A stretch of 64,000 nucleotides of DNA from Stygiobacter sp. RIFOXYC2_FULL_38_25 (GTDB lineage Bacteria; Bacteroidota; Ignavibacteria; Ignavibacteriales; Melioribacteraceae). A program made the position numbers and the translations under genes. The notes beneath the pieces were generated by a model. It did not search any database and was not told the DNA's origin. It saw nothing but the letters and a program-made list of their open reading frames with translations. Numbering within the stretch: the first letter of the stretch is position 1; each line of letters begins with the position of its first letter. Positions 1 through 64,000 of this stretch are shown one piece after another. The stretch covers positions 124,001 through 188,000 of the forward strand of contig MHAZ01000003.1 in NCBI GenBank assembly GCA_001803165.1, read 5' to 3'.

Positions 1-1
1 A

Positions 2-379
2 CTCGAAACTAAAAATGGAAATGATGCGATAAAAGGGTTGAATGAGCTTATCAATGAAGAAGATCGAAGATATTCTTTTTTGTCATGCAGATGGTTATTT
101 AAGGAAGCATTCGTTCAATATTTAAAACTATGTTCAGCAAAAGAACGTAATAAAAGGACGGAGAGAATTATCACCAAAATAAAAAGCACTAATCCAAATG
201 CGGAAATCACTAAAATTAGAAAGGAGCTCAAGGAATATTTACATAAAAACAATCAAGAAAAATACTTTATAACGGCACGCGATAAATTTTTAATGTATGA
301 CTTAGACGGATCTAATAAATCACTTTTTGCTATTGAGTATCATGAAATTATGGGAGAAAAGTCAACTACTCTTCATTAG
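2..379 (+). CDS. Hypothetical protein, 5' end outside the window
   Basis: The reading frame is open from base 2 to the TAG at 377-379, so the gene almost certainly begins before the window. The TTG at 38 is only an internal candidate start and has no clear ribosome binding site. The visible 125 residues are highly charged, rich in Lys, Arg and Glu, and look helical. There is no membrane segment, signal peptide or motif I recognise. The gene converges on the CHASE2 cyclase gene, with about 76 bases between them and no obvious terminator hairpin. Function unknown. That it is a real gene is supported by the clean frame to the edge, not by recognised homology. Confidence 0.5.
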   Translation, partial: LETKNGNDAIKGLNELINEEDRRYSFLSCRWLFKEAFVQYLKLCSAKERNKRTERIITKIKSTNPNAEITKIRKELKEYLHKNNQEKYFITARDKFLMYDLDGSNKSLFAIEYHEIMGEKSTTLH

Positions 380-455
380 ATCATGTCTTCGAATCGCCTT
401 AGTTTTATTAATTGTTTGTGATGGTTGTACTTAATGATGAGATCCACTTAGCAAT

Positions 456-2669
456 CTATTTCGTCTTCATTACAAATACGCCATCCCAATCTTCATCCGG
501 CGGGCTTTCTATGTAAGCTTTGCATCTTTCTAAATACACCTTAGAAGTAAAATCATTTTCGGCTGTAAAACATTTTTCAAAGTATGAGGAAGCTTCCACA
601 AATTTCTTTTGCTTGTACAATTCCAAAGCCGCACAATAATCAGCTAATGAGTTCAATTTTTGTTTCGCCATTTCATCGTCAGTCATACCAATCAGCTCAA
701 AAACTTTAGTAGGTTTGGTTTTTCCCTTAACCTTTATGGAATCAAGCTCGCGCACCAGTACAAACTCTTTTGCCGCTTCGTAAGTTGATTCACTAATCAT
801 AATAGCCGAATTATATTCTTTGTTAGCGCCTTCAAGCCGTGATGCTAAGTTTACGTTATCGCCCATTACAGTATAATTCTTATGCCTCTCGCCGCCAACA
901 TTTCCAACTATAACATCGCCGGAATTTAGTCCAATTCTGATGTGAAGCGGCTTCTCCCCTTTCTGAATCCATTCTTGAGATATTTCCGAAACTTTGTTTT
1001 GCATTTCAAGAGCGGTTCTGCAAGCACGGTAAGCATGGTCTTCTTGTTCAAGCGGCGCGCCCCAAAACGCCATTACCGCATCGCCAAGATATTTATCAAG
1101 CGTACCGGTATTTATCATTATCAATTCAGTCATCTCGTGCAGCAATCCGTTAATGAACTTCACTAATTCTTCCGGAGACTTACCTTCGGAAAAAGTTGTA
1201 AAGCCAGCCATATCACTAAACAAAATAGTTACGCTCTTCTTTTCACCGCCAAGCTTCAGTTTATCCGGATTTGTTAAAAGCTCTTGCACAACTTGCTTGT
1301 TCACATATTGAGAGAACATTCCTTTTATCAAAACATTCTGCTGGCGTTCTTTTAGAAAATGAAAAGCTGTACTGCCGAAATAGCCGAAGACAACACCAAT
1401 TGCCGGGCTGACAACAGCCGTAACAATCTTAGCATGAATGAAGAAATAAACGCCGGCTTGGTAGATTGCGAACAACAGAAACAATACTACAATTAAGTTT
1501 AGAACTTCAACAAGAAAGCCAAAGCGAAGTTTTATCTTCCGAAGAAGTGAAGTCCCGAAGAAGGCAAAACCGGTTAGCAAGAAAATGAAAAATGTTTCGC
1601 TGAACTTAGACTGCTTCTTTAAGAAATCGTTGTTGATTACATTTTGTATTGCGTTGGCGTGGAATTCAACTCCGTACATTAAGTTATCTCCGGAGTGCTG
1701 CCCTTCGCTAAAAGCAACCGGAAAAATATCTTTGTCTTCCGGCATTGTAGAGCCGATAAGCACAATCTTGTCTTTAAAAATTCCGCTCTGAAGCAATCCA
1801 TCTTCCGAGTCCCAGATATTCAGCTCTATGCCGTCAACTTCATCAATTGTTTTGAAATCTTTGTCATCGAGAACATCTATTAGTGGAATTCTTTTGAAAG
1901 TTCCGTTCGAACCGTAAAAATTTACAAGCGTACTGTATCTATCAAATTGAGGAATCCTTTTATTGTTGTAATCGAAATAATCATCACCTCTGGAAGCAAC
2001 GTAATCATTTTCCATCCCATAATACTTATTCAGAATTGCGTAGCTGAAGCTTGGGATGTGTTTATTAACGGTTGTTACAGAAGCATAAGGTAGATAGCGT
2101 CTATAGACTCCATCATTATCGGAGGGTGTTGTTACAAGTCCAATTGAGCTATCGGCAAAGAAAAATATATTCTGAAAATTTTCGTAAATCTTATCGGTGT
2201 TTGTCTGGCGAGCCAACTTTTTTTGCTCTTGAGTATCATCAACTTTGCCGGCAACAACAACTTTACCGGATTTTTTTATTTGCTTCACTAACATAGAATC
2301 GTTTTCTGCGGATAACGGGTCACTGTCCGACATAACAATATCAATCCCAATAGCTTTAACTCCGGCTTCAGTTAAATTTTCAATCACGTGCGCAAATATT
2401 GAGCGGGGCCAGGGCCATTTATTGTATGGAGAAGGAATCTGATCGAATGATTCCTGGCTAATTTCGAGAATAATAACTTTGGATGAATCGCCAAGTTCAA
2501 TTTTGCCGCGCTGCCGGAATCGGTCATCAATTAATTTTAGCTCAAGTTCTTTAAGCGGAGAGAATGTAAAAATCCATTCCTGTGTTAGCATTAAAACCAA
2601 CACAAGAATGGATGCAAAAACTAAAACCGGAACAAGCAGACTGTTCCTTTTAATATTTGTGGGGGGCAT
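456..2669 (-). CDS. CHASE2-domain class III adenylate cyclase
   Basis: This membrane sensor should make cAMP from ATP. The order is an N-terminal membrane segment (about 11-29), an extracytoplasmic CHASE2 domain (about 36-345), a cluster of further membrane segments (about 355-440) and a cytoplasmic class III cyclase domain (about 470-665). Metal-binding aspartates are visible in FSDMAGFT (Asp486) and KYLGDAVMAF (Asp530). Lys526 and the Thr of YTVMGDNVN match the usual ATP-selecting positions, and NVNLASR carries the Asn and Arg used in catalysis. The C-terminal tail is TPR-like and ends in a DWDG motif. It is the last gene of an operon, three bases after the barrel gene. Cyclase and CHASE2 assignments are secure. 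The ligand is unknown. Confidence 0.93.
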   Translation of the reverse strand: MPPTNIKRNSLLVPVLVFASILVLVLMLTQEWIFTFSPLKELELKLIDDRFRQRGKIELGDSSKVIILEISQESFDQIPSPYNKWPWPRSIFAHVIENLTEAGVKAIGIDIVMSDSDPLSAENDSMLVKQIKKSGKVVVAGKVDDTQEQKKLARQTNTDKIYENFQNIFFFADSSIGLVTTPSDNDGVYRRYLPYASVTTVNKHIPSFSYAILNKYYGMENDYVASRGDDYFDYNNKRIPQFDRYSTLVNFYGSNGTFKRIPLIDVLDDKDFKTIDEVDGIELNIWDSEDGLLQSGIFKDKIVLIGSTMPEDKDIFPVAFSEGQHSGDNLMYGVEFHANAIQNVINNDFLKKQSKFSETFFIFLLTGFAFFGTSLLRKIKLRFGFLVEVLNLIVVLFLLFAIYQAGVYFFIHAKIVTAVVSPAIGVVFGYFGSTAFHFLKERQQNVLIKGMFSQYVNKQVVQELLTNPDKLKLGGEKKSVTILFSDMAGFTTFSEGKSPEELVKFINGLLHEMTELIMINTGTLDKYLGDAVMAFWGAPLEQEDHAYRACRTALEMQNKVSEISQEWIQKGEKPLHIRIGLNSGDVIVGNVGGERHKNYTVMGDNVNLASRLEGANKEYNSAIMISESTYEAAKEFVLVRELDSIKVKGKTKPTKVFELIGMTDDEMAKQKLNSLADYCAALELYKQKKFVEASSYFEKCFTAENDFTSKVYLERCKAYIESPPDEDWDGVFVMKTK

Positions 2670-2672
2670 CGT

Positions 2673-5057
2673 TTATATATTGTAGCGAGTAATTAAACCG
2701 ATAATCGAATTTGTTGTCTTGCCCGGAATTCTATAAATGCGTGTTTGAAAAGCGAGGTTTAGATTTTTCAGCACATTGTAATCGGCAACAAACTCCAGCG
2801 CTTGCCGTTCAAAATCGCCAAAGCTTGGGCTTAACGTTGCAGTAAGAGTTAGTTTATCTTCAAGCATTCTGTATCTCCCACCGGCAGAAATTGTAAAGTA
2901 ATCAAACGGGGTTCCGCTTATTTCGCTCGAACTGTAAACCAACCCGAATACAGACATTAAATTCTTTTCCCAAAAACTATTTAGATTGAGAGAAAAATTA
3001 TTGAACTGCGCGTCCGAATTTGCCGCGCCGTTATCTTCTCTGCTGGAAGTTGTGAATGAAACCGAAGAGCTGTGCTTAATTCCGGCTATAAAATCATAAG
3101 AAAGCTGAACAAGTATTCTGTTGGTTTCATCATCAATAGCATACTTTCCATTTTGCGGATGAGAGACGGGCAATCCATTACTGTTTGTAAATCTATTATA
3201 GCCAACAGTTATGTTGGGGAAATCAGCGCGGGGGAAAATTGAAACAGATGCGCTAATAGTTTTGAATTTAGTTGTTGCGATTTTTGTGTTCTGCAAATTG
3301 TCTTGCAAATCTTCGTATCCGAACGAGAAGAAAAGTTTGTTGTCTAACATTCTAATTCTGTCAACAATGTTAATTCCGCGTACATCTGTTCTTATAAACG
3401 ATTGCCCGAAAGATTGAAAATCGTTGCCTCGGTAGATGTATGAAGCCCTCACATTATTGTTAAGATAATTCAAACTGAGTGCGGCTTCGGCGCCAAGAGA
3501 TGCAAATTCTTGCGGATTCCACGGACCAAGATATTGGTTAACAGTTATGAATTTATCTATGTAATCACGGTATTTTTTTACATCGGAAGCATTAACATCA
3601 TAACTATTGTCGGCAGTAAAAATGGAATCAATTTGTGCGTCGGTTAGAGAGCCGTTGGAAATATCTTTGTTCAATAAACTAACAGCAGCTTGCGATGTAA
3701 ACATAATATTTTGGTCATCAAACGCTAACATGAAATCCGAACCAACAACAACATTTTCTTGCGGACGAGCGCCGAATTCTATCGAGTTAACTTCATCCTG
3801 CGCGTGCAAGTAAGAGAAACCTAACTGGAAATTTTCTCCGCTGCCAAAAGAAGGACGAACGGCTAAAACTTTTCTGTTGTAAGTTCCAAGATTCGCTTTA
3901 GCGAATGGCGCACCATATTTAACTTTATCAATAGCAATAATATCAGAGCCGAGCGGGACATTGCTGGCAGAATAAGTCTGAATTATTTTCCCTTCCACAT
4001 CTCTCACAGTTTCGCCGTAAGCAGCTTGAACGTTGATAAATCCTAAATTCAACGCACCGCTAAAACCACGCAAACGCTTTCCTTCCATTATAAGATTTGG
4101 AAAACGGGGATATGAATCGCCGGCTTTAAGACTTAGCCAATCGCCGGCATCTAACGTAGCTAAATATCTGTTATAAGGCTGCTTCTCCGCTTTTTCTTCG
4201 GATGTTAAATAACCGTAAGCGGAAAGCTGAATTCCCGAACCGTTTGCATTAAAATTAGCTGTGGCGTTGTTATACCAAGTGCCTACTGAATTTAAGTTTT
4301 CACTGCGGGATTCACCGCGCAGCGAGCCGTTGTACTTCCACTGAGACTCAATTGCAGCAGCAACTTCGGGAGATACTACTTGGAATGTGCGCTTCAAAGT
4401 ATGATAAAGACTTCCATCTTTGCTATAAATCTCAATTCGTAAATCCCGGGCAGAACCGGCAAAATCAGTTGGAATATTTTCGCCGCTAAGAACTATAATA
4501 TCTCCGGCAACTACGGCAATGTCGGAAACATCTTTTCCATTCAAGAAAAATTTTGTTTTGGCAATATCAATACTTTCCGGCGCTCTTACGAAAGAGATAG
4601 AAATGAGCTGCTCATCTGTGGATAAAGCTTCTCCTTCATTAGGACTTAGAACAATTATTTCTTTATCCTTTTGCGAAACTCCGGAAACAGAAATTTGTAA
4701 TGGCGAAACTCCTTCTGAAATTCCAAGAGGATAAGTTTGCGGTTCACCGCTTTTCAAATTGATTATTAAATAGTATTCAATGTATGGCGGCTGGACTTTA
4801 TCCAACGGAATAGTTGCTGAAGCGGCGTTACCCGCAATCATCATTTCGAGTTTAAGAAATTCGCTTTCGCCAAAAGGTTTATAGGCAAGTGAAATTTCAG
4901 AAATGTTTTCTGCGGAGATTAAATCTGCAATAACAGTAATCGGATTCTTCTCTTTTGCATCTCCAATTTTTACACCGGAGATATAATTGCTAATCTGAGC
5001 AAAAATGCCCGACGATGCAAACACAAGCAGAGTAAATATGTATAAAGTTTTTTTCAT
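2673..5057 (-). CDS. Predicted outer-membrane beta-barrel protein of the FecR/CHASE2 operon
   Basis: A 794-residue secreted protein. Residues 1-20 form a signal peptide ending in FAQ. The first third (about 25-230) is a beta-rich, Ig-like periplasmic part. From about residue 245 onward there are alternating polar and aromatic strands typical of a transmembrane barrel, and the chain ends in a short strand. I do not recognise a named family. It sits between the FecR gene (31 bases upstream) and the CHASE2 cyclase (3 bases downstream), so it may be the outer-membrane partner of that pathway. The barrel call comes from sequence texture, and transport or signalling roles are inference. Confidence 0.65.
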   Translation of the reverse strand: MKKTLYIFTLLVFASSGIFAQISNYISGVKIGDAKEKNPITVIADLISAENISEISLAYKPFGESEFLKLEMMIAGNAASATIPLDKVQPPYIEYYLIINLKSGEPQTYPLGISEGVSPLQISVSGVSQKDKEIIVLSPNEGEALSTDEQLISISFVRAPESIDIAKTKFFLNGKDVSDIAVVAGDIIVLSGENIPTDFAGSARDLRIEIYSKDGSLYHTLKRTFQVVSPEVAAAIESQWKYNGSLRGESRSENLNSVGTWYNNATANFNANGSGIQLSAYGYLTSEEKAEKQPYNRYLATLDAGDWLSLKAGDSYPRFPNLIMEGKRLRGFSGALNLGFINVQAAYGETVRDVEGKIIQTYSASNVPLGSDIIAIDKVKYGAPFAKANLGTYNRKVLAVRPSFGSGENFQLGFSYLHAQDEVNSIEFGARPQENVVVGSDFMLAFDDQNIMFTSQAAVSLLNKDISNGSLTDAQIDSIFTADNSYDVNASDVKKYRDYIDKFITVNQYLGPWNPQEFASLGAEAALSLNYLNNNVRASYIYRGNDFQSFGQSFIRTDVRGINIVDRIRMLDNKLFFSFGYEDLQDNLQNTKIATTKFKTISASVSIFPRADFPNITVGYNRFTNSNGLPVSHPQNGKYAIDDETNRILVQLSYDFIAGIKHSSSVSFTTSSREDNGAANSDAQFNNFSLNLNSFWEKNLMSVFGLVYSSSEISGTPFDYFTISAGGRYRMLEDKLTLTATLSPSFGDFERQALEFVADYNVLKNLNLAFQTRIYRIPGKTTNSIIGLITRYNI

Positions 5058-5088
5058 GGAAACCTCTAAAAATTAGAATACGTTTACT

Positions 5089-5772
5089 TTACTGTTGATC
5101 CGATGTGTAGTATTCAATTTCAACATCGCCATGAGCAGTTTTAATAATTACCTTCTTTGTAGTCTGTGTTTTGGCCTGAGTGATTATATTCCTTTCTTCA
5201 TCAGTTAAAGGAGTAGTAGTAAAAGTTCCGTCTTGGTTCTGAGTGATTTTTTCTCCGCCAACTATCCTTCCGTTTTTAGTCGGGTCAGTAGTTGATTCAA
5301 TGTAAAGCTCGCCGTTCTCAAGAAACACTCTTGTTACCGTACTGTCGCAAAAAATTAATCCATCTGTTCCGCGGATTGATGCTACCGCAGTAGGAGTAGT
5401 AAACTTAAACTCATCATCACCTTGTTTTTGAACATCAAAGCCGAGCGTTCCCTTTGTAATAACGGTATTCCGGCTAACTTTATTGCCCTCTTTGCTTCCG
5501 TAAATATTAAGTATGCTGTTTTCTCTAACACGCAAAAGTGAGCCTTCAGTAAACAAAACAAGCGCTAAGGATTTTGAGCCGGTCTTTACTAATCCTCCGT
5601 CCATCAAAGGCGTTCCGGTTTTTGCGAAATCCCAGTCCGAATCACTAGTTTTCTTAAAGGTAACATCCTTTACAATTTTCTTAACAAGAGCTACCGGCGA
5701 ATTGCTTTGTCCTTTTGAAACTGATGAGAATACAAAAGGAACCAAAACGAGTAGTAAGATTATTCTTTTCAT
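5089..5772 (-). CDS. FecR-domain secreted protein
   Basis: A 227-residue protein with a signal peptide (about 1-21, ending near SKG) and a FecR domain at about 45-165. The domain pattern is readable: a GGLVKTG turn, then SLLRVRENS, then TPTAVASIRGTDG and a VFLENGELYIES strand. Classical FecR proteins are membrane anti-sigma regulators, but this one has no transmembrane helix after the signal peptide. It therefore belongs to the stand-alone secreted FecR type that is often encoded beside CHASE2 cyclases. The C-terminus is Thr- and Lys-rich. It lies 11 bases after the Fn3-like gene and 31 before the barrel gene. What it binds is unknown. Confidence 0.85.
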   Translation of the reverse strand: MKRIILLLVLVPFVFSSVSKGQSNSPVALVKKIVKDVTFKKTSDSDWDFAKTGTPLMDGGLVKTGSKSLALVLFTEGSLLRVRENSILNIYGSKEGNKVSRNTVITKGTLGFDVQKQGDDEFKFTTPTAVASIRGTDGLIFCDSTVTRVFLENGELYIESTTDPTKNGRIVGGEKITQNQDGTFTTTPLTDEERNIITQAKTQTTKKVIIKTAHGDVEIEYYTSDQQ

Positions 5773-5783
5773 AGTTTGGCTCC

Positions 5784-6857
5784 TTATGACTTTGGGATAA
5801 ATGTCTTTGATACAATAAGTGAATTATTTGCTTCGAGAAACGAAAGCACTATTAAGAAAGTAGCCGGAGTAAGGGGAACATTGTTTTCATCTATAATTTG
5901 AACGTTACTCATATTTATCGTACCGTCTTTTAGCTTAGTTAAGAAATCTGAAGCTACATTATCTTTAACAATTTCTGCAAGTCTAACCATGTTGGCGTCC
6001 GGTTCCACTGTATTTGGTAAACCGGTACCGCCGGATTGAACCAACTCGAAAGTAACCGGTTCGCTGTTCAAAACAGTTTCTCTTCCGGATTCCGATATAA
6101 CTGCTTTAACTATAACAACAACTTTTTGCCCACCGTACCACTCGCGTGTTTTTGTTACAGTAGCAAGATTTATACTTGTAGCAACACCGGCATCAAAATC
6201 GTCTATGATTGGTGTTCCGGAGTTTAGCGCTGCTGTAGGGCTTTCAACACCTTCTGCATAAGTGTTGGCTTTCAGTAGATAACGCAACACACCGCTAACC
6301 GGCGTCCATTGAAGCGGAACGTTTCCAACATCAAACTGCGACCCTGTCTGCGGGAGATTTATACTAATTGTAGGTGCGGGATTAAGCAAAACAATTTCTT
6401 TAAAACTATCATCCATAAATTGCCCGTTCTCGCTAAACAGCCTCAAAGTGATTCTAATAATTCCGGTTAACTTTCCCCTCCTAATAATGTCTTCCAGAAG
6501 ATTGTTGTCAATTGTTCTGTCTTCCAGCAGCAAGTCATTTGCGCTGCCGAGTTCATCGCTAAAGAAGCTGCGCGTTCTAAAAATTTTTGTCCGAAAATTA
6601 ACAACCTCGCGCGAGCCGGATGTAAGACTTTCCTGCCAATCAACTTTCCCTTCGAGATAAGCATTTACACCTTCAGGCTGAATCAGAACTTGAAAAATCT
6701 TTTGCTGGTTAGACAAATTTCGCTCTAAAGCAAAGGCACTCAAATCGAGAGAGCTCAAATCTGTTAGAAATACCAAATCAATTGTGGGTGTTTGTGCTTT
6801 TAGGTTTACTGTTAAAATTGCCATCAAAATGAAGAAAAGAAAGTAAGTTCTTTTCAT
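5784..6857 (-). CDS. Secreted Fn3-like protein, first gene of the FecR/CHASE2 operon
   Basis: A 357-residue protein with a signal peptide (about 1-21, cut near LKAQ) and no later membrane helix. The N-terminal half (about 25-150) is an unrecognised beta/alpha region. Residues about 160-275 resemble an Ig/fibronectin type III fold, with an LQWTPVSG strand like those in modular adhesins. The rest looks structured but unknown. It is the promoter-proximal gene of the four-gene operon, which points to a periplasmic or cell-surface role in the same pathway. No binding residues can be proposed. Confidence 0.6.
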   Translation of the reverse strand: MKRTYFLFFILMAILTVNLKAQTPTIDLVFLTDLSSLDLSAFALERNLSNQQKIFQVLIQPEGVNAYLEGKVDWQESLTSGSREVVNFRTKIFRTRSFFSDELGSANDLLLEDRTIDNNLLEDIIRRGKLTGIIRITLRLFSENGQFMDDSFKEIVLLNPAPTISINLPQTGSQFDVGNVPLQWTPVSGVLRYLLKANTYAEGVESPTAALNSGTPIIDDFDAGVATSINLATVTKTREWYGGQKVVVIVKAVISESGRETVLNSEPVTFELVQSGGTGLPNTVEPDANMVRLAEIVKDNVASDFLTKLKDGTINMSNVQIIDENNVPLTPATFLIVLSFLEANNSLIVSKTFIPKS

Positions 6858-6979
6858 AAATACTCCGCTGAAATATGGCCATTTAATAAATTAAGAGGAT
6901 AACTGAGAACAAGCTAACTATTATTTTTTTTTAACTCAAGATATGTTTTCTGAGGGTATTTGAAAGTGATTTAATGCAA

Positions 6980-7133
6980 ATAGGCGGTCTCAAAAGTAAT
7001 TCTTCAAATAAATAATCTGCGAAAACCTGTGTTGAGTTTATCGAAGCATCAGTTAAACATGCCCAACGGCAGACGGGTCTGTGTTATCCGCGGTCTATTC
7101 TACAATAGAGCATTAATTTTGAAACAGCCTTAT
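6980..7133. mobile_element. Degenerate MITE-like element with imperfect terminal inverted repeats
   Basis: The left end (6980-7000) reads GGCGGTCTCAAAAGTAAT at its core. The right end (7112-7133), read on the other strand, gives AAGGCTGTTTCAAAATTAAT. About 17 of 21 aligned positions agree. The roughly 110 bases between hold no ORF, but do contain a small palindrome (CAGACGGGTCTG). The TGTCTCAAAA-type end resembles termini I associate with IS families in Bacteroidota and Chlorobi, so this could be a decayed non-autonomous element. No target duplication is obvious. It fills most of the 280-base gap between the FecR operon and the DUF3467 gene. Confidence 0.35.
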
Positions 7134-7137
7134 TAAA

Positions 7138-7461
7138 CTAATTTATTTGCTCGCCATGGTCAGGATTAATAAATCCAAATTGCGGCGTTGATTGAGCATC
7201 AACTTTAATCTCTCCGAAGCGCGATTCAAATTTATCTATGTTATCTTTTAGCGCGCGCAATAACATTTTAGCATGCTGCGGTGTAGTAATTATTCTTGAT
7301 AGAACTCTCGCCTTAGGTACGCCCGGTACAACACGCGTAAAATCAATTACAAACTCTGCAGGTGAATGAGTTATAATCGCAAGGTTGGAGTAGATTCCTT
7401 CTGCTTCTTTTTCGCCAAGTTCTATATTAATTTGTTGTGAGTTCTGGTTGTTTTGGCTCAT
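7138..7461 (-). CDS. DUF3467 domain protein
   Basis: A small 107-residue cytosolic protein that covers the DUF3467 domain almost completely. The recognisable pattern is a short disordered Asn/Gln-rich head, a YSNLAIITHSPAEFVIDF strand pair, a RVLSRIITTPQHAKMLL segment and a helix ending near FGEIK. Proteins of this family occur widely in bacteria and archaea without a settled function. A TTCTCC-type ribosome binding site complement precedes the ATG. It lies between the TPR gene terminator and the MITE-like element, so it is probably monocistronic. Confidence 0.85.
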   Translation of the reverse strand: MSQNNQNSQQINIELGEKEAEGIYSNLAIITHSPAEFVIDFTRVVPGVPKARVLSRIITTPQHAKMLLRALKDNIDKFESRFGEIKVDAQSTPQFGFINPDHGEQIN

Positions 7462-7494
7462 TCTTACTTCTCCTTTTCAATACTTCATGTTCAT

Positions 7495-7531
7495 AAAAAA
7501 CCCACAGCAAGTATAAACAAACTGTGGGTTT
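7495..7531 (-). terminator. Rho-independent terminator of the TPR protein gene
   Basis: A 7-bp GC-rich stem (CCCACAG at 7501-7507 with CTGTGGG at 7522-7528) is extended by A/T pairs. On the minus strand it is followed directly by six T residues. It begins 20 bases after the TPR gene stop. Confidence 0.85.
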
Positions 7532-7550
7532 AACGTAGGTTAAAATAATA

Positions 7551-8702
7551 TTATCTAACTTCGTCGGCTTTCTTAAAAGCTTCGTCAGACTCAGCTTTCA
7601 TTCCTAAGTTAGCATAAATCTTTCCAAGCAAATCCCACAAAGCCGGTTCTTTCGGATTCATATCTAAGTAAGCTTTAATATGAGGTAATGCCAAAGTAAA
7701 TTTCTCTTTAATCTTTGCTTCGTCGGCAGATTCACCTTTCTTTTCAGCTTCTTCTCTGAATGATGTTCCCCATTTTACATAGGTAACGCCTAAGTTGTAG
7801 ATAGCATTAGAATATTTAGGATCAAGTTCGATAGCTTTCTTGAATTGTGTTTCCGCTTCGGCAAAATTTCCGCTATTCAATAGAACAACGCCGTAATTAT
7901 ATCTGTAATATTTATTTTCCGGTTCCTTTTCAACACCAGTTTTGAAAGCCGTCATAGCCACATCTAACTTATTTGCAGCAACCAATGCGTTCGAGTATCT
8001 TAAAAGAATTTCACCATTCTCCGGATATTTTTGTCTTCCGGCATCAAGAACAGTAATTGCTTTTTCAATTGTAGCATTAAATTCGGCATCGTTTTTAGCT
8101 TCTTTAGCTTTGTTTGCATTCTCTAAATAGATTTGACCTAACAACGAATAAGCTTCGGCTGCTTTTCCAATCTTCACTGCTTTTTCAAGTGGTGCAATTG
8201 CACTCGGGTAATCACCAGTGTTGATAAAAACCATAGCTAAATTTGTATAGTTAACAACCGAATCCGGTTGGCATAAAGCAGCATTGTTAAACATTTCTGC
8301 CGCTTTACCAAAAAGCATTTTCATAGAATCCGGGGTTGTTGCCTTTGCTGCATTATTGAACAAACCAACACCTTTGTTGAAAGCGGTTGCCCAATAATAT
8401 TTCTTAAAATCACCAATTTCTTTTGCAAACTTTGGACTTGCAGTTAAAGATTTATCAAAAGCATCTAACATTTTAGAATAATCACCTTTATGCTCACCAT
8501 AAATTTGATAGCCTAAAATGAACCAACCTTCGTCGCTTTTCGGATTCTTAGCAACTTCTTTCAACAGAGCTTCTTCAGCTTTTTCGTACTGTTTTTGGTT
8601 GATATATAACTTCGCACCGGTTAATTCCGCAGATGAACATTCAAAAGCCATCAATGCCAAAGCTACACCAAGTATGCTCAGGTAGACAAAACTCCTCTTC
8701 AT
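7551..8702 (-). CDS. Secreted or membrane-anchored TPR protein
   Basis: A 383-residue protein. I chose the ATG at 8700-8702 because AGGAG sits six bases before it and a signal sequence starts there; a longer frame reaching 8747 adds only a basic, unsupported stretch. After the signal peptide comes a cysteine (AFECSS) that could be a lipoprotein acylation site, although the lipobox is imperfect. At least seven tetratricopeptide-type helix pairs follow, with the AxxxYxxAxxxFxxAxxxxP rhythm clearest at about 265-315. It is likely a periplasmic scaffold of unknown partner. A terminator follows at 7495-7531, and the gene diverges from add. Confidence 0.8.
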   Translation of the reverse strand: MKRSFVYLSILGVALALMAFECSSAELTGAKLYINQKQYEKAEEALLKEVAKNPKSDEGWFILGYQIYGEHKGDYSKMLDAFDKSLTASPKFAKEIGDFKKYYWATAFNKGVGLFNNAAKATTPDSMKMLFGKAAEMFNNAALCQPDSVVNYTNLAMVFINTGDYPSAIAPLEKAVKIGKAAEAYSLLGQIYLENANKAKEAKNDAEFNATIEKAITVLDAGRQKYPENGEILLRYSNALVAANKLDVAMTAFKTGVEKEPENKYYRYNYGVVLLNSGNFAEAETQFKKAIELDPKYSNAIYNLGVTYVKWGTSFREEAEKKGESADEAKIKEKFTLALPHIKAYLDMNPKEPALWDLLGKIYANLGMKAESDEAFKKADEVR

Positions 8703-8905
8703 TACTACTCCTATAGATTTTATTGATTTTTTCGCGTTTAAGCGCACGAAAAATAGCTAATTTGGTCTGGTTAGGCAAGGCAAAATAAATTGGTGATATT
8801 TCAATTTTTACTGTTTTGTAGTGTAATTCTACTTCCACTCACGCAAAAATACCCAAATTGATTTTCGGAACACAAAGAGATATTTTTGATATCAAAAGGA
8901 AAAAT

Positions 8906-9997
8906 ATGAAGACAGAAGAAATCATCAGAAGCGTCCCTAAAGTTCTTCTTCACGATCACCTCGATGGCGGATTGAGACCGCAAACAATTATTGACCTTGC
9001 CAAAGAAATCAAATATTCAAAGCTGCCGACAAGCGATGCCGGAGAATTAGCAGCGTGGTTTCACCGCGGCGCCAACAAAGGCAATCTCGTTGAATATCTT
9101 CAAGGATTTGAACATACCATTGCTGTAATGCAAACCAAAGAATCCCTTGCCAGAATAGCTTACGAAATGATGGAAGACATGCACAACGATGGCGTTTGTT
9201 ATGTTGAAACGCGCTTTGCACCGGTTTTTCATACTGTAAAAGATTTGTATTACGAAGACGTAATGAATGCAGTTCTTGAAGGACTTGAAAAAGGTAAACG
9301 AGATTTTGGCGTTGGTTTTGGTTTGATAGTTTGCGGAATGAGAAACATGAAGAACAATCTTGAGATGGCAGAACTTGCTGTTAGTTACCGCGATCAAGGT
9401 GTAGTTGGTTTCGATCTTGCCGGGGAAGAAGGTGGTTATCCTCCCAAGAAACATATTGAGGCTTTTAACTTTATCAAACAGAAGAACTTCTACATTACAA
9501 TTCATGCCGGAGAAGCATTTGGTAAGGAATCTATTTGGCAAGCAATTCAAATTTGCGGTTCACATAGAATTGGTCATGCAACACGTTTGATCGAGGACAT
9601 GAGCTTTGACCGTGACGGAAACATTGTAAAGCTTGGTGAACTTGCACAATACATTTTGGATACACGCCTCCCGCTGGAAATTTGCCTTCTCAGCAATGTT
9701 CACACCGGCGCTGTTGATAAAATTGAAAACCATCCTTTCATCAAACTTTACAAAGAAAAGTTTAGAGTATTCTTAAACACAGATGACCGTTTGATGAGCG
9801 ATACTACATTAACCAAGGAATACATTACTGCAAACGAGCTCTTCGGTTTGAACTTGGACGACGTAGAAAAACTCAACATTAACGCGATGAAATCATCCTT
9901 TGCGCCTCATAAGGAAAGACTAAGATACATTTACGACATTATTAAACCCGGTTATCAAAAGATGCGGGAAAAACTCCTATCACTAAAAGCAGATTAA
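8906..9997 (+). CDS. add: Adenosine deaminase
   Basis: Hydrolyses adenosine (or deoxyadenosine) to inosine and ammonia in purine salvage. The 363-residue product carries the zinc-binding HDHLDGG motif near residues 16-22, the catalytic HAGE motif, the SNVHTG segment and the NTDD motif near the C-terminus, all in the family order. I start at the ATG at 8906 because AAAAGGAAA lies just upstream; the frame is open back to a TTG at 8858 but that extension is poorly supported. Usual sequences have HLDGS, where this one has HLDGG. It heads an island with the next gene two bases away. Adenine deaminase activity cannot be excluded. Confidence 0.9.
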   Translation: MKTEEIIRSVPKVLLHDHLDGGLRPQTIIDLAKEIKYSKLPTSDAGELAAWFHRGANKGNLVEYLQGFEHTIAVMQTKESLARIAYEMMEDMHNDGVCYVETRFAPVFHTVKDLYYEDVMNAVLEGLEKGKRDFGVGFGLIVCGMRNMKNNLEMAELAVSYRDQGVVGFDLAGEEGGYPPKKHIEAFNFIKQKNFYITIHAGEAFGKESIWQAIQICGSHRIGHATRLIEDMSFDRDGNIVKLGELAQYILDTRLPLEICLLSNVHTGAVDKIENHPFIKLYKEKFRVFLNTDDRLMSDTTLTKEYITANELFGLNLDDVEKLNINAMKSSFAPHKERLRYIYDIIKPGYQKMREKLLSLKAD

Positions 9998-9999
9998 CT

Positions 10000-10338
10000 A
10001 TGGCAAAACCTTTATTCAAAAATTACTCTTATAGTTTTAATAAGAACGAAGCAAAGATTCTTTCCAATTTCTGTAGGACACTGTTAAAGCAAATGACAGC
10101 GGACGAAAAGTTTTATCAAGACGTTCGTGCATTCACTTCCATAAACGAAAAGCTCCTTTCCGGTGAAGCTGAAATCAAATTAACAAAAGAAGAAAAAACA
10201 AAACTTACTTTTCGCTTAAAAGAAAATTTGGAAGTAATGAAGAAGCAAATGAAGAAAGGCTTCTTCATCCGCCGCTGGATTTACAGGTCGGCTCACACAC
10301 AATTCTCAAACATTTTAGAAACTTACTTTAAAGACTAA
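10000..10338 (+). CDS. Small helical hypothetical protein between add and hutU
   Basis: A 112-residue basic, Lys-rich protein predicted to be mostly helical, without signal peptide, membrane segment or recognised motif. It starts two bases after the add stop and ends one base before the hutU ATG, so it is almost certainly translated in the same transcript. The tight packing supports a real gene. Function unknown; a cytosolic partner or regulator of a neighbouring enzyme is only a guess. Confidence 0.6.
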
Positions 10339-10339
10339 C

Positions 10340-11998
10340 ATGGCAAATAATGCAAGAGTTATTAAAGCACCAACCGGCACTAAAATAAGTTGTAAAGGTT
10401 GGATTCAAGAAGCGGCTCTGCGAATGCTGATGAACAATCTCGATCCCGATGTTGCAGAGCGTCCGCAAGATTTAATTGTTTACGGAGGCTACGGTAAAGC
10501 TGCAAGAAACTGGGAATCATTCGATGCTATAGTTGAATCACTAAAAAATTTAGAGAACGACGAAACGCTTTTAATTCAATCGGGTAAGCCGGTTGGAATT
10601 TTCAAAACTCATACTGATGCGCCTCGTGTAATTTTATCCAACTCAATGCTTGTACCGGATTGGGCGACATGGGATGAATTCCGCCGGCTTGATGCACTTG
10701 GCTTAACTATGTACGGACAGATGACTGCCGGAAGCTGGATTTACATTGGCACACAAGGAATTCTTCAAGGTACTTACGAAACATTTGCAGAATGTGCCCG
10801 CCAATATTTCAAAGGAACTTTGGCTGGAACGTTTTTACTCACAGCCGGACTTGGCGGAATGGGCGGAGCTCAACCTCTTGCTGCTACAATGAATGGCGCC
10901 GCTTTTTTAGGAATTGACGCAGACCGCTCGCGCATTCAAAAAAGAATTGATACCGGCTACATTGATATGATTACTGATGATCTCGATGAAGCTCTCAAAC
11001 TTGTTCTCGATGCCAAAGAAAATAAGCAAGCGCTTTCAGTTGGTTTAGTTGGCAATGCCGGAGAAATTCTTCCAAAGATTCTTGAAAAAAATATTACGCC
11101 GGATATTATAACAGATCAAACATCTGCTCACGATACTCTGAATGGCTATATTCCAATGGGAATGCCATTTGAAGAAGCCATTGCTTTGCGCAAATCCGAT
11201 CCTAAAAAGTATATCGGGCTTTCTAAGAAAACTATTGTTGCTCATGTAAAAGCTATGCTGGAATTTCAAGCACGCGGCGCAGTTGCTTTCGATTACGGCA
11301 ACAACATACGCGGCGAAGCTAAAGAAAACGGTGTTGCAAACGCTTTTGATATTCCGGGATTTGTGCCGGAATACATTCGCCCACTTTTCTGTGATGGTAA
11401 AGGTCCATTCCGCTGGGCCGCGTTAAGCGGCGATCCGAATGATATTAAAGTTACTGACGATGCTGTTCTTGCAGCTTTCCCGGAAGATGAAGGTTTGCGC
11501 AGATGGATTGAGATGGCGCAGAAGAAAGTACACTTCCAGGGCTTGCCCGCACGCATTTGCTGGCTTGGCTATGGCGATAGAGCAAAGATGGGAAAAATAT
11601 TTAATCAGTTAGTCGCGGATGGAAAAGTAAGCGCACCAATTGTAATTGGCAGAGATCATTTGGATTGCGGCTCGGTTGCGTCTCCAAACAGAGAAACAGA
11701 AGGTATGAAAGACGGAAGCGATGCCATTGCCGATTGGCCAATATTAAATGTAATGCTAAATTCAATTGGCGGTGCAAGCTGGGTTTCCATTCATCACGGC
11801 GGCGGAGTTGGTATTGGAAAATCAATTCACTCCGGAATGGTTGTGGTTGCAGATGGAACTCCCGAAGCAGAGAAAAGATTGGAACGCGTTCTCACTTATG
11901 ATCCGGGAATGGGAATTATTCGTCACGCCGATGCCGGATATGAACGCGCAATAAACAACGCAAAAAAATTCAATGTAAAAATTCCAATGATGAAATAA
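10340..11998 (+). CDS. hutU: Urocanate hydratase
   Basis: Converts urocanate to imidazolone propionate in histidine degradation, using tightly bound NAD+ as an electrophile. The 552-residue length is normal. The NAD-binding [10 protein letters not shown] segment lies near residue 170, the catalytic cysteine is in [11 protein letters not shown] at about Cys407, and the C-terminal HHGGGVGIG loop is intact. No hutH, hutI or hutG is present in the window, so the rest of the pathway must be elsewhere or absent. It is cotranscribed with add and the small gene, with serA 16 bases downstream. Confidence 0.96.
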
Positions 11999-12014
11999 TC
12001 CAAAGAGGAAAGCA

Positions 12015-13208
12015 ATGAAAATGAAAGTATTAATCGCCGACAAGTTTCCGGAAGTTTACATCCAGAAACTGAAAGACGCTGATATTGAAGTGATTTATAA
12101 TGCGAAACTTGGTGAAAATGATTTGCCGGAAGCAATCCAGGATATAGATTGCTTAATTGTTCGTTCTACCAATGTTAATGCGGCTACAATAGAAAAATCG
12201 AATAAGCTAAACTTGATTGTGCGCGCCGGTGCCGGCGTAAACAACATTGATATTGCAACTGCTAACAAGAAAGGTATTTACGTTTCCAACTGTCCGGGCA
12301 AAAATTCTATTGCAGTAGCAGAGCTTGCTGTTGGTTTAATGCTCGCCCTTGATAGAAGAATTCCGGCAAACGTTGCAGATTTTAAAGCCGGCAAATGGAA
12401 TAAAGGTGAATACTCTAAGGCAGAAGGATTGTTCGGAAAAACTTTGGCAATTGTTGGTTATGGCGCAATTGGTAAAGAAGTTGCAAAACGCGCGCAAGCA
12501 TTCGGAATGAACATTTACGCGAAAGATGTTTCCCGCATTGAAGGATTTGGTGTAAAAGATTTCTCAGAGTTCGACCAAGTATTGCCGATTGCTGATGTAA
12601 TTTCAATCCACTTGCCGCAAACTCCCGAGACAAAAAATCTCTTCAACGAAAAAATGTTTGGCTTGATGAAAAAAGGCGCAATCCTGGTTAACACTTCACG
12701 CGCCGGAGTTATTGATGAGGAAGCGATGATTAAAGCTGTTCAAGAAAAGGGAATCAAAGTTGGGCTCGATGTTTTCAAAGGTGAGCCGGAAGATAAAAGT
12801 GGTCCGGTTTCATCTAAGCTGCAAGAACTTGACAATGTTTACGTAACACATCACATAGGAGCTTCGACCGAACAAGCGCAAAATGCTGTTGCAGAAGAAG
12901 CAATAAATATTATTCTTCAATACATAAAAAGCGGTGTAATTGCTCATTGGGTGAACAGAGCTAAAACTACACGAGCCCATTATCAGTTTGTTGTTAAGCA
13001 TTATGATAAACCCGGGGTGCTTGCTTTTGTGATGGATACACTGAAGTTCGGGAACATCAATATCGAAGAGGTCGAAAACGTAATTTTTGACGGCGGTATT
13101 GTTGCTTCTTGCACAATGAAACTTGAATCGGCAGCAACGGCGGAAATGCTCGAAACCATTCGCAACAACCCGGATATAATTAGCTACTCTCATGTAGAAC
13201 TAACATAA
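12015..13208 (+). CDS. serA: D-3-phosphoglycerate dehydrogenase
   Basis: Oxidises 3-phosphoglycerate with NAD+ as the first step of serine synthesis. The 397-residue chain has the split substrate domain, a Rossmann core with GYGAIGKEVA (about 150), and the catalytic Arg (NTSRAGV), Glu (GEPED) and His (THHIGAS). A C-terminal ACT-type domain (about 325-397) suggests regulation by an amino acid such as serine. It lacks the extra intervening domain of long SerA forms. GAGGAAAG precedes the ATG. It is the last gene of the plus-strand island and runs into the terminator at its stop codon. Confidence 0.9.
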   Translation: MKMKVLIADKFPEVYIQKLKDADIEVIYNAKLGENDLPEAIQDIDCLIVRSTNVNAATIEKSNKLNLIVRAGAGVNNIDIATANKKGIYVSNCPGKNSIAVAELAVGLMLALDRRIPANVADFKAGKWNKGEYSKAEGLFGKTLAIVGYGAIGKEVAKRAQAFGMNIYAKDVSRIEGFGVKDFSEFDQVLPIADVISIHLPQTPETKNLFNEKMFGLMKKGAILVNTSRAGVIDEEAMIKAVQEKGIKVGLDVFKGEPEDKSGPVSSKLQELDNVYVTHHIGASTEQAQNAVAEEAINIILQYIKSGVIAHWVNRAKTTRAHYQFVVKHYDKPGVLAFVMDTLKFGNINIEEVENVIFDGGIVASCTMKLESAATAEMLETIRNNPDIISYSHVELT

Positions 13209-13234
13209 AAAAAGCGGCTAAGCCGCTTTTTTTT
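13207..13234. terminator. Bidirectional terminator between serA and the frameshifted paralog
   Basis: A GCGGC/GCCGC stem (13214-13218 with 13222-13226) with a TAA loop is flanked by seven A and eight T residues. It therefore works as an intrinsic terminator for serA on the plus strand and for the opposing gene on the minus strand. It overlaps the stop codons of both. Confidence 0.9.
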
Positions 13235-14397
13235 ATTCATCATCCTTTGGCGGTTCGTAATCGTCCGGTAGTAAGTCGCCTAACCTTTTCCAAGCCCAAT
13301 AACCGGTAAACTGAATATTAAACATCAACTTATCAGTAATATTTCCGACATTATTGAACAATAAAGTTCCGGTCAGAAATTTCAAATAAGAAGACTGGAA
13401 AGATTTTTAGTTCGTCAGTACGATAGACACGTTTTTTATACCATTTATAATTTGAATCCTCTCCTTTATTCAGAAATAAAACCGCAATCGTATTTTTGCT
13501 CTCAATTTTAAAGCTATTATCCGAATCTTTACTCAAAATGCGTGCAAGCAAAGTATCTAATGATTTTTCTGATTGCCACAATACACTTTTCACAATAGGT
13601 CTTTTAAACCATTCGTCATCTTTGAATTCATATAACCTAAATCCTTGTTCATAAACTTTATTATCAGCACAACTTTTCAAGAAATGACGGAACGAACCTA
13701 AATAAGTTTCTTTACGATTCTTTTTCCACTCGGTCTCTTCATCTAATTTGTCACTATGCATATCTTCAAAAAATGGTTCGTAAGCTATTTTTCCTAAATC
13801 GAAATTTGTGTTCCAAACAAATTCTTTTATATAAATAGTCACTTTGTAGCCAAGCGCTTGATTAAATATGTATAGCGGTTGTTTAGATGATGCTATCAAC
13901 TCATCATCTCTTATTTCAAAGTCTATTACTTCGGGATTTGCTATCGTGCAATGTTCCGATAAACTACTTTCTCCCAAGAACTCTTTAGTAAATTTCAGCA
14001 GATCGTCTTCCCAATCTTCCGGCACTGATGCAGTAATGTTTATCTCATTCACTTGAATCGGCACCGGTTTAAGCTCATAAGTCACGTTGATTTCCTTACC
14101 AGTTTTAAGTGAATGATTAGTCGTAATCTTTTCATAACCTACAGCTGCACATACTACTTCGTACTTTCCTTCTGCAATATTTGTAATAATGAATTCCCCA
14201 TTTTCATCTGTTAGACAACCTTTGGAAGTAAAGGCTATAAATACCGTTGCATATTGGATTGGTTCATTTGTCTCAGCGTTAACAACTTTACCTTTTAGTG
14301 TTGTCTGTTGGGATTGAGCAAAATAATCTGAAGCAGCACTCAACAGCAGCACTATTGAAAATAGTGTAACAAAGTGTTTTGCAATTTTCTTCATCAA
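13233..14397 (-). pseudogene. Frameshifted secreted protein with carboxypeptidase-regulatory-like domain
   Basis: The intact frame from 14397 stops at 13351 after 348 residues, but the sequence before and after is homologous to the neighbouring 384-residue paralog. Dropping one G from the pair at 13397-13398 restores a frame through FNN, then GYWAWKRLGDLLP and DYEPP to a TAA at 13233-13235. This gives 387 residues. The protein has a signal peptide (about 1-28), a CarbopepD_reg-like beta-sandwich (about 32-110) and a C-terminal domain shared with the paralog. The event could be a real mutation, programmed slippage or an assembly error. Start at MMKK; either Met could be used. Confidence 0.75.
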
Positions 14398-14409
14398 TTC
14401 CCCTTAAGA

Positions 14410-15564
14410 TTAGTTATTTGGTTCATAGTTATGGGGCAGTAAATCCGAAACTCTTTTCCATGCCCAATAACCAAATAACTGTTTTTGATATGTATCGTTT
14501 TCCATACCAATTCCCCGATTGTTAAAAATATACCTCCCAGCTGGAAACTTAACCCATGAATCTTGAAAGTCGTAAAGTTCGTTTGCGCCAAAAATTCTTT
14601 CCTTGTACCAAGCGTAATTTGGCTCTTCGCGGTTCTCGGTATAGACAACTTCTAAGCATGCATTGGTTTCGAAGAGGAATTCATTCTCATTGTTCTTCTT
14701 CATGATAGATTCTATAGCACTGGCGGTTTGCCAAGGTCTTTGACTTTCAACTTGATCTTTAAAGTCTTCATATTCTCCGAGTTCGGTAGGTACGTAATTA
14801 GCTTTGAAAACTGTAAACCCTTCGCTAGAAACTTTTCTTGAAGCGCATGCGCGTAGAAAATGTCTAAATGAACCTTTATAGGCTTCATTTCTATTTGCCA
14901 AATATCTAAGAGTTTCTGTGCTGTCACTACTATCCAAATTTTCAAAAAATGTATCAAAGGAAATACTTCCGTAGTCAGTAAACCATTCCCACTCGAACTC
15001 GTTGAGATAGACGTTCAGCTTGTAACCGAGTGATTTGTTCAGCACTATTATTGGCTTTTCGGATTTTGCAAAAAGCTGTACGCCGTTATGTGTAAACTCA
15101 ATGTCATCTGGATTTACAATATCGCACTTGAAAGTACGCAAACTCTCTCCTAGAAACTCTCGTTTAAATTTCTCTATAAACTTATCACGTTCGATAAAGC
15201 TTGTTAATTGCATAATTTTATTCTTGGCAACATTTTGCTGTTTCTTGAGAACGAAATTAGCTCGTAGATTTATAGAACCGGTTACAACTATACCTTGAAT
15301 TACTTTCTGATAATTATCAGAAATACAAATAATGGCGTAAGTACCTGGAATAACGCCCGATAATTTGAATTCACCTTTGGAATTAGTCTTTACGTGAAAA
15401 GTAGTGAATGAGAGGAATACGACAGCATTCTCAATCGGCTGCCCGGTTTCACCATCGAATACACTTCCTACTATTTCAATATGGTTAGTTTGAGAAGTTA
15501 TTTCTGTTGTTACCAAAAGTGAGAATGCTAGAGAAAGTAAAGATAGTCGTCTCAATTGCTTCAT
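14410..15564 (-). CDS. Secreted protein with carboxypeptidase-regulatory-like domain
   Basis: A 384-residue protein with a signal peptide (about 1-25) and a CarbopepD_reg-type sandwich (about 30-110) carrying the GETGQPIENAVVFL and GEFKLSGVIPGTY strands. These are common at the N-terminus of envelope proteins in this phylum. A domain of about 250 residues follows, shared only with the adjacent paralog. Its marks are REFLGES, ALNKSLGYK-like text (LNKSLGYKLNVYL), GSFRHFLRAC and the closing GYWAWKRVSDLLP. The frame is intact, in contrast to its neighbour 12 bases downstream. GGGGATT precedes the ATG. Function unknown; probably periplasmic or at the outer membrane. Confidence 0.7.
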   Translation of the reverse strand: MKQLRRLSLLSLAFSLLVTTEITSQTNHIEIVGSVFDGETGQPIENAVVFLSFTTFHVKTNSKGEFKLSGVIPGTYAIICISDNYQKVIQGIVVTGSINLRANFVLKKQQNVAKNKIMQLTSFIERDKFIEKFKREFLGESLRTFKCDIVNPDDIEFTHNGVQLFAKSEKPIIVLNKSLGYKLNVYLNEFEWEWFTDYGSISFDTFFENLDSSDSTETLRYLANRNEAYKGSFRHFLRACASRKVSSEGFTVFKANYVPTELGEYEDFKDQVESQRPWQTASAIESIMKKNNENEFLFETNACLEVVYTENREEPNYAWYKERIFGANELYDFQDSWVKFPAGRYIFNNRGIGMENDTYQKQLFGYWAWKRVSDLLPHNYEPNN

Positions 15565-15664
15565 TTGAATCCCCTAAAAAAGGAATGCAGTTTCTTTATT
15601 TTGAATATAGAAACTGAGAATGCTACTTACAACCCATAAAATGCGGTGTGATTTTTATTGCACC

Positions 15665-16417
15665 CTACACAAATTTTATATCAAACATGTCTTCGATTAT
15701 ACCGCGGTAGTAAACAAGTTTTATTAGTTCGTTAAGTCCGTCTTTTTCATTTTCCGTGAGATCAAAATAAACCGAACTGAAGTTTTCTTTGATAAAATCT
15801 TTGCTGCCTTGTGGAATATTCAACATCTCTATGTTTACCGAAAGTTTTTCTTCGATGATTTCATCCAGCGAATCAATTTGCTTTTCAAAATTAGTAACAG
15901 ATTCTCTGTCTTTCGAGACAAGAATAAAATTTACGTAAGGGAAATCCAGCATCTCGGAAACTTCATCTGCTAAACTAATGGCTCTTTCATATCTGCTTGA
16001 AGTATAATTATAGTCGCCACTAACTATATAGTCGGTTCCGGATTCCATTTTGTCCGAAGAGTCTAAAACCAGCTCAACGTCAGAAGAATATCTTTCTTCG
16101 AAGAGAATTTTAGCTAGAATAACTTCATTAACTGAAACATCTCCGCGAACTAAAATCTTTTTTATTATTCTTTCCCCCTCGGAGAAATAATAGTATGCGT
16201 TCGACAACATCCCATCGAATGATATTCCAAATTTGTTAGAAACAAGTAGTTCCTTATGATTTATAAGTTCTAGCGAAGGAATAAGCGCTAAGGCTTGTGT
16301 ATTTTTTTCCAGCTCCTTTACAACTAATGACGCCGGCTTATGGATAATTTCCATCCATTCCGGTAATGCGCTTTCTAGAATTGAAGTGAAAATATTTTGA
16401 GGGGCAAAAAGTTTCAT
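15665..16417 (-). CDS. MqnA/MqnD-like periplasmic-binding-fold protein
   Basis: A 250-residue cytosolic protein without signal peptide. The ALALIPSLEL segment, the GISFDG turn, the spaced AKILFEERY helix and the DYIVSGDYNY strand follow the layout of the MqnA/MqnD (futalosine-pathway menaquinone) family, a type of periplasmic-binding fold. Similarity is by eye and moderate, and catalytic residues cannot be confirmed, so chorismate dehydratase activity is not claimed. No other menaquinone gene is nearby. It lies between rplS and the paralog pair and seems to be transcribed alone, upstream of neither. Confidence 0.5.
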   Translation of the reverse strand: MKLFAPQNIFTSILESALPEWMEIIHKPASLVVKELEKNTQALALIPSLELINHKELLVSNKFGISFDGMLSNAYYYFSEGERIIKKILVRGDVSVNEVILAKILFEERYSSDVELVLDSSDKMESGTDYIVSGDYNYTSSRYERAISLADEVSEMLDFPYVNFILVSKDRESVTNFEKQIDSLDEIIEEKLSVNIEMLNIPQGSKDFIKENFSSVYFDLTENEKDGLNELIKLVYYRGIIEDMFDIKFV

Positions 16418-16435
16418 AATTATCCTAACATATAT

Positions 16436-16470
16436 TTAAAAAACGAAAGCCGCTAACTGTGAGCGGCTTT
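16436..16470 (-). terminator. Terminator of the ffh-rplS operon
   Basis: A 9-bp stem (AAAGCCGCT at 16446-16454 with AGCGGCTTT at 16462-16470) has a 7-base loop. On the minus strand it is followed by CG and a T-rich run. It lies 17 bases after the rplS stop. Confidence 0.8.
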
Positions 16471-16486
16471 TCATTCAACCGAAAAA

Positions 16487-16834
16487 TTACTTTTGGTTTT
16501 TATCTTTGATGCGGGCAGCTTTACCGGAAAGTTCTCTAAGATAGAATAATTTAGCTCTTCTAACTTTACCTTCACGGAGGACTTCAATTTTAGCAACTTT
16601 TGGTGAATTCATAGGAAATATTCTTTCCACACCAACACCGCTTGAAATTTTTCTAACTGTAAAAGTTTTGCTAAGACCAGCGCCGCGTATGTTAATTACA
16701 TCGCCTTCAAAAGGTTGAATTCTTTCTTTCTCGCCTTCTATAACTTTCACATGCACTCTAACGTGATCACCAGATTTGAACGCTGGAAAATCGGTACGTG
16801 CTTGATCTTCTGTTAACGTTTTTAACTTATCCAT
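16487..16834 (-). CDS. rplS: Ribosomal protein bL19
   Basis: A 115-residue protein of the large ribosomal subunit, located at the interface with the 30S subunit. The family text is clear: [23 protein letters not shown], then GVGVERIFP and the basic [18 protein letters not shown] near the end. Length is normal. It is the last gene of ffh-rpsP-khpA-rimM-trmD-rplS, six bases after trmD, with its own terminator downstream. Confidence 0.97.
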
Positions 16835-16840
16835 TTTGTA

Positions 16841-17524
16841 TTACTCCAGGTTATTTATTTTTTTCCACTTATCAGTTAAAACTTTAGACTGCTCTTCTTT
16901 CCAATCTTTAATTTTTTTATCGTGCCCGGAAAGTAAAACTTCCGGAACATTCATTCCTTTGTATTCTGCCGGCCTTGTGTAGTAAGGCGCTTCAATTATA
17001 TCGCCATCCATCAAAGAATCATTAAGTGCGGATTCACTATCGTTAAGTACGCCGGGTATTAATCTAACTACTGAATCAATAATCACCCAAGCTGCAATTT
17101 CTCCGCCGGTTAAAACATAATTGCCAATCGAAATTTCATTAGTAGCAAATTTTTCTCGGACTCTATCATCTACACCTTTGTAGTGACCAGCTAAAATTAA
17201 AATATTCTTTGCGAGAGAAAACCGATTTGCCATTTTCTGATTATATAGTTCTCCACCAGGTGATGGGAAAAGAACAAAGTCGTACTTTCTTTCGCTTACA
17301 AGCTTTTCAATACATTCAAAGAACGGTTCGGGTTTAAGCAACATTCCCGGTCCGCCGCCAAACGGCTTATCATCAATTTGTTTATGTTTATCGTATGCGT
17401 AATCTCTAAGATTATGCACAACAATTTCAGCTAAATTTCTTTCTTGGGCTCTTTTTAGAATGCTGGTATTCAGCGGACTAACAAGAGAATCCGGCACAGC
17501 GGATATAACATCAATTCTCATCAT
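16841..17524 (-). CDS. trmD: tRNA (guanine-N1)-methyltransferase
   Basis: Methylates G37 of tRNAs that carry G36 next to it, using S-adenosylmethionine, and so prevents frameshifting. The 227-residue protein shows KPFGGGPGM, the knot segment GNYVLTGGE, and the C-terminal YTRPAEYKG with LLSGHDKKI. The start ATG overlaps the 3' end of rimM by 14 bases, indicating translational coupling; a second Met follows directly. Gene order rpsP-khpA-rimM-trmD-rplS is the classical one. Confidence 0.97.
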   Translation of the reverse strand: MMRIDVISAVPDSLVSPLNTSILKRAQERNLAEIVVHNLRDYAYDKHKQIDDKPFGGGPGMLLKPEPFFECIEKLVSERKYDFVLFPSPGGELYNQKMANRFSLAKNILILAGHYKGVDDRVREKFATNEISIGNYVLTGGEIAAWVIIDSVVRLIPGVLNDSESALNDSLMDGDIIEAPYYTRPAEYKGMNVPEVLLSGHDKKIKDWKEEQSKVLTDKWKKINNLE

Positions 17525-18029
17525 CGTATAACAATTCGCATCCGTTTACCAAATCAAGTCTTTTCTTTTCAGCGTCAAATTCCTTAACAAAGTCTTTGAT
17601 AGCCGGAATCAAAATTCTTTTTTGTGCTAAATCCAAAACTACAATTACATCATTTGCCGGAAGAACAAGCACATCTTCAACTTTGCCAATCATTAGTCCA
17701 TCCCGATATACTTCACTTTCAACAAGATCGTGAATAAAGTAATTATCTACTTCCGGTTGAACTAAATTTTCTCGGTCAACAAAAATCTTTTTCCCGATAA
17801 GGAGCTGAACATCTTTATCGGAATTGAAGCCGGCAAATTTCAAAATAATCTTTTTATCAACTTCTTTGGCAGATTCAACAACAAAGTTTTTGCGATTACC
17901 AAAGATTTCGACAAAAACATTCTTCAATTCAAAGAATCTATCTTTGAAATCAGAAAAGGAATCAATTACAACAAAACCACTTGAGCCGTAAGCCGATTTA
18001 ATCTCGGCTATCAAAAAGAGATCATTCAC
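17511..18029 (-). CDS. rimM: Ribosome maturation factor RimM
   Basis: Assists late assembly of the 30S subunit head by binding uS19. The 172-residue protein has the two expected beta domains: an N-terminal RimM barrel (about 3-90) and a PRC-barrel (about 95-170) with GLMIGKVEDVLVLPANDV and RILIPAIKDFV. The N-terminal loop, usually GVKGE-like, reads AYGSSGF here, a divergent version. The assignment rests on the PRC-barrel pattern together with its place between khpA and trmD. It ends inside the start of trmD. Confidence 0.9.
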   Translation of the reverse strand: MNDLFLIAEIKSAYGSSGFVVIDSFSDFKDRFFELKNVFVEIFGNRKNFVVESAKEVDKKIILKFAGFNSDKDVQLLIGKKIFVDRENLVQPEVDNYFIHDLVESEVYRDGLMIGKVEDVLVLPANDVIVVLDLAQKRILIPAIKDFVKEFDAEKKRLDLVNGCELLYDDEN

Positions 18030-18038
18030 TTAAAGGAA

Positions 18039-18272
18039 TTAATCCAAAATTTTGAGTACAGCTCTTTTACCTTCTTTGGCAGAAATAGCAGTAAGCAAGG
18101 TTCTCATTGCTTGAGCAGTTTTGCCTTGTTTACCAATGACTTTTCCAACATCATCGGCACCAACTTTGAGCGTAAGCTCAATAGTTTTTTCGTCCGGCAT
18201 TGTTTCGTCTAAAGAAACGTTGTCCGGATTATCAACAAGGTGTTTCGCGATAAATTCAATAAATTCCTTCAT
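18039..18272 (-). CDS. khpA: KH-domain RNA-binding protein KhpA
   Basis: A 77-residue single KH domain with the RNA-binding loop GKQGK at about 46-50 in a DVGKVIGKQGKTAQAMR context, followed by the LLTAIS helix. KhpA-type proteins act as global RNA chaperones, often with KhpB. Its position between rpsP and rimM is typical. The region between rpsP and this gene can fold into a long hairpin (18298-18359). Confidence 0.95.
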   Translation of the reverse strand: MKEFIEFIAKHLVDNPDNVSLDETMPDEKTIELTLKVGADDVGKVIGKQGKTAQAMRTLLTAISAKEGKRAVLKILD

Positions 18273-18297
18273 GAGAGTACCTATAATTAGTGAATGT

Positions 18298-18359
18298 AGG
18301 GTACCTTGCTTTTGTGCTTGCTGCCAGTAAGAGATCTCAGCTTTCGGAAGCCGTACCCT
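18298..18359 (-). promoter_or_regulatory. Structured intercistronic RNA between rpsP and khpA
   Basis: The outer ends AGGGTAC (18298-18304) and GTACCCT (18353-18359) are perfectly complementary and enclose about 48 bases. Inside are a short GCTT/AAGC stem-loop and a GAGATCTC palindrome. No T-run follows, so it is not a classical terminator. It may be an RNA processing or stability element that sets the ratio of rpsP to downstream products. The structure is seen by eye only. Confidence 0.35.
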
Positions 18360-18776
18360 TTAAGCTTCCGTTGCACCTTGAGACTTTTCTTTTGCTAATG
18401 CTTTCTTAGACTTTTTCTTATCAGCTTTCTTTTTCAATTTAGCTGCAAGATTTGCTTCTGTAAGCTTTTTCCATTCTTCAAGCTTTGCAGCAACTTCTTC
18501 TTCTTTCAAACCTTTTTTCAACAATTCTCTTCTTAAGATAATTCCTTGTCCGGATAAAAGATTCTTAACAGTAACTGTTGGTTGAGCACCTACGTTTAAC
18601 CAATACATTGCTCTTGATTCTTTTATTTCAATTGTTGCCGGTTCTGTCTTGGGATTATAGAGTCCGATAGCTTCAATAAATTTTCCGTCCCTTGGTGAAC
18701 GTGCGTCAGCAGCTACAACTTTATATATCGGCTGCTTTTTTTTACCCATTCTTTTCAGTCTTAACTTAACTGCCAA
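18360..18776 (-). CDS. rpsP: Ribosomal protein bS16 with C-terminal extension
   Basis: A small-subunit assembly protein. The N-terminal about 80 residues are the family core: [25 protein letters not shown] is split over the first strands, then [10 protein letters not shown] and the tail of the core. It is 138 residues long, well above the usual 80-90. The extra C-terminal part is a Lys/Ala/Glu-rich, probably helical tail, as in several Bacteroidota and Chlorobi proteins. It follows ffh by 21 bases. Confidence 0.96.
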
Positions 18777-18797
18777 TTTAGTATTTCTCCTATAAGG

Positions 18798-20132
18798 TTA
18801 ATTTAATCTAAAGTTTTTTGTATTCGGTAACGAAAACTTTCCCGAATTTTTATTTATCATTTTCATCATTTGCTGCATTTGCTCAAACTGCTTTATCAAT
18901 CTATTTACTTCTTGAATCGTGTTTCCGCTTCCTCTGGCAATTCTTTTTCTGCGATTGCCATTCAAAATTTTAGGATTCGTTCTCTCCTGCTTAGTCATTG
19001 ATTGAATGATAGACTCAACAACAACTAACTGTTTATCATCAACGTCTGCATTTTTAAGTTGGGAGCCAACTCCCGGAATCATGCCTAACAAAGATTTCAA
19101 AGATCCCATCTTCTTAATCATCTTGATCTGCTTCAAGAAATCATCAAAATCAAACTTGTTTTCTCTGAACTTCTTTTCAAGGTCTCCAGCTTCTTTATCA
19201 TCAAACTGGGCTTGAGCTTTTTCAACAAGTGAAATAACATCGCCCTTACCGAGAATTCTGCTCGCCATTCTATCAGGATAAAACAACTCAAGCGTATCAA
19301 CTTTTTCGCCCATGCTTACAAACTTAACCGGGCGGTCAACAACAGCTCTAATTGAAAGAATACATCCGCCACGAGAGTCGCCATCCATCTTGGTAAGAAC
19401 AATTCCATCAAACTCAACTTGCTCATGAAAGGATTTGGCAGAGTTAACAGCATCTTGTCCGGTCATCGAATCAACAACAAACAATGTTTGAGTTGGATTG
19501 ACTTTGGACTTAATCTCCGCAGCTTCTTTCATCATATCATCATCAACGTGCAAACGTCCGGCAGTATCAATGATAACTGTGTTCAAACCATTTTCTTTGG
19601 CGTAAGCTAAAGATTCCGTAGCAATCTTTACCGGGTCGTTGCTTTCATCAATTGAAAAAACCGGTGCTTTAATTTGCGAACCGAGAATCTTTAACTGACT
19701 TCTTGCAGCGGGACGGTAAACGTCGGCAGCAACTAAAAGAACATTTCTTTTTCTATCTTGAAGATATTTAGCGAGTTTAGCGCTAAAAGTTGTCTTTCCA
19801 CAACCTTGAAGTCCTATCAGCATAATTACAGTTAATCCCGAAGGATTAAGCTGCAATTCAGAACCAGTATTCCCTAAAAGCTCAGTCAGTTCATCATAAA
19901 TAATTTTTGTGATGAGCTGCCCGGGAGTAACTGAAGTAAGGACTTCTTTGCCAAGCGATTTTTCCTTAACGCGATCAATAAAATCTTTGGCAACTTTATA
20001 ATTTACATCAGCATCCAAAAGAACACGTCGAATTTCGCGAAGTGTATCGCTGATATTCGATTCGGTAATTTTACCTTGTCCGGTAATCTTTTTAAGAGCT
20101 TTCTCAAGTTTCTCGGTCAAATCCTCGAGCAT
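18798..20132 (-). CDS. ffh: Signal recognition particle protein Ffh
   Basis: A GTPase that binds signal sequences and 4.5S RNA and delivers nascent membrane proteins to FtsY. Its 444 residues hold the N helical bundle (1-90), the G domain with GLQGCGKTTFSAKL, DTAGR and TKMDGDSRGG, and the methionine-rich M domain (about 325-430) with RRKRIARGSG for RNA binding. AGGACAGG precedes the ATG. It heads the rpsP-rplS operon. Confidence 0.97.
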   Translation of the reverse strand: MLEDLTEKLEKALKKITGQGKITESNISDTLREIRRVLLDADVNYKVAKDFIDRVKEKSLGKEVLTSVTPGQLITKIIYDELTELLGNTGSELQLNPSGLTVIMLIGLQGCGKTTFSAKLAKYLQDRKRNVLLVAADVYRPAARSQLKILGSQIKAPVFSIDESNDPVKIATESLAYAKENGLNTVIIDTAGRLHVDDDMMKEAAEIKSKVNPTQTLFVVDSMTGQDAVNSAKSFHEQVEFDGIVLTKMDGDSRGGCILSIRAVVDRPVKFVSMGEKVDTLELFYPDRMASRILGKGDVISLVEKAQAQFDDKEAGDLEKKFRENKFDFDDFLKQIKMIKKMGSLKSLLGMIPGVGSQLKNADVDDKQLVVVESIIQSMTKQERTNPKILNGNRRKRIARGSGNTIQEVNRLIKQFEQMQQMMKMINKNSGKFSLPNTKNFRLN

Positions 20133-20183
20133 ACGTAGCCTGTCCTAAATAAAGATAGCAAAAAGGATGTACATTTCAAATTT

Positions 20184-21065
20184 CTAACTTTCTTTGAGAG
20201 CATTCGCTCCAGATACAATTTCCAAAATCTCAGTAGTAATTGCAGCCTGGCGTTTACTGTTATAAGTCAAATTCAGCGATCTAATTAATTCTTTAGCATT
20301 TTCAGTCGCCATGTCCATAGCAGTCATGCGGGCACCTAACTCGGCGGCATAAGAATCAAGAAGCACACGCCACATTTGAGCATTCAAATGTTTTGGCAAA
20401 AGTGTTTCAATGATTTTAACCTTGTCAGGTTCGTAAATGTAATCAATCTGCTTTGTTTCGGTTTCTTGCGACTCAAACTGCTTTATAGGAAATAGCTGCT
20501 CAACGGTTGTTTTTTGTTGAATCACTGACTTAAACTCATTATAAACAACAAGGACTTTATCAATCTCACCATTAACATACTTTGTGGTAAGTTCTTTAAT
20601 CAAGCCCGAAGCGAATTCAAATTTTAGGTGTGAAAATATTCCGGGGTAGGAACCAACGACAGGATAATCTTTTTTCGTAAAGTAATCATTACCTTTTTTA
20701 CCAACGCAATACATCTGTAAACTGGAAGAAGTGAGATAACCGGATAAGTCACCCTTAACCATTTCTTCAGCAGTACGGATAACGTTCATGTTGAAACTTC
20801 CGCACAATCCGCGGTCGGAAGTAACAACAACAATCGCAATTTTCTTTACATCACGTTCGGTAAAAAGAGGATTGTTAAAACTTTTCTCAATACTCAGAAG
20901 GTGTTGAAGAACTTCTGAGATTTTTTTTGAATATGGACGAGCATTGAGAATATTTTCTTGTGCGCGGCGCAAACGAGCGGCGGCAACCATCTTCATTGCT
21001 TTAGTAATTTGCTGAGTGTTTTTTACACCAACAATTCGTCGTTTTATGTCGCGTAATGTTGCCAT
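20184..21065 (-). CDS. atpG: ATP synthase gamma subunit
   Basis: The central rotor stalk of F1. The 293-residue protein has the two terminal coiled-coil helices with the signatures ATLRDIKRRI at the start, KAMKMVAAARLRRAQ near residue 25, and the C-terminal MDMATENAKELI with YNSKRQAAITTEI. The central Rossmann-like domain shows TSDRGLCGSFN. It is the last gene of the operon. Beta (atpD) and epsilon (atpC) do not follow, so they are encoded elsewhere. Confidence 0.97.
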   Translation of the reverse strand: MATLRDIKRRIVGVKNTQQITKAMKMVAAARLRRAQENILNARPYSKKISEVLQHLLSIEKSFNNPLFTERDVKKIAIVVVTSDRGLCGSFNMNVIRTAEEMVKGDLSGYLTSSSLQMYCVGKKGNDYFTKKDYPVVGSYPGIFSHLKFEFASGLIKELTTKYVNGEIDKVLVVYNEFKSVIQQKTTVEQLFPIKQFESQETETKQIDYIYEPDKVKIIETLLPKHLNAQMWRVLLDSYAAELGARMTAMDMATENAKELIRSLNLTYNSKRQAAITTEILEIVSGANALKES

Positions 21066-21074
21066 TAATCTTTG

Positions 21075-22622
21075 TTAGCTCTTCTTAAACTTTTCAATAA
21101 ATTCTTGAGCGGCTTTTTTGATAAGCGCTACAGTATCATCTTTCAATTCTTTAGTCATACGAATATTCTCGAAAATTTCCGGATACTTCAATTCAGCAAA
21201 TTCATGAAATTCTCTCTCAAATCTCTTAACATCTTTTACTTCAACAGATTCTAAAAAGTTATTGGTACCTAAATAAACACTTACAATTTCTTTTTCAACT
21301 TGAACAGGTACGTACTGACCTTGCTTTAATAATTCAACAAGACGAGCACCTTTGCCAAGTGTTCTCAAAGTTGATTTATCAAGATCGGAACCGAATTTTG
21401 CAAAAGCTTCCAACTCGCGGTATTGAGCCAAATCCAACTTAAGAGAACCAGCTACTTTTTTCATCGCTTTAATCTGCGCATTACCACCAACACGTGATAC
21501 GGAAATACCAACGTTGATAGCCGGACGCACACCAGCGTTGAATAAGTTTGGTTCAAGATAAATTTGACCATCGGTAATAGAGATAACGTTTGTAGGAATA
21601 TATGCGGAAACGTCGCCTTGCTGTGTTTCAATAATTGGAAGCGCTGTTAAACTTCCGCCGCCAAGATCATCACTTAACTTGGAGGCTCTTTCTAATAAAC
21701 GTGAATGCAAATAGAAAACATCGCCAGGATAAGCTTCGCGTCCCGGAGGCCTTCTTAACAATAAAGAAAGTTCGCGGTAAGCAACTGCTTGTTTGGATAA
21801 ATCATCATAGATTACTAAAGCATGTCTGCTGCTATCTCTAAAATATTCACCAACAGTTGTTCCGGAATAAGGAGCAATATATTGAAGCGGTGCAGGAGAA
21901 GATGCCGGAGCTGATACGACTGTAGTATAAGCCATCGCGCCAGATTCTTCTAACTTTGCCACTACTTGCGCTATGGTTGAATTTTTCTGTCCGACCGCAA
22001 CATAAACACAATAAACCGGTTTTATACCATACTTTTTAGCTTCTTCAGTATGAGTGTGTTTCTGATTTATAATTGCGTCTATTGCAATTGCGGTTTTTCC
22101 AGTTTGGCGGTCACCAATAATTAATTCACGTTGCCCGCGCCCTATCGGAATCATTGAGTCAACAGCAACAATACCGGTTTGGAGTGGTTCTTTAACGGGC
22201 TGACGTTGGATTACACCGAGAGCTTTTCTTTCAATCGGCAAATACTTTTCAAACTGAACTGTTCCTTTTCCATCGAGCGGTTCGCCAAGAGGATTAACTA
22301 CTCTTCCTAAAAGTTTTTCGCCTACAGGAAATGAAGCTAAACGGTTTGTTCTCTTAACCTGATCGCCTTCTTTGATTAGCGAGCTATCGCCAAAAAGAAC
22401 AGTGCCAACACTATCTTCATCAAGATTGAGAACCATACCGGTAACGCCGTTTGGAAATTCTACAAGTTCGCTCGCCATAACTTTTGATAAACCGTAAACG
22501 CGAGCAATACCATCACCAACTTGCAAAACTGTTCCAACTTCGTAAACATCTACTTCGTTTTCAAAACCGGAAAGTTGTTTTTTCAGTATCGCAGAAATTT
22601 CATCGGGTCTGATTTCCGCCAT
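21075..22622 (-). CDS. atpA: ATP synthase alpha subunit
   Basis: The nucleotide-binding, mostly regulatory F1 subunit. Its 515 residues contain the P-loop GDRQTGKT near residue 170, the SVSRVGG segment with the family arginine that completes the catalytic site of beta, and the usual beta-barrel and C-terminal helical domains. No truncation is seen. It lies between atpH (29 bases upstream) and atpG (9 bases downstream). Confidence 0.98.
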
Positions 22623-22651
22623 TTTATTCTTCCTAAATTTTTCTAATTAAG

Positions 22652-23200
22652 TTAAATGCTAATTTCTTCTGCAAACTTCTTACGTAAAAGTTTAAGCTGA
22701 TGCCGCACAGAAGCGTCATAAACTGTATCTTCAAGCTCAGCAACAAATCCGCCAATGATTCTCTCATCAACTACAAATTTGGACTGAACAATCTTTTCCG
22801 TTTCCTTTTCAAGCTTGCTTGTAATTTTTTTCTTTACGGAATCATTAAGCTCAACGGCAGAAACAACTTTAGCTCTCAGAATTCCTTCTTTCTTGTTTCT
22901 CAGATTTATAAACTCTTTGAAAACATCAAACAGAATATCTTCCCTTCCCTTTTCAACAACAAACTCAAGAAAACTTTCCGTCTCTTTAGAGATTTTGTTT
23001 TGGTAAATCTTAGTGAGTATGTTTTTCTTTGCAGTTGATTTAATAACCGGACTTTTAAGAACTGTGCGTAATTCTTTGCTTGCTTCTAGAGAGGAATAAA
23101 TTAAATCCGCATCTTGCGCTATCTTGCTGTAGATTTTTTTCTCTTCAGCAAGCTGCATTAGCGAATTTGCATAACGGTATGATATTCTGTAAACGCTCAT
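22652..23200 (-). CDS. atpH: ATP synthase delta subunit
   Basis: The peripheral-stalk subunit that links the b subunits to the top of F1. Its 182 residues have an N-terminal helical bundle starting YRISYRYANSLMQLA and the C-terminal family signature VDERIIGGFVAELEDTVYDASV. It shares one base with atpF. Confidence 0.94.
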   Translation of the reverse strand: MSVYRISYRYANSLMQLAEEKKIYSKIAQDADLIYSSLEASKELRTVLKSPVIKSTAKKNILTKIYQNKISKETESFLEFVVEKGREDILFDVFKEFINLRNKKEGILRAKVVSAVELNDSVKKKITSKLEKETEKIVQSKFVVDERIIGGFVAELEDTVYDASVRHQLKLLRKKFAEEISI

Positions 23201-23748
23201 TAATTCTTATTCATTTCGTCCAGATACTTATCAACTAATTTTAGCTGTTGCGGTTTATCAAGATTCTCTTTCAAAATCTTTTCTGCGGCACCAATTGCAA
23301 TTTCAGCTACTTGATCTTTCAGCTTAGTAAAGGCTTCTGCATTCTTGCGTTCAATTTCGGAAGTAGCGTCTTCAACCATTTTCTTGGCAGCAAGTTTGCT
23401 CTCATCCAAAATCTGACCTTTCAACTTCTCGGCATATTCTCTACTCTGATCAACAATTTTCTGTGCTTCCTCTTCAGCCTTGCGCATTGCAACTTTGTTA
23501 TCGGCAATAAGTAATTCTGCTTCTTTGCGTGCAGTTTCAGCTTTTTCCAGAGATTCTTTGATAATGTTTTCTCTTTCGTTTAAGGAATTGAGAATAGGCT
23601 TCCATGCGATTTTTTTAAGAATCAGCAATAAGAAAATAAATGTAACCACAGTCCATAAAATTAAACCGGGGTTCACATCAAGAGGTCCGCCTTGAACAAC
23701 TTCGCCGCCGCTAAATGCTAAAACCAATACGTAGCTTAACAATTCCAT
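23200..23748 (-). CDS. atpF: ATP synthase b subunit
   Basis: The membrane-anchored peripheral stalk. One membrane helix at about 27-46 (VNPGLILWTVVTFIFLL) is followed by a long, charged coiled coil (about 55-160) rich in Glu, Lys and Ala. The 182-residue length is somewhat above the E. coli protein. The short N-terminal leader before the helix is common in Chlorobi-type b subunits. It precedes atpH with a 1-base overlap. Confidence 0.95.
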   Translation of the reverse strand: MELLSYVLVLAFSGGEVVQGGPLDVNPGLILWTVVTFIFLLLILKKIAWKPILNSLNERENIIKESLEKAETARKEAELLIADNKVAMRKAEEEAQKIVDQSREYAEKLKGQILDESKLAAKKMVEDATSEIERKNAEAFTKLKDQVAEIAIGAAEKILKENLDKPQQLKLVDKYLDEMNKN

Positions 23749-23780
23749 TTTTTCTTCCTAATGAAAGAGGTTAATATTTT

Positions 23781-23999
23781 TTACTTAAGAGCTAAAAGAA
23801 TACAAATAACTAATGCGAACAAAGAAATACCTTCAATAAGAGCAGCTGCAATAATCATTGAAGTTCTGATATCGCCGGCAGCTTCTGGCTGACGACCGCT
23901 AGCTTCCATTGCTGAGCTTGCTAACTTACCAATACCGAAAGCACCGCCAATAACTGTTAATGCTGCACCAAAACCGGCTGCTAAATAAGCGAATTCCAT
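23781..23999 (-). CDS. atpE: ATP synthase c subunit
   Basis: The proteolipid of the rotor ring. It has 72 residues in two membrane helices joined by the polar loop SGRQPEAAGD. The ion-binding glutamate is in ALIEGISLFALVI of helix 2. The first helix lacks the Gln, and the second the Glu-Ser pair, of sodium-binding rings, so proton coupling is more likely. AGGAGG-type sequence precedes the ATG. Confidence 0.97.
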   Translation of the reverse strand: MEFAYLAAGFGAALTVIGGAFGIGKLASSAMEASGRQPEAAGDIRTSMIIAAALIEGISLFALVICILLALK

Positions 24000-24029
24000 T
24001 TGATTCCTCCTTTATAACGTTTAATAATA

Positions 24030-24878
24030 TTAATGCTCTTGATGATATGCCATTCCAATGAACAGCGACGACAGCATTGTAAAGATATATGCTTGTAACA
24101 ATGCAACTAAAATTTCGAGTAAGAATATGAACAGTGCAAATGCAATAGATACCGGAATAACAACATATGTATGTAAAATAAAAATCAATCCAAGTAATGC
24201 AAGAATAACAATGTGTCCCGCAGTCATGTTTGCAAAAAGACGAATAGCCAATGCAAATGGCTTTGTAAACAAACCAAGCAGCTCAACTATAAACATGATT
24301 GGAATTAACCATGTAGGCAAACCATGAGGCAGTAATCCTTTCAAGTAACCAAACACCCCATTCTTCATCATTCCGCCAGCTTGAATAACAATAAAGGATA
24401 TTGTTGCCAATGTGGCTGTAACAGAAATATTTCCCGTTGCAGTAGAACCGTACGGAAGCAACCCTAAAAAATTACAAGTTAGAATGAAAAAGAAAACTGT
24501 TAACAAATAAGGAAGAAATTTCTCATATCCTTTACCAATGTTCGGTCTCGCAATTTCATCACGGACAAACAAAATGAGTGTCTCGGTTACATTGCTAACC
24601 CCTTTTGGGATGAGAGACTTTTTATATGACTTGGAAACTTTGACAAAAATGGTGATAAGAACAACTGCCGCAATCCACATGAATACAACATGTTTGGTTA
24701 TGGAAATATCCATTCCAAACAAATGCAGCTGAGGTAAGTGAATAACTCCAAATGGAGTTAAATCAATCTCTCTTGCATCTAAAACGTGATGCATTATCCA
24801 GCTAGTGTCTGTTTTCTTAGCTGCTTCATGAGCAACTTTTGCGGTATCAGCTACAATATTTGGGTCAGAAAACCACAT
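24030..24878 (-). CDS. atpB: ATP synthase a subunit
   Basis: The stator channel subunit of Fo. Its 282 residues have a soluble N-terminal stretch of about 70 residues and five or six membrane helices. The essential arginine lies in FALAIRLFANMTAGH and a conserved glutamate in FIVELLGLFTKPF. The C-terminus, with ALLQAYIFTMLSSLFI, is intact. The long N-terminal part is also found in related FCB-group proteins. Confidence 0.96.
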   Translation of the reverse strand: MWFSDPNIVADTAKVAHEAAKKTDTSWIMHHVLDAREIDLTPFGVIHLPQLHLFGMDISITKHVVFMWIAAVVLITIFVKVSKSYKKSLIPKGVSNVTETLILFVRDEIARPNIGKGYEKFLPYLLTVFFFILTCNFLGLLPYGSTATGNISVTATLATISFIVIQAGGMMKNGVFGYLKGLLPHGLPTWLIPIMFIVELLGLFTKPFALAIRLFANMTAGHIVILALLGLIFILHTYVVIPVSIAFALFIFLLEILVALLQAYIFTMLSSLFIGMAYHQEH

Positions 24879-24893
24879 TTTATTTCATTATCA

Positions 24894-25268
24894 CTATTTT
24901 TTATAACTCTCTTTAACTATCAATATTTCGAAAAATAAGAAGAATATATACCAAAACAAGAGTCCAAATATAAACGCATATTGGTCAACTTTCAAATAAT
25001 TTAGCATCAACAAGACCGCAACAAGCATCAAAATCAGCCGAATTACCATCCCTCCAAAGTTAAAAATTAGAAAAATTTTATTGGATTTCTTAACGGAAAA
25101 ATGGGCAAATGCTGTAAAGAGGATGAAATTGCCAATACCGATTAAGGCAGAGTAGAACAGCGAGTACATAAATTTGGAAGTAATTATCTGACTTAAAGAT
25201 GCAAAAACAATGAAAATAGAAATTATTAAGGTTATTAATCCGGCTACGATAAGCTTACTTTTCAACAT
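24894..25268 (-). CDS. AtpI-like small membrane protein of the ATP synthase operon
   Basis: A 124-residue protein with four predicted membrane helices (about 6-27, 33-54, 68-92, 97-118) and few charged residues between them. It sits exactly where atpI-type genes occur, between atpZ and atpB, and overlaps atpZ by 14 bases. Sequence alone is too hydrophobic for a family call. By position it should help assemble the c ring or Fo. Confidence 0.6.
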   Translation of the reverse strand: MLKSKLIVAGLITLIISIFIVFASLSQIITSKFMYSLFYSALIGIGNFILFTAFAHFSVKKSNKIFLIFNFGGMVIRLILMLVAVLLMLNYLKVDQYAFIFGLLFWYIFFLFFEILIVKESYKK

Positions 25269-25503
25269 TCTTCTTTTCGTTAAGGTTGAGAACAGATTTG
25301 ATGAAATTATAAATACCGGCTGCAGAACCTAAGATTGAGAAACTAATTAAAAAAAGAGGTGTGGTAGATAGCTTTTGATCTATCCAACGCCCTAAAAAAA
25401 ACATTAATATAACCACAGCAGCTAATTGAGTTCCAAGTCCCAAATATGGACCAATTTGACTGTAGGAAGATGATATTTTACTAAACTCGGATTTCTCTTT
25501 CAT
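25255..25503 (-). CDS. atpZ: AtpZ/AtpI-family Fo assembly protein
   Basis: An 82-residue protein with two membrane helices and the family text GPYLGLGTQLAAVV, LGRWIDQKL and GIYNFIKSV. AtpZ/AtpI proteins sit beside ATP synthase genes and are linked to c-ring assembly or Mg2+ handling. It overlaps the next gene and follows bactofilin by 7 bases, so the ATP synthase operon may read through from the bactofilin and peptidase genes. Confidence 0.85.
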   Translation of the reverse strand: MKEKSEFSKISSSYSQIGPYLGLGTQLAAVVILMFFLGRWIDQKLSTTPLFLISFSILGSAAGIYNFIKSVLNLNEKKNVEK

Positions 25504-25510
25504 TACTCAC

Positions 25511-25855
25511 TTACTGGTTTTCCATATTGCTGTAGCCTTGGAACAGAGCGCCTTCCTCCACAACAAGCGCTTTAGCAACCAAATCGCCTCTAAGTATTGC
25601 TTTCGATTCCAAGCGTAACTTCTCTTCGGCAAAAACTTTCCCAGTTAAACTACCATTCATAGTAATATTTTTTGCCTGCATCTCCCCATTTATCTTGCTG
25701 CCTTCACCAACTGTTAAATTTCCATTAACAGTTATATTGCCATTAACAACACCGTCTATTCGTACGTTGCCTTCGCTAAATAAATTTCCTTCTATTCTAA
25801 CACTATTACTAATAATGCTTACGTCTTCAGTAAGATGGTCTTTTTTGCTTGCCAT
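25511..25855 (-). CDS. Bactofilin
   Basis: A polymer-forming cytoskeletal protein of 114 residues. A short disordered head is followed by a beta-helix built from hydrophobic repeats such as VRIDGVVNGNITVNGNL, AKNITMNGSLTGKV and ILRGDLVAKALVVEEGALF. Bactofilins assemble spontaneously into filaments and often pair with M23 peptidases to control cell shape, which matches the peptidase gene 8 bases upstream. Confidence 0.93.
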   Translation of the reverse strand: MASKKDHLTEDVSIISNSVRIEGNLFSEGNVRIDGVVNGNITVNGNLTVGEGSKINGEMQAKNITMNGSLTGKVFAEEKLRLESKAILRGDLVAKALVVEEGALFQGYSNMENQ

Positions 25856-25863
25856 ATTTTCTC

Positions 25864-26703
25864 CTACTTAATTATATAACTTTTGGGATCAACAGGTTTT
25901 CCTTTGTACCATAATTCAAAGTGAAGGTGCGGACCGGTTGTATTCTTACCAGAGTTACCACTCAGCGCAATAAGTTCTCCATGCGTAACAGTATCTCTAG
26001 CTTTTTTTAGTATTGAAGAACAGTGTTTATAAACACTTGTATAATCGTTTGAATGCTGTATGATTACCATGAATCCGGAATCCACAGTATAATCAGCAAA
26101 TGTGATCAATCCGCCCGAAGCGGCAAAAACCGGAGAGCCGGTATTTACACCATAATCAATGCCTGGATGCCCTTTTGATGGATCAAACTCTTGAGTTATT
26201 ACACCGGATGTTGGTTCGAAGAACAATAGCTTTGTTGGTTCTTTTTCACTTTGGAATATCTTGTTATATAGATCAACAACAACTGAAAACACGTTTCCTT
26301 GAATTTTGACCTTCTTAGTAATTGTTTTGCGAAGCGTATCGTAGAGTGGATTCTTGGGGTCAATAGTATCCCGTTGTGCAAGTTTAATTGCATACTTCAT
26401 CCGTTCATTAACAGAAGAAATCTCTTGCAGCTGCTGGGTGAGATCAATTACCCTGCCTTGCAGTTTTTGAATTCGCTCGTTCTGAACTTTCAATTCGGTA
26501 TTATCAACAACAAAGAGCACGCCTTTTAATGGAGTAATGGAAAGCAACAGTATTAGCACAAACCATGAAGCCAATGTGTAAAGCAGCCCGTATGCAACGG
26601 CTTTTATCAAACTTACTTTATAGCGCTTTGTAGCGATGATAGGTAAATTTGGCGTAATATTAAGCGAAGAATTTTTAATGCTTTCGAAATCGAACCACTT
26701 CAT
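25864..26703 (-). CDS. Membrane-anchored M23 (LytM) family peptidase
   Basis: A 279-residue protein with a membrane helix at about 33-55, a coiled coil (about 72-100) and a C-terminal LytM domain (about 165-275). Zinc ligands are visible as H and D in GHPGIDYG and as the HLHFE motif near residue 259. These make an active zinc endopeptidase of peptidoglycan likely. Its pairing with bactofilin resembles known cell-shape modules. Confidence 0.9.
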   Translation of the reverse strand: MKWFDFESIKNSSLNITPNLPIIATKRYKVSLIKAVAYGLLYTLASWFVLILLLSITPLKGVLFVVDNTELKVQNERIQKLQGRVIDLTQQLQEISSVNERMKYAIKLAQRDTIDPKNPLYDTLRKTITKKVKIQGNVFSVVVDLYNKIFQSEKEPTKLLFFEPTSGVITQEFDPSKGHPGIDYGVNTGSPVFAASGGLITFADYTVDSGFMVIIQHSNDYTSVYKHCSSILKKARDTVTHGELIALSGNSGKNTTGPHLHFELWYKGKPVDPKSYIIK

Positions 26704-26748
26704 TTCAATCTCTTTTTGGATGAGGCAAATATAATTATTTGATGTTAC

Positions 26749-27765
26749 TTAAGCAGGCAATATTTGCTTTAGTTTTTCAAAAACCATTTCTGGTTTAAGC
26801 TTAAAGGCACAATCGAAGGTTTTGATAGGGCAGTTTTGATGCCCATGAATTCCACAGGGCTTGCACTCAAGTTCATCAAAAGAAATGTAGGTGCTTGCTT
26901 TATTATAAGGATAGAAACCAAATCCGGCAACTGTTGAGCAAAAAATTGTAAGAGTCGGAATATCAGCAGCCATAGCAAGATGTGTAGGTGCGCTATCGTT
27001 GCAAACAACGGCTAAACATTTCTTCAAAAATGAAACTGATTCGACAATAGACAGTTTTCCGGCGAAAGATACAATATTCTGTCCTACATTTTTCACTATA
27101 GCTTCGCAAAGCTCTGCATCTTCTTTTCCGCCAATGAGTATAACTGAATAGCCTAATAGAAGAATCATCCTAATCAATTCTTCATAATACTCTCTTGGAT
27201 AAACTTTAGTTTTCCAAACAGAGCCAGGCGCAACAGCAATTATTTTCCTCCCGGGAATATCATTAATCAGACTTTCAATTTTTTGCTCTGCTTCATCTGT
27301 GCTAAGTATCTCTGGTAAAACTCTCCAGTTCAGGTCTTTACTCGCTTCACTTACAAAAGAAAGATTTCTCTCCACTTCATGTTTATCATTTCTATACTCA
27401 ATTAGTTTTTTATAGAGGAAGGAGAAATCCGCCGTATTGAATCCGATTGTCTCGCTTGCACCGGACAAGTATGCAATCAAAGTTGAACGTATTGAACGAT
27501 GAGGAGAAATTACACAATTGAATTTTAGCGCGCGTACTTTTAGAACGAGTTTTAAGTAGCTGACAGGAGATTTATCAATCCCCCGTTTATCGTAAACTAT
27601 TACCTTTTTTACTGCATGAGAATTTCTAAAAACATCTTGTGTAGATGGAATGCAAAGAGCTGTAATTTCAGAATCCGGATTTGCCTCTTTAAGTTTCTGA
27701 ATTAGCGGAAGTGTTAAAATTGCATCACCCAAAAAAGCTGTTTGGATAACTAAAATTTTCTTCAT
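26749..27765 (-). CDS. Glycosyltransferase family 9 (ADP-heptose:LPS heptosyltransferase type)
   Basis: Probably transfers a heptose or similar sugar to the lipopolysaccharide core. I start at the ATG at 27763-27765, which overlaps the TAA of the preceding gene (TAATG), giving 338 residues; a longer frame to 27792 lies inside that gene. The GT9 pattern is clear: MKKILVIQTAFLGDAILTLP at the N-terminus, VAPGSVWKTKVYP, and the donor-binding NDSAPTHLAMA followed by a cluster of four cysteines and histidine near CKPCGIHGHQNC. The exact sugar is not determined. Confidence 0.9.
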   Translation of the reverse strand: MKKILVIQTAFLGDAILTLPLIQKLKEANPDSEITALCIPSTQDVFRNSHAVKKVIVYDKRGIDKSPVSYLKLVLKVRALKFNCVISPHRSIRSTLIAYLSGASETIGFNTADFSFLYKKLIEYRNDKHEVERNLSFVSEASKDLNWRVLPEILSTDEAEQKIESLINDIPGRKIIAVAPGSVWKTKVYPREYYEELIRMILLLGYSVILIGGKEDAELCEAIVKNVGQNIVSFAGKLSIVESVSFLKKCLAVVCNDSAPTHLAMAADIPTLTIFCSTVAGFGFYPYNKASTYISFDELECKPCGIHGHQNCPIKTFDCAFKLKPEMVFEKLKQILPA

Positions 27766-28640
27766 TAATATTTCCAGATCTTGTGCATCCAAAAATATTG
27801 ATCCGGATATTGCCCGATATTCTTTTCGAGAAAATTGGCGTATCTCTGGTTTATTTCTTTAACTTTTTCTTTTGGGTCAATTGGAAGAGTTTCCACTTCG
27901 AGTTTTTCAAATTCACATTTATAGTTGCCATCGTTCTGACGAACTACTACGCCAAAAATTGCATTACAGTTAGTCCGACTGATTATTGTGGCTGTCCCGG
28001 TATAGAATGGCGTTGGTCTTCCGAAAAAGGAAACACGCGGGCTATCCGCTGGTCCTCTTTGATCGCCAACTACTCCAACAATTCCGCCATTCTTCAGAAC
28101 TTCTATCAGATGCCTTACTGATGCTCCAAGCCAAATCATTTTGTTGCCATGAACTTCTCTCGCCCTAACAAGTAACTCATTCATAACTGCATTACTTTGT
28201 TTTTTGGCAAGAACATTAAAGGGTTTTCCAAGATGAATTGCCGCCGAAGCCGCCCCCACTTCCCAACTTCCAAAATGTCCGGTCCAAAATACCAGTCCTT
28301 TATTTTCTTTGAGCAACATTTCAGCTTTGTTCATGTTTGCCTCAGAAAGCAATAATTTCATTTCGTTACGGGTTGTATAGGGAAAATAGATTAACTCAAA
28401 AAAAGTGGTTAAGATATTTTGATATGTATGACGTGTAATGATTTTTAATTCCTGGCGAGACTTTTGCGGGAAAGCTATTTCTAAATTTTCGAATACTACT
28501 TTCTTACGAATTGGTATGAAATAATAACAGAACGTCCCGAGAAACCTAGCTGCGAGTCTTGTTGCCCGCAGCCCAAATAATTTGAACACACCGGAAAATA
28601 GTTGAAACAAAACAAAAACTATTTTATGACTAATCTTCAC
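27765..28640 (-). CDS. LpxL/HtrB-type lysophospholipid or lipid A acyltransferase
   Basis: Transfers an acyl chain to lipid A or a related lipid at the inner membrane. The 291-residue protein has an N-terminal membrane-associated helix and the catalytic HX4E motif in HFGSWE (His122, Glu127). The GDQRGP segment of the LpxL family is also present. It sits between the GWxTD gene (5 bases upstream) and the GT9 gene, so this looks like an envelope-lipid operon. Confidence 0.9.
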   Translation of the reverse strand: MKISHKIVFVLFQLFSGVFKLFGLRATRLAARFLGTFCYYFIPIRKKVVFENLEIAFPQKSRQELKIITRHTYQNILTTFFELIYFPYTTRNEMKLLLSEANMNKAEMLLKENKGLVFWTGHFGSWEVGAASAAIHLGKPFNVLAKKQSNAVMNELLVRAREVHGNKMIWLGASVRHLIEVLKNGGIVGVVGDQRGPADSPRVSFFGRPTPFYTGTATIISRTNCNAIFGVVVRQNDGNYKCEFEKLEVETLPIDPKEKVKEINQRYANFLEKNIGQYPDQYFWMHKIWKY

Positions 28641-28645
28641 TAATG

Positions 28646-30010
28646 TTAATCTGTCTTTAGTCTATTCTGCCATTCACTATCGGAATACTCACCACGTTTT
28701 GTTGAGTGCAGTAATTCATATTTTCCAAATCCAGTTAAATCTCCAAAAACGAAAGAAACGCCCCCTTCAATTTCATTATAGAACCAAACTTCGTAAGGTT
28801 TTAAATCCGGTTCGTTTGGGAATAAATCTTTTTGATCTGGCTCGCCAAACATTAAAAGAACTCTGCCTCGGTCCGACAAATATCCGTCTCTACCCATGCT
28901 TTTGTAATTCTGATTAGCATAAGCAACGCGCTTCATATATTGTTCCTTTGCTTCATTTCTAAATGAGTTAGGTTCGGAGTTCCTTGAGCGCCAGAAATTA
29001 AATAAAAATTCACGTTTAGCGCTTAACGAATCCATTTTTGCGTAACGGCTTATTTCCGTTTGTGTTGCAATATATTTCACTTGCTTAAACATTAGATCGC
29101 AGTCCTCGGCAGAGAAAACTCCAAACTCGCTATTCATTACATTAGTATTGGATGAAAGTGATTTAAATGAATCTACAACATTTGGATTGTAAAGATAAAA
29201 TCTTTTTGCAGAGATAAATGCTTGATTTGTTTTCGGATCTATTAAACTGAGCGCCAAATTGTATGAGTCCGAAGGAAGCTTACTTAGGTTTAGCAATCCG
29301 ACCTCTACTACAGCATTTGCAGCTTGCTTAATTTGTTTTTCGCTTCGTTGAACCATTACTCCTGCACTGTTAACCAAATCTCTTTTCAACACAAAATTAG
29401 CAGCGGGGTCTTCAAGTTTAAGATTGTACAGTTCAGCATAGAAAAACAAAACCGGAGATTGCTCTGAATATAACATTGAAGCATTTGGAAATACTTCTAA
29501 CGTGTTCTTGTAAAAGATTGATTTTGGATCCTTGGCATCTTTCTTAATTCTGGTTGCCAATTCAATATCGCTCATCGAGAACTTATCCGTCTTAAATGGC
29601 TGAATAAGTAGGTTCTCGTTTATAGCTTTTTCTAACGTAGGGTTTTGAGAATCGTAAGCTTTCACACTGAGTGAATAATTCCCCTTTGGAATTACAAAGC
29701 CCATCACACCGGACAAACTTTTCTGCATGGAATCTGCAATTTCATTTACAATCTTATAGTTCTTGTTCACAAAGAACTCTTTGGAATCGGTATTCATAAT
29801 TTCAAGATGAACGATTGCTTCTACTGATAAGCTGCTCGCTGTTTTAATTTTTTGCATATTCGCCGGAGATAATTCATAATAAAACTCCATAAAAACAGAA
29901 GTAGAATCATAATTAAAACGCGCATAGTCAAATTCAAAATTAAGCTGTGTTTGTGAATATGTGAACTGAGCAAGAAGCATAATTAAAGCGAAAAGTAACT
30001 TCTTCATCAT
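28646..30010 (-). CDS. GWxTD-domain secreted protein, variant motif
   Basis: A 454-residue protein with a signal peptide (about 1-20). The C-terminal domain follows the GWxTD layout: FNFWRSRNSEP, then YMKRVAYANQNY, then the name-giving stretch, which reads GRDGYLSDRGRVLLMFGEPD instead of G-W-x-T-D. Tyr replaces Trp and Ser replaces Thr. The N-terminal 300 residues are a beta-rich extracytoplasmic part. Such proteins are common in FCB-group genomes, function unknown. GGAG precedes the start. MMKK offers two Met. Confidence 0.8.
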   Translation of the reverse strand: MMKKLLFALIMLLAQFTYSQTQLNFEFDYARFNYDSTSVFMEFYYELSPANMQKIKTASSLSVEAIVHLEIMNTDSKEFFVNKNYKIVNEIADSMQKSLSGVMGFVIPKGNYSLSVKAYDSQNPTLEKAINENLLIQPFKTDKFSMSDIELATRIKKDAKDPKSIFYKNTLEVFPNASMLYSEQSPVLFFYAELYNLKLEDPAANFVLKRDLVNSAGVMVQRSEKQIKQAANAVVEVGLLNLSKLPSDSYNLALSLIDPKTNQAFISAKRFYLYNPNVVDSFKSLSSNTNVMNSEFGVFSAEDCDLMFKQVKYIATQTEISRYAKMDSLSAKREFLFNFWRSRNSEPNSFRNEAKEQYMKRVAYANQNYKSMGRDGYLSDRGRVLLMFGEPDQKDLFPNEPDLKPYEVWFYNEIEGGVSFVFGDLTGFGKYELLHSTKRGEYSDSEWQNRLKTD

Positions 30011-30099
30011 TTGTAACTCCGTTGGCTTTAGGTATAAACTGGTGGCGTGTTTTGATAATTCTCGCCGTTTTTTTTTGTAAAGTTACAAATACTTACACA

Positions 30100-30134
30100 A
30101 AAAAAAAGCCCCGATTCATTAAAGAATCGGGGCT
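30100..30134 (-). terminator. Terminator of the TonB receptor-PorV cluster
   Basis: An 11-bp perfect stem (AGCCCCGATTC at 30107-30117 with GAATCGGGGCT at 30124-30134) has a 6-base loop. On the minus strand it is followed by a run of nine T residues. It lies 24 bases past the PorV-like stop. Confidence 0.92.
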
Positions 30135-30157
30135 AAAAACAAGGTACTATTTAATGA

Positions 30158-31225
30158 TTAGAAGCCGAGAGAAATGGTTACGATGTTGTTAGCATCCCAA
30201 TATTTCATTGCGCGGTAAGCGTAATCCAAACTGATTACTGCACCGCCAATATCATATTTAATACCGAAACCGGCATGTAAGCCATTATATATATTTTCAT
30301 ACTTTCCTTCACCCTCAGGTAATACAATGTATCCACCTCTGAGGTATAAAAGATCGTTGAATTCCAATTCAGCACCTAATTTAACTTCGTCATTATAAAA
30401 GTTATCATTTTTGTAAAGAGCATTTGCTTGTACTCCGATCGTACCGAACTTATGTGCATAACCAAAACCAAGTTCGATTGATGACGGAAGTTCAAATTCA
30501 GCAGCGTCAACTTTGTAAACAGAAATAGGATCTTGTCTGTTTAATAAGTCGGTCCCGCTTGTAATTTCGGAGTTAGCGCCATTAACCTGTACGTTCAAAC
30601 CGGTTCCATCATATTTCATTGGGAAGCCTAGGTTCTTTAGCACAACTGCAAAGCTTAAACCATTAATGTTAGCTAAGTTATTATATGTAATACCAATGTT
30701 AAGAGCTAACCCATTAGCAGCAACTCTATCCATTCTTTCACTGATGAAATTACCTGTTAAACCGATAGATACTCTATCGCTTAACATTGTAGCATAGGTT
30801 AATCCAAGTACAGTGATAGATGGTTTAATGATTGAGCCTGTTCCATCCGGGAAATCGTTTGTAGTAATATTGATTTCACCAAGAGACAATGATTTAATAC
30901 TCAAAGCGAGTGAACCAAGCCCTTCGATGTTGGTTGAAACAGCACCATATTCAACGTTAATATCAGCAAAGTAATTCATGTGAGAAAAAATCACATTTGT
31001 ACCATTTGGGCTGCCTGGTAAATTTGCCGGATTCCAATAAAGTGATTCAATACCCTTAGAACCAAGTATTGAAGCGCCGGCCATAGAGATACCTCTAGCA
31101 CCAACTGGAATCAATAATTCCGTTGCGCCAGCAGTACCATTTCTTTTTCCACCGCCTGCAAATAGGGTACCTGTAATCTGCATAAGAGCAAGTATTACAA
31201 GTAATCCTAATTTAAATTTCTTCAT
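30158..31225 (-). CDS. PorV/PorQ-family outer-membrane protein
   Basis: A 355-residue barrel protein with a signal peptide (about 1-23, ending LFAGG). The family pattern GATELLIPVGARGISMAGA and the following SLYWNPANLPG at about 65 match PorV/PorQ proteins, the T9SS outer-membrane components that shuttle cargo to the attachment complex. The C-terminal half has regular beta strands. It is the last gene after a TonB receptor and a T9SS cargo, 23 bases downstream of the latter. It may serve these neighbours specifically instead of being the general PorV. Confidence 0.85.
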   Translation of the reverse strand: MKKFKLGLLVILALMQITGTLFAGGGKRNGTAGATELLIPVGARGISMAGASILGSKGIESLYWNPANLPGSPNGTNVIFSHMNYFADINVEYGAVSTNIEGLGSLALSIKSLSLGEINITTNDFPDGTGSIIKPSITVLGLTYATMLSDRVSIGLTGNFISERMDRVAANGLALNIGITYNNLANINGLSFAVVLKNLGFPMKYDGTGLNVQVNGANSEITSGTDLLNRQDPISVYKVDAAEFELPSSIELGFGYAHKFGTIGVQANALYKNDNFYNDEVKLGAELEFNDLLYLRGGYIVLPEGEGKYENIYNGLHAGFGIKYDIGGAVISLDYAYRAMKYWDANNIVTISLGF

Positions 31226-31248
31226 AATAATTTCTCCTTAAAATTTTA

Positions 31249-34200
31249 TTAGAATTTATCTAATACTTGCGTTTCTTGAATAACGATAAGTTTCAACGTT
31301 TTCTTCACACCTTCTGACGGCATATCAACTTGAACTACGTACAAACCGCTTGCTACAGGTAAATTATCGAAGTTCTTGAGATCCCATCTTTGATATTGCG
31401 AATCTGTATTCTTATCGATTGTTCTAACTAGCTGACCAGCAAGGTTAAATATTCTAATCGTAGCCATCTTTGGTAAATGATTGAAAGTAACAAATCTTTG
31501 ATATTTGTTAATTTCTTGAGAGTTAACACCATAATATGGGTTCGGGAATACATTTACCATATCAACATCTACTTTTGCTTGTTCAGCACTGAAAGCTGCT
31601 GTTGGGGCTGTGAATGTGAACTCATCTGCTGTACTGTTTGGCTTATTAGGATAGATGTAGAATTTATCAACTCCAGTACCGGTTGTTGAGAAACCAGTGG
31701 CTCCTCTTCTATTCCACATCGCTGTGTACATAATTCTAGCATCAAGAGTCTTATTACCACCCGCAATCAACTGACCGGTATTTACATCATTTGGAGTAGT
31801 TGTATAAGCTTCATCAAAAATATACAACCATTCTCTTGTATTAAGACCATTATCTGTAATATTTGAGTTGCTGCCCGGCCAATAAACACCATCCACTAAA
31901 CCAGCTGTAGCATTATTTTCTAAGAAACCAACAGCAAGACGTTTTGGAGCTGCCGGGTCATCAATATTCCAAGCTGAAAGAGGAACATTCTGTTCGAAGA
32001 TTTGGAATGAATAAGAGCCAAGTTTACTAATTATAAAAGGAGCAAATTCCGGTTTTGCTGCAGCGGCGTTTGCTAATCTCATGTAACGGTAGCCATAAGA
32101 AACGTTTACATCAGATTTATCTAACGTAACGCCTAAGTCACCCGTAAAATCTACTTTAGCTAATCTTAATTCAGTATTCTTCAGTTCAGTTGGACCAACA
32201 ATCATTACGCCGTCAACAAACCAACCACGCGGGCTAGCCCAGCCTACTGTACCATGACTTCCAATACCGGCTGAAGCGCCGAAACCCTCCAAACCAAAGT
32301 TACCACCTGGATCACCGCCAGCCCAAGTGAATCTACGTGTACCGGCAACATCCCAGCCCCATAGTTTTTTGTCTTCGTCTGTAAAGGCGTCACTTTTCTT
32401 AACACCAAGGTCGGTTGGACCAGTTACTTTTACCATCAAACCGTCAACTATGTAATAGTCACCATTATCTGCTTGATTGTATTGATTATCAAGAACAACT
32501 TTGGTTCCATCATGTAATTGCCAGTAAGTATCACCATGAGTATCTGTTTTGAAAGATACTTTATAAGTTTTTCCGGTAACTTTGCTAGGATCAATTACAA
32601 CAGCAAAAGCAAGACCATCACTTGTTCCCTTGTTGTGAGTAGCGTTGATAACGTCACCTGCTTTACTTGTTAGTTTAACGCCAGGGTCAGGTGTTTGGGG
32701 AACAGCAGTTAAAACATCTAAAGTTGTTGTAATAGCTTTTGTCTCGATAAACGATGAGTCAGTATTTGCATAAGCTCTTACAGCATAATAATATTTAGAA
32801 CCGTTATTTAAGTTCTCGTTTGTTATATAGTTTTTGTTTAATACTATTTGACGTTGTAAGCCCGAGTCTTTTCCGTAATGATATACTTTTGTAATTGGGT
32901 CATTGCTTACAGGATCAATGTCTGGACCAATGATAGAAGTAGTACCATCAACAATATCGTATGTTGCTATACGAACAGTAGACGGATCTTCAATAGAAGA
33001 ACCTTCAGTAGCTAACTGGAATACATCGTATCCTTGGAATTTATAGAATTCATCAACATATCCTTCGGTTGCATTAGCAGAAGCTAAATCAGAACCCCAG
33101 TTAAGAACTACTTGACGGTCTAAGTTAACAACATCAACTACCGGATTTAAGAACGGAGTTGGTTTCGGGAAGAAGTTATTGAACGCTTTTTGAGCTTCTT
33201 TATCAGCTGCTCTTAATAATGTGATTGCTCTGATATTGCTAATCCCAGCACGTCCACCAGCACATATTTGAGCTACTACAACTTCTTGTGTATCTCCATA
33301 TGCTAATGTAAATGGACCGGAAGCCATACCCATTCTTCTATCACCCGGCTGATTTATAATTCCATCTAAATAACCGGTACCGGTAACCGGATCGCCGGAA
33401 AGAGGGAAGTTCGTTTCATTTTCCGAACGTGGGGTTACTTGTGTTGGTACAGGGAAATAATTACCATTACGAGTTTTACCTTGCATCAAGTTATAGAACT
33501 GTAATGCACCGGCAGAAGCATTCTGTTGCGGATCAAGGTAATCCGAAGTACCACCATTAACAAAGTAGTAAGAGCCGGTTGCAGGTAAATTCTTGTATCC
33601 GACCCACTTCTTATTCTTAAAAATTGCTGTGTCACTTGGAGCGTTTGTTTTAATTCTAGGACCTTGGAAAAAGTCGAAGCCGGCAGCCGGAGGATTAGTT
33701 CCATAAGTAGCATCACTGGCTTTTGCGTTATAGATGTACTGTAAGCTCAAGGTTGTATCAATGCCAACGTAATCATCGCCAGCATCACCGTTATCAGGAT
33801 CAGACCACATTGTGACATACATATCTGTAACAGGTTTCCTTTGAGAGTTCTTATTAACAATAAGATATTTTCTGAATAACATGTTACCAAGGTCACCAGC
33901 TTTGTTGTAACCCCAAATTGTAACTTGTTGTTCAATACCCATTGGAAGCGAACCATACATAAAATCCATAGCAGCAACATCTAAATCGTTATTTACAAAC
34001 CAAACAGTTTGGTCTGCACCAGGGAATCCAGGAATATCTTTAGTAGGATCATAACTACCGTTTTTATCTATATCTTCGTAAGGAGCTCCGTACGCAGCTG
34101 GCCATTCATTCCAATCTAATTGGTATTGGGCAACAACTTCAGCACCAGTAACTCCTTCATCTCTAGCTTCTGGTTTAACTTTGTTCAACATTTTAGCTGC

Positions 34201-34620
34201 TTCAGCATAACCAGGTACATCTCTTCTAACTCTAAAGATTCTTACATCATTGTCGCTTTCTGATTGGCGAGTACCATTATCCAAGATTCTACCTGGGCGT
34301 GTACCTTGGCGGTATGCAGAGCCGCTCACGCTTATAGCTCCGCCATCTAGTTTACCGCCCCAAACAAAACCAGATTGAAAAAATGGTGCTTTATTCGAGA
34401 ATTTGGGGAATATAAAGCCAGAGTTTCCATTTGGTTGAATATCTGATGAACCGTTATTGTATATCCAAGTAGACGTATTGTTAATATTAAATCTGGTCGA
34501 GCTAGGGGAGCCCAGCGTCTTCCTCAGCTGATTTTTGCCGTCCCCTCCTTTTGCCGATAACGCGAAAGGAAGCGCCAAAACCAGCATGTAGATGAAAAAC
34601 TTAATTAAATTTCTATTCAT
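31249..34620 (-). CDS. Large secreted protein with T9SS type A sorting domain
   Basis: A 1123-residue exported protein with a signal peptide (about 1-22) and, at the far C-terminus (about 1030-1115), the type A sorting domain: NVFPNPYYG, then a ATIRIFNLAGQLVRT strand, then GLYVVQVD and a basic terminal strand. The N-terminal and central parts are Gly/Asn-rich and beta-structured, with several Ig/Fn3-like segments. T9SS cargo is cleaved and anchored on the cell surface. AAGGAGT precedes the ATG. It is flanked by the TonB receptor and the PorV-like gene. Confidence 0.85.
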   Translation of the reverse strand: MNRNLIKFFIYMLVLALPFALSAKGGDGKNQLRKTLGSPSSTRFNINNTSTWIYNNGSSDIQPNGNSGFIFPKFSNKAPFFQSGFVWGGKLDGGAISVSGSAYRQGTRPGRILDNGTRQSESDNDVRIFRVRRDVPGYAEAAKMLNKVKPEARDEGVTGAEVVAQYQLDWNEWPAAYGAPYEDIDKNGSYDPTKDIPGFPGADQTVWFVNNDLDVAAMDFMYGSLPMGIEQQVTIWGYNKAGDLGNMLFRKYLIVNKNSQRKPVTDMYVTMWSDPDNGDAGDDYVGIDTTLSLQYIYNAKASDATYGTNPPAAGFDFFQGPRIKTNAPSDTAIFKNKKWVGYKNLPATGSYYFVNGGTSDYLDPQQNASAGALQFYNLMQGKTRNGNYFPVPTQVTPRSENETNFPLSGDPVTGTGYLDGIINQPGDRRMGMASGPFTLAYGDTQEVVVAQICAGGRAGISNIRAITLLRAADKEAQKAFNNFFPKPTPFLNPVVDVVNLDRQVVLNWGSDLASANATEGYVDEFYKFQGYDVFQLATEGSSIEDPSTVRIATYDIVDGTTSIIGPDIDPVSNDPITKVYHYGKDSGLQRQIVLNKNYITNENLNNGSKYYYAVRAYANTDSSFIETKAITTTLDVLTAVPQTPDPGVKLTSKAGDVINATHNKGTSDGLAFAVVIDPSKVTGKTYKVSFKTDTHGDTYWQLHDGTKVVLDNQYNQADNGDYYIVDGLMVKVTGPTDLGVKKSDAFTDEDKKLWGWDVAGTRRFTWAGGDPGGNFGLEGFGASAGIGSHGTVGWASPRGWFVDGVMIVGPTELKNTELRLAKVDFTGDLGVTLDKSDVNVSYGYRYMRLANAAAAKPEFAPFIISKLGSYSFQIFEQNVPLSAWNIDDPAAPKRLAVGFLENNATAGLVDGVYWPGSNSNITDNGLNTREWLYIFDEAYTTTPNDVNTGQLIAGGNKTLDARIMYTAMWNRRGATGFSTTGTGVDKFYIYPNKPNSTADEFTFTAPTAAFSAEQAKVDVDMVNVFPNPYYGVNSQEINKYQRFVTFNHLPKMATIRIFNLAGQLVRTIDKNTDSQYQRWDLKNFDNLPVASGLYVVQVDMPSEGVKKTLKLIVIQETQVLDKF

Positions 34621-34660
34621 TTTATACTCCTTATTGTTGAGTAAACAAATTTATTACGAA

Positions 34661-37600
34661 TTAATTAAACTCAAAACGCAAGCCTAATCTAACTTGTCTT
34701 GGTCCACTATAGTTGCCATAATTATTATACTGGTAGAATGCTAACTGAGCATCTCTATACAGTTGACCGTAATTCGCAATATTTTTGCTTACAAAATCCG
34801 GATTATTAATATCACCATTATCAGAAGCTGTACCCGTCTTAAGATGAACATCTGTTTCATTCTTAATATTGAATAAGTTAATTACAAATACATAGATATT
34901 TGCACTTAGTTTATCCATAATCTGGAAAGTCTTATCAACTCTTAAATCGAAGAACAATTGGTTAGGAGTTAACGATGTATTTAATGCTTCAAGAGGCTGA
35001 CGGAAACGTGCATCAGTCTCAGCATTTAAACTTCCGGTTCCAAGTGTATATGGGTGACCAGAGCTGAAACGAACAAGAGCAGATACACCAAGCATTCTCA
35101 AATAAGAAGGAACGTCTGAGTCATTTCCAAAACGGTAATCAACATTCAAATTGCCTCTCATTGGGTAGTCGAATGCGAGAGGAGAAATATATTGTGGTGT
35201 AAATACTGTAACACCATCAAGAGGTGAACCAACTATACCTGCGTTTGAACTTGGATTAGAACCTGTTCCGCGAGCATCCTGGAAAGATATACTGGCATTG
35301 ATTAATACGTTTTTAAATCTTCTCATGTTGAATGTTAATTCGATACCTTTAGTTGTAGCAAAATCACCATTTGTGAAGGATGCATAATCAGAGAACGGTG
35401 AATTCTTGTCAACTTTGATAATCCTATAATTCAATTGATCTTTAATATCTCTGTAGTAACCGGTAATATCAACTGAGAAAGCATCGCCTAACTGTTGAGA
35501 GAAACCGAGTTCATATTGTGTTGTTCTTGACGGTCTGAAGCCTAATGCAGTTGGATTAGCAATAAAGAATCCGCCACGTAGATTATTTGCATAAGCATGT
35601 AAACCGGCATACATTTGACCTAGAGCAGGCATCTGAACAAACTTGCCCCATTCAGCATGAAATACTGTTTTGTCTGTTACTGGGAAAGCAAAACCTAAAC
35701 GCGGGCTTATGCTCTTAAATGCCGGATTTTTTTGCCAGCCGGCTTCTAACAATTTGCCATCACTAAAATTCATTCCCAACTCTGGTCTGGTAGGATCAAC
35801 TAATTCCCAACCATCGGTGTCATAGTAATCAAATCTTAAACCAAGATTTAGGATAATGTCTTCATATTCAATTTTATCTTGAATATAAGCACTTGCGGTA
35901 ACCGGTTTCATTGCTTCGTATAAACCATCACCGTCATATTCATTTCCAGATACATCATAACCATAATTGGTTACACCTTGACCTATCTGCTGATCAATTT
36001 TGTATTGTTCAATTTGAGCAGCAGTAGCTGTTGGGTTAGCTTTCTTATATGTATAAAGCTTATTAGCTAAGTCCGCAACTCCAACTGCGTTCCAGTTACG
36101 TATTGTATATTTTTCAAAAGAACCACCAATCTTAATCGTATGAACTTTACCAAGCATGTAAACTAGATTGCCGGCTAAAGTAAGACCGGTACGTTTGTTC
36201 CAGGAAACACCAAAGTTATTACCTCCTGGAAGAGATCCGTCTTTTGTAAAACCAAAATTCCATACAGTTATACCACGTTGGTAGTAGTATCTTGAATCTG
36301 CAGCAGTGTACTGTCCAGTTTCAAAAGTATTTAAATCCGCTTTTGATCTTGTCCAGACCCAGCCAGCTTGAGCGTTTAGTAAGCTATCACCATAGACCCA
36401 TGGATCTTTTCCAAGAGCTTGGTCATAAGTCTCTCCGCCGTAGCTTAAATAACCTGCATTTAATTCATAGTACAGATTAGGGTTAATTACGTGGGTAATC
36501 TTTGCTGTGTATAAACCATCCCAGTTATTGTTTGTACCGCGTCTAGTTTGTAGCATAGTACCTAAACCATTTTGACCGCCGTTATGACCCGGTTTCCATG
36601 AGTAGTTAACGCCGAATCTAACTATGAAAGGTTTTAAATCCAAGCTTAAAGTACCTGCATAGCTATATCTGTTAGATTCGTTTCCTTGGAAAGGACCGCC
36701 GGGGTGTACTAAGTAAAATGAATCTTGTGCTACCGGGTCTTTGATCCAGCCAACATTAATAGGATCATTCCAGCCAGCGTTACCACGATTAAATCCATAG
36801 TTAAAATTGAAGAAAAACTTTGCTATATCTTTTGCAAAAGGAACCGGACCGCTGGTAGTAAATGATTGCTCATTGTATCCCCACCAGTAAGCTCCTAAGC
36901 GTTGTTTACCATCAAAAGCATTTTTTCTGCTTTTGAAAGTAACGTTATCTGTAATGTATTCATAACTAACTTTATACTGGTCGGTACCAGATCTCATTTG
37001 TTGACGAACGATACCGGCATTAGAGTTACCGAATTCTGCTGAGTAACCACCAGACTGAACTTGAATTTCTTCAAGTACATCCTGATTTAATGTTACAACA
37101 GTACCGGCAGCAATAGGGCTTTTAATTGAAACTCCATCCAAATAAAAACCAACTTCATCAATACGACCGCCACGGATTACTACTTGATCGTCTCCGTTCC
37201 TGTCTTTGTAAAAAGCTACACCGGCAGTAAGACCAATAATTCCTTGAACACCTCTGGATGGGAGTGCAGCAATATCTTCCTGAGTTGTAATTCTTACAGC
37301 GTTTGTGTTATCCCTCTGAACGAGAGGTTTTTGAGCAACAATTTCTACTGTTCCAACTTGTATGTCTTCGCTAGGTAATTCGAAGTTAACATACGAAGTA
37401 AGATCTGCATTAACTCTCACGCCGGACAATGTAATTGTCTGATAACCAACGTAAGCAGCCTTGAGAGTGTAAACACCTGCTTCAAGGTTTTGAATTTGGT
37501 ATTCGCCGTTTGCATCGGTGTTAGCGCCAGATTGTGTGCCAACTACATAAACGTTAGCGCCTATCAGAGCTTCGCCTGTCTGCAAATCAACTACTTTTCC

Positions 37601-37684
37601 TCTGATCTTGCCTCTTGTACCTGCGGTGAGTAAAACAGGTAAAATTGCAAGAAGTAGCAAAAGGTAAAAAATCTTTCGCTGCAT
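34661..37684 (-). CDS. TonB-dependent receptor with CarbopepD_reg N-terminal domain
   Basis: A 1007-residue outer-membrane receptor for an unknown ligand. It has a signal peptide (about 1-21), a CarbopepD_reg domain (about 24-110), a plug domain with EDIAALPSRGVQGIIGL and a QVVIRGGR strand, and a 22-strand-type barrel ending in a phenylalanine-Asn terminus (LGLRFEFN). AAGGAG precedes the ATG. It could be SusC-like in function, but no SusD gene is adjacent. It is followed by the T9SS cargo protein, so both may act on the same surface. Confidence 0.9.
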   Translation of the reverse strand: MQRKIFYLLLLLAILPVLLTAGTRGKIRGKVVDLQTGEALIGANVYVVGTQSGANTDANGEYQIQNLEAGVYTLKAAYVGYQTITLSGVRVNADLTSYVNFELPSEDIQVGTVEIVAQKPLVQRDNTNAVRITTQEDIAALPSRGVQGIIGLTAGVAFYKDRNGDDQVVIRGGRIDEVGFYLDGVSIKSPIAAGTVVTLNQDVLEEIQVQSGGYSAEFGNSNAGIVRQQMRSGTDQYKVSYEYITDNVTFKSRKNAFDGKQRLGAYWWGYNEQSFTTSGPVPFAKDIAKFFFNFNYGFNRGNAGWNDPINVGWIKDPVAQDSFYLVHPGGPFQGNESNRYSYAGTLSLDLKPFIVRFGVNYSWKPGHNGGQNGLGTMLQTRRGTNNNWDGLYTAKITHVINPNLYYELNAGYLSYGGETYDQALGKDPWVYGDSLLNAQAGWVWTRSKADLNTFETGQYTAADSRYYYQRGITVWNFGFTKDGSLPGGNNFGVSWNKRTGLTLAGNLVYMLGKVHTIKIGGSFEKYTIRNWNAVGVADLANKLYTYKKANPTATAAQIEQYKIDQQIGQGVTNYGYDVSGNEYDGDGLYEAMKPVTASAYIQDKIEYEDIILNLGLRFDYYDTDGWELVDPTRPELGMNFSDGKLLEAGWQKNPAFKSISPRLGFAFPVTDKTVFHAEWGKFVQMPALGQMYAGLHAYANNLRGGFFIANPTALGFRPSRTTQYELGFSQQLGDAFSVDITGYYRDIKDQLNYRIIKVDKNSPFSDYASFTNGDFATTKGIELTFNMRRFKNVLINASISFQDARGTGSNPSSNAGIVGSPLDGVTVFTPQYISPLAFDYPMRGNLNVDYRFGNDSDVPSYLRMLGVSALVRFSSGHPYTLGTGSLNAETDARFRQPLEALNTSLTPNQLFFDLRVDKTFQIMDKLSANIYVFVINLFNIKNETDVHLKTGTASDNGDINNPDFVSKNIANYGQLYRDAQLAFYQYNNYGNYSGPRQVRLGLRFEFN

Positions 37685-37694
37685 AGTTTACTCC

Positions 37695-37757
37695 TTATTT
37701 GTTGATTAAATTAAGAAAGGGTTTTCGAAGTGATAAAACTTGTAACAGAACTGTCAA
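37695..37757 (-). CDS. Possible 20-codon leader ORF upstream of the TonB receptor
   Basis: A TTG at 37755-37757 lies four bases after a near-perfect Shine-Dalgarno (GAGGAGGT, 37762-37769) and opens 20 codons ending in TAA at 37695-37697. That stop overlaps the AAGGAG of the receptor gene, whose ATG is 10 bases further on. The peptide is hydrophobic and basic (TVLLQVLSLRKPFLNLINK). If translated it could couple translation to the receptor. The alternative is that the same bases are promoter -35 sequence. Confidence 0.3.
   Translation of the reverse strand: MTVLLQVLSLRKPFLNLINK
37730..37757 (-). promoter_or_regulatory. Candidate sigma-70-type promoter of the TonB receptor gene
   Basis: On the minus strand a perfect TTGACA (37752-37757) is followed after 16 bases by TATCAC (37730-37735), about 45 bases before the ATG. 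The -10 is weak and the -35 coincides with the possible leader ORF start, so only one reading may be right. The remaining gap up to the thioredoxin gene (37758-38038) shows one inverted repeat and a hairpin but no gene. Confidence 0.3.
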
Positions 37758-37876
37758 TAATACCTCCTCAAAGTTATTAAAACTTTTTTCCTTTAGTTTT
37801 GATACCAGAATTTTACCCTTCATACTGCGGAACATTTGGCTTCCTAAAAGCGTCTAAAAGAAAACTTTTTACTCTC

Positions 37877-37893
37877 TTGAAAAGCGCTTTCAA
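37877..37893. repeat. Operator-like inverted repeat upstream of the TonB receptor
   Basis: The 17 bases TTGAAAAGCGCTTTCAA form an inverted repeat with one unpaired A. Another half-site TTGAAAGC occurs at 37911-37918. The core resembles LacI-family operators, but no regulator gene is nearby and the position is about 190 bases before the receptor gene. Confidence 0.2.
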
Positions 37894-37982
37894 AATAGTA
37901 CCCATCCGTATTGAAAGCAAGAAGAATTATTTCCTTTTTTGAGTTTTTTACAAAGCCTTATTTCTTGTGTTGAATTTACAAT

Positions 37983-38017
37983 TAGGGCTTTTCTTTGTCA
38001 AGGACTTAAAAGCCCTA
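37983..38017 (-). terminator. Possible terminator after trxA
   Basis: A 10-bp stem (TAGGGCTTTT at 37983-37992 with AAAAGCCCTA at 38008-38017) lies about 22 bases past the trxA stop, with a 15-base loop. It lacks a strong T-run on the minus strand, so termination is uncertain. Confidence 0.45.
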
Positions 38018-38038
38018 TTTATACTTTATTCACGAATT

Positions 38039-38362
38039 TTAATTAAGAACTTTATCAATTTTTTCTACAAAAGTTCCTTTTGGAACAGCGCCAATAATTG
38101 TCTCTTTGATTTCACCGCCTTTCAAAATTAAAACTGTTGGAATACTTCTTACACCGTATTTAATTGCTACTTGTTGATTTTCATCCACATCTAATTTTCC
38201 AATCTTTACTTTTCCTTCGTATTGCGCAGCTAAGTCTTCCATGATGGGAGCTATCATTCTGCATGGACCACACCAAGTAGCCCAAAAATCAATAACAACA
38301 GGTATATCAGATTTTAATGCTTCAGCATCAAAATTAGAATCAGTAAAGGTAAATGGTTTCAT
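38039..38362 (-). CDS. trxA: Thioredoxin
   Basis: A 107-residue cytosolic disulfide reductase with the active-site WCGPCRM near residue 33 and the cis-proline loop RSIPT near 75. No signal peptide is present, so it acts in the cytosol, where it reduces proteins and ribonucleotide reductase with NADPH-linked thioredoxin reductase. AAAGGAGAG precedes the ATG. It is the last gene after the acyl-CoA dehydrogenase. Confidence 0.97.
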   Translation of the reverse strand: MKPFTFTDSNFDAEALKSDIPVVIDFWATWCGPCRMIAPIMEDLAAQYEGKVKIGKLDVDENQQVAIKYGVRSIPTVLILKGGEIKETIIGAVPKGTFVEKIDKVLN

Positions 38363-38385
38363 TTTACTCTCCTTTTATAATCGAA

Positions 38386-39528
38386 TTACATTGCGCCGTT
38401 TTTCTTAAGAAGCTCACGTGCAATTATTCCTTTTTGAATTTCACTTGTTCCTTCGAATATTCTGTTAATTCTTGAATCGCGATAATATCTTTCAATCGGC
38501 AGTTCTCTTGAGTAGCCCATTCCGCCATATATCTGAACTGCAAAATCTGCAATCTTATCGAGCGATTCCGAACAATACAATTTAACAATTGCAGATGCCT
38601 TGGAAACATCTTTTTTCAAATCATAATCTATAGCTGTTCTGTAAACCATAGATTCCATGGCATAAATCATAGTTGCCATTTCTGCAATCATAAATTGAAT
38701 TGCTTGAAAGTTGGAAATGGTCTGATCAAATTGCTTACGCTGCTTAGAATACTGAACAGACATCTCCAACAGTTCTTTAGAAGCGCCAATGCAGCAAGCA
38801 CCTAAACCTAGTCTACCGGCATTAAGAGTTTTCATTGCTAAAATAAAAGCACGTCCTTCTGTTCCAATTAAATTTTCTTTTGGAATTCTAACATTGTCAA
38901 AAGTAATCGCATTGGTTGTACTTCCCTTTATACCCATTTTCTTTTCTGCCGGACCCGCATGATAACCAGGCAAATTTGTTTCAACAATAAACGCGCTTAT
39001 GCCTTTATCTGTTCTTGCGAAAACAGAAACAGTATCTGCAATAGCTCCGTTTGTAATCCAAAGTTTTTCACCGTTGATTACCCATTCGTCTCCATCAAGA
39101 TGAGCGCGGGTTTTAACATTGAATGAATCCGAACCGGCTTGAGCTTCCGTTAAACAAAAGGCGCCGATTTTTTCTCCCTTAGCAAGGGGAACAAGATATT
39201 TCTGTTTTTGTTCTTCAGTTCCGCCGATATAAATAACATTGGAACCTATTGACTGATGCGCGCCGATGAATGTTGCTGTTGACATACATCCTCGGGCAAT
39301 TTCTTCTTGCATTACACAGTAACCAACTTCCCCGAATCCGCCGCCGCCATATTCTTCCGGAAAAGAAACACCAAGAAATCCGAGCTCGCCAAGTTTTTGT
39401 CTTAGCTCTGCCGGAATTTTTTCTTCTGCATCTATTTTTGCCGCAATAGGTTTGATTTCGTTGTTAACAAAATCGCGCGTCATATCGCGCAGCATGATTT
39501 GTTCTTCTGAGAATTGGAATTCTTGCAT
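38386..39528 (-). CDS. Acyl-CoA dehydrogenase
   Basis: An FAD-dependent enzyme of fatty-acid or branched-chain acyl-CoA oxidation. I start at the ATG at 39526-39528 (MQEFQFSEEQ), giving 380 residues, the standard short-chain length. An upstream frame to 39672 overlaps the next gene and would add a spurious hydrophobic head. Visible are the FAD-binding FCLTEAQAGSDS and LWITNGAIAD, the LGLGACCIGASKELLE helix, and the C-terminal QIYGGMGYSRELPIERYYRDSRI split here, with the catalytic Glu in FEGTSEIQ. Substrate length unknown. Confidence 0.92.
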   Translation of the reverse strand: MQEFQFSEEQIMLRDMTRDFVNNEIKPIAAKIDAEEKIPAELRQKLGELGFLGVSFPEEYGGGGFGEVGYCVMQEEIARGCMSTATFIGAHQSIGSNVIYIGGTEEQKQKYLVPLAKGEKIGAFCLTEAQAGSDSFNVKTRAHLDGDEWVINGEKLWITNGAIADTVSVFARTDKGISAFIVETNLPGYHAGPAEKKMGIKGSTTNAITFDNVRIPKENLIGTEGRAFILAMKTLNAGRLGLGACCIGASKELLEMSVQYSKQRKQFDQTISNFQAIQFMIAEMATMIYAMESMVYRTAIDYDLKKDVSKASAIVKLYCSESLDKIADFAVQIYGGMGYSRELPIERYYRDSRINRIFEGTSEIQKGIIARELLKKNGAM

Positions 39529-39541
39529 TTTATTTATCCAG

Positions 39542-40366
39542 TTATTTAATGATATGGCTTGTCTTCTCGCCAATGTAATTAACAATGTACTCAGCGCCAT
39601 CAACGCCAATAACATTTCCGGAAATCCAATCGGCTTTTTCATCGCATAAAAGAACGATAGCCCTTGCAACATCTTCCGGAGTAGTTAATCTATTGTGCGG
39701 ATTTTTTTGTTTTGCCGCGCTCATCATCTTATCGAACATAGGAATTTTGTTTCCTGCCGGAGTATCGGTTACGCCAGCCATGATAGAATTGCATGTGATT
39801 TTCATGTGACCAAGTTCAACGGAAAGCTGACGTATATGCGCTTCGAGAGAAGCCTTGGCAGCTGATACAGCGCCGTAATTTGGAATAACAGTATGAGAGC
39901 CTGCGCTAGTGAGGGCAAAGATTCTTCCGCCGTGTGCAAACAAATCACGTTGAACTAAGCCTTGTGTCCAGTACACCAACGAGTGAGCCATTACATCCAG
40001 TGTCATATTCATTTGGGAAGGAGACATACAATCATTTGGATTTTTTGAAACGAACGGTTTCAAAGTTCCAAAAGCCAATGAATGAATTAAGACATGAACA
40101 TGAGGATGTTCTTTGGTTGCAAAGCGTTCTTTAACTTCATCAAGAGTATCGTTTATTTTAATTTGATCTGCAGCATTTATATTAAAGAATACAGCTTTTT
40201 GTCCTGTTCTTTCTATTTTTTTTATAACCTGTTGAACGGATGGCATTGTTGCTTGACGGTCTAAGTGAATTCCAAAAATGTTATAACCATGTTTTGCAAG
40301 TTCAACTGCAGACGCTCCGCCAAAACCGCTTGAAGCACCAAGAATTAGTGCCCATTTTTTTTCCAT
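39542..40366 (-). CDS. Enoyl-ACP reductase-like SDR (FabL/FabI type)
   Basis: A 274-residue short-chain dehydrogenase fold. The nucleotide-binding GASSGFGGASAVELAKHGY is at the N-terminus. The catalytic pair has the enoyl-reductase spacing, Tyr164 and Lys171 (YX6K), not the usual SDR YX3K. The C-terminal NPHNRLTTPEDVARAIVLL and GVDGAEYI follow the family. It may reduce the enoyl-ACP double bond in fatty-acid synthesis, perhaps as a FabL-like isozyme. The head-to-tail arrangement with acyl-CoA dehydrogenase (13 bases) is unusual. Confidence 0.8.
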   Translation of the reverse strand: MEKKWALILGASSGFGGASAVELAKHGYNIFGIHLDRQATMPSVQQVIKKIERTGQKAVFFNINAADQIKINDTLDEVKERFATKEHPHVHVLIHSLAFGTLKPFVSKNPNDCMSPSQMNMTLDVMAHSLVYWTQGLVQRDLFAHGGRIFALTSAGSHTVIPNYGAVSAAKASLEAHIRQLSVELGHMKITCNSIMAGVTDTPAGNKIPMFDKMMSAAKQKNPHNRLTTPEDVARAIVLLCDEKADWISGNVIGVDGAEYIVNYIGEKTSHIIK

Positions 40367-40442
40367 TTAGTTTTCCTCTCTCCTAAATTGTGGGGCAAAC
40401 TTAATAAATCGGTTTTTGATTTCAAATGAAAAGTAAGAATGG

Positions 40443-43400
40443 TTAAGTAGGGAAATATCTTACACAATCATCCCCTAAAAGCAAAGTTAGCTTAGAAATC
40501 AGCTCATCGCTTACCGAAACTTTGCTGGAAATCAAAAATTCCCGGTTTGAGCCGTTATCCTTTAATGCTACTACAACTTGTAATTTACCAGGATGCTCTT
40601 CAAGAATTTTTTTTAACTCAAGCATCTTTTCTTTATCGTGAATAGATGAATCTACAATAATTCCCAGACTTTTAGTCAGCTTTTGTTTTACTTCACTTAA
40701 CGGCATTGCTTCATCAACATGAAGTTTGATTGCATCTCCGCTGCTTTCGAGATTACCTTTTACAAGAATTGTTGATTCCGGCAGAATAAGATTTTCGCAT
40801 TTAGCGTAAACTTTGGAAAACATTAAACACTCGCATGAACCGGAAAAATCATCCAGTTTGAAAAATGCCATGTTGTTGCCGCGCTTGTCCATCTTTGTTC
40901 TAAAATCAGTTACAACGCCAATAGCCCGCACGGGCTCTTTGAAATTGTAAGTTTCCTCTTCACCCAAATGAACTGATGCGAACGAGTTATACTCAGCTTC
41001 GTATTTGCGGAGTGGATGATCAGTTAAATAAAAACCAAGTACTTCCCTTTCTTTTGCAAGTCTGTCTTTTACTTCCCAGGCTGGAACGTTAGGTAAAGTT
41101 CTTTCCACATCTTCAAAAGTATCGTGTGAAGCGCCGAACAAACTATCTACTGTAGAGTTTTTTGATGTTTGAACTTTGCCCCCAAACTCCAAAGCTTCTT
41201 GAATTGCCAAAAAATTCTGAGCTCGAGTTCCGCCGAGAGAATCGAAAGCGCCGGCTAAAACCAAGCCTTCAAGTGCACGCTTATTAACAACGCGCGTGTC
41301 TGTATTGGAACAGAAATCATAAATGTCTTTAAAATTTCTTCCGAGATTATCATGCGAATTTTTGATTGCTTCAACAGCGCCAACTCCAACATTCTTAATC
41401 GCGCTCATTCCGAAAATGATAGTCTTTTGCTTAACACCAAACTTAACAGTTGGATGATTAATATCAGGCGGCTGAACTTTAACACCCAGCTTTCGGCAGT
41501 CTTCAAGTAAAGTTGTAACTTTATCCGAGTCGCCATATTCGTTGGAAAGGTTAGCGGCAAGAAATTCTTCCGGATAATGAGCCTTTAAGTAAGCAGTTTG
41601 GTATGCAACTATTGAATAAGCAACCGAGTGACTTTTGTTAAATCCGTAATTGGCAAACTTATCAATCACATCAAAAATTTCCGAAGCGATTCGTTTATCT
41701 ATATTATTAGCAAAAGCGCCGGCAACAAATTTTTCTTTTTGTTCTGCCATTGCTTTCAAATCTTTCTTACCCATTGCACGGCGCAGAATATCAGCCTCAG
41801 CGAGCGACATTCCGGCAACTTTGTTTGCAATCTGAATTACTTGTTCCTGATAAACAATTACACCGTAAGTTTCTTTTAGAATTGTTTCGAGCACATGATG
41901 TAAATACGCAATCTTTTTCTTTCCATTTTTACAAGCGATGAAGTCATCAATAAAATCCATTGGTCCAGGGCGGTACAAAGCATTCATTGCTGAAAGATCT
42001 AAAATGGATGATGGGCGAAGTTGCTTTAAGTACTCGCGCATCGGACCACTTTCAAACTGGAAAACAGCTGTTGTTTGTCCACGGCTAAATAATTCGTATG
42101 TCTTCGCATCATCAACCGGAATATCATCTATATTAATATTTTCGCCACGGTTTTCTTTTACTAGATCAATAGTATCGCGGATGATTGAAAGCGTACGTAA
42201 ACCAAGAAAATCCATTTTGAGCAAACCGGCATCTTCAAGGTCCTTCATGTTGAATTGAGTAACAACTGCGTTATCATCACCATAAATTGCGAGTGGAACG
42301 TGATCGCTTACTGCACCAGGTGTAATTACAACTCCTGCCGCATGTTTGGAAGCATTACGGTTCATACCCTCAAGTATTCGCGAATATTTCAGCAACTCAA
42401 GCATCAGCGGGTCGGTTGTGTTCTTGAGTTCACGCAATTCCGGGACTTCTTCCAGCGCTTGATCTATTGTGTAAACCCGACCGAACTTGGAAGGAATCCA
42501 CTTAGTAATTTCATTTACTTTCGGAATAGGAATTTTGAGAACACGGGCAACATCACGTATAACTGCTTTTGAAGACAATCTATTGAAAGTAATAATCTGA
42601 GCTACAGAACTTTCCCCATACTTTTCCCGCACATAAGTAATTACATCTTCGCGCTGATCGTCTGCAAAATCAACATCTATATCGGGCATGGATTTACGCG
42701 AAGGATTCAAAAATCTTTCGAAGAGCAAATTATATTTTAGCGGATCAACATTAGTAATACCAAGAGCGTAAGCAACTAAACTTCCCGCCGCGCTGCCGCG
42801 TCCCGGACCAACCGGTATTCCTTTACTCTTTGCTGCATTGATAAAATCTTGCACAACCAAAAAATAACCGGGATACTGCATTTCATTGATAACTCTAACT
42901 TCGTATCTAAATCTGTCTTCAATCTCCGGTGTTATTGTTTTAAATCTTTTCTGCAAACCTTCTTCGGCTAGCTGAACAAAATATTCATCAAGCGATTTTG
43001 CTTTAGAATCTTTTGGAATTGGAAAGTGAGGGAACAAATGTCCTTCGGCTTTCAAGTTTAAATTTATCTTCTCTTCAATCTCAATTGTGTGCTCTATTGC
43101 GCCTTTGAAATTCTTGAATATCTTTTTCATCTCTTCGGCGCTTTTGAAATAAATCTCTTCAGTCCCGTAACGAAGATCTTTATAGTCCACCGTTCCCGTT
43201 TTATCGCCAAGGCAGAGCAGAACGTTATGCGGTATTGCGTGCTCTTTCTCGATATAATGAATATCATTTGTACCGACAAGCTTAGCATTTATATCTCTTG
43301 CAAGTTTCGGCATTCCGTCAAGAAGCGGTTGCTCAATCTGCAACCCATGGTTTTGCACTTCGAGATAAAAATCATCACCGAATAATTCTTTTAGCTGAAT

Positions 43401-43901
43401 TGCGATTCGGCGGGCTTTTGCGTAATCATCATTAATGAGCGCTGATGAAACCGGACCAGCAGGACAAGCTGTAGTGCAGATTAAACCTTCACTATATTTT
43501 TGTAATGTTTCGAAGTCAATTCTTGGTCTGTAATAGAAGCCTTCAATGTGCCCGATTGTAGAGAGCTTCATCAAGTTTTTGTAGCCGATATTATTCTTTG
43601 CAAGTAGAACTAGGTGATTGTAATGCTTCTTCTTTGTTCCATAATCCGGTTCATCACCTTTGCGGTCGAAGCGAGTTCCATCAATTACAATGTAGGCTTC
43701 CATTCCGATGATTGGCTTGATGCCTTCTTTGGTAGCTTTCTTATAAAACTCAGAAACGCCAAACATAACACCGTGGTCTGTTAGAGCCACAGCGTGCATG
43801 TTGTGTCGTTTTGCGGCAAGCACAAGTGATTCCACACTACAAGCAGCGTCTTGCAAGCTGTAATGTGAATGATTATGTAAGTGTATAAAATCAGAAGCCA
43901 T
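40443..43901 (-). CDS. dnaE: DNA polymerase III alpha subunit
   Basis: The main replicative polymerase. Its 1152 residues show the N-terminal PHP domain (HNHSHYSLQDAA at about 8), the palm with the catalytic aspartates in PDIDVDF (Asp407, Asp409), GPGRGSAAGSLVAYALGI, the fingers and HhH regions with YGFNKSHSVAY, and the C-terminal OB fold (about 1000) with RAIGVVTDF. A typical DnaE1-type length; no truncation. The alpha subunit also binds the clamp near its C-terminus, though I did not pick the motif. Confidence 0.97.
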   Translation of the reverse strand: MASDFIHLHNHSHYSLQDAACSVESLVLAAKRHNMHAVALTDHGVMFGVSEFYKKATKEGIKPIIGMEAYIVIDGTRFDRKGDEPDYGTKKKHYNHLVLLAKNNIGYKNLMKLSTIGHIEGFYYRPRIDFETLQKYSEGLICTTACPAGPVSSALINDDYAKARRIAIQLKELFGDDFYLEVQNHGLQIEQPLLDGMPKLARDINAKLVGTNDIHYIEKEHAIPHNVLLCLGDKTGTVDYKDLRYGTEEIYFKSAEEMKKIFKNFKGAIEHTIEIEEKINLNLKAEGHLFPHFPIPKDSKAKSLDEYFVQLAEEGLQKRFKTITPEIEDRFRYEVRVINEMQYPGYFLVVQDFINAAKSKGIPVGPGRGSAAGSLVAYALGITNVDPLKYNLLFERFLNPSRKSMPDIDVDFADDQREDVITYVREKYGESSVAQIITFNRLSSKAVIRDVARVLKIPIPKVNEITKWIPSKFGRVYTIDQALEEVPELRELKNTTDPLMLELLKYSRILEGMNRNASKHAAGVVITPGAVSDHVPLAIYGDDNAVVTQFNMKDLEDAGLLKMDFLGLRTLSIIRDTIDLVKENRGENINIDDIPVDDAKTYELFSRGQTTAVFQFESGPMREYLKQLRPSSILDLSAMNALYRPGPMDFIDDFIACKNGKKKIAYLHHVLETILKETYGVIVYQEQVIQIANKVAGMSLAEADILRRAMGKKDLKAMAEQKEKFVAGAFANNIDKRIASEIFDVIDKFANYGFNKSHSVAYSIVAYQTAYLKAHYPEEFLAANLSNEYGDSDKVTTLLEDCRKLGVKVQPPDINHPTVKFGVKQKTIIFGMSAIKNVGVGAVEAIKNSHDNLGRNFKDIYDFCSNTDTRVVNKRALEGLVLAGAFDSLGGTRAQNFLAIQEALEFGGKVQTSKNSTVDSLFGASHDTFEDVERTLPNVPAWEVKDRLAKEREVLGFYLTDHPLRKYEAEYNSFASVHLGEEETYNFKEPVRAIGVVTDFRTKMDKRGNNMAFFKLDDFSGSCECLMFSKVYAKCENLILPESTILVKGNLESSGDAIKLHVDEAMPLSEVKQKLTKSLGIIVDSSIHDKEKMLELKKILEEHPGKLQVVVALKDNGSNREFLISSKVSVSDELISKLTLLLGDDCVRYFPT

Positions 43902-43974
43902 TTATTAATTACGATTTAGGAATTTGGAATTACGATTTAAAAGTAATTCTCAATTCTCCATTTTCAATTCTCAA

Positions 43975-44430
43975 TTATTTCGTTCCAGTGTGTCCGAAGC
44001 CGCCTTCGCCTCTTTGGCTGGCGTTCAAATCATCAGTTACTTTCAAATCTGCCAAATAGACTTTGGATAAAACCATCTGAGCGATTCTATCGCCGCGCTT
44101 AATTACAAAATCTTTTTCACCAAAGTTGAAGAGAATTACTTTCACTTCACCTCGGTAGTCTGAATCAATTGTACCGGGAGAATTTAGAACTCCAATTCCG
44201 TGTTTAACGGCTAATCCACTGCGCGGGCGGACTTGTATTTCAAATCCATGAGGAATTTCCACACGAAGATTTGTTGGTACGAGTGAAACTTTTCCCGTTG
44301 GAATAATTACTTCATTTTCTACTGCGGCGCGAAGATCAAGTCCGCTGCTTCCTTCCGTTGCATATTCCGGAAGTGGTATATCTAAAAAGTTTTCAGATAT
44401 GTGCTGAATTCTAATTTCTATTTTTTCCAT
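43975..44430 (-). CDS. dut: Deoxyuridine 5'-triphosphate nucleotidohydrolase
   Basis: Hydrolyses dUTP to dUMP and pyrophosphate, which limits uracil in DNA and supplies the thymidylate pathway. The 151-residue trimer-type protein has all five motifs: GLDLRAAV, RPRSGLAVKHG, GTIDSDYRGE with the catalytic Asp, RIAQMVL, and the C-terminal RGEGGFGHTG arm. It is immediately downstream of dnaE, 73 bases away. Confidence 0.97.
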   Translation of the reverse strand: MEKIEIRIQHISENFLDIPLPEYATEGSSGLDLRAAVENEVIIPTGKVSLVPTNLRVEIPHGFEIQVRPRSGLAVKHGIGVLNSPGTIDSDYRGEVKVILFNFGEKDFVIKRGDRIAQMVLSKVYLADLKVTDDLNASQRGEGGFGHTGTK

Positions 44431-44519
44431 TGCCCTTAGCGAAGTGTTTATGACAAAGATATGAACAAAAAATAATTTTCAATTCTTGATTTTAAAGAAT
44501 CTACATTTGGAAAGTTGAA

Positions 44520-46007
44520 CTACTTAATCCGGAGAAGCATCTTACTAAGTCTAAGAATTTCACTTTTACTTACCACACGCATAACAAAAAGCATCCCAAC
44601 AAACCCTAAGAGCATAATCAGTTTATAAGTGAACGTTAATCCAACATTATAATAGATATAATAATAAACACCGCTGGTAGCAAATAAAAGGAAAATTATA
44701 CGAGCGATTTTCGAGAGTTCATATTCAATCTTGTAAAACTTTTGAGAGTAATAGTACAATCCGTAAGCCATAACGATATAGGAGGCAAGAGTAGCAAGTG
44801 CGGCGCCCACAATTCCCAAAGCCGGAATTAGCAAAAGATTTGCAACTACATTTACAATTGCGCCGGCACTGGTTACAATTGGGAAATATTTTGTTTTCTC
44901 CTCAATATAAATTCCAGCTTGAAAGTTGTAGTAAATTCCGTTGAATAAATATCCAAGCAAAATGATTGGAACGATTACAAGTCCATCCTGGTAGCGCTCT
45001 TGATAAATCGAAATGCCAAATATTTTCATCTTCATTACATCATCAATAAATAATGAAATTACTATCCAAAGAAGGCTTGTAAATAGTAGAAATAATGTTA
45101 GAACTTTCGAAAAGATTTCTTTTGCATTTTTTTCTTTTGCGTTGGTTAGAAAAAAGGGCTGCCACGCAAACTGGAACATCATAACAACAAGCATCATCAA
45201 CGTACCAAGTTTGTAAGAAGCAGAAAACACACCAAGCGTTTCATAATCTGTTAGTTTTTCAACCATTGGTCTGTTAATTACTTGTACAATTGTTGCAGAT
45301 AAGCTCGCGGGCAAATATGGTACGCCAAACCAAAACATTTTTCTTAGATACTCTTTATCAATTTTCAAGACAAGGTTTTGGAGAATATCGGGAGCGAGCA
45401 GCACAAGATTTAGTAAGGAAGCAATTAAATTAGCAACGAAAATTGATTCCATTCCCCATTTCAATTTGATAAAGAAGAATAGATTCAATAATAGATTTAC
45501 AACGATATTAATCAGACGTATAAGAGCAAACTTCTTGGACTTTCTCTCTAACCGAAGATACGCGAATGGAATTATTGTAACTGTATCTAGTATTAAAATA
45601 AAAATTAGATAGTAAAAGAACCGATAAAAACGATCTGGATCAATCAACAAATACTTTTCCGGAATATCCAGATAACTCATAAACGAATTCTGTAGGAAAT
45701 AAAGGGCTACTGATAAAATAATGGTAGTTACTGTAACGGCAATTAATGCTGTAGAAAATACTTTCTTCTTAGTTTCGCCGGAATTGAGAGATGCATACTT
45801 CATAAATGCCGCATCCATTCCATAAATAAAAACAACATTTAGAAAGGCTATAGCCGCGTAGTAGTTATTGTAAATTCCCATTTCACCTTTATCGGGTAAA
45901 ACGTGAGTATAGAAAGGAGTTAGAATAAAACCGAAAAATCTACCTAGGATGGTGCTTATTCCATAAACAGCGGTGTCTTTTGTAAGTTGCTTAATCTTAT
46001 CTAACAT
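44520..46007 (-). CDS. Wzx-type oligosaccharide flippase
   Basis: A 495-residue inner-membrane protein of about 14 helices, of the MOP/polysaccharide transporter family, which flips lipid-linked repeat units to the periplasm. It starts LDKIKQLTKDTAVYGISTIL, like many Bacteroidota homologs, followed by the YG and GMDAAFMKYA segments. It belongs to the polysaccharide region though no polymerase gene lies next to it. The thioesterase gene is 34 bases upstream. Confidence 0.88.
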   Translation of the reverse strand: MLDKIKQLTKDTAVYGISTILGRFFGFILTPFYTHVLPDKGEMGIYNNYYAAIAFLNVVFIYGMDAAFMKYASLNSGETKKKVFSTALIAVTVTTIILSVALYFLQNSFMSYLDIPEKYLLIDPDRFYRFFYYLIFILILDTVTIIPFAYLRLERKSKKFALIRLINIVVNLLLNLFFFIKLKWGMESIFVANLIASLLNLVLLAPDILQNLVLKIDKEYLRKMFWFGVPYLPASLSATIVQVINRPMVEKLTDYETLGVFSASYKLGTLMMLVVMMFQFAWQPFFLTNAKEKNAKEIFSKVLTLFLLFTSLLWIVISLFIDDVMKMKIFGISIYQERYQDGLVIVPIILLGYLFNGIYYNFQAGIYIEEKTKYFPIVTSAGAIVNVVANLLLIPALGIVGAALATLASYIVMAYGLYYYSQKFYKIEYELSKIARIIFLLFATSGVYYYIYYNVGLTFTYKLIMLLGFVGMLFVMRVVSKSEILRLSKMLLRIK

Positions 46008-46041
46008 CTATAAAAATCCAGCCAAACAATTCTTGGCGTTA

Positions 46042-46458
46042 TTACTTCGTTTCAAAATATTTAGCTAAAACGTCAATGTAAACTTTGGGAGGTCGCACAG
46101 CTTTTTTAGTGTCTTCGCGAATGAATACGTGTGTGGTAAATCCTTCAGCAACAATTTCGCCGGTTTCTTTTTTCTTTACAACATATTCAACTTTCGGTCG
46201 CGGCGTGTAAAGTTCTCTTACAGTTGCATGAATTTCAAGTAAGTCATCGTAAGTTGCCGGGGAAAGATATTTAACACCGGCTTCAATTAACGGTAGTTGA
46301 TAACCTTGTTCTTCGATCTTTCTATAAGGAAAACCGATTGATCTGAATAGTTCTGTTCTGCCTACTTCAAAGTACTCTAAGTATTTTCCGTTATAAACAA
46401 ATTGCATTTTGTCCGTATCTGCGTAACGAACACGAATCTCAGCGGCATTTGTAATCAT
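46042..46458 (-). CDS. YbgC/FadM-type acyl-CoA thioesterase
   Basis: A 138-residue hot-dog fold protein hydrolysing acyl-CoA. The catalytic aspartate is in RYADTDKMQFVYNGKYLEYFE, the family start of 4HBT proteins, and the FTTHVFI strand near 107 closes the fold. Its substrate is not readable from sequence. It lies between accA and the flippase genes, separated from accA by two hairpins (46501-46560). Confidence 0.88.
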   Translation of the reverse strand: MITNAAEIRVRYADTDKMQFVYNGKYLEYFEVGRTELFRSIGFPYRKIEEQGYQLPLIEAGVKYLSPATYDDLLEIHATVRELYTPRPKVEYVVKKKETGEIVAEGFTTHVFIREDTKKAVRPPKVYIDVLAKYFETK

Positions 46459-46500
46459 TGATATATCAGAAGTTTAGTGGATGAACAACATTAATTGTAA

Positions 46501-46560
46501 AGACGCTCCGTTGGAGCGTCTCACTTATATATTTTTTTTAGACGATTCACCGAGTCGTCT
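46501..46560. repeat. Pair of palindromic hairpins between accA and the thioesterase gene
   Basis: Hairpin 1 (46501-46521) has a perfect 9-bp stem, AGACGCTCC with GGAGCGTCT. Hairpin 2 (46540-46560) has a 9-bp stem with one wobble, AGACGATTC with GAGTCGTCT. Both begin AGACG and end CGTCT, and 18 bases of A/T-rich DNA lie between them. They differ in the middle of the stem while keeping complementarity, as expected for a selected or repeat-type element. Neither has a convincing T-run after it on the minus strand. Confidence 0.6.
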
Positions 46561-46582
46561 CTACAAAAAATTCTAGAGTTAC

Positions 46583-47533
46583 TTATTCTTCGTAAACTCC
46601 CATCTTGCCAAATTTTTCTAAACGGTTTGAAATTAACTTTTCCGGCTTAATCTTAATCAAAGCTGCAAGTTCTTCTTTGAGTACAGTTTTTAATGTAACA
46701 GCCATTTGATGATGATCTTTATGAGCGCCGCCAAGCGGTTCCGGAATTATTCTATCAATAATTCCTTGTTCTAATAAATCTTCCGCGGTGAGTCTGAGCG
46801 ATTCGGCAGCTTGTTCTTTGTATTCCCAACTGCGCCATAAAATGCTTGAGCAAGATTCCGGGCTGATTACAGAATACCAAGTATTTTGCAGCATCAAAAC
46901 TCTATCGCCAACGCCAATACCAAGAGCACCGCCGCTTGCGCCTTCACCAATAATAACAACAACGATTGGGACTTTAAGACGGCTCATCTCCAGCAAGTTT
47001 CTAGCAATCGCTTCGGCTTGTCCGCGCTCTTCGGCTTCAATACCAGGATATGCGCCCGGCGTATCGAGCATTGTTATTACAGGAATTTTGAATTTCTCAG
47101 CAAGTTTCATCAAACGCAAAGCTTTGCGGTAGCCTTCCGGATTCGGCATTCCAAAATTTCTAAACACATTTGATTTTGTATCGCGTCCTTTTTGATGACC
47201 AATAATCATAACTTTTTGACCATCAATCTTAGCAAGCCCGGCAACAATTGCGTGATCATCTTTAAATGCACGGTCTCCATGTAACTCAATAAAACCTTCG
47301 GTAATCATGTAGATATAATCAAGAGTATATGGACGTTCCGGATGACGAGCTAATTGAACTCTTTGCCAACGTGTTAGATTGCTATATATACTCTGTTTTA
47401 ACTGAAGAACTTTTTCTTCGAGAGTTTTAATTTCGCTGGAAATGTCTAAAGCAGTTTCGTGCTTGCGCATTTCTTCAATTTTGTTTTCGAGATCGATAAT
47501 CGGTTTTTCGAAATCGAGAACGTTCTTTGCCAT
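46583..47533 (-). CDS. accA: Acetyl-CoA carboxylase carboxyltransferase subunit alpha
   Basis: Part of the enzyme that makes malonyl-CoA for fatty-acid synthesis. The 316-residue protein has an N-terminal coiled coil and the carboxyltransferase core with [41 protein letters not shown] and [16 protein letters not shown], all intact. It starts two bases after the glycosyltransferase fusion gene, so it is cotranscribed with polysaccharide genes. The beta subunit accD is not in the window. Confidence 0.97.
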
Positions 47534-47535
47534 TT

Positions 47536-49524
47536 TTACTCCGTCCTAAAAAACATTTTCGAAAATGTCTTACCAAGAATTTCCAAGTCTAACCAAAAAC
47601 TTTGATTTCTCGCGTAGAAGATATCCAACTTTTTCATTTCGTCTGTATCGGTTTGACTCAAACTCTCAATGAACCAGAATCCGGTTAAACCCACTTTACC
47701 TACATACAGACCATCTTGGTAAGAAGAAGCTCTGGGACCTACAAAAGATTTGCTTCCCACACACACTTGCGGAACGCCGAGTACGAATTGAGTAAAACTG
47801 CCCTTTTGTAACGTGAACTTCTGAAGCAAATATATAAACGGATAAACCAAAAACAAAGCTAAGTGACCCACTATAAGATCGAAGAGTCTTTTAGTAATTC
47901 TGCTGCTAATCGTTGAAACATTGTAATTAACTTTGAGAAGTGAAATATCATCCAGCATCGTCATGGAAGATTTGCCGACTAAATAGTCCATCTTTTTTCC
48001 AACAACAAGAAACTCAACATTCAAGCCTTGGCATTCCGAAACAACAGAAAACATTTGGTTGAAGGGTAAATCATCCGAAGAAAAAATCACTTTCTCAATC
48101 CGCTCTTCTTCGATTATCTTTTTGATATTCTCCGTTGAGCCTAAAAATGTATGCGCTCCAATTTTTTCGCCAATATTTTTGCGTGATAAGCCGATAAATC
48201 CGACTATTTGATATAGCTTCATCACGTTTGACTTGAGCTTTGAAGCAACTTCTTCAACGTGACTTTCGCTACCAACAATTAGCGTTCTTGATTTTCTGGT
48301 ATCGGCAGCTAGCCCAAATCTGAATATCACTTTCAGCATTATCCGCCAGAGTAAAAACACAACAAAGCAAACTGCGTAAGTAATCAATACAACGGCACGG
48401 CTGAAGCCAAATTGCTTAAAGAAATAGGTTATCGCTGAAAGGAATACTAATCCATAGATAAGTGAGATAAACATTCTGAGAACGGAAATTGAGCTTTTCC
48501 TGTAAGCGCCGCTCAATAGCGAAATGAATATTTGAATAAGTGAAGGCACAAAATAAACCCATGGCTTTGCGTAATTAGGAAATCCATGAATTCGTGTTTC
48601 GAGATATAACTTTTCTGAAATGATAATGACCGATGAGAAAACAAAGAAATCTACAACGATAGAAATAATTGAGAGTTTATAAACATTTGCAAACGCAATA
48701 AGCTTACGGAAAACAATCGCCAATTGAAGAATTGTTTCTACAATGATTGAAGTTGAGAAATGCTTCTTCACAAAAAGATGCATTGCATCGTAGAAGACTT
48801 TTGTTTCATCAATGCTGCTTCGCTTTGTGCTTTCCCCTTTATAGTGAATTATTTCCGTCTCGTGCACATAATAAACCTTGTAGCCGGCTTTTTGAGTTCT
48901 GTAACATAAATCCAAATCTTCACCATACATAAAGAACTGAGGGTCGAATCCTCCAATCTTATCATAAACAACCTTGCGTAACATCATGAAAGCGCCGCTG
49001 ACTGCATCTACTTCGTAAGTTTGGTTTTCGTCTAAGTAAGTAAGATTGTAACGAGCAAACAACTTGCTTTTAGGAAACAGCGTACTCAAACCCATAACTT
49101 TTGTGAATGAAGTCCAAGGACCGGGAAAACCTCTGCGGCAAGCAAGCTGTAATGTTCCATCTGGATTCAGAACTTTGCAGCCGGCAATTCCGCAATCCGG
49201 TGTAGCTTCAAAGAAGCTAATCATTTCGGCAAAAGTATCTTCTTTAACAATAGTATCGGGATTTATCAGCAAAATGTATTTGCCTTTTGCCAGAACCAGA
49301 GCTTGATTATTGGCAGCGCCGAAACCAACATTCTTTGCGTTAGCAATTAGTTTAATGTCCGGAAATTTTTCTTTGACCGCTTCCACGCTCCCATCATCTG
49401 AGGCATTATCAACAACAAAAATTTCTGTTGTTAACCCGGATGAAGCTTTGCGGATAGACTCGAGAAGATTCAGAACGAATTCTTTTACATTGTAGTTAAC
49501 TATTATAATAGATAAGTCAATCAT
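47536..49524 (-). CDS. Glycosyltransferase family 2 fused to a degenerate sugar-phosphate transferase
   Basis: A 662-residue fusion. Residues 1-235 are a complete GT2 domain, with [23 protein letters not shown], the donor DxD in LINPDTIV and the EDLDLCYR motif. Residues about 265-420 form a block of membrane helices. The C-terminal half follows the layout of polyprenyl-phosphate sugar transferases: a Rossmann-like segment (about 430-520), KRLFDLIVG and GLTGFWFIE. However, the catalytic KFRSM and DELPQ stretches are absent, so this half looks inactive. It could be a scaffold or a regulatory partner of the active enzyme encoded at 50245-51648. Confidence 0.8.
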
Positions 49525-49531
49525 TCCGAAT

Positions 49532-50248
49532 TTAATTTAGTGTGCCAAAGATGCTTTTGAGGCGAAGCTTCCAAACCATAGTAATTGCTTCGCGGACAAT
49601 TTTCTTAGACATTTTGGAAGTTCCTTCTACTCTATCAACAAATGTAATTGGTACTTCCACTATTTTGAATCCAAGCTGATATGCTTTGTAATTCATCTCA
49701 ATCTGAAATGAATAACCGTTGGAGTGAATTTTCTCTAAATTGATTGCACTAAGCACTTCCTTACGGAAGCATTTGAAACCGCCTGTTCCATCTTTAATAG
49801 GCATTCCGGTGATAATTCTTGTATATAAATTTGCACCGTAACTCAGCAGCAATCTCCTAATTGGCCAGTTAATAACACGCACGCCATAAATATATCGGCT
49901 TCCTATAACTAAATCGTACTGCTTAATCATTTCTAAAAATGTTTCTATCTCTTGCGGGTCGTGAGAAAAATCTGCATCCATCTGAATTGCGTAATCATAG
50001 CCGTTGGCAAGCATATATTTGAAGCCGGCAACGTAAGCTGTTCCAAGCCCCATTTTACCTGGGCGCTCAATAATTTTAATTCTCGGAACCGTCTTAGCTG
50101 CTTCTTTCACCCAACCGGCAGTGCCGTCGGGAGAGTTATCATCAACAACTAAAACATCCACAGACGGAAAGGAGCTAAGTATATCCGGCAACAATCTTTT
50201 GATGTTGTGAATTTCATTGTAAGTTGGAATAATAACAAGAGCTTTCAT
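49532..50248 (-). CDS. Dpm1-like polyprenol monophosphomannose synthase
   Basis: A 238-residue GT2 enzyme that probably transfers mannose from GDP-mannose to polyprenyl phosphate. Signatures are VVDDNSPDGTAGWV, the QMDADFSHDP donor site and VIGSRYIYG, plus the FKCFRKEVLSAI segment. No C-terminal membrane domain is present, as in the short Dpm1 form. It overlaps the sugar transferase gene by four bases. Confidence 0.87.
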   Translation of the reverse strand: MKALVIIPTYNEIHNIKRLLPDILSSFPSVDVLVVDDNSPDGTAGWVKEAAKTVPRIKIIERPGKMGLGTAYVAGFKYMLANGYDYAIQMDADFSHDPQEIETFLEMIKQYDLVIGSRYIYGVRVINWPIRRLLLSYGANLYTRIITGMPIKDGTGGFKCFRKEVLSAINLEKIHSNGYSFQIEMNYKAYQLGFKIVEVPITFVDRVEGTSKMSKKIVREAITMVWKLRLKSIFGTLN

Positions 50249-51648
50249 TCGTAATGTCCTTTCCCAAAGAATACTACAAAAACAGTTCTAAAAATTATTT
50301 TGAAGTCCATCCGCAAACTCATGTTCTCAATATAAAATAAATCGTAACGAAGTTTAACTTTTACATCTTCAATTGTTTCATCGTATTTATGTTTTACTTG
50401 AGCCCAGCCGGTAATCCCGGGGCGAACTTTTAATCTGCGCTTATAAAGAGGAATCTCTTTGGAAAGTTTCTCAACAAAGAAAGGTCTTTCTGGACGAGGA
50501 CCAACAAAACTCATATCCCCCTTCAGAACATTGTAAGCTTGAGGAATTTCATCTAATCGAAACTTGCGAACATATTTTCCAACACTAGTAATTCTCGGAT
50601 CGTCTTTGGTTGACCAAACCGGACCGGTATGTTTTTCCGCATCAATATACATAGTCCTAAATTTCAAAATTCGGAAAGGTCTTCCATTTAAGCCGCTTCT
50701 CTCCTGGCGATAAAAGATTGGTCCGGCACTATCAAGCTTAATTAACAAGGAGGTAACTATAGTTACCGGAGAAGTTATTACAAGAAGTAAAAGTGAAAGC
50801 ACAACATCCATAACCCGTTTTAATTTCTTTTCCCACACCGGCATTAACTCCGGCATAACATCAATTAACGGGAAACTATAAAGCTGTGCAATTTTTGCTT
50901 GTCCGCTAATTATGTCGTACAAATCGGGCACCATCTTAATTTCGATATTTTTATCGCCGCATCGTTCAATAACATCAACAATAATATCTTCTTCGTTTCT
51001 GCCGAGCGAAATAATAATGTTTGTGATGCTTAGTCGCTCAATTACCTTTTCCAAATTTTCAACAACATCAATTACTTTTATATTCTTGAATTCTTTGCCG
51101 ATTTCATTTTCGTGTGCGGCAACGTAAGCAACAATATCTAAACCGAGTTCTTTAAAGCGACTTACAGAAGTATGAACCTCGTTAGCTTTTTCGTTAAAGC
51201 CAACAATTAGCGCGTTTCTTCTTCCAACTCCGCCGGCAAGTAATTTTCTTTGTATGCTTCGGATTACTAATCTGCCAAGTCCAACTATTCCGAAGAAGAT
51301 TCCCCAATAGAAGAATATGTAAAAACGGTTTGCCGATTGAACATCGCGTAGGTAATCATCGTAAAGAATTAGAAAGAAGATTATAAAAATTCCTACGAAT
51401 GATGCTTTGAAAAGAGTTGAAAGCTCATCAAGACGGGAAAGTGCAAACCACGTGCGGTACATTCCTACAAAAGTGAAAATAACCAGCCAGTAAAAATATA
51501 TTGCAAACATCGGCAATAGAAAATCGGGCTGAGAAATTAAATCGAACCAACCGCTTTCTACGCGAATAAAAAAGAAAGTCAGCCAGGCAATGTTAATTGT
51601 TAGAAAGTCTGTAAGCAGTACTAATATTTTTTCAATCTTTTTGTTCAT
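50245..51648 (-). CDS. Undecaprenyl-phosphate sugar phosphotransferase (WbaP/WcaJ-like)
   Basis: Starts repeat-unit assembly by moving a sugar 1-phosphate from a UDP-sugar to undecaprenyl phosphate. The 467-residue protein has four or five N-terminal membrane helices, a cytosolic Rossmann-like segment (about 140-260) and a catalytic domain with YRQERSGLNGRPF, KFRTMYIDAE, the essential Asp-Glu pair in RLDEIPQ, and the membrane-helix start KRVMDVVLS. It looks intact and active, in contrast to its fused neighbour at 47536-49524. It begins the operon ending with accA. Confidence 0.93.
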   Translation of the reverse strand: MNKKIEKILVLLTDFLTINIAWLTFFFIRVESGWFDLISQPDFLLPMFAIYFYWLVIFTFVGMYRTWFALSRLDELSTLFKASFVGIFIIFFLILYDDYLRDVQSANRFYIFFYWGIFFGIVGLGRLVIRSIQRKLLAGGVGRRNALIVGFNEKANEVHTSVSRFKELGLDIVAYVAAHENEIGKEFKNIKVIDVVENLEKVIERLSITNIIISLGRNEEDIIVDVIERCGDKNIEIKMVPDLYDIISGQAKIAQLYSFPLIDVMPELMPVWEKKLKRVMDVVLSLLLLVITSPVTIVTSLLIKLDSAGPIFYRQERSGLNGRPFRILKFRTMYIDAEKHTGPVWSTKDDPRITSVGKYVRKFRLDEIPQAYNVLKGDMSFVGPRPERPFFVEKLSKEIPLYKRRLKVRPGITGWAQVKHKYDETIEDVKVKLRYDLFYIENMSLRMDFKIIFRTVFVVFFGKGHYE

Positions 51649-51744
51649 TCTTAAAATCTGTTATTAATGTTTAATTTTTCGACTACTTTGGACTATCCGA
51701 AGGATTCCTATGGAAAAGTCCATTACTGACTGCTGTTCTTTTCT

Positions 51745-51768
51745 AACCCCACGCTTAAGTGTGGGGTT
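51745..51768. repeat. 24-base palindrome between lhgO and the sugar transferase gene
   Basis: AACCCCAC (51745-51752) and GTGGGGTT (51761-51768) form a perfect 8-bp stem; the central CTTAAG is also self-complementary. It lies in the 173-base gap and shares the GGGGTTA text with the hairpin at 57532-57546, so the two may belong to one dispersed repeat family. No T-run follows on either strand, and the rest of the gap shows nothing recognisable. Confidence 0.55.
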
Positions 51769-51821
51769 ATTACTAAACTATTAAGAATTGGCTTTAGTCC
51801 TTGATTACTTCCTATGCTTAA

Positions 51822-53018
51822 TTAATTCAGTTGAGTTAGAACTTTATCTGCAACAAAATCTCCAATCGAAAGCGAAGCTGTTGCCGCCGGAGAAGGAGCG
51901 TTACAAACATGCACAACTCTTTTATCCTCAACAATGTAAAAATCGTCCAGCAATCTTCCATCCTTCATACAAGCTTGTGCGCGAACTCCGGAACCGCCGT
52001 CTTCAAGGTCTTCGGCTTTAATTTCCGGAACAAGCTTTTGCAGCGCTTTAACAAATGCTTGTTTGTTATATGAACGGTAAAATTCGCCCAATCCGGTTTT
52101 CCAGTGCTTAAACATAATTTTATGAAAACCGCTCCAGGTAAATGTTTCAAATGTATCGCGCAGATTAAAACTTGTTTTGTTATACCCTTCCCTTTTGAAA
52201 GAGAGAACTGCGTTTGGTCCGCATTCAACTTCGTTATCTATCATTCGCGTAAAGTGAACACCGAGAAACGGAAATGAGGGATCAGGAACCGGATAGATAA
52301 GTGTCTTAACCAAATGCTGAGCTTCCTTTTTCAATTTATAATACTCTCCGCGGAATGGAACCAGCCGGTAAGGCAAATCCGGATGAGTAATTTTTGCAAT
52401 TCTATCTGAAAATAATCCGGTACAAGTAACAACTGTCTTGCCAATAAAAGTTTGATCTTTCGAAATAACTTCGCAATGATCTTGTCTGATGGAAATGTTT
52501 TCAATTTGTTGGCTGAAGATAATTTGAGTGTTATAGCTTTTTGCTACTTCCAAATATTTGTTGGATACCTCGGTGTAATCAATTATTCCCGTTTGAGGAA
52601 CTTTTATTGCTGCAACTCCCGCAGCATACGGTTCAATTTCTTTGAGTTCATCTGAATTGAGAATTTGCAATCCTTTCAGTCCATTCTGAATTCCTCTCTC
52701 GTAAATATTTTTCATAATAGGAAGTTCAGCTTCTGAAGCTGCTAAAATAATCTTGCCGCAAATATCAAATTTCACATCATGCTTGCGTGCGAAATCAAGA
52801 AGCATATTGTAACCGCGAGTGCAATTCTCCGCCTTCAAACTTCCGGGTTTATAATAGATGCCGGAATGAATAACGCCGCTATTGTTACCGGTTTGATGTT
52901 TGGCTACATCACTTTCCTTTTCTATGAATAGAATCTTGAGCAAAGGATTTTTCTCGAGAAGCTTTACTCCGCTCGCCAAGCCAACAATTCCCGCACCAAC
53001 AATAATTACATCGTACAT
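51822..53018 (-). CDS. lhgO: L-2-hydroxyglutarate oxidase
   Basis: An FAD-dependent enzyme that oxidises L-2-hydroxyglutarate to 2-oxoglutarate; in some bacteria the partner is oxygen or the quinone pool. The 398-residue protein starts with the dinucleotide-binding DVIIVGAGIVGLASG, and KHQTGNNSGVIHSGIYY is the family signature. PFRGEYYKL and GSGVRAQAC lie in the middle and near the C-terminus. It closes the glycosyltransferase operon, a surprising place for a metabolic clean-up enzyme. Four bases separate it from the GT2 gene upstream. Confidence 0.9.
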   Translation of the reverse strand: MYDVIIVGAGIVGLASGVKLLEKNPLLKILFIEKESDVAKHQTGNNSGVIHSGIYYKPGSLKAENCTRGYNMLLDFARKHDVKFDICGKIILAASEAELPIMKNIYERGIQNGLKGLQILNSDELKEIEPYAAGVAAIKVPQTGIIDYTEVSNKYLEVAKSYNTQIIFSQQIENISIRQDHCEVISKDQTFIGKTVVTCTGLFSDRIAKITHPDLPYRLVPFRGEYYKLKKEAQHLVKTLIYPVPDPSFPFLGVHFTRMIDNEVECGPNAVLSFKREGYNKTSFNLRDTFETFTWSGFHKIMFKHWKTGLGEFYRSYNKQAFVKALQKLVPEIKAEDLEDGGSGVRAQACMKDGRLLDDFYIVEDKRVVHVCNAPSPAATASLSIGDFVADKVLTQLN

Positions 53019-53022
53019 ATAT

Positions 53023-54186
53023 TTATCTCTCGGTAGATGTCCAAATTACACTGTGCTTTTTCTTCCTGAACTTTATATACCCGGCAGCAACGGCAATGTT
53101 CGAAACAACAAAAAAATATGGTAAAGAGAAAACCGACATTTGAATTTTAAGTTTGGAAAACACAAAACCAACAGCAGCTAAAAAGTAAAACAGAATTTGC
53201 AATGAAAAAAACAACGCAGCTGCAAAGCTGTATAAAGCAAGTGAGTAACTTAAAATTAGAGTCAGCGATAGTAGGAACGGCAATCCCCATCTTGTTACCT
53301 TGTGTGAGAAAAATGCGTAAGCCAGCAAACGGTTTTTTGAAAACAGCAACTGCTTAAAATCAGCCAGAAGTTGAAAGTTAGTCGCGCTGAATCTCACTTT
53401 ACGGTTGTACTCGGACTGCAAATCGTTGCCGGTGTTTTCGTAGGCAACGGCATCCTCTTTGTAATTAAACTTGTAACCTTGGGCAACAATAGAAAGCGAG
53501 ATAAACAAATCATCGGTTACAGCTTTTTCCGTGGGAATATTCCGGTAAAGGCTTCGTCTAATCGCAAAAATTCCACCATTAGCCGCTAATGAAACACCAA
53601 GTTTTCCTTCTGCATTTTTAATAAAAGTTTCATAACGCCAATATTTGGATTCTTCTACTCCATCGCTTCGGGTACTGTCACTATCCGTTAGCACTAATCT
53701 TCCGCAAACACCGCCAACTTCTTCTGAGGTAAATCCATTAACCAAATTTTTAACTGCATCTTTCTGGAAATCTGTATTTGCGTCGGTAAAGACTATTATT
53801 TCACTATCAATATGCTGGATTAGTTCATTTAGAATTCCGGCTTTGCCCATTCTTTTTTCTGAAAGCAAAAGATTAAGCCATGAATATTCTTTCTTCAACT
53901 CGGTTAGTATTTCATTAGTTCTATCACTTGAAGCATCCGAACCGACATAAACTTGAATCTTGCTTAAATCGTAATCCTGGCTTGCTATGTTTTGGATGCG
54001 CTGAGCAATGACTTTTTCTTCATTGTAGGCTGCAATTATAATTGCAACCGTCGGCTCGTAAATATTTTTTACCGGGGTATTAATCTTATTGCTGCCGAGC
54101 AAGTTAACCACCACCGGATAAAAAACAAAGGAGTTGATAATTATCAAGCAAGTTATAAGGAGTAATATTTCTAAGAATAAAATCAT
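53023..54186 (-). CDS. Membrane glycosyltransferase family 2
   Basis: A 387-residue processive-type GT2. One N-terminal membrane helix precedes the GT domain, with AIIIAAYNEEKVI, the YVGSDASSDRTN, the donor-binding TDANTD and the catalytic-base Asp in VTDDLFIS. Three C-terminal membrane helices follow. The usual QxxRW motif is replaced by YNRKVRF, so the enzyme may not be a true processive polymerase. The ATG overlaps the preceding GT1 gene by one base. Confidence 0.87.
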   Translation of the reverse strand: MILFLEILLLITCLIIINSFVFYPVVVNLLGSNKINTPVKNIYEPTVAIIIAAYNEEKVIAQRIQNIASQDYDLSKIQVYVGSDASSDRTNEILTELKKEYSWLNLLLSEKRMGKAGILNELIQHIDSEIIVFTDANTDFQKDAVKNLVNGFTSEEVGGVCGRLVLTDSDSTRSDGVEESKYWRYETFIKNAEGKLGVSLAANGGIFAIRRSLYRNIPTEKAVTDDLFISLSIVAQGYKFNYKEDAVAYENTGNDLQSEYNRKVRFSATNFQLLADFKQLLFSKNRLLAYAFFSHKVTRWGLPFLLSLTLILSYSLALYSFAAALFFSLQILFYFLAAVGFVFSKLKIQMSVFSLPYFFVVSNIAVAAGYIKFRKKKHSVIWTSTER

Positions 54187-55346
54187 TAATTAGTTTTTGA
54201 TTTTTCTAATTCAAGTTTAAGTACAGTGTTAAAAACTTTTTCCGTTATTGCTTCCCAAGAATACTCTTTAGCTTTTTCAATTCGCTTGTTGTTAATTTCC
54301 ATCGAAGAATCCTTCACGGCATCTCCTACCATATCAACAAATTCTTCTCGGCTATCCGCAATATAAGCAAGACCGCTAAAATTTCTTGCCTCCGGCAAAT
54401 TTGTTGTAACAACCGGAATGCCCAAAGAAAAATATTCCAGCATTTTCAATGGATTTGAAGCTACCGTTACCGGATTCACTTCAAAAGGTATCAGTCCAAC
54501 ATCGAACACCGAAGCATACTTTGGCAATAAGTTGTAATCAATTGGTCCCAAGTAAAGAAAATTTTTGCAATCATAAAAGGCACTTAAATCTCTGGTGCTT
54601 TTGCCAATTAGCAAGAAAGTGAACTCGGGATACTTTTTAACGCAAGCTAGAATCAGTTCCAAATCAATCCATTCTGTAATTAAACCAAAAAATCCAACAA
54701 CTGGTTTTTTAATAGATGAAACTCTTTCGTCAAGATCAACCTTTTTAAAATGATTAACATTTACACCTTGAGGAGCAAAATGTGTTTCAGTCTTATGTTT
54801 GCGTGATTCCATCAAAACTTTTGAAACTGCAAATACTCCATCCACCTTTTCAATAATCTTTTTTTCAGAAGGAAGAATACATTTGAAAGCGCCTTCCATG
54901 CTGGAATAATCATCAACACCATAATAGAAAGAACAGCTCTCGCCAAGCTTGCCAATAATTTCATCAGTTACCGGGCTGGCAGTTATAAGGATTGGTTTAA
55001 CTGCTTTATGTTCTGCTAAAACATTTTTAACTTCTCGCGTAATGAAGAACGAATTTATTTTTTTTATTAGCTCGAAATCATGCTGAGGAATTACAAACGG
55101 ATGAATTAAAATCGGCTTTTTCTCTGAATCATTCTCAGTAGGTTTTTTCTTCTTAACAATACTTAGCAATTTTTGTATTGCTCTTTTAATATCAGTCAAG
55201 TTAAGCTTTGGCTGCCGGAGACCGAGAGAGCCAATCCAAAATAAACGATTGTCATTTTCCATTAAAACTTTTGCAACATGCTGCAAAGTAGAAGGAAAAC
55301 GTCCCCAGTCATCGTTGAATATTATTATGTCCCGCTTGGAAATCAC
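54186..55346 (-). CDS. Glycosyltransferase family 1/4-type protein
   Basis: A 386-residue two-domain GT-B protein. The C-terminal donor domain shows GFFGLITEWIDLELI, FLLIGKSTRDL, and NPLKMLEYFSLGIPVVTTNLPEA, the family's nucleotide-sugar binding segment. The N-terminal domain begins RDIIIFNDDWGRFPS. No Glu-rich GT4 pattern of known enzymes fits closely, so the sugar is open. It is tightly packed between wecB and the GT2 gene. Confidence 0.87.
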   Translation of the reverse strand: MISKRDIIIFNDDWGRFPSTLQHVAKVLMENDNRLFWIGSLGLRQPKLNLTDIKRAIQKLLSIVKKKKPTENDSEKKPILIHPFVIPQHDFELIKKINSFFITREVKNVLAEHKAVKPILITASPVTDEIIGKLGESCSFYYGVDDYSSMEGAFKCILPSEKKIIEKVDGVFAVSKVLMESRKHKTETHFAPQGVNVNHFKKVDLDERVSSIKKPVVGFFGLITEWIDLELILACVKKYPEFTFLLIGKSTRDLSAFYDCKNFLYLGPIDYNLLPKYASVFDVGLIPFEVNPVTVASNPLKMLEYFSLGIPVVTTNLPEARNFSGLAYIADSREEFVDMVGDAVKDSSMEINNKRIEKAKEYSWEAITEKVFNTVLKLELEKSKTN

Positions 55347-56482
55347 TAATTAAGTCCACGTTTTAAGATTTCAACAATTCTATCAGATGATTTGCCATCG
55401 CCGAAAGGATTTTCCTTAGGAAAGAAATTAAATCCAGAAGTAAGCTTTGTATCAATATCACTAAAATGATGAAATATTTTTTCTCTATCGCTTCCGGTCA
55501 GGAATGCATAACCGGCATCAATTGCTTCGTTGCGCTCAGTAACCGTACGCATAACAATGATAGGTTTAGAAAACACAAAACATTCTTCTTGAACGCCGCC
55601 GCTATCGCTCATAATAAAGCGGCATTTACTCATCAAAAATAAAAAGCTAAGGTAATCCATAGGTTCAGTCAGTAAAATATTTTTTGTGTTGCCGAGAATT
55701 TCATTAACTGGTTTTGCAACATTTGGATTTAAATGAGTAGGATAAACAAAGTTCAGATGAGAATATTTTTCTGCCAACTCTTTAATAGTATAAAGAAGGT
55801 TTTGCATTTCTGTGCCAAATTTTTCTCTCCGATGAAGCGTCATCAGCACAAATTCATTTTCAACTATGACCTTCTCTAACTTTGCACCTAGATCCACTTC
55901 AAGTTTGGCTGCCAATTCCGGTTGCTCTAATTTTGTTTTTATTTCCAGCAATGCATCAACAACCGTATTACCGGTAACTTGGATTGTATCCGGCGCAAAA
56001 CCTTCCTTTAATAAATTTTGTTTTGATTCCTCTGTAGGCGCAAAATTGAAATTGGAGATCACCGAGATAAATCTTCTGTTAGCTTCTTCGGGATAGGGAT
56101 GAAAAATATCGTAGCTTCTTAATCCGGCTTCAACATGTGCTACTTTTATTTTCTTATAGAAAGCCGCAAGAGCAGAAACAAACGCAGTTGTTGTATCACC
56201 TTGAACTATAACTACATCCGGTTTATATTTTTCAAGTACAGAATCCATTTTGAGAAGTGAGTTAGCTGTAATATCAAAAAGTGTCTGGTTGGGTTTCATC
56301 AAATCCAAATCATCATCAGTATTAATATCAAACAAATCCGTAACCTGGCGAAGCATCTCACGGTGTTGACCTGTTGAGCAAACGATTGTTTCAAAAGTCT
56401 TTTCAGCTTTCAATGCCTTTATAACCGGAGCTAACTTTATTGCTTCTGGTCTTGTTCCAAATACAACAAGAATTTTTCTCAC
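55346..56482 (-). CDS. wecB: UDP-N-acetylglucosamine 2-epimerase (non-hydrolysing)
   Basis: Interconverts UDP-GlcNAc and UDP-ManNAc, a donor for surface polysaccharides. The 378-residue protein has the N-terminal VFGTRPEAIKLAPVI, the QGDTTTAF and HVEAGLRSYD segments, EEANRR, VTGNTVVDA, and the C-terminal DSGGVQEE. The late MRTVTERNEAID, where most homologs have TERPE, is a small variant. It overlaps the GT2 gene upstream by four bases. A wecC-type dehydrogenase is not in view. Confidence 0.95.
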   Translation of the reverse strand: MRKILVVFGTRPEAIKLAPVIKALKAEKTFETIVCSTGQHREMLRQVTDLFDINTDDDLDLMKPNQTLFDITANSLLKMDSVLEKYKPDVVIVQGDTTTAFVSALAAFYKKIKVAHVEAGLRSYDIFHPYPEEANRRFISVISNFNFAPTEESKQNLLKEGFAPDTIQVTGNTVVDALLEIKTKLEQPELAAKLEVDLGAKLEKVIVENEFVLMTLHRREKFGTEMQNLLYTIKELAEKYSHLNFVYPTHLNPNVAKPVNEILGNTKNILLTEPMDYLSFLFLMSKCRFIMSDSGGVQEECFVFSKPIIVMRTVTERNEAIDAGYAFLTGSDREKIFHHFSDIDTKLTSGFNFFPKENPFGDGKSSDRIVEILKRGLN

Positions 56483-57417
56483 TCAGAATCCTTAAAAATA
56501 TTTTTTGGGTAAATAATAAACGTTTTCAGATAACATAAAGCCTTCTTAAACATGCTGGAATTCATTTTAACTATTCCAGCCAGAACGTAAATCGGAACTC
56601 GTATCAGCAATCCGGAGTAATGAATTGAGCAAGCGGCGGCAAATTTAAGACCGGTAAAATGCTTCTGGAAGAACTGTACTTTAGCAACATGCTGATTATA
56701 GAACTTGAACCACATGTTGGAATCTGAACTCGAGCCGCCAAGATGAATAATTTTTGCCAACGGATAATAGATTATCCTTCCGCCAAGTTTTTTGTGACGG
56801 TAACAATATTCAGTTTCTTCATAATAAAAAAAGAAGCGTTCATCCAAGAATCCAACCCGCTCATAAACCTTTCTTGGAATGAAAAAGTAAGCGCCCTTTA
56901 CTACTTCTACATCTTCAGGCTTTCCACTCAAACTATAATTTAGATGCCATTTGCTTAACAACTTGCTCTTCGGAAATAATTTATAGAGGAAATAATTCTC
57001 GCCAAACAAGTTCGAAATAGTATCATAATCTATTACGGAAACTTGATGCGAGCCATCCTCATTCAAAAGTTTGCAGCCGATAATTGCTTCATCGTTTACC
57101 AATTTAGAAAACTCAACTGTAGCAGAAATTACATCTTCTACAAAGACAATATCGTTATTGAGAAGCAGTAAATATTTGCCGGTAGCTTCTTTCAGTCCGA
57201 TATTATTAGCAGCCGCGTAACCAAGGTTCTTTCCAAGCTTTATAGTTCTGACGTCTGGAAATTTTAACGCAACTTCATCAACATCTCCAACAGTGGAACC
57301 ATTATCAACAATTATGACTTCGTATGAGGCTTTGGTGAAACTTTGCAAAGTGGAGAGGCAGTTTTCCAGCAAATCAAAGCCGTTGTAATTGACAATAATT
57401 ATTGAGACTTCCGGCAT
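56479..57417 (-). CDS. Glycosyltransferase family 2, rhamnosyltransferase-like
   Basis: A 312-residue GT2 with [14 protein letters not shown], the VIIVDNGSTVGD segment, the donor DxD-type LLNNDIVF and the EETEYCYR motif near residue 205. The C-terminal 60 residues hold one or two amphipathic or membrane helices. The architecture matches WbbL-type rhamnosyltransferases, but the sugar is only a guess. It is the first gene of the operon 57417-51822, with AAGGA before the ATG. Confidence 0.9.
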   Translation of the reverse strand: MPEVSIIIVNYNGFDLLENCLSTLQSFTKASYEVIIVDNGSTVGDVDEVALKFPDVRTIKLGKNLGYAAANNIGLKEATGKYLLLLNNDIVFVEDVISATVEFSKLVNDEAIIGCKLLNEDGSHQVSVIDYDTISNLFGENYFLYKLFPKSKLLSKWHLNYSLSGKPEDVEVVKGAYFFIPRKVYERVGFLDERFFFYYEETEYCYRHKKLGGRIIYYPLAKIIHLGGSSSDSNMWFKFYNQHVAKVQFFQKHFTGLKFAAACSIHYSGLLIRVPIYVLAGIVKMNSSMFKKALCYLKTFIIYPKNIFKDSE

Positions 57418-57496
57418 CTGTTCCTTGAGTTTTTCTTCACAAATATAGTTTTTATTGAACCCAAAAAATTCATCATAATGAATTTTTTGCCGTAGG

Positions 57497-57546
57497 CCGC
57501 ATGTAAAACGTTATATTCTAAACGTTTTACTGCGGGGTTACCCCGC
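57497..57546. promoter_or_regulatory. Overlapping alternative hairpins in the divergent intergenic region
   Basis: CCGCA (57497-57501) plus GTAAAACGTT (57503-57512) pair with AACGTTTTAC (57521-57530) plus TGCGG (57531-57535), forming a 15-bp stem with a one-base bulge and an 8-base loop. The GCGGGG at 57532-57537 can instead pair with CCCCGC at 57541-57546 around a TTA loop. The two hairpins share bases and exclude each other. The rest of the 295-base gap (57418-57712) between the GT2 gene and the plus-strand gene shows nothing else. Confidence 0.5.
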
Positions 57547-57712
57547 TAAAGTTTATTTCGAAACATCAACATAGTAATTGATATATTTGCTTTCAAAAAG
57601 AAACTTTTGCGGCGCAGAGCGCAAATTTTCTAAAGAAAATTTGGGTTGAAATAACTATTGTCTATAATTGCCCGCTGAAATTACTAAAGTCATTACCACT
57701 TACGAGCTAAAC

Positions 57713-58510
57713 ATGCCCAAAATCAAATTCATTTTACTGGTTCTTTGTTTACTTCTTATTTCTACTCACACTGAGGCGCAAAACAAAAAGTATGAACCCG
57801 TAGAAGGCAAGATTATTGGTATCTGGCCACACAACAATAGATTCACTAACACAGCCAAATTAGCAGAACTTAAAAACCGCTGGGGATTTGAAAACCTTCT
57901 TATAGCTGCTATCTATGGAAAGAAAGAAGTTGAAATGGCGAACAAAGCCGGGTTTGAATCGGCTAACATTAGTCTGCAAATCTATTTGCCGGATTTACAA
58001 ACTAATAGAGAGAAAACAGTAAATAATCTGAAAGAGTGTGGTAAAATTGGTGCTTACTATTTTGATGAGCCGATTAGTAGAAAACAATCTTTACCCGATT
58101 TTCTATGGCTGCTAAAGGTACTTTCTGAGGAAGGCTACTATCCCCACGCGCAATTTGTAATGAGCGAGATAAATGAATATAGAGCCAAGCAAGTGGATTT
58201 TCTGGTTGACGAAATTATGTATAGCGGTTATGGTTCGAAAGAAAATCTAGGTTTAGATCAGCAAAAATCATGGAAGGAATGGCAAAGTCTTCTAGGCAGC
58301 AAATTTTCTATGGTTTGGATAAGTTCGCTTGAAGACGCCGATCATTATAGAACATTATTCAAAGCCGCAAAAGAGCTATGTATGCGCGGAGCTTGGTTTT
58401 ATCAGCTTGAGCCGCTTGATGCGGACAAAGAATGCGATGATTCAAATTTCGAAAAATTTTGTGAAGCAGCGGTTGAATTTGGTTTTATGAAAATTCGCCC
58501 CACTGAATAA
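57713..58510 (+). CDS. Secreted protein of unknown function, possible TIM-barrel
   Basis: From the ATG at 57713 the product has 265 residues and a signal peptide (about 1-23, ending EAQ). A longer frame from a TTG at 57668 lacks support. After the signal peptide, IIGIWPHNNRFTNTAKL, LLIAAIYGKKE, GAYYFDEPISR, DEIMYSGYG and FSMVWISSL alternate strands and helices like a TIM barrel. The YYFDEP motif could hold acidic catalytic residues. It may be a glycoside-hydrolase-like enzyme, not confirmed. It is the only plus-strand gene in the polysaccharide region, and its stop lies one base from the flippase stop on the other strand. Confidence 0.6.
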   Translation: MPKIKFILLVLCLLLISTHTEAQNKKYEPVEGKIIGIWPHNNRFTNTAKLAELKNRWGFENLLIAAIYGKKEVEMANKAGFESANISLQIYLPDLQTNREKTVNNLKECGKIGAYYFDEPISRKQSLPDFLWLLKVLSEEGYYPHAQFVMSEINEYRAKQVDFLVDEIMYSGYGSKENLGLDQQKSWKEWQSLLGSKFSMVWISSLEDADHYRTLFKAAKELCMRGAWFYQLEPLDADKECDDSNFEKFCEAAVEFGFMKIRPTE

Positions 58511-58511
58511 G

Positions 58512-59969
58512 CTAATTCATCAAAGACAATTTTGTAAGAAGTTTTCTTCCTAATTCTTCTCTGTTTGCTAATCTAAAAAAGGTAAGCATTTCTTCATTAC
58601 TGAAAAGTTTAGTAGCAAAAGTAACTGTCGCAACAGCAATGGCTGAAACGAATAGATAAGGAATTACAGGAAGCAAAGAAGTTACCCAGAGTACTGCTGC
58701 TAAAATTACCGACCAGAGCAAAATTCTGTATCTGCCAATTGATGGACGGAATCCAAATTTGTTCAGCGCAAACAAAATAAAAATGAATGAGACGAAGCTG
58801 GCGATCAGTTTTGCTATTGAAGCTCCTACAAATGAGTATTGAGGAATAAGAATAAAGCAGAATAAAACATTTACACCGGCTTGAACACCCGCATACAAAA
58901 AATTATAATGCTGTTTATTATCAGCTATTAAAACCGAAAGAGAATAGAACGCAAAGAAAATAAATATTTGGCACCAGTAAAGTATTGAGGCAGAATAAGC
59001 AGTGGCTGAGAATTGATTTCCGAAAATAATTGTTACCAAAGAACCGGATTCAAAGGTGAAAACAGAAGCTATTACAAATGAAATGAAATAAAGGAGCTTG
59101 ATTACCATGTTGTTAATAAACTCGGTATTCTCTTTTTCTTTAAGACGTTTAACCAGTATTGGGAAGACTGTTGTAACAATTGCCCCAGGAATGATACTTA
59201 GCGGCATTGTTAAACGTGCGCCCGCAGAATAAATTCCAACATCATAGTGACCTTTGAATGAATCGAGTATAACAACATCTATCTGCAAAAAAATGTTTGT
59301 AAGAACCACAAAACCAAACAGCGGCAGAGATTCTTTTAACAGCCACATTCCTTTTTCAAGCGTGAACTCATATTTGTAACCAAACTTTTTTCTTAAATAG
59401 TAAAAAGACAGTATAAAGCCGGGAATGTTTGACGCTGTGTAAACAATAACAAAGTATAAGACCGGGTCTTTCATTATTGGTATGAACAAGATTAAGAACA
59501 GTAAAACTATGTTATCAAATATGGCAAGTAACATCGGGTAGTGCATTTTCATACTTACTTTGAAAGGAGTAGCCATAGATTCGCGTACGATTACCATCTT
59601 TGCAGAGAAAATAATTGTAGTAAATAAAATATTGGTAAGAAGTATTTCGCGTGTTGTGAATGCGATAAACGGAGCAACTAGATTGAAACCAATAACCAGA
59701 ATTATGTAGAGAACAAAACGAAGATTTAGTCCGGCACTAAAAATGTGATAATTGTCTCTATCTTTTGAAAACTCTCTGAAAACAATCGGCTCAATACCAA
59801 AATCAACAATTCTTGAAAGGATGCCTACAACGGCGAGTAAACTGCTGAAGCGTCCGTAGTTATCAACGCCAAGAAAGCGGACAACAATTACAATCGCAAT
59901 CATGTTGGTTATAAATGCGGCGGCTTGTCCAAATGAAAGCGAAAAAACGTTTTTGGTTACTTTTTCGAT
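58512..59969 (-). CDS. Wzx-type flippase with apparently non-canonical start
   Basis: A MOP-family polysaccharide flippase of about 12-14 membrane helices. The first ATG (59901-59903) would cut the first helix in half and has no ribosome binding site. The frame stays open for 26 more codons, and this text (KVTKNVFSLSFGQAAAFITN) matches the normal start of such proteins, as in the flippase at 44520-46007. Between the in-frame TAG at 59982-59984 and this ATG there is no ATG, GTG or TTG. The best candidate is ATC at 59967-59969, ten bases after AGGA. Coordinates here use that start. Alternatives are a mutated start codon or a sequence error. Confidence 0.75.
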   Translation of the reverse strand: MEKVTKNVFSLSFGQAAAFITNMIAIVIVVRFLGVDNYGRFSSLLAVVGILSRIVDFGIEPIVFREFSKDRDNYHIFSAGLNLRFVLYIILVIGFNLVAPFIAFTTREILLTNILFTTIIFSAKMVIVRESMATPFKVSMKMHYPMLLAIFDNIVLLFLILFIPIMKDPVLYFVIVYTASNIPGFILSFYYLRKKFGYKYEFTLEKGMWLLKESLPLFGFVVLTNIFLQIDVVILDSFKGHYDVGIYSAGARLTMPLSIIPGAIVTTVFPILVKRLKEKENTEFINNMVIKLLYFISFVIASVFTFESGSLVTIIFGNQFSATAYSASILYWCQIFIFFAFYSLSVLIADNKQHYNFLYAGVQAGVNVLFCFILIPQYSFVGASIAKLIASFVSFIFILFALNKFGFRPSIGRYRILLWSVILAAVLWVTSLLPVIPYLFVSAIAVATVTFATKLFSNEEMLTFFRLANREELGRKLLTKLSLMN

Positions 59970-59994
59970 TTTTTCTAGTTCCTACTTTTTAAAA

Positions 59995-61173
59995 CTAATT
60001 TGTTGATTGAAGAAGAGAGGTATATAGTTCGTGAATCTGGTTCACCATTTTCTGCGTGCTAAATTCATCACTAAGATTCTTTTTGCCAATTCTGCCAAAT
60101 TCTTTCGCCTTTTCCAGATTGGTAGCGAGATCAAGAATCCTGTCTGAAAGCATTGCATCATTTTCCGGTTCGATCAAATAGCCATTTACACCATCTTTAA
60201 TTACTTCATGAGCACCGTCAAGATCAAATGAAATGACAGGCTTTTCCATCATTATAGCTTGCGGTAAAACTCTTGCTAAGCCTTCAAGAAGCGATGTGTG
60301 AACAAGAATATCGACTACAGCTATTGCGGAAGGAATTTCTTCCGGCTGAATTAGCCCGGTGAATATTACGCGGTCGGTTAAATTCATTTGTTTAACCATT
60401 TCACGCAAAGAGTTTTCGATTTCGCCATTACCGATCAATAAAAGTTTTGTTTTGGGATTCTTCTTACTGATCTCACAAAAAGCATTTACTAAATACTTGT
60501 GCCCTTTAAGTATTGAGAAGCGGGAAACCTTTCCAATTACTACCTCGTCGTCTTTTAAGCTATATTTTTTGCGTAGTGCAGAAACATCTTGATTAAAATT
60601 TATATACTCATCAATATTAAATCCGCTTCTTATTACAGCAAACTTTTCCCTTGGTGCTAAATTATTTTTTACCATAACGTCAACTATAGTATGTGTAACC
60701 GCCACTAGCTTTGTGCAAGTTAAAGCAGCAAATTTTTCAATCAGCTTAAACGAGTTGCGGACAAACCAAGATTCATATCGGTGAAATGGTAATCCGTGAA
60801 TGGTGTGAAGACGGACTTTAGTACCGGCAAGCCAAGCAGCTAATCTTCCAACAACACCGGCTTTTGAACTATGAGTGTGAACAATATCATAATTATTCTT
60901 TCTGATGAAACGAGCAAGCTCTAAAATAATTCTGACATCATCTATAAGATTGATCGCACGTTTTAGGTTTTCGAATGTGTAAACTGGAATGTTGAGCCGG
61001 TTTGCTGTTTCGTACATGCTTCCTTCGGTAGGAATATTGGGCCCAGTTGCAATATGTACATCGTAGCCTTTCTTGTTCAAGCCTTCAGCCATTGAAACAA
61101 CTGTTTCTGTTGCACCGCCTACACTAAACAAAGTAATAATGTTAAGTACTTTTATTTTTTTTGATTCCGCCAT
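59995..61173 (-). CDS. Glycosyltransferase family 4
   Basis: A 392-residue GT-B enzyme. The N-terminal domain has LFSVGGATETVVSMAEGL and HTHSSKAGVVGRLAAWLAG. The donor domain has VSRFSILKGHKYLVNAF, VDILVHTSLLEGLARVLPQA with the catalytic Glu, and KPVISFDLDGAHEVIKDGVNG. It is typical of capsule or O-antigen GT4 enzymes transferring from UDP- or GDP-sugars. It follows the GT1 gene by one base. Confidence 0.92.
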   Translation of the reverse strand: MAESKKIKVLNIITLFSVGGATETVVSMAEGLNKKGYDVHIATGPNIPTEGSMYETANRLNIPVYTFENLKRAINLIDDVRIILELARFIRKNNYDIVHTHSSKAGVVGRLAAWLAGTKVRLHTIHGLPFHRYESWFVRNSFKLIEKFAALTCTKLVAVTHTIVDVMVKNNLAPREKFAVIRSGFNIDEYINFNQDVSALRKKYSLKDDEVVIGKVSRFSILKGHKYLVNAFCEISKKNPKTKLLLIGNGEIENSLREMVKQMNLTDRVIFTGLIQPEEIPSAIAVVDILVHTSLLEGLARVLPQAIMMEKPVISFDLDGAHEVIKDGVNGYLIEPENDAMLSDRILDLATNLEKAKEFGRIGKKNLSDEFSTQKMVNQIHELYTSLLQSTN

Positions 61174-61174
61174 T

Positions 61175-62230
61175 CTACCTTAAAACGCTCTTCAAAATAT
61201 TTATCAATTTAGGAGTGTTAACTTCAAGAGTATAACTCGCCTCTACAGTTTTTCTACCTTGCAAACCCATTTCTTCTCTTAGCTTAACATTGTCTTTCAA
61301 CAACTTAAAATATTCCTTCCATCCGTCAGGAGTTTCTGCAAGAAAACCATTTACTCGGTGATTAACAATTTTTGCATTAATCTCAATCGGCGAAGCAATA
61401 ACCGGAATTCCGCAAGCCATATATTGAATCAACTTGAAGCCACACTTTCCTCGTTCCCAAGATGTATTATCTAGCGGCATTATTCCTACATCAAAAGTAC
61501 GAATATTTTCTATTTCGGTTTCTTCATTCCAATCAATGAATTGCGCTCCTGGCAAATCATATTTTCCGCTTCCTAGAATAGACACTTTTACATTTTCATC
61601 CTTAATAAGTTCAGTCAAGATCGGCTTAATTGCATCTAGGTACTTTGCTGTGTGAGGAGAACCAACCCAGCCAATTGTAAAAATTTCTTTAGCGTTCGGG
61701 GTCTTTATCTTATACAAATCTAGGTCAACCACAGTTGGAAGCAGTTCAACACTTTTTGCTTTACTGTCCTTAGCACGCTGTGCTAAATAATTATTGCACA
61801 CAACTACCGCGCTAGAGATTTCCATTATTCGGTTAATTTTCTTCCTCAAGAAAAATTTAATAAATAGATTTTTATGTTGATCATATCTATGGAAAAACGC
61901 GTCGTCATAATCTACTACAATTGGGATTTTCCCACTCAACAGAAATTTCTCTACAAATGATGGAATCCAGGGCAATGCTTCTTGCTGAAGCCAAATTAGA
62001 TCGTACTTTTCTTTTCTAAGCAGTAGCCAAATTCTTTCCAAATATGATTTGATCAATTCTAAATATGGAAAAGAAGTCTTTCCGTAGAGTGCGTTTATGT
62101 AGTTATCGCCAAGTAAACAGTGAACTTCAATTTGCCAACAATTTTTCTTAAGCAGCGGTAAATACTGAAACATTCTATATCTACTGCTTGCACCCAGCCG
62201 GCTGTAACGTGTTAAGACGAGGACTTTCAT
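61175..62230 (-). CDS. Glycosyltransferase, GT-B fold
   Basis: A 351-residue protein with MKVLVLTRYSRLGASSRYRM at its N-terminus. In the donor domain, TIGWVGSPHTAKYL and a KCGFKLIQYMACGIPVIASP segment carry the family's conserved helix. The text resembles glycosyltransferases often annotated as glycosyl transferase group 1 in exopolysaccharide clusters. The specific Glu pair of GT4 is less clear. It overlaps the GT2 gene by four bases (ATGA). Confidence 0.87.
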   Translation of the reverse strand: MKVLVLTRYSRLGASSRYRMFQYLPLLKKNCWQIEVHCLLGDNYINALYGKTSFPYLELIKSYLERIWLLLRKEKYDLIWLQQEALPWIPSFVEKFLLSGKIPIVVDYDDAFFHRYDQHKNLFIKFFLRKKINRIMEISSAVVVCNNYLAQRAKDSKAKSVELLPTVVDLDLYKIKTPNAKEIFTIGWVGSPHTAKYLDAIKPILTELIKDENVKVSILGSGKYDLPGAQFIDWNEETEIENIRTFDVGIMPLDNTSWERGKCGFKLIQYMACGIPVIASPIEINAKIVNHRVNGFLAETPDGWKEYFKLLKDNVKLREEMGLQGRKTVEASYTLEVNTPKLINILKSVLR

Positions 62231-63165
62231 CTAGATTTTTTTGGGAAAATAAATTTAGAATAAAGTTGCTTGTAAGCAAGGAAAACTTCTTTTGTTTGAC
62301 TTATCGAACTGCCAAATAGTGAATGGAGTACTCTAACTATTGGCTCAAAAACAAGTGTTGTTAATAAGATCAAATAAAAGGACAGCTTACCAAAATGCTT
62401 TCGGGAATAAATCAGTTTACTATGTAAAATGTATGCAAGTCTTGCAGCTTTAACATTTTCTGAAGTACCGCCGCCTTTGTGATAGACTTGAGCATCTGCA
62501 AGATAATAATTTTTGTAACCAAGTTTATATCCACGGTAAGCTAAATCCAGATCTTCGTAGTAAACAAAAAAGTCATCATCGTAACCTTTTAGTTTTTCAT
62601 ACAAATCTCTTCTTAGAATGATGAACGAGCCCATAATTTGATCAACAATTCTACTGTCTTTATGATCCCATTCAACCATGAAGTGTGTCTTGAATACTTT
62701 TGGGAATAATCTATCCAACCCAAATGATCTGTAAATTATACCAATTGGAGTTGGAAACCGTGCACAATTTCTGCTGATATTTCCATCTTCATCAATTATT
62801 TGCACTCCAACCATTCCAATTTCTTTGTTCACCTCATTTAACAAGAACTGCATCACCGGGTCGATCGAATTGCTGAACAGTCTTGTATCTGGATTTAGAA
62901 TCAAAATAAATTCTGAGTTGCATGACCAAACACCTTTATTGCATGCTTTGCCAAATCCAACATTAGAATCGTTCCGGATTACTTTCACTCGCGGATCTAT
63001 TTTTTCAATTGTATCTAATGAATTGTCACTTGAAGCATTATCAACAACAACTATGTTTTTTAACTCGAATGAATCCGTGAGCGCTTCTTTCATTGAACGG
63101 ATACAATCACGTAGATAGTCTCCGGCATTCCAATTTACAATTACTATATCGAGTTGTGGAATCAT
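62227..63165 (-). CDS. Glycosyltransferase family 2, rhamnosyltransferase-like
   Basis: A 312-residue GT2 with LDIVIVNWNAGDYL, VVVDNASSDNS, the LILNPDTRL donor site and YEDLDLAYR. The C-terminal segment contains a hydrophobic helix before the end. Its layout closely parallels the GT2 at 56479-57417 and the N-terminal half of the fusion at 47536-49524, so these three may be paralogs. It follows the DegT gene by 41 bases. Confidence 0.9.
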   Translation of the reverse strand: MIPQLDIVIVNWNAGDYLRDCIRSMKEALTDSFELKNIVVVDNASSDNSLDTIEKIDPRVKVIRNDSNVGFGKACNKGVWSCNSEFILILNPDTRLFSNSIDPVMQFLLNEVNKEIGMVGVQIIDEDGNISRNCARFPTPIGIIYRSFGLDRLFPKVFKTHFMVEWDHKDSRIVDQIMGSFIILRRDLYEKLKGYDDDFFVYYEDLDLAYRGYKLGYKNYYLADAQVYHKGGGTSENVKAARLAYILHSKLIYSRKHFGKLSFYLILLTTLVFEPIVRVLHSLFGSSISQTKEVFLAYKQLYSKFIFPKKSR

Positions 63166-63206
63166 TCTATCGGGCGAAATGTTTGAGAGGTATTATGAAA
63201 TTCATT

Positions 63207-64000
63207 CTAACTGAAAAACTTTTTAACATGATAGATTATTTTCTCTATTTCAGTATCGGTTAAATTTTGAGTAAGTGGAATATTGAGTGCCGTTTCGGAA
63301 ATATCTTCTGCATTCTCCAAAGTATTTTTTGAACCGTATAGTTTCACAAGATGCAGCGGATAATACCGGAACGTACAATAAACTCCATTATCTACTAAAT
63401 ACATTGCTAATTCATCGCGCTTACCGCTTGTAATCCTTAACCAATACAGATAGTAAGAACTTTCACTTCCATCCAATGGTTCTGGTGGAAGAATTAATGA
63501 AGATATTCCCACTAGTTCTTTCTGATAGATATTCCAAATTTCTTTTCTGCGTTGAATAAAAGAATCAAGCTTTTTCAGCTGAACAAGACCGATTGACGCT
63601 GTTATATCGTTCATCAAATATCGGTTTGAAATGGTAAGAAGCTCAAATTCCCACCAGCGATTCTTTTTAACTTTGAGTCTATCAACTCCTGTTGATTCCT
63701 TTAGATCAAACCCTAAATAGCGAAATGCAAAAGCACGATCCGCTGCTTCTTCAGATTTTAGTACTAACGCTCCGCCGTCACCGGTAGATAATATTTTCAT
63801 TGCGTCAAAACTGAAGAAACCGGCGTCACCTAGCGTTCCGCAATGTTTGCCTTTATATTTTGAAACTATCGAATTCGCGCTATCTTCAATTATGAAAAGT
63901 CCATTACACTCTTCATAAAGTTTATCCATATCGCAAGGATGACCTCCATAATGAAGAAGTATCACAGCTTTTGTTTTAGCATTTCTCAATCGCTTTATTT
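63207..64000 (-). CDS. DegT/DnrJ/EryC1-family sugar aminotransferase, 5' end outside the window
   Basis: A PLP-dependent aminotransferase that likely makes an amino sugar for the polysaccharide. The frame is open to the right edge, so the gene starts beyond the window; a TTG at 63987-63989 is internal. About 264 residues are visible: the TKAVILLHYGG segment, IEDSANS, and the internal-aldimine lysine in SFDAMKILSTGDGGAL. The C-terminal end, including WLRITSGKRDELAMYL and YYPLHLVKLYG, is complete. The conserved order fits ArnB/VioA-type enzymes, but the sugar is not determined. Confidence 0.9.
   Translation of the reverse strand, partial: IKRLRNAKTKAVILLHYGGHPCDMDKLYEECNGLFIIEDSANSIVSKYKGKHCGTLGDAGFFSFDAMKILSTGDGGALVLKSEEAADRAFAFRYLGFDLKESTGVDRLKVKKNRWWEFELLTISNRYLMNDITASIGLVQLKKLDSFIQRRKEIWNIYQKELVGISSLILPPEPLDGSESSYYLYWLRITSGKRDELAMYLVDNGVYCTFRYYPLHLVKLYGSKNTLENAEDISETALNIPLTQNLTDTEIEKIIYHVKKFFS

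Follow-up and report, generated by a model that had tools for sequence, protein, structure and literature searches.

Genes and domains at the locus

The window analysed here is a stretch of 64,000 nucleotides from Stygiobacter sp. RIFOXYC2_FULL_38_25 (contig MHAZ01000003.1, positions 124,001 to 188,000). Its gene P0001 was placed exactly, at 47536-49524, by an earlier note on this DNA that left the strand unstated; it lies on the minus strand, as do its neighbours, and encodes a 662 aa protein in which a GT2 glycosyltransferase is fused to a large monotopic phosphoglycosyl transferase (Lg-PGT) that lacks its active site. Two genes upstream in transcription is P0002 (50245-51648, minus strand), a complete Lg-PGT with intact KFRTM and LDEIP motifs and a PF02397 match over positions 1-178 (E 2.2e-70). 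Between them lies dpm (49532-50248, minus strand), a GT2 gene resembling polyprenyl-phosphate sugar synthases and falling under every NCBIfam cut-off listed, while accA (46583-47533, minus strand) follows downstream of the fusion. Since dpm overlaps the P0002 stop by 4 bases and the gaps between dpm and the fusion and between the fusion and accA are 7 and 2 bases, P0002-dpm-fusion-accA looks like one operon. The same gene run includes a thioesterase-like gene (46042-46458) and a polysaccharide flippase-like (wzx) gene (44520-46007), both on the minus strand; together with accA, a fatty-acid synthesis gene, these genes (44520-47533) stay with glycan genes across the order.

The GT2 domain of the fusion (residues 1-258, 48751-49524, minus strand; PF00535/PF13641) is complete, as the earlier note had read it: PF00535 matched residues 5-190 (E 1.4e-23), and N88-P89-D90 and G201-E202-D203 are invariant in the columns of 26 sequences. 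The DN.S, NPD and GED motifs of GT2 enzymes were each present in 134 of 138 aligned fusion rows, which derive from the fetched loci. Five of these rows fall short of 600 aa, among them L004, a truncated copy of the window protein. From the conserved motifs we infer that the GT2 is active. The domain matched GT2 structures such as 6p61_B (Z 25.4, rmsd 1.9 over 184), with RmlT being one of many fold matches of this kind. A complete domain and the three motifs are shared with rhamnosyltransferase/WcaA-like GT2s, but the fusion differs from these in carrying the inactive Lg-PGT half and in staying under the cut-off of every NCBIfam model among the matches listed (25 of 29); the rhamnosyltransferase model TIGR01556 gave 43.9 bits, far under its cut-off of 200.55.

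The features of the C-terminal half, all on the minus strand, begin with a bundle of four long transmembrane (TM) helices seen in both models (residues 285-405, 48310-48672) and aligned by profile onto the TM region of WbaP. It is followed by a Rossmann-type DUF (PF13727, CoA_binding_3; residues 406-508, 48001-48309), which is supported by a Pfam match at residues 341-507 (E 5.2e-12) and by structure matches to 3nkl and WbaP 8t53. A beta-hairpin is predicted on the C-terminal side of the DUF (residues 511-537 with strands 521-524 and 527-532, 47914-47994); it aligns with the WbaP stretch bearing the dimer hairpin and is of low confidence in the single-chain models, where residues 511-527 and 533-537 are under pLDDT 50. 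A remnant of the re-entrant membrane helix, aligned to WbaP/PglC, includes KRLFD and P562 (residues 541-572, 47809-47904), and here K545, D549 and P562 are invariant in the 26 sequences and their columns conserved in the class and phylum rows as well. The remnant of the Asp-Glu-bearing helix (residues 576-592, 47749-47799) was placed by hhalign to P0002 and by spacing, and the protein ends with a post-catalytic remnant consisting of a 19-residue stretch and the terminal helices (residues 593-662, 47539-47748). PF02397 (Bac_transf) matched residues 587-658 only, which are profile positions 97-178 of 179 (E 4.9e-12), and of the four PF02397 matches in this genome the fusion is the weakest. The earlier note had described the C-terminal half as lacking the core that is intact in the neighbouring enzyme, and the comparison with P0002 agrees with this.

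As a single chain, the whole fusion was modelled with a mean pLDDT of 76.0 and a pTM of 0.50, and the C-terminal half with 72.7 and 0.38. The half was folded alone because the full-length fold searches gave GT2-type or other glycosyltransferase structures alone among the best 50. Its top Foldseek match was WbaP (8t53, E 2.4e-10), and its PGT domain superposed on PglC 8g1n with Z 11.3 and an rmsd of 3.4 over 122 residues; against whole WbaP the rmsd was 14.2 over 331, making the relative placement of the domains unreliable.

Absence of the catalytic block

The fusion shares with the Lg-PGTs WbaP and WcaJ (PF13727 + PF02397) the TM bundle, DUF, predicted hairpin, re-entrant helix and post-catalytic helices, whereas it differs from them in its N-terminal GT2, in not keeping the arginines that contact undecaprenyl phosphate (Und-P) and in lacking some 55 residues, the catalytic block with KFR[ST]M and Asp-Glu. 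Built from 16 relatives, a profile covering residues 285-662 aligned to WbaP 67-359, that is from TM helix 1 into the re-entrant helix, jumped 360-437 and picked up at 438, directly after the catalytic Asp-Glu. Structure prediction and WbaP alignment, two of the checks proposed in the earlier note, gave a WbaP fold match with a gap at the active site. When the fusion was aligned to P0002 by hhalign (probability 99.4%, 369 columns), the catalytic Asp and Glu columns were occupied by L582 and G583 in the window protein and the preceding KFRTM block was absent. Comparison with PglC likewise showed the internal deletion. The spacing from KR..D to SxVG had a median of 48 residues in the fusions (range 23-121; 112 of 138 rows measurable), compared to 103 in active PGTs (range 100-104; 89/91).

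A regex search found KFR[ST]M after residue 450 in none of the 138 fusion rows, and the catalytic Asp-Glu was found in none of them either. Of five DE-like strings present, one is in the DUF and the others are in the hairpin linker; all precede the re-entrant helix, which contradicts the displaced catalytic motif that the earlier note had allowed for. Among 133 ORFs resembling active PGTs, of which 125 are distinct, 131 carry both motifs. The two exceptions are the same 147-aa fragment met in two loci of one genome (L054 and L133), where the active PGT next to the fusion is broken into open frames of 147 and 253 aa. The binding of Und-P has been attributed to two basic residues of PglC, Arg88 and Arg145, in the accessible part of PMC10519829. 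The Arg88 column holds R in 91/91 active PGTs, and in the window protein it is either skipped (WbaP profile alignment) or a threonine (hhalign); the Arg145 column holds K or R in 8 of 108 testable fusions versus 77 of 90 active PGTs.

A search for an ancestor with an intact core found the KFR motif in 0/30 proteins of the more distant matches, some of which are cut at the locus end, and of the four DE-like strings among these proteins three fall within the DUF and the fourth in a GT2 of 399 aa, within its short tail. An intact core is also missing from the longest fusion variants (e.g., L177, L184-L186, L190, and L191). A Terriglobia locus matching residues 4-653 proved to consist of a separate PGT-like gene, identified by motif, and a GT2 gene with another gene between them, and was set aside.

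Distribution and gene neighbourhood

Within the order, 55 of 58 genomes, the window's own included, have a full-length match; in G024 and G031 the match is cut by contig ends, and G043 has none. A profile of 26 relatives found matches at E 1e-30 in 288 of the 294 class genomes and 308 of the 395 phylum genomes, counts that are upper bounds for the fusion because a GT2-only gene can reach this threshold; among the best matches listed, nearly every class row and most phylum rows came close to full length. This recurrence in order, class and phylum contradicts a single-genome artefact, which the earlier note had also considered. At 1e-15, all 37 chosen genomes had a GT2/fusion match, some of them to other GT2s. 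Some phylum rows (L193-L195) show eroded C-terminal landmarks. In seven phylum genomes of 80, the GT2 comes with neither TM bundle nor dead domain, and six of these genomes retain an Lg-PGT.

The run PGT-dpm-fusion-accA is conserved in the order. Among 40 loci (L096-L135) representing 40 of 57 relatives, dpm is directly upstream of the fusion in 38/40, accA downstream in 37/38, and an Lg-PGT within 2.5 kb in 33/34 that could be tested. The same three measures were 20/30, 27/30, and 16/26 for 31 loci of the class, and 4/24, 13/29, and 9/23 for 29 loci of the phylum. In several genomes that carry the fusion on a separate contig (e.g., G063, G155, G060, G196, and G219), PGT and dpm remain adjacent. 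A single dpm with an E-value of 1e-40 or lower is present in 36 of the 37 chosen genomes, the exception being G043. This sole genome of the order without the fusion also lacks dpm and the large PGT, having catalytic-part matches only, as if the whole glycan step had been lost, and the loss of all three counts as a single event.

An Lg-PGT scoring over the TIGR03025 cut-off was present in 78 of 80 genomes, the exceptions, judged by best E-values, being G043 and G318; in the latter genome, the GT2 gene is without TM bundle or dead domain. Divided by gene content, this amounts to 72/72 genomes with a TM/DUF-bearing fusion and 6/8 without such a fusion. Because Lg-PGTs are so common and the genomes are not independent, the co-occurrence is weak evidence of a link. 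Three genomes without a class-level fusion match (G222, G128, and G065) carry a relative of P0002.

In two loci of the order (L108, 8722-10935; L111, 2969-5194), the active PGT is immediately preceded, in the same frame, by another GT2 of 265 aa that is not fused, and this arrangement, with a gap of 12 or 24 bases between the two, could offer a route to a GT2-PGT fusion. The window's own genome encodes another unusual PGT fusion, a 644-aa protein (L003, G000:C9:22371-22781) whose Bac_transf part has intact KFRTM and IDELP motifs and is apparently active. This part lies behind a hydrophobic and a putative methyltransferase-like region.

Single origin and purifying selection

A quick, unrooted tree without bootstrap combined the dead domains of 36 out of the 138 rows with 33 Lg-PGTs adjacent to a fusion and 20 others. 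All 36 dead domains fell on one side of one branch (SH-aLRT 100), with L195 forming a long branch, and 32 of the 33 fusion-adjacent Lg-PGTs formed one clade that contained one of the 20 others, the remaining one grouping with other Lg-PGTs. Given this single branch and single clade, the fusion and its PGT appear to be old companions. Since the active state is general in PGTs, the catalytic block was presumably lost rather than gained, a direction that does not come from a root of the tree.

Of eight close pairs used for dN/dS, every segment was estimable in four (window-L041, L045-L019, L048-L049, and L016-L018). In this order of pairs, the post-catalytic remnant (573-662) gave 0.070, 0.085, 0.104, and 0.152, and the hairpin, with 30 codons only, gave 0.028, 0.023, 0.033, and 0.018, the lowest of all segments in each pair; the GT2 ranged from 0.048 to 0.068. 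The re-entrant helix was less constrained (0.259, 0.057, 0.134, and 0.205). Segments were saturated in the other four pairs and gave, where estimable, 0.121-0.142 for the remnant and 0.243-0.384 for the re-entrant helix. The dead half is under purifying selection. Synonymous divergence was lower in the re-entrant-helix segment (47809-47904) than in other segments in most close pairs, e.g., 0.158 against 0.336-0.958 elsewhere for window-L041, the segment being short.

Mean column conservation in 77 rows of the order was 0.816 for the GT2, 0.750 for the hairpin, 0.717 for the C-terminal helices, 0.582 for the DUF, and 0.550 for the re-entrant helix, so that the hairpin is the most conserved segment outside the GT2. 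It no longer stands out in the 61 class and phylum rows (0.406 versus 0.374 for the DUF).

Possible role of the inactive half

With motifs missing in all rows, a single branch and purifying selection, there is strong support for what the earlier note had proposed, a pseudoenzyme module attached to a glycosyltransferase. The C-terminal half is an Lg-PGT copy without its active site and probably serves for docking at the membrane, not for catalysis. Our preferred reading, to which we assign a probability of about 0.5, is a non-catalytic scaffold that keeps the GT2 membrane-bound and most likely docks onto the operon's active Lg-PGT. The TM bundle, re-entrant helix, DUF and hairpin would fix the GT2 to the inner side of the membrane. 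The dead half would stand in for a second active chain as the partner of an Lg-PGT, using the DUF and hairpin that serve in Lg-PGT dimers; this Lg-PGT would most likely be P0002, encoded two genes upstream. Such pairing would position the GT2 beside the initiating enzyme, where the lipid-linked sugar made by the PGT could be handed over for addition of the next sugar. We propose docking on an Lg-PGT because the retained parts are those forming the WbaP homodimer. According to the accessible text of PMC10942596, that homodimer is held by TM helix 3 and a post-DUF beta-hairpin crossing to the other chain, with the catalytic domains facing away, and the hairpin is flipped away in the monomer model of WbaP and placed only in the dimer; TM helix 3 and the DUF hairpin crossover are also named in PMC12802240, which gives a precedent for another protein acting through contact with an Lg-PGT. 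Against docking stand the looser constraint on the re-entrant helix, the erosion of C-terminal landmarks in some phylum rows, the hairpin's near-equality with the DUF in conservation outside the order, and the phylum genomes that retain an Lg-PGT although their GT2 has no TM bundle or dead domain.

The TM bundle and re-entrant helix could have been retained by a plain membrane anchor, or by a fusion that forms its own homodimer, without specific contact to the active PGT, and we regard this as possible but less probable than docking. Over 70 taxa, distances of the dead half and the PGT correlated with r 0.867, falling to 0.607 after accA and dpm and to 0.354 after the GT2 half were also taken into account. 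The GT2 half gave r 0.925, and 0.688 after accA and dpm, above the dead half, and since it correlates more than the dead half the result fits a shared pathway and not contact through the dead half. The absence of covariation specific to the dead half speaks for an anchor or homodimer, and so does the position of the fusion in class and phylum loci, where it is found beside accA more often than near a PGT. A mere anchor, however, would need no strongly constrained DUF and hairpin, and some distant families seem to retain the DUF tail and hairpin start without a TM bundle, although these matches are weak (6-12 bits). For the tether to the initiating enzyme or to the membrane suggested in the earlier note, the retained homodimer-forming parts and the closeness of the active Lg-PGT in the order leave it plausible, but the covariation does not point to the dead half in particular, and beyond the order the fusion is less often found near a PGT gene.

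A lipid-carrier module, in which the dead domain would bind the undecaprenyl-phosphate-linked sugar and present it to the GT2, seems unlikely to us: the KRxxD re-entrant helix with its kink proline and the post-catalytic SxVG, GxTG, Y and D residues are kept, as such a role would suggest, but the equivalents of Arg88 and Arg145 are not. We give somewhat less credit still to a regulator, a dead half that would pair with the active PGT and reduce or gate its activity, so that initiation keeps step with elongation. It would draw on the same docking evidence as the scaffold, and there is a precedent in the EpsZ-EpsW pair of Myxococcus, where, as described in the accessible part of PMC12802240, EpsW controls an Lg-PGT by contacting its DUF and catalytic domain, a contact based on proximity labelling and modelling. 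Nevertheless, a GT2 fusion is more simply explained by delivery than by control. In the same source EpsW is a response regulator, unlike the fusion, and EpsZ is without the hairpin that is predicted in the fusion. The missing active site taken alone would speak for a decaying relic, an assembly error or a displaced catalytic motif, but the single tree branch, the persistence through the phylum, dN/dS well below 1 and the absence of the motifs in 138 of 138 rows make this very improbable.

If docking on the Lg-PGT is true, the fusion represents an old case of a glycan-starting enzyme that was copied, disarmed and reused to recruit the next enzyme, and it would explain in physical terms how substrate is passed on while lipid-linked glycans are assembled. 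We know of no earlier scaffolding pseudoenzyme of the PGT superfamily, of which the fusion would then be the first. A literature search that covered few subscription papers found nothing joining phosphoglycosyl transferase with pseudoenzyme, and the GT2-dead PGT fusion was named in no title or abstract opening that it returned. One described arrangement shares a property with the fusion: in the Bi-PGT class (O'Toole et al., 2021, as presented in the accessible text of PMC10942596), a second functional domain is likewise carried on a monotopic PGT, but the PGT part of the fusion is catalytically dead and of the large type. FpgA of F. psychrophilum was set aside from its description (319 aa, with another glycosyltransferase-like neighbour).

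Candidate pathway and distant relatives

Most characterised O-glycans of Bacteroidota have a common inner part of mannose, rhamnose and glucuronic acid, and the machinery for this core is described as unidentified in the accessible text of a 2025 review (PMC12871550). As a hypothesis, the single-copy dpm and the phylum-wide GT2 are reasonable candidates for core-glycan enzymes. That dpm and the fusion GT2 belong to the mannose-rhamnose core machinery, with the dead half as a phylum-specific docking platform at the initiating enzyme, is a more specific idea that we consider rather unlikely. The window's own genome contains a RmlC-family gene, and a PMT_2 search of it gave three matches, two of them over the curated cut-off.

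Distant families, f41 and f59 among them, have a gene of 366-399 aa that encodes a GT2 followed by a short tail. The tails in L219, L221, and L226 have weak HMM matches (6-12 bits) to the DUF end and hairpin start and no TM bundle or dead domain. In L239, L241, and L245, a gene that we take to be recR, from N-terminal residues read by eye, lies one or two genes upstream of the short GT2 gene.
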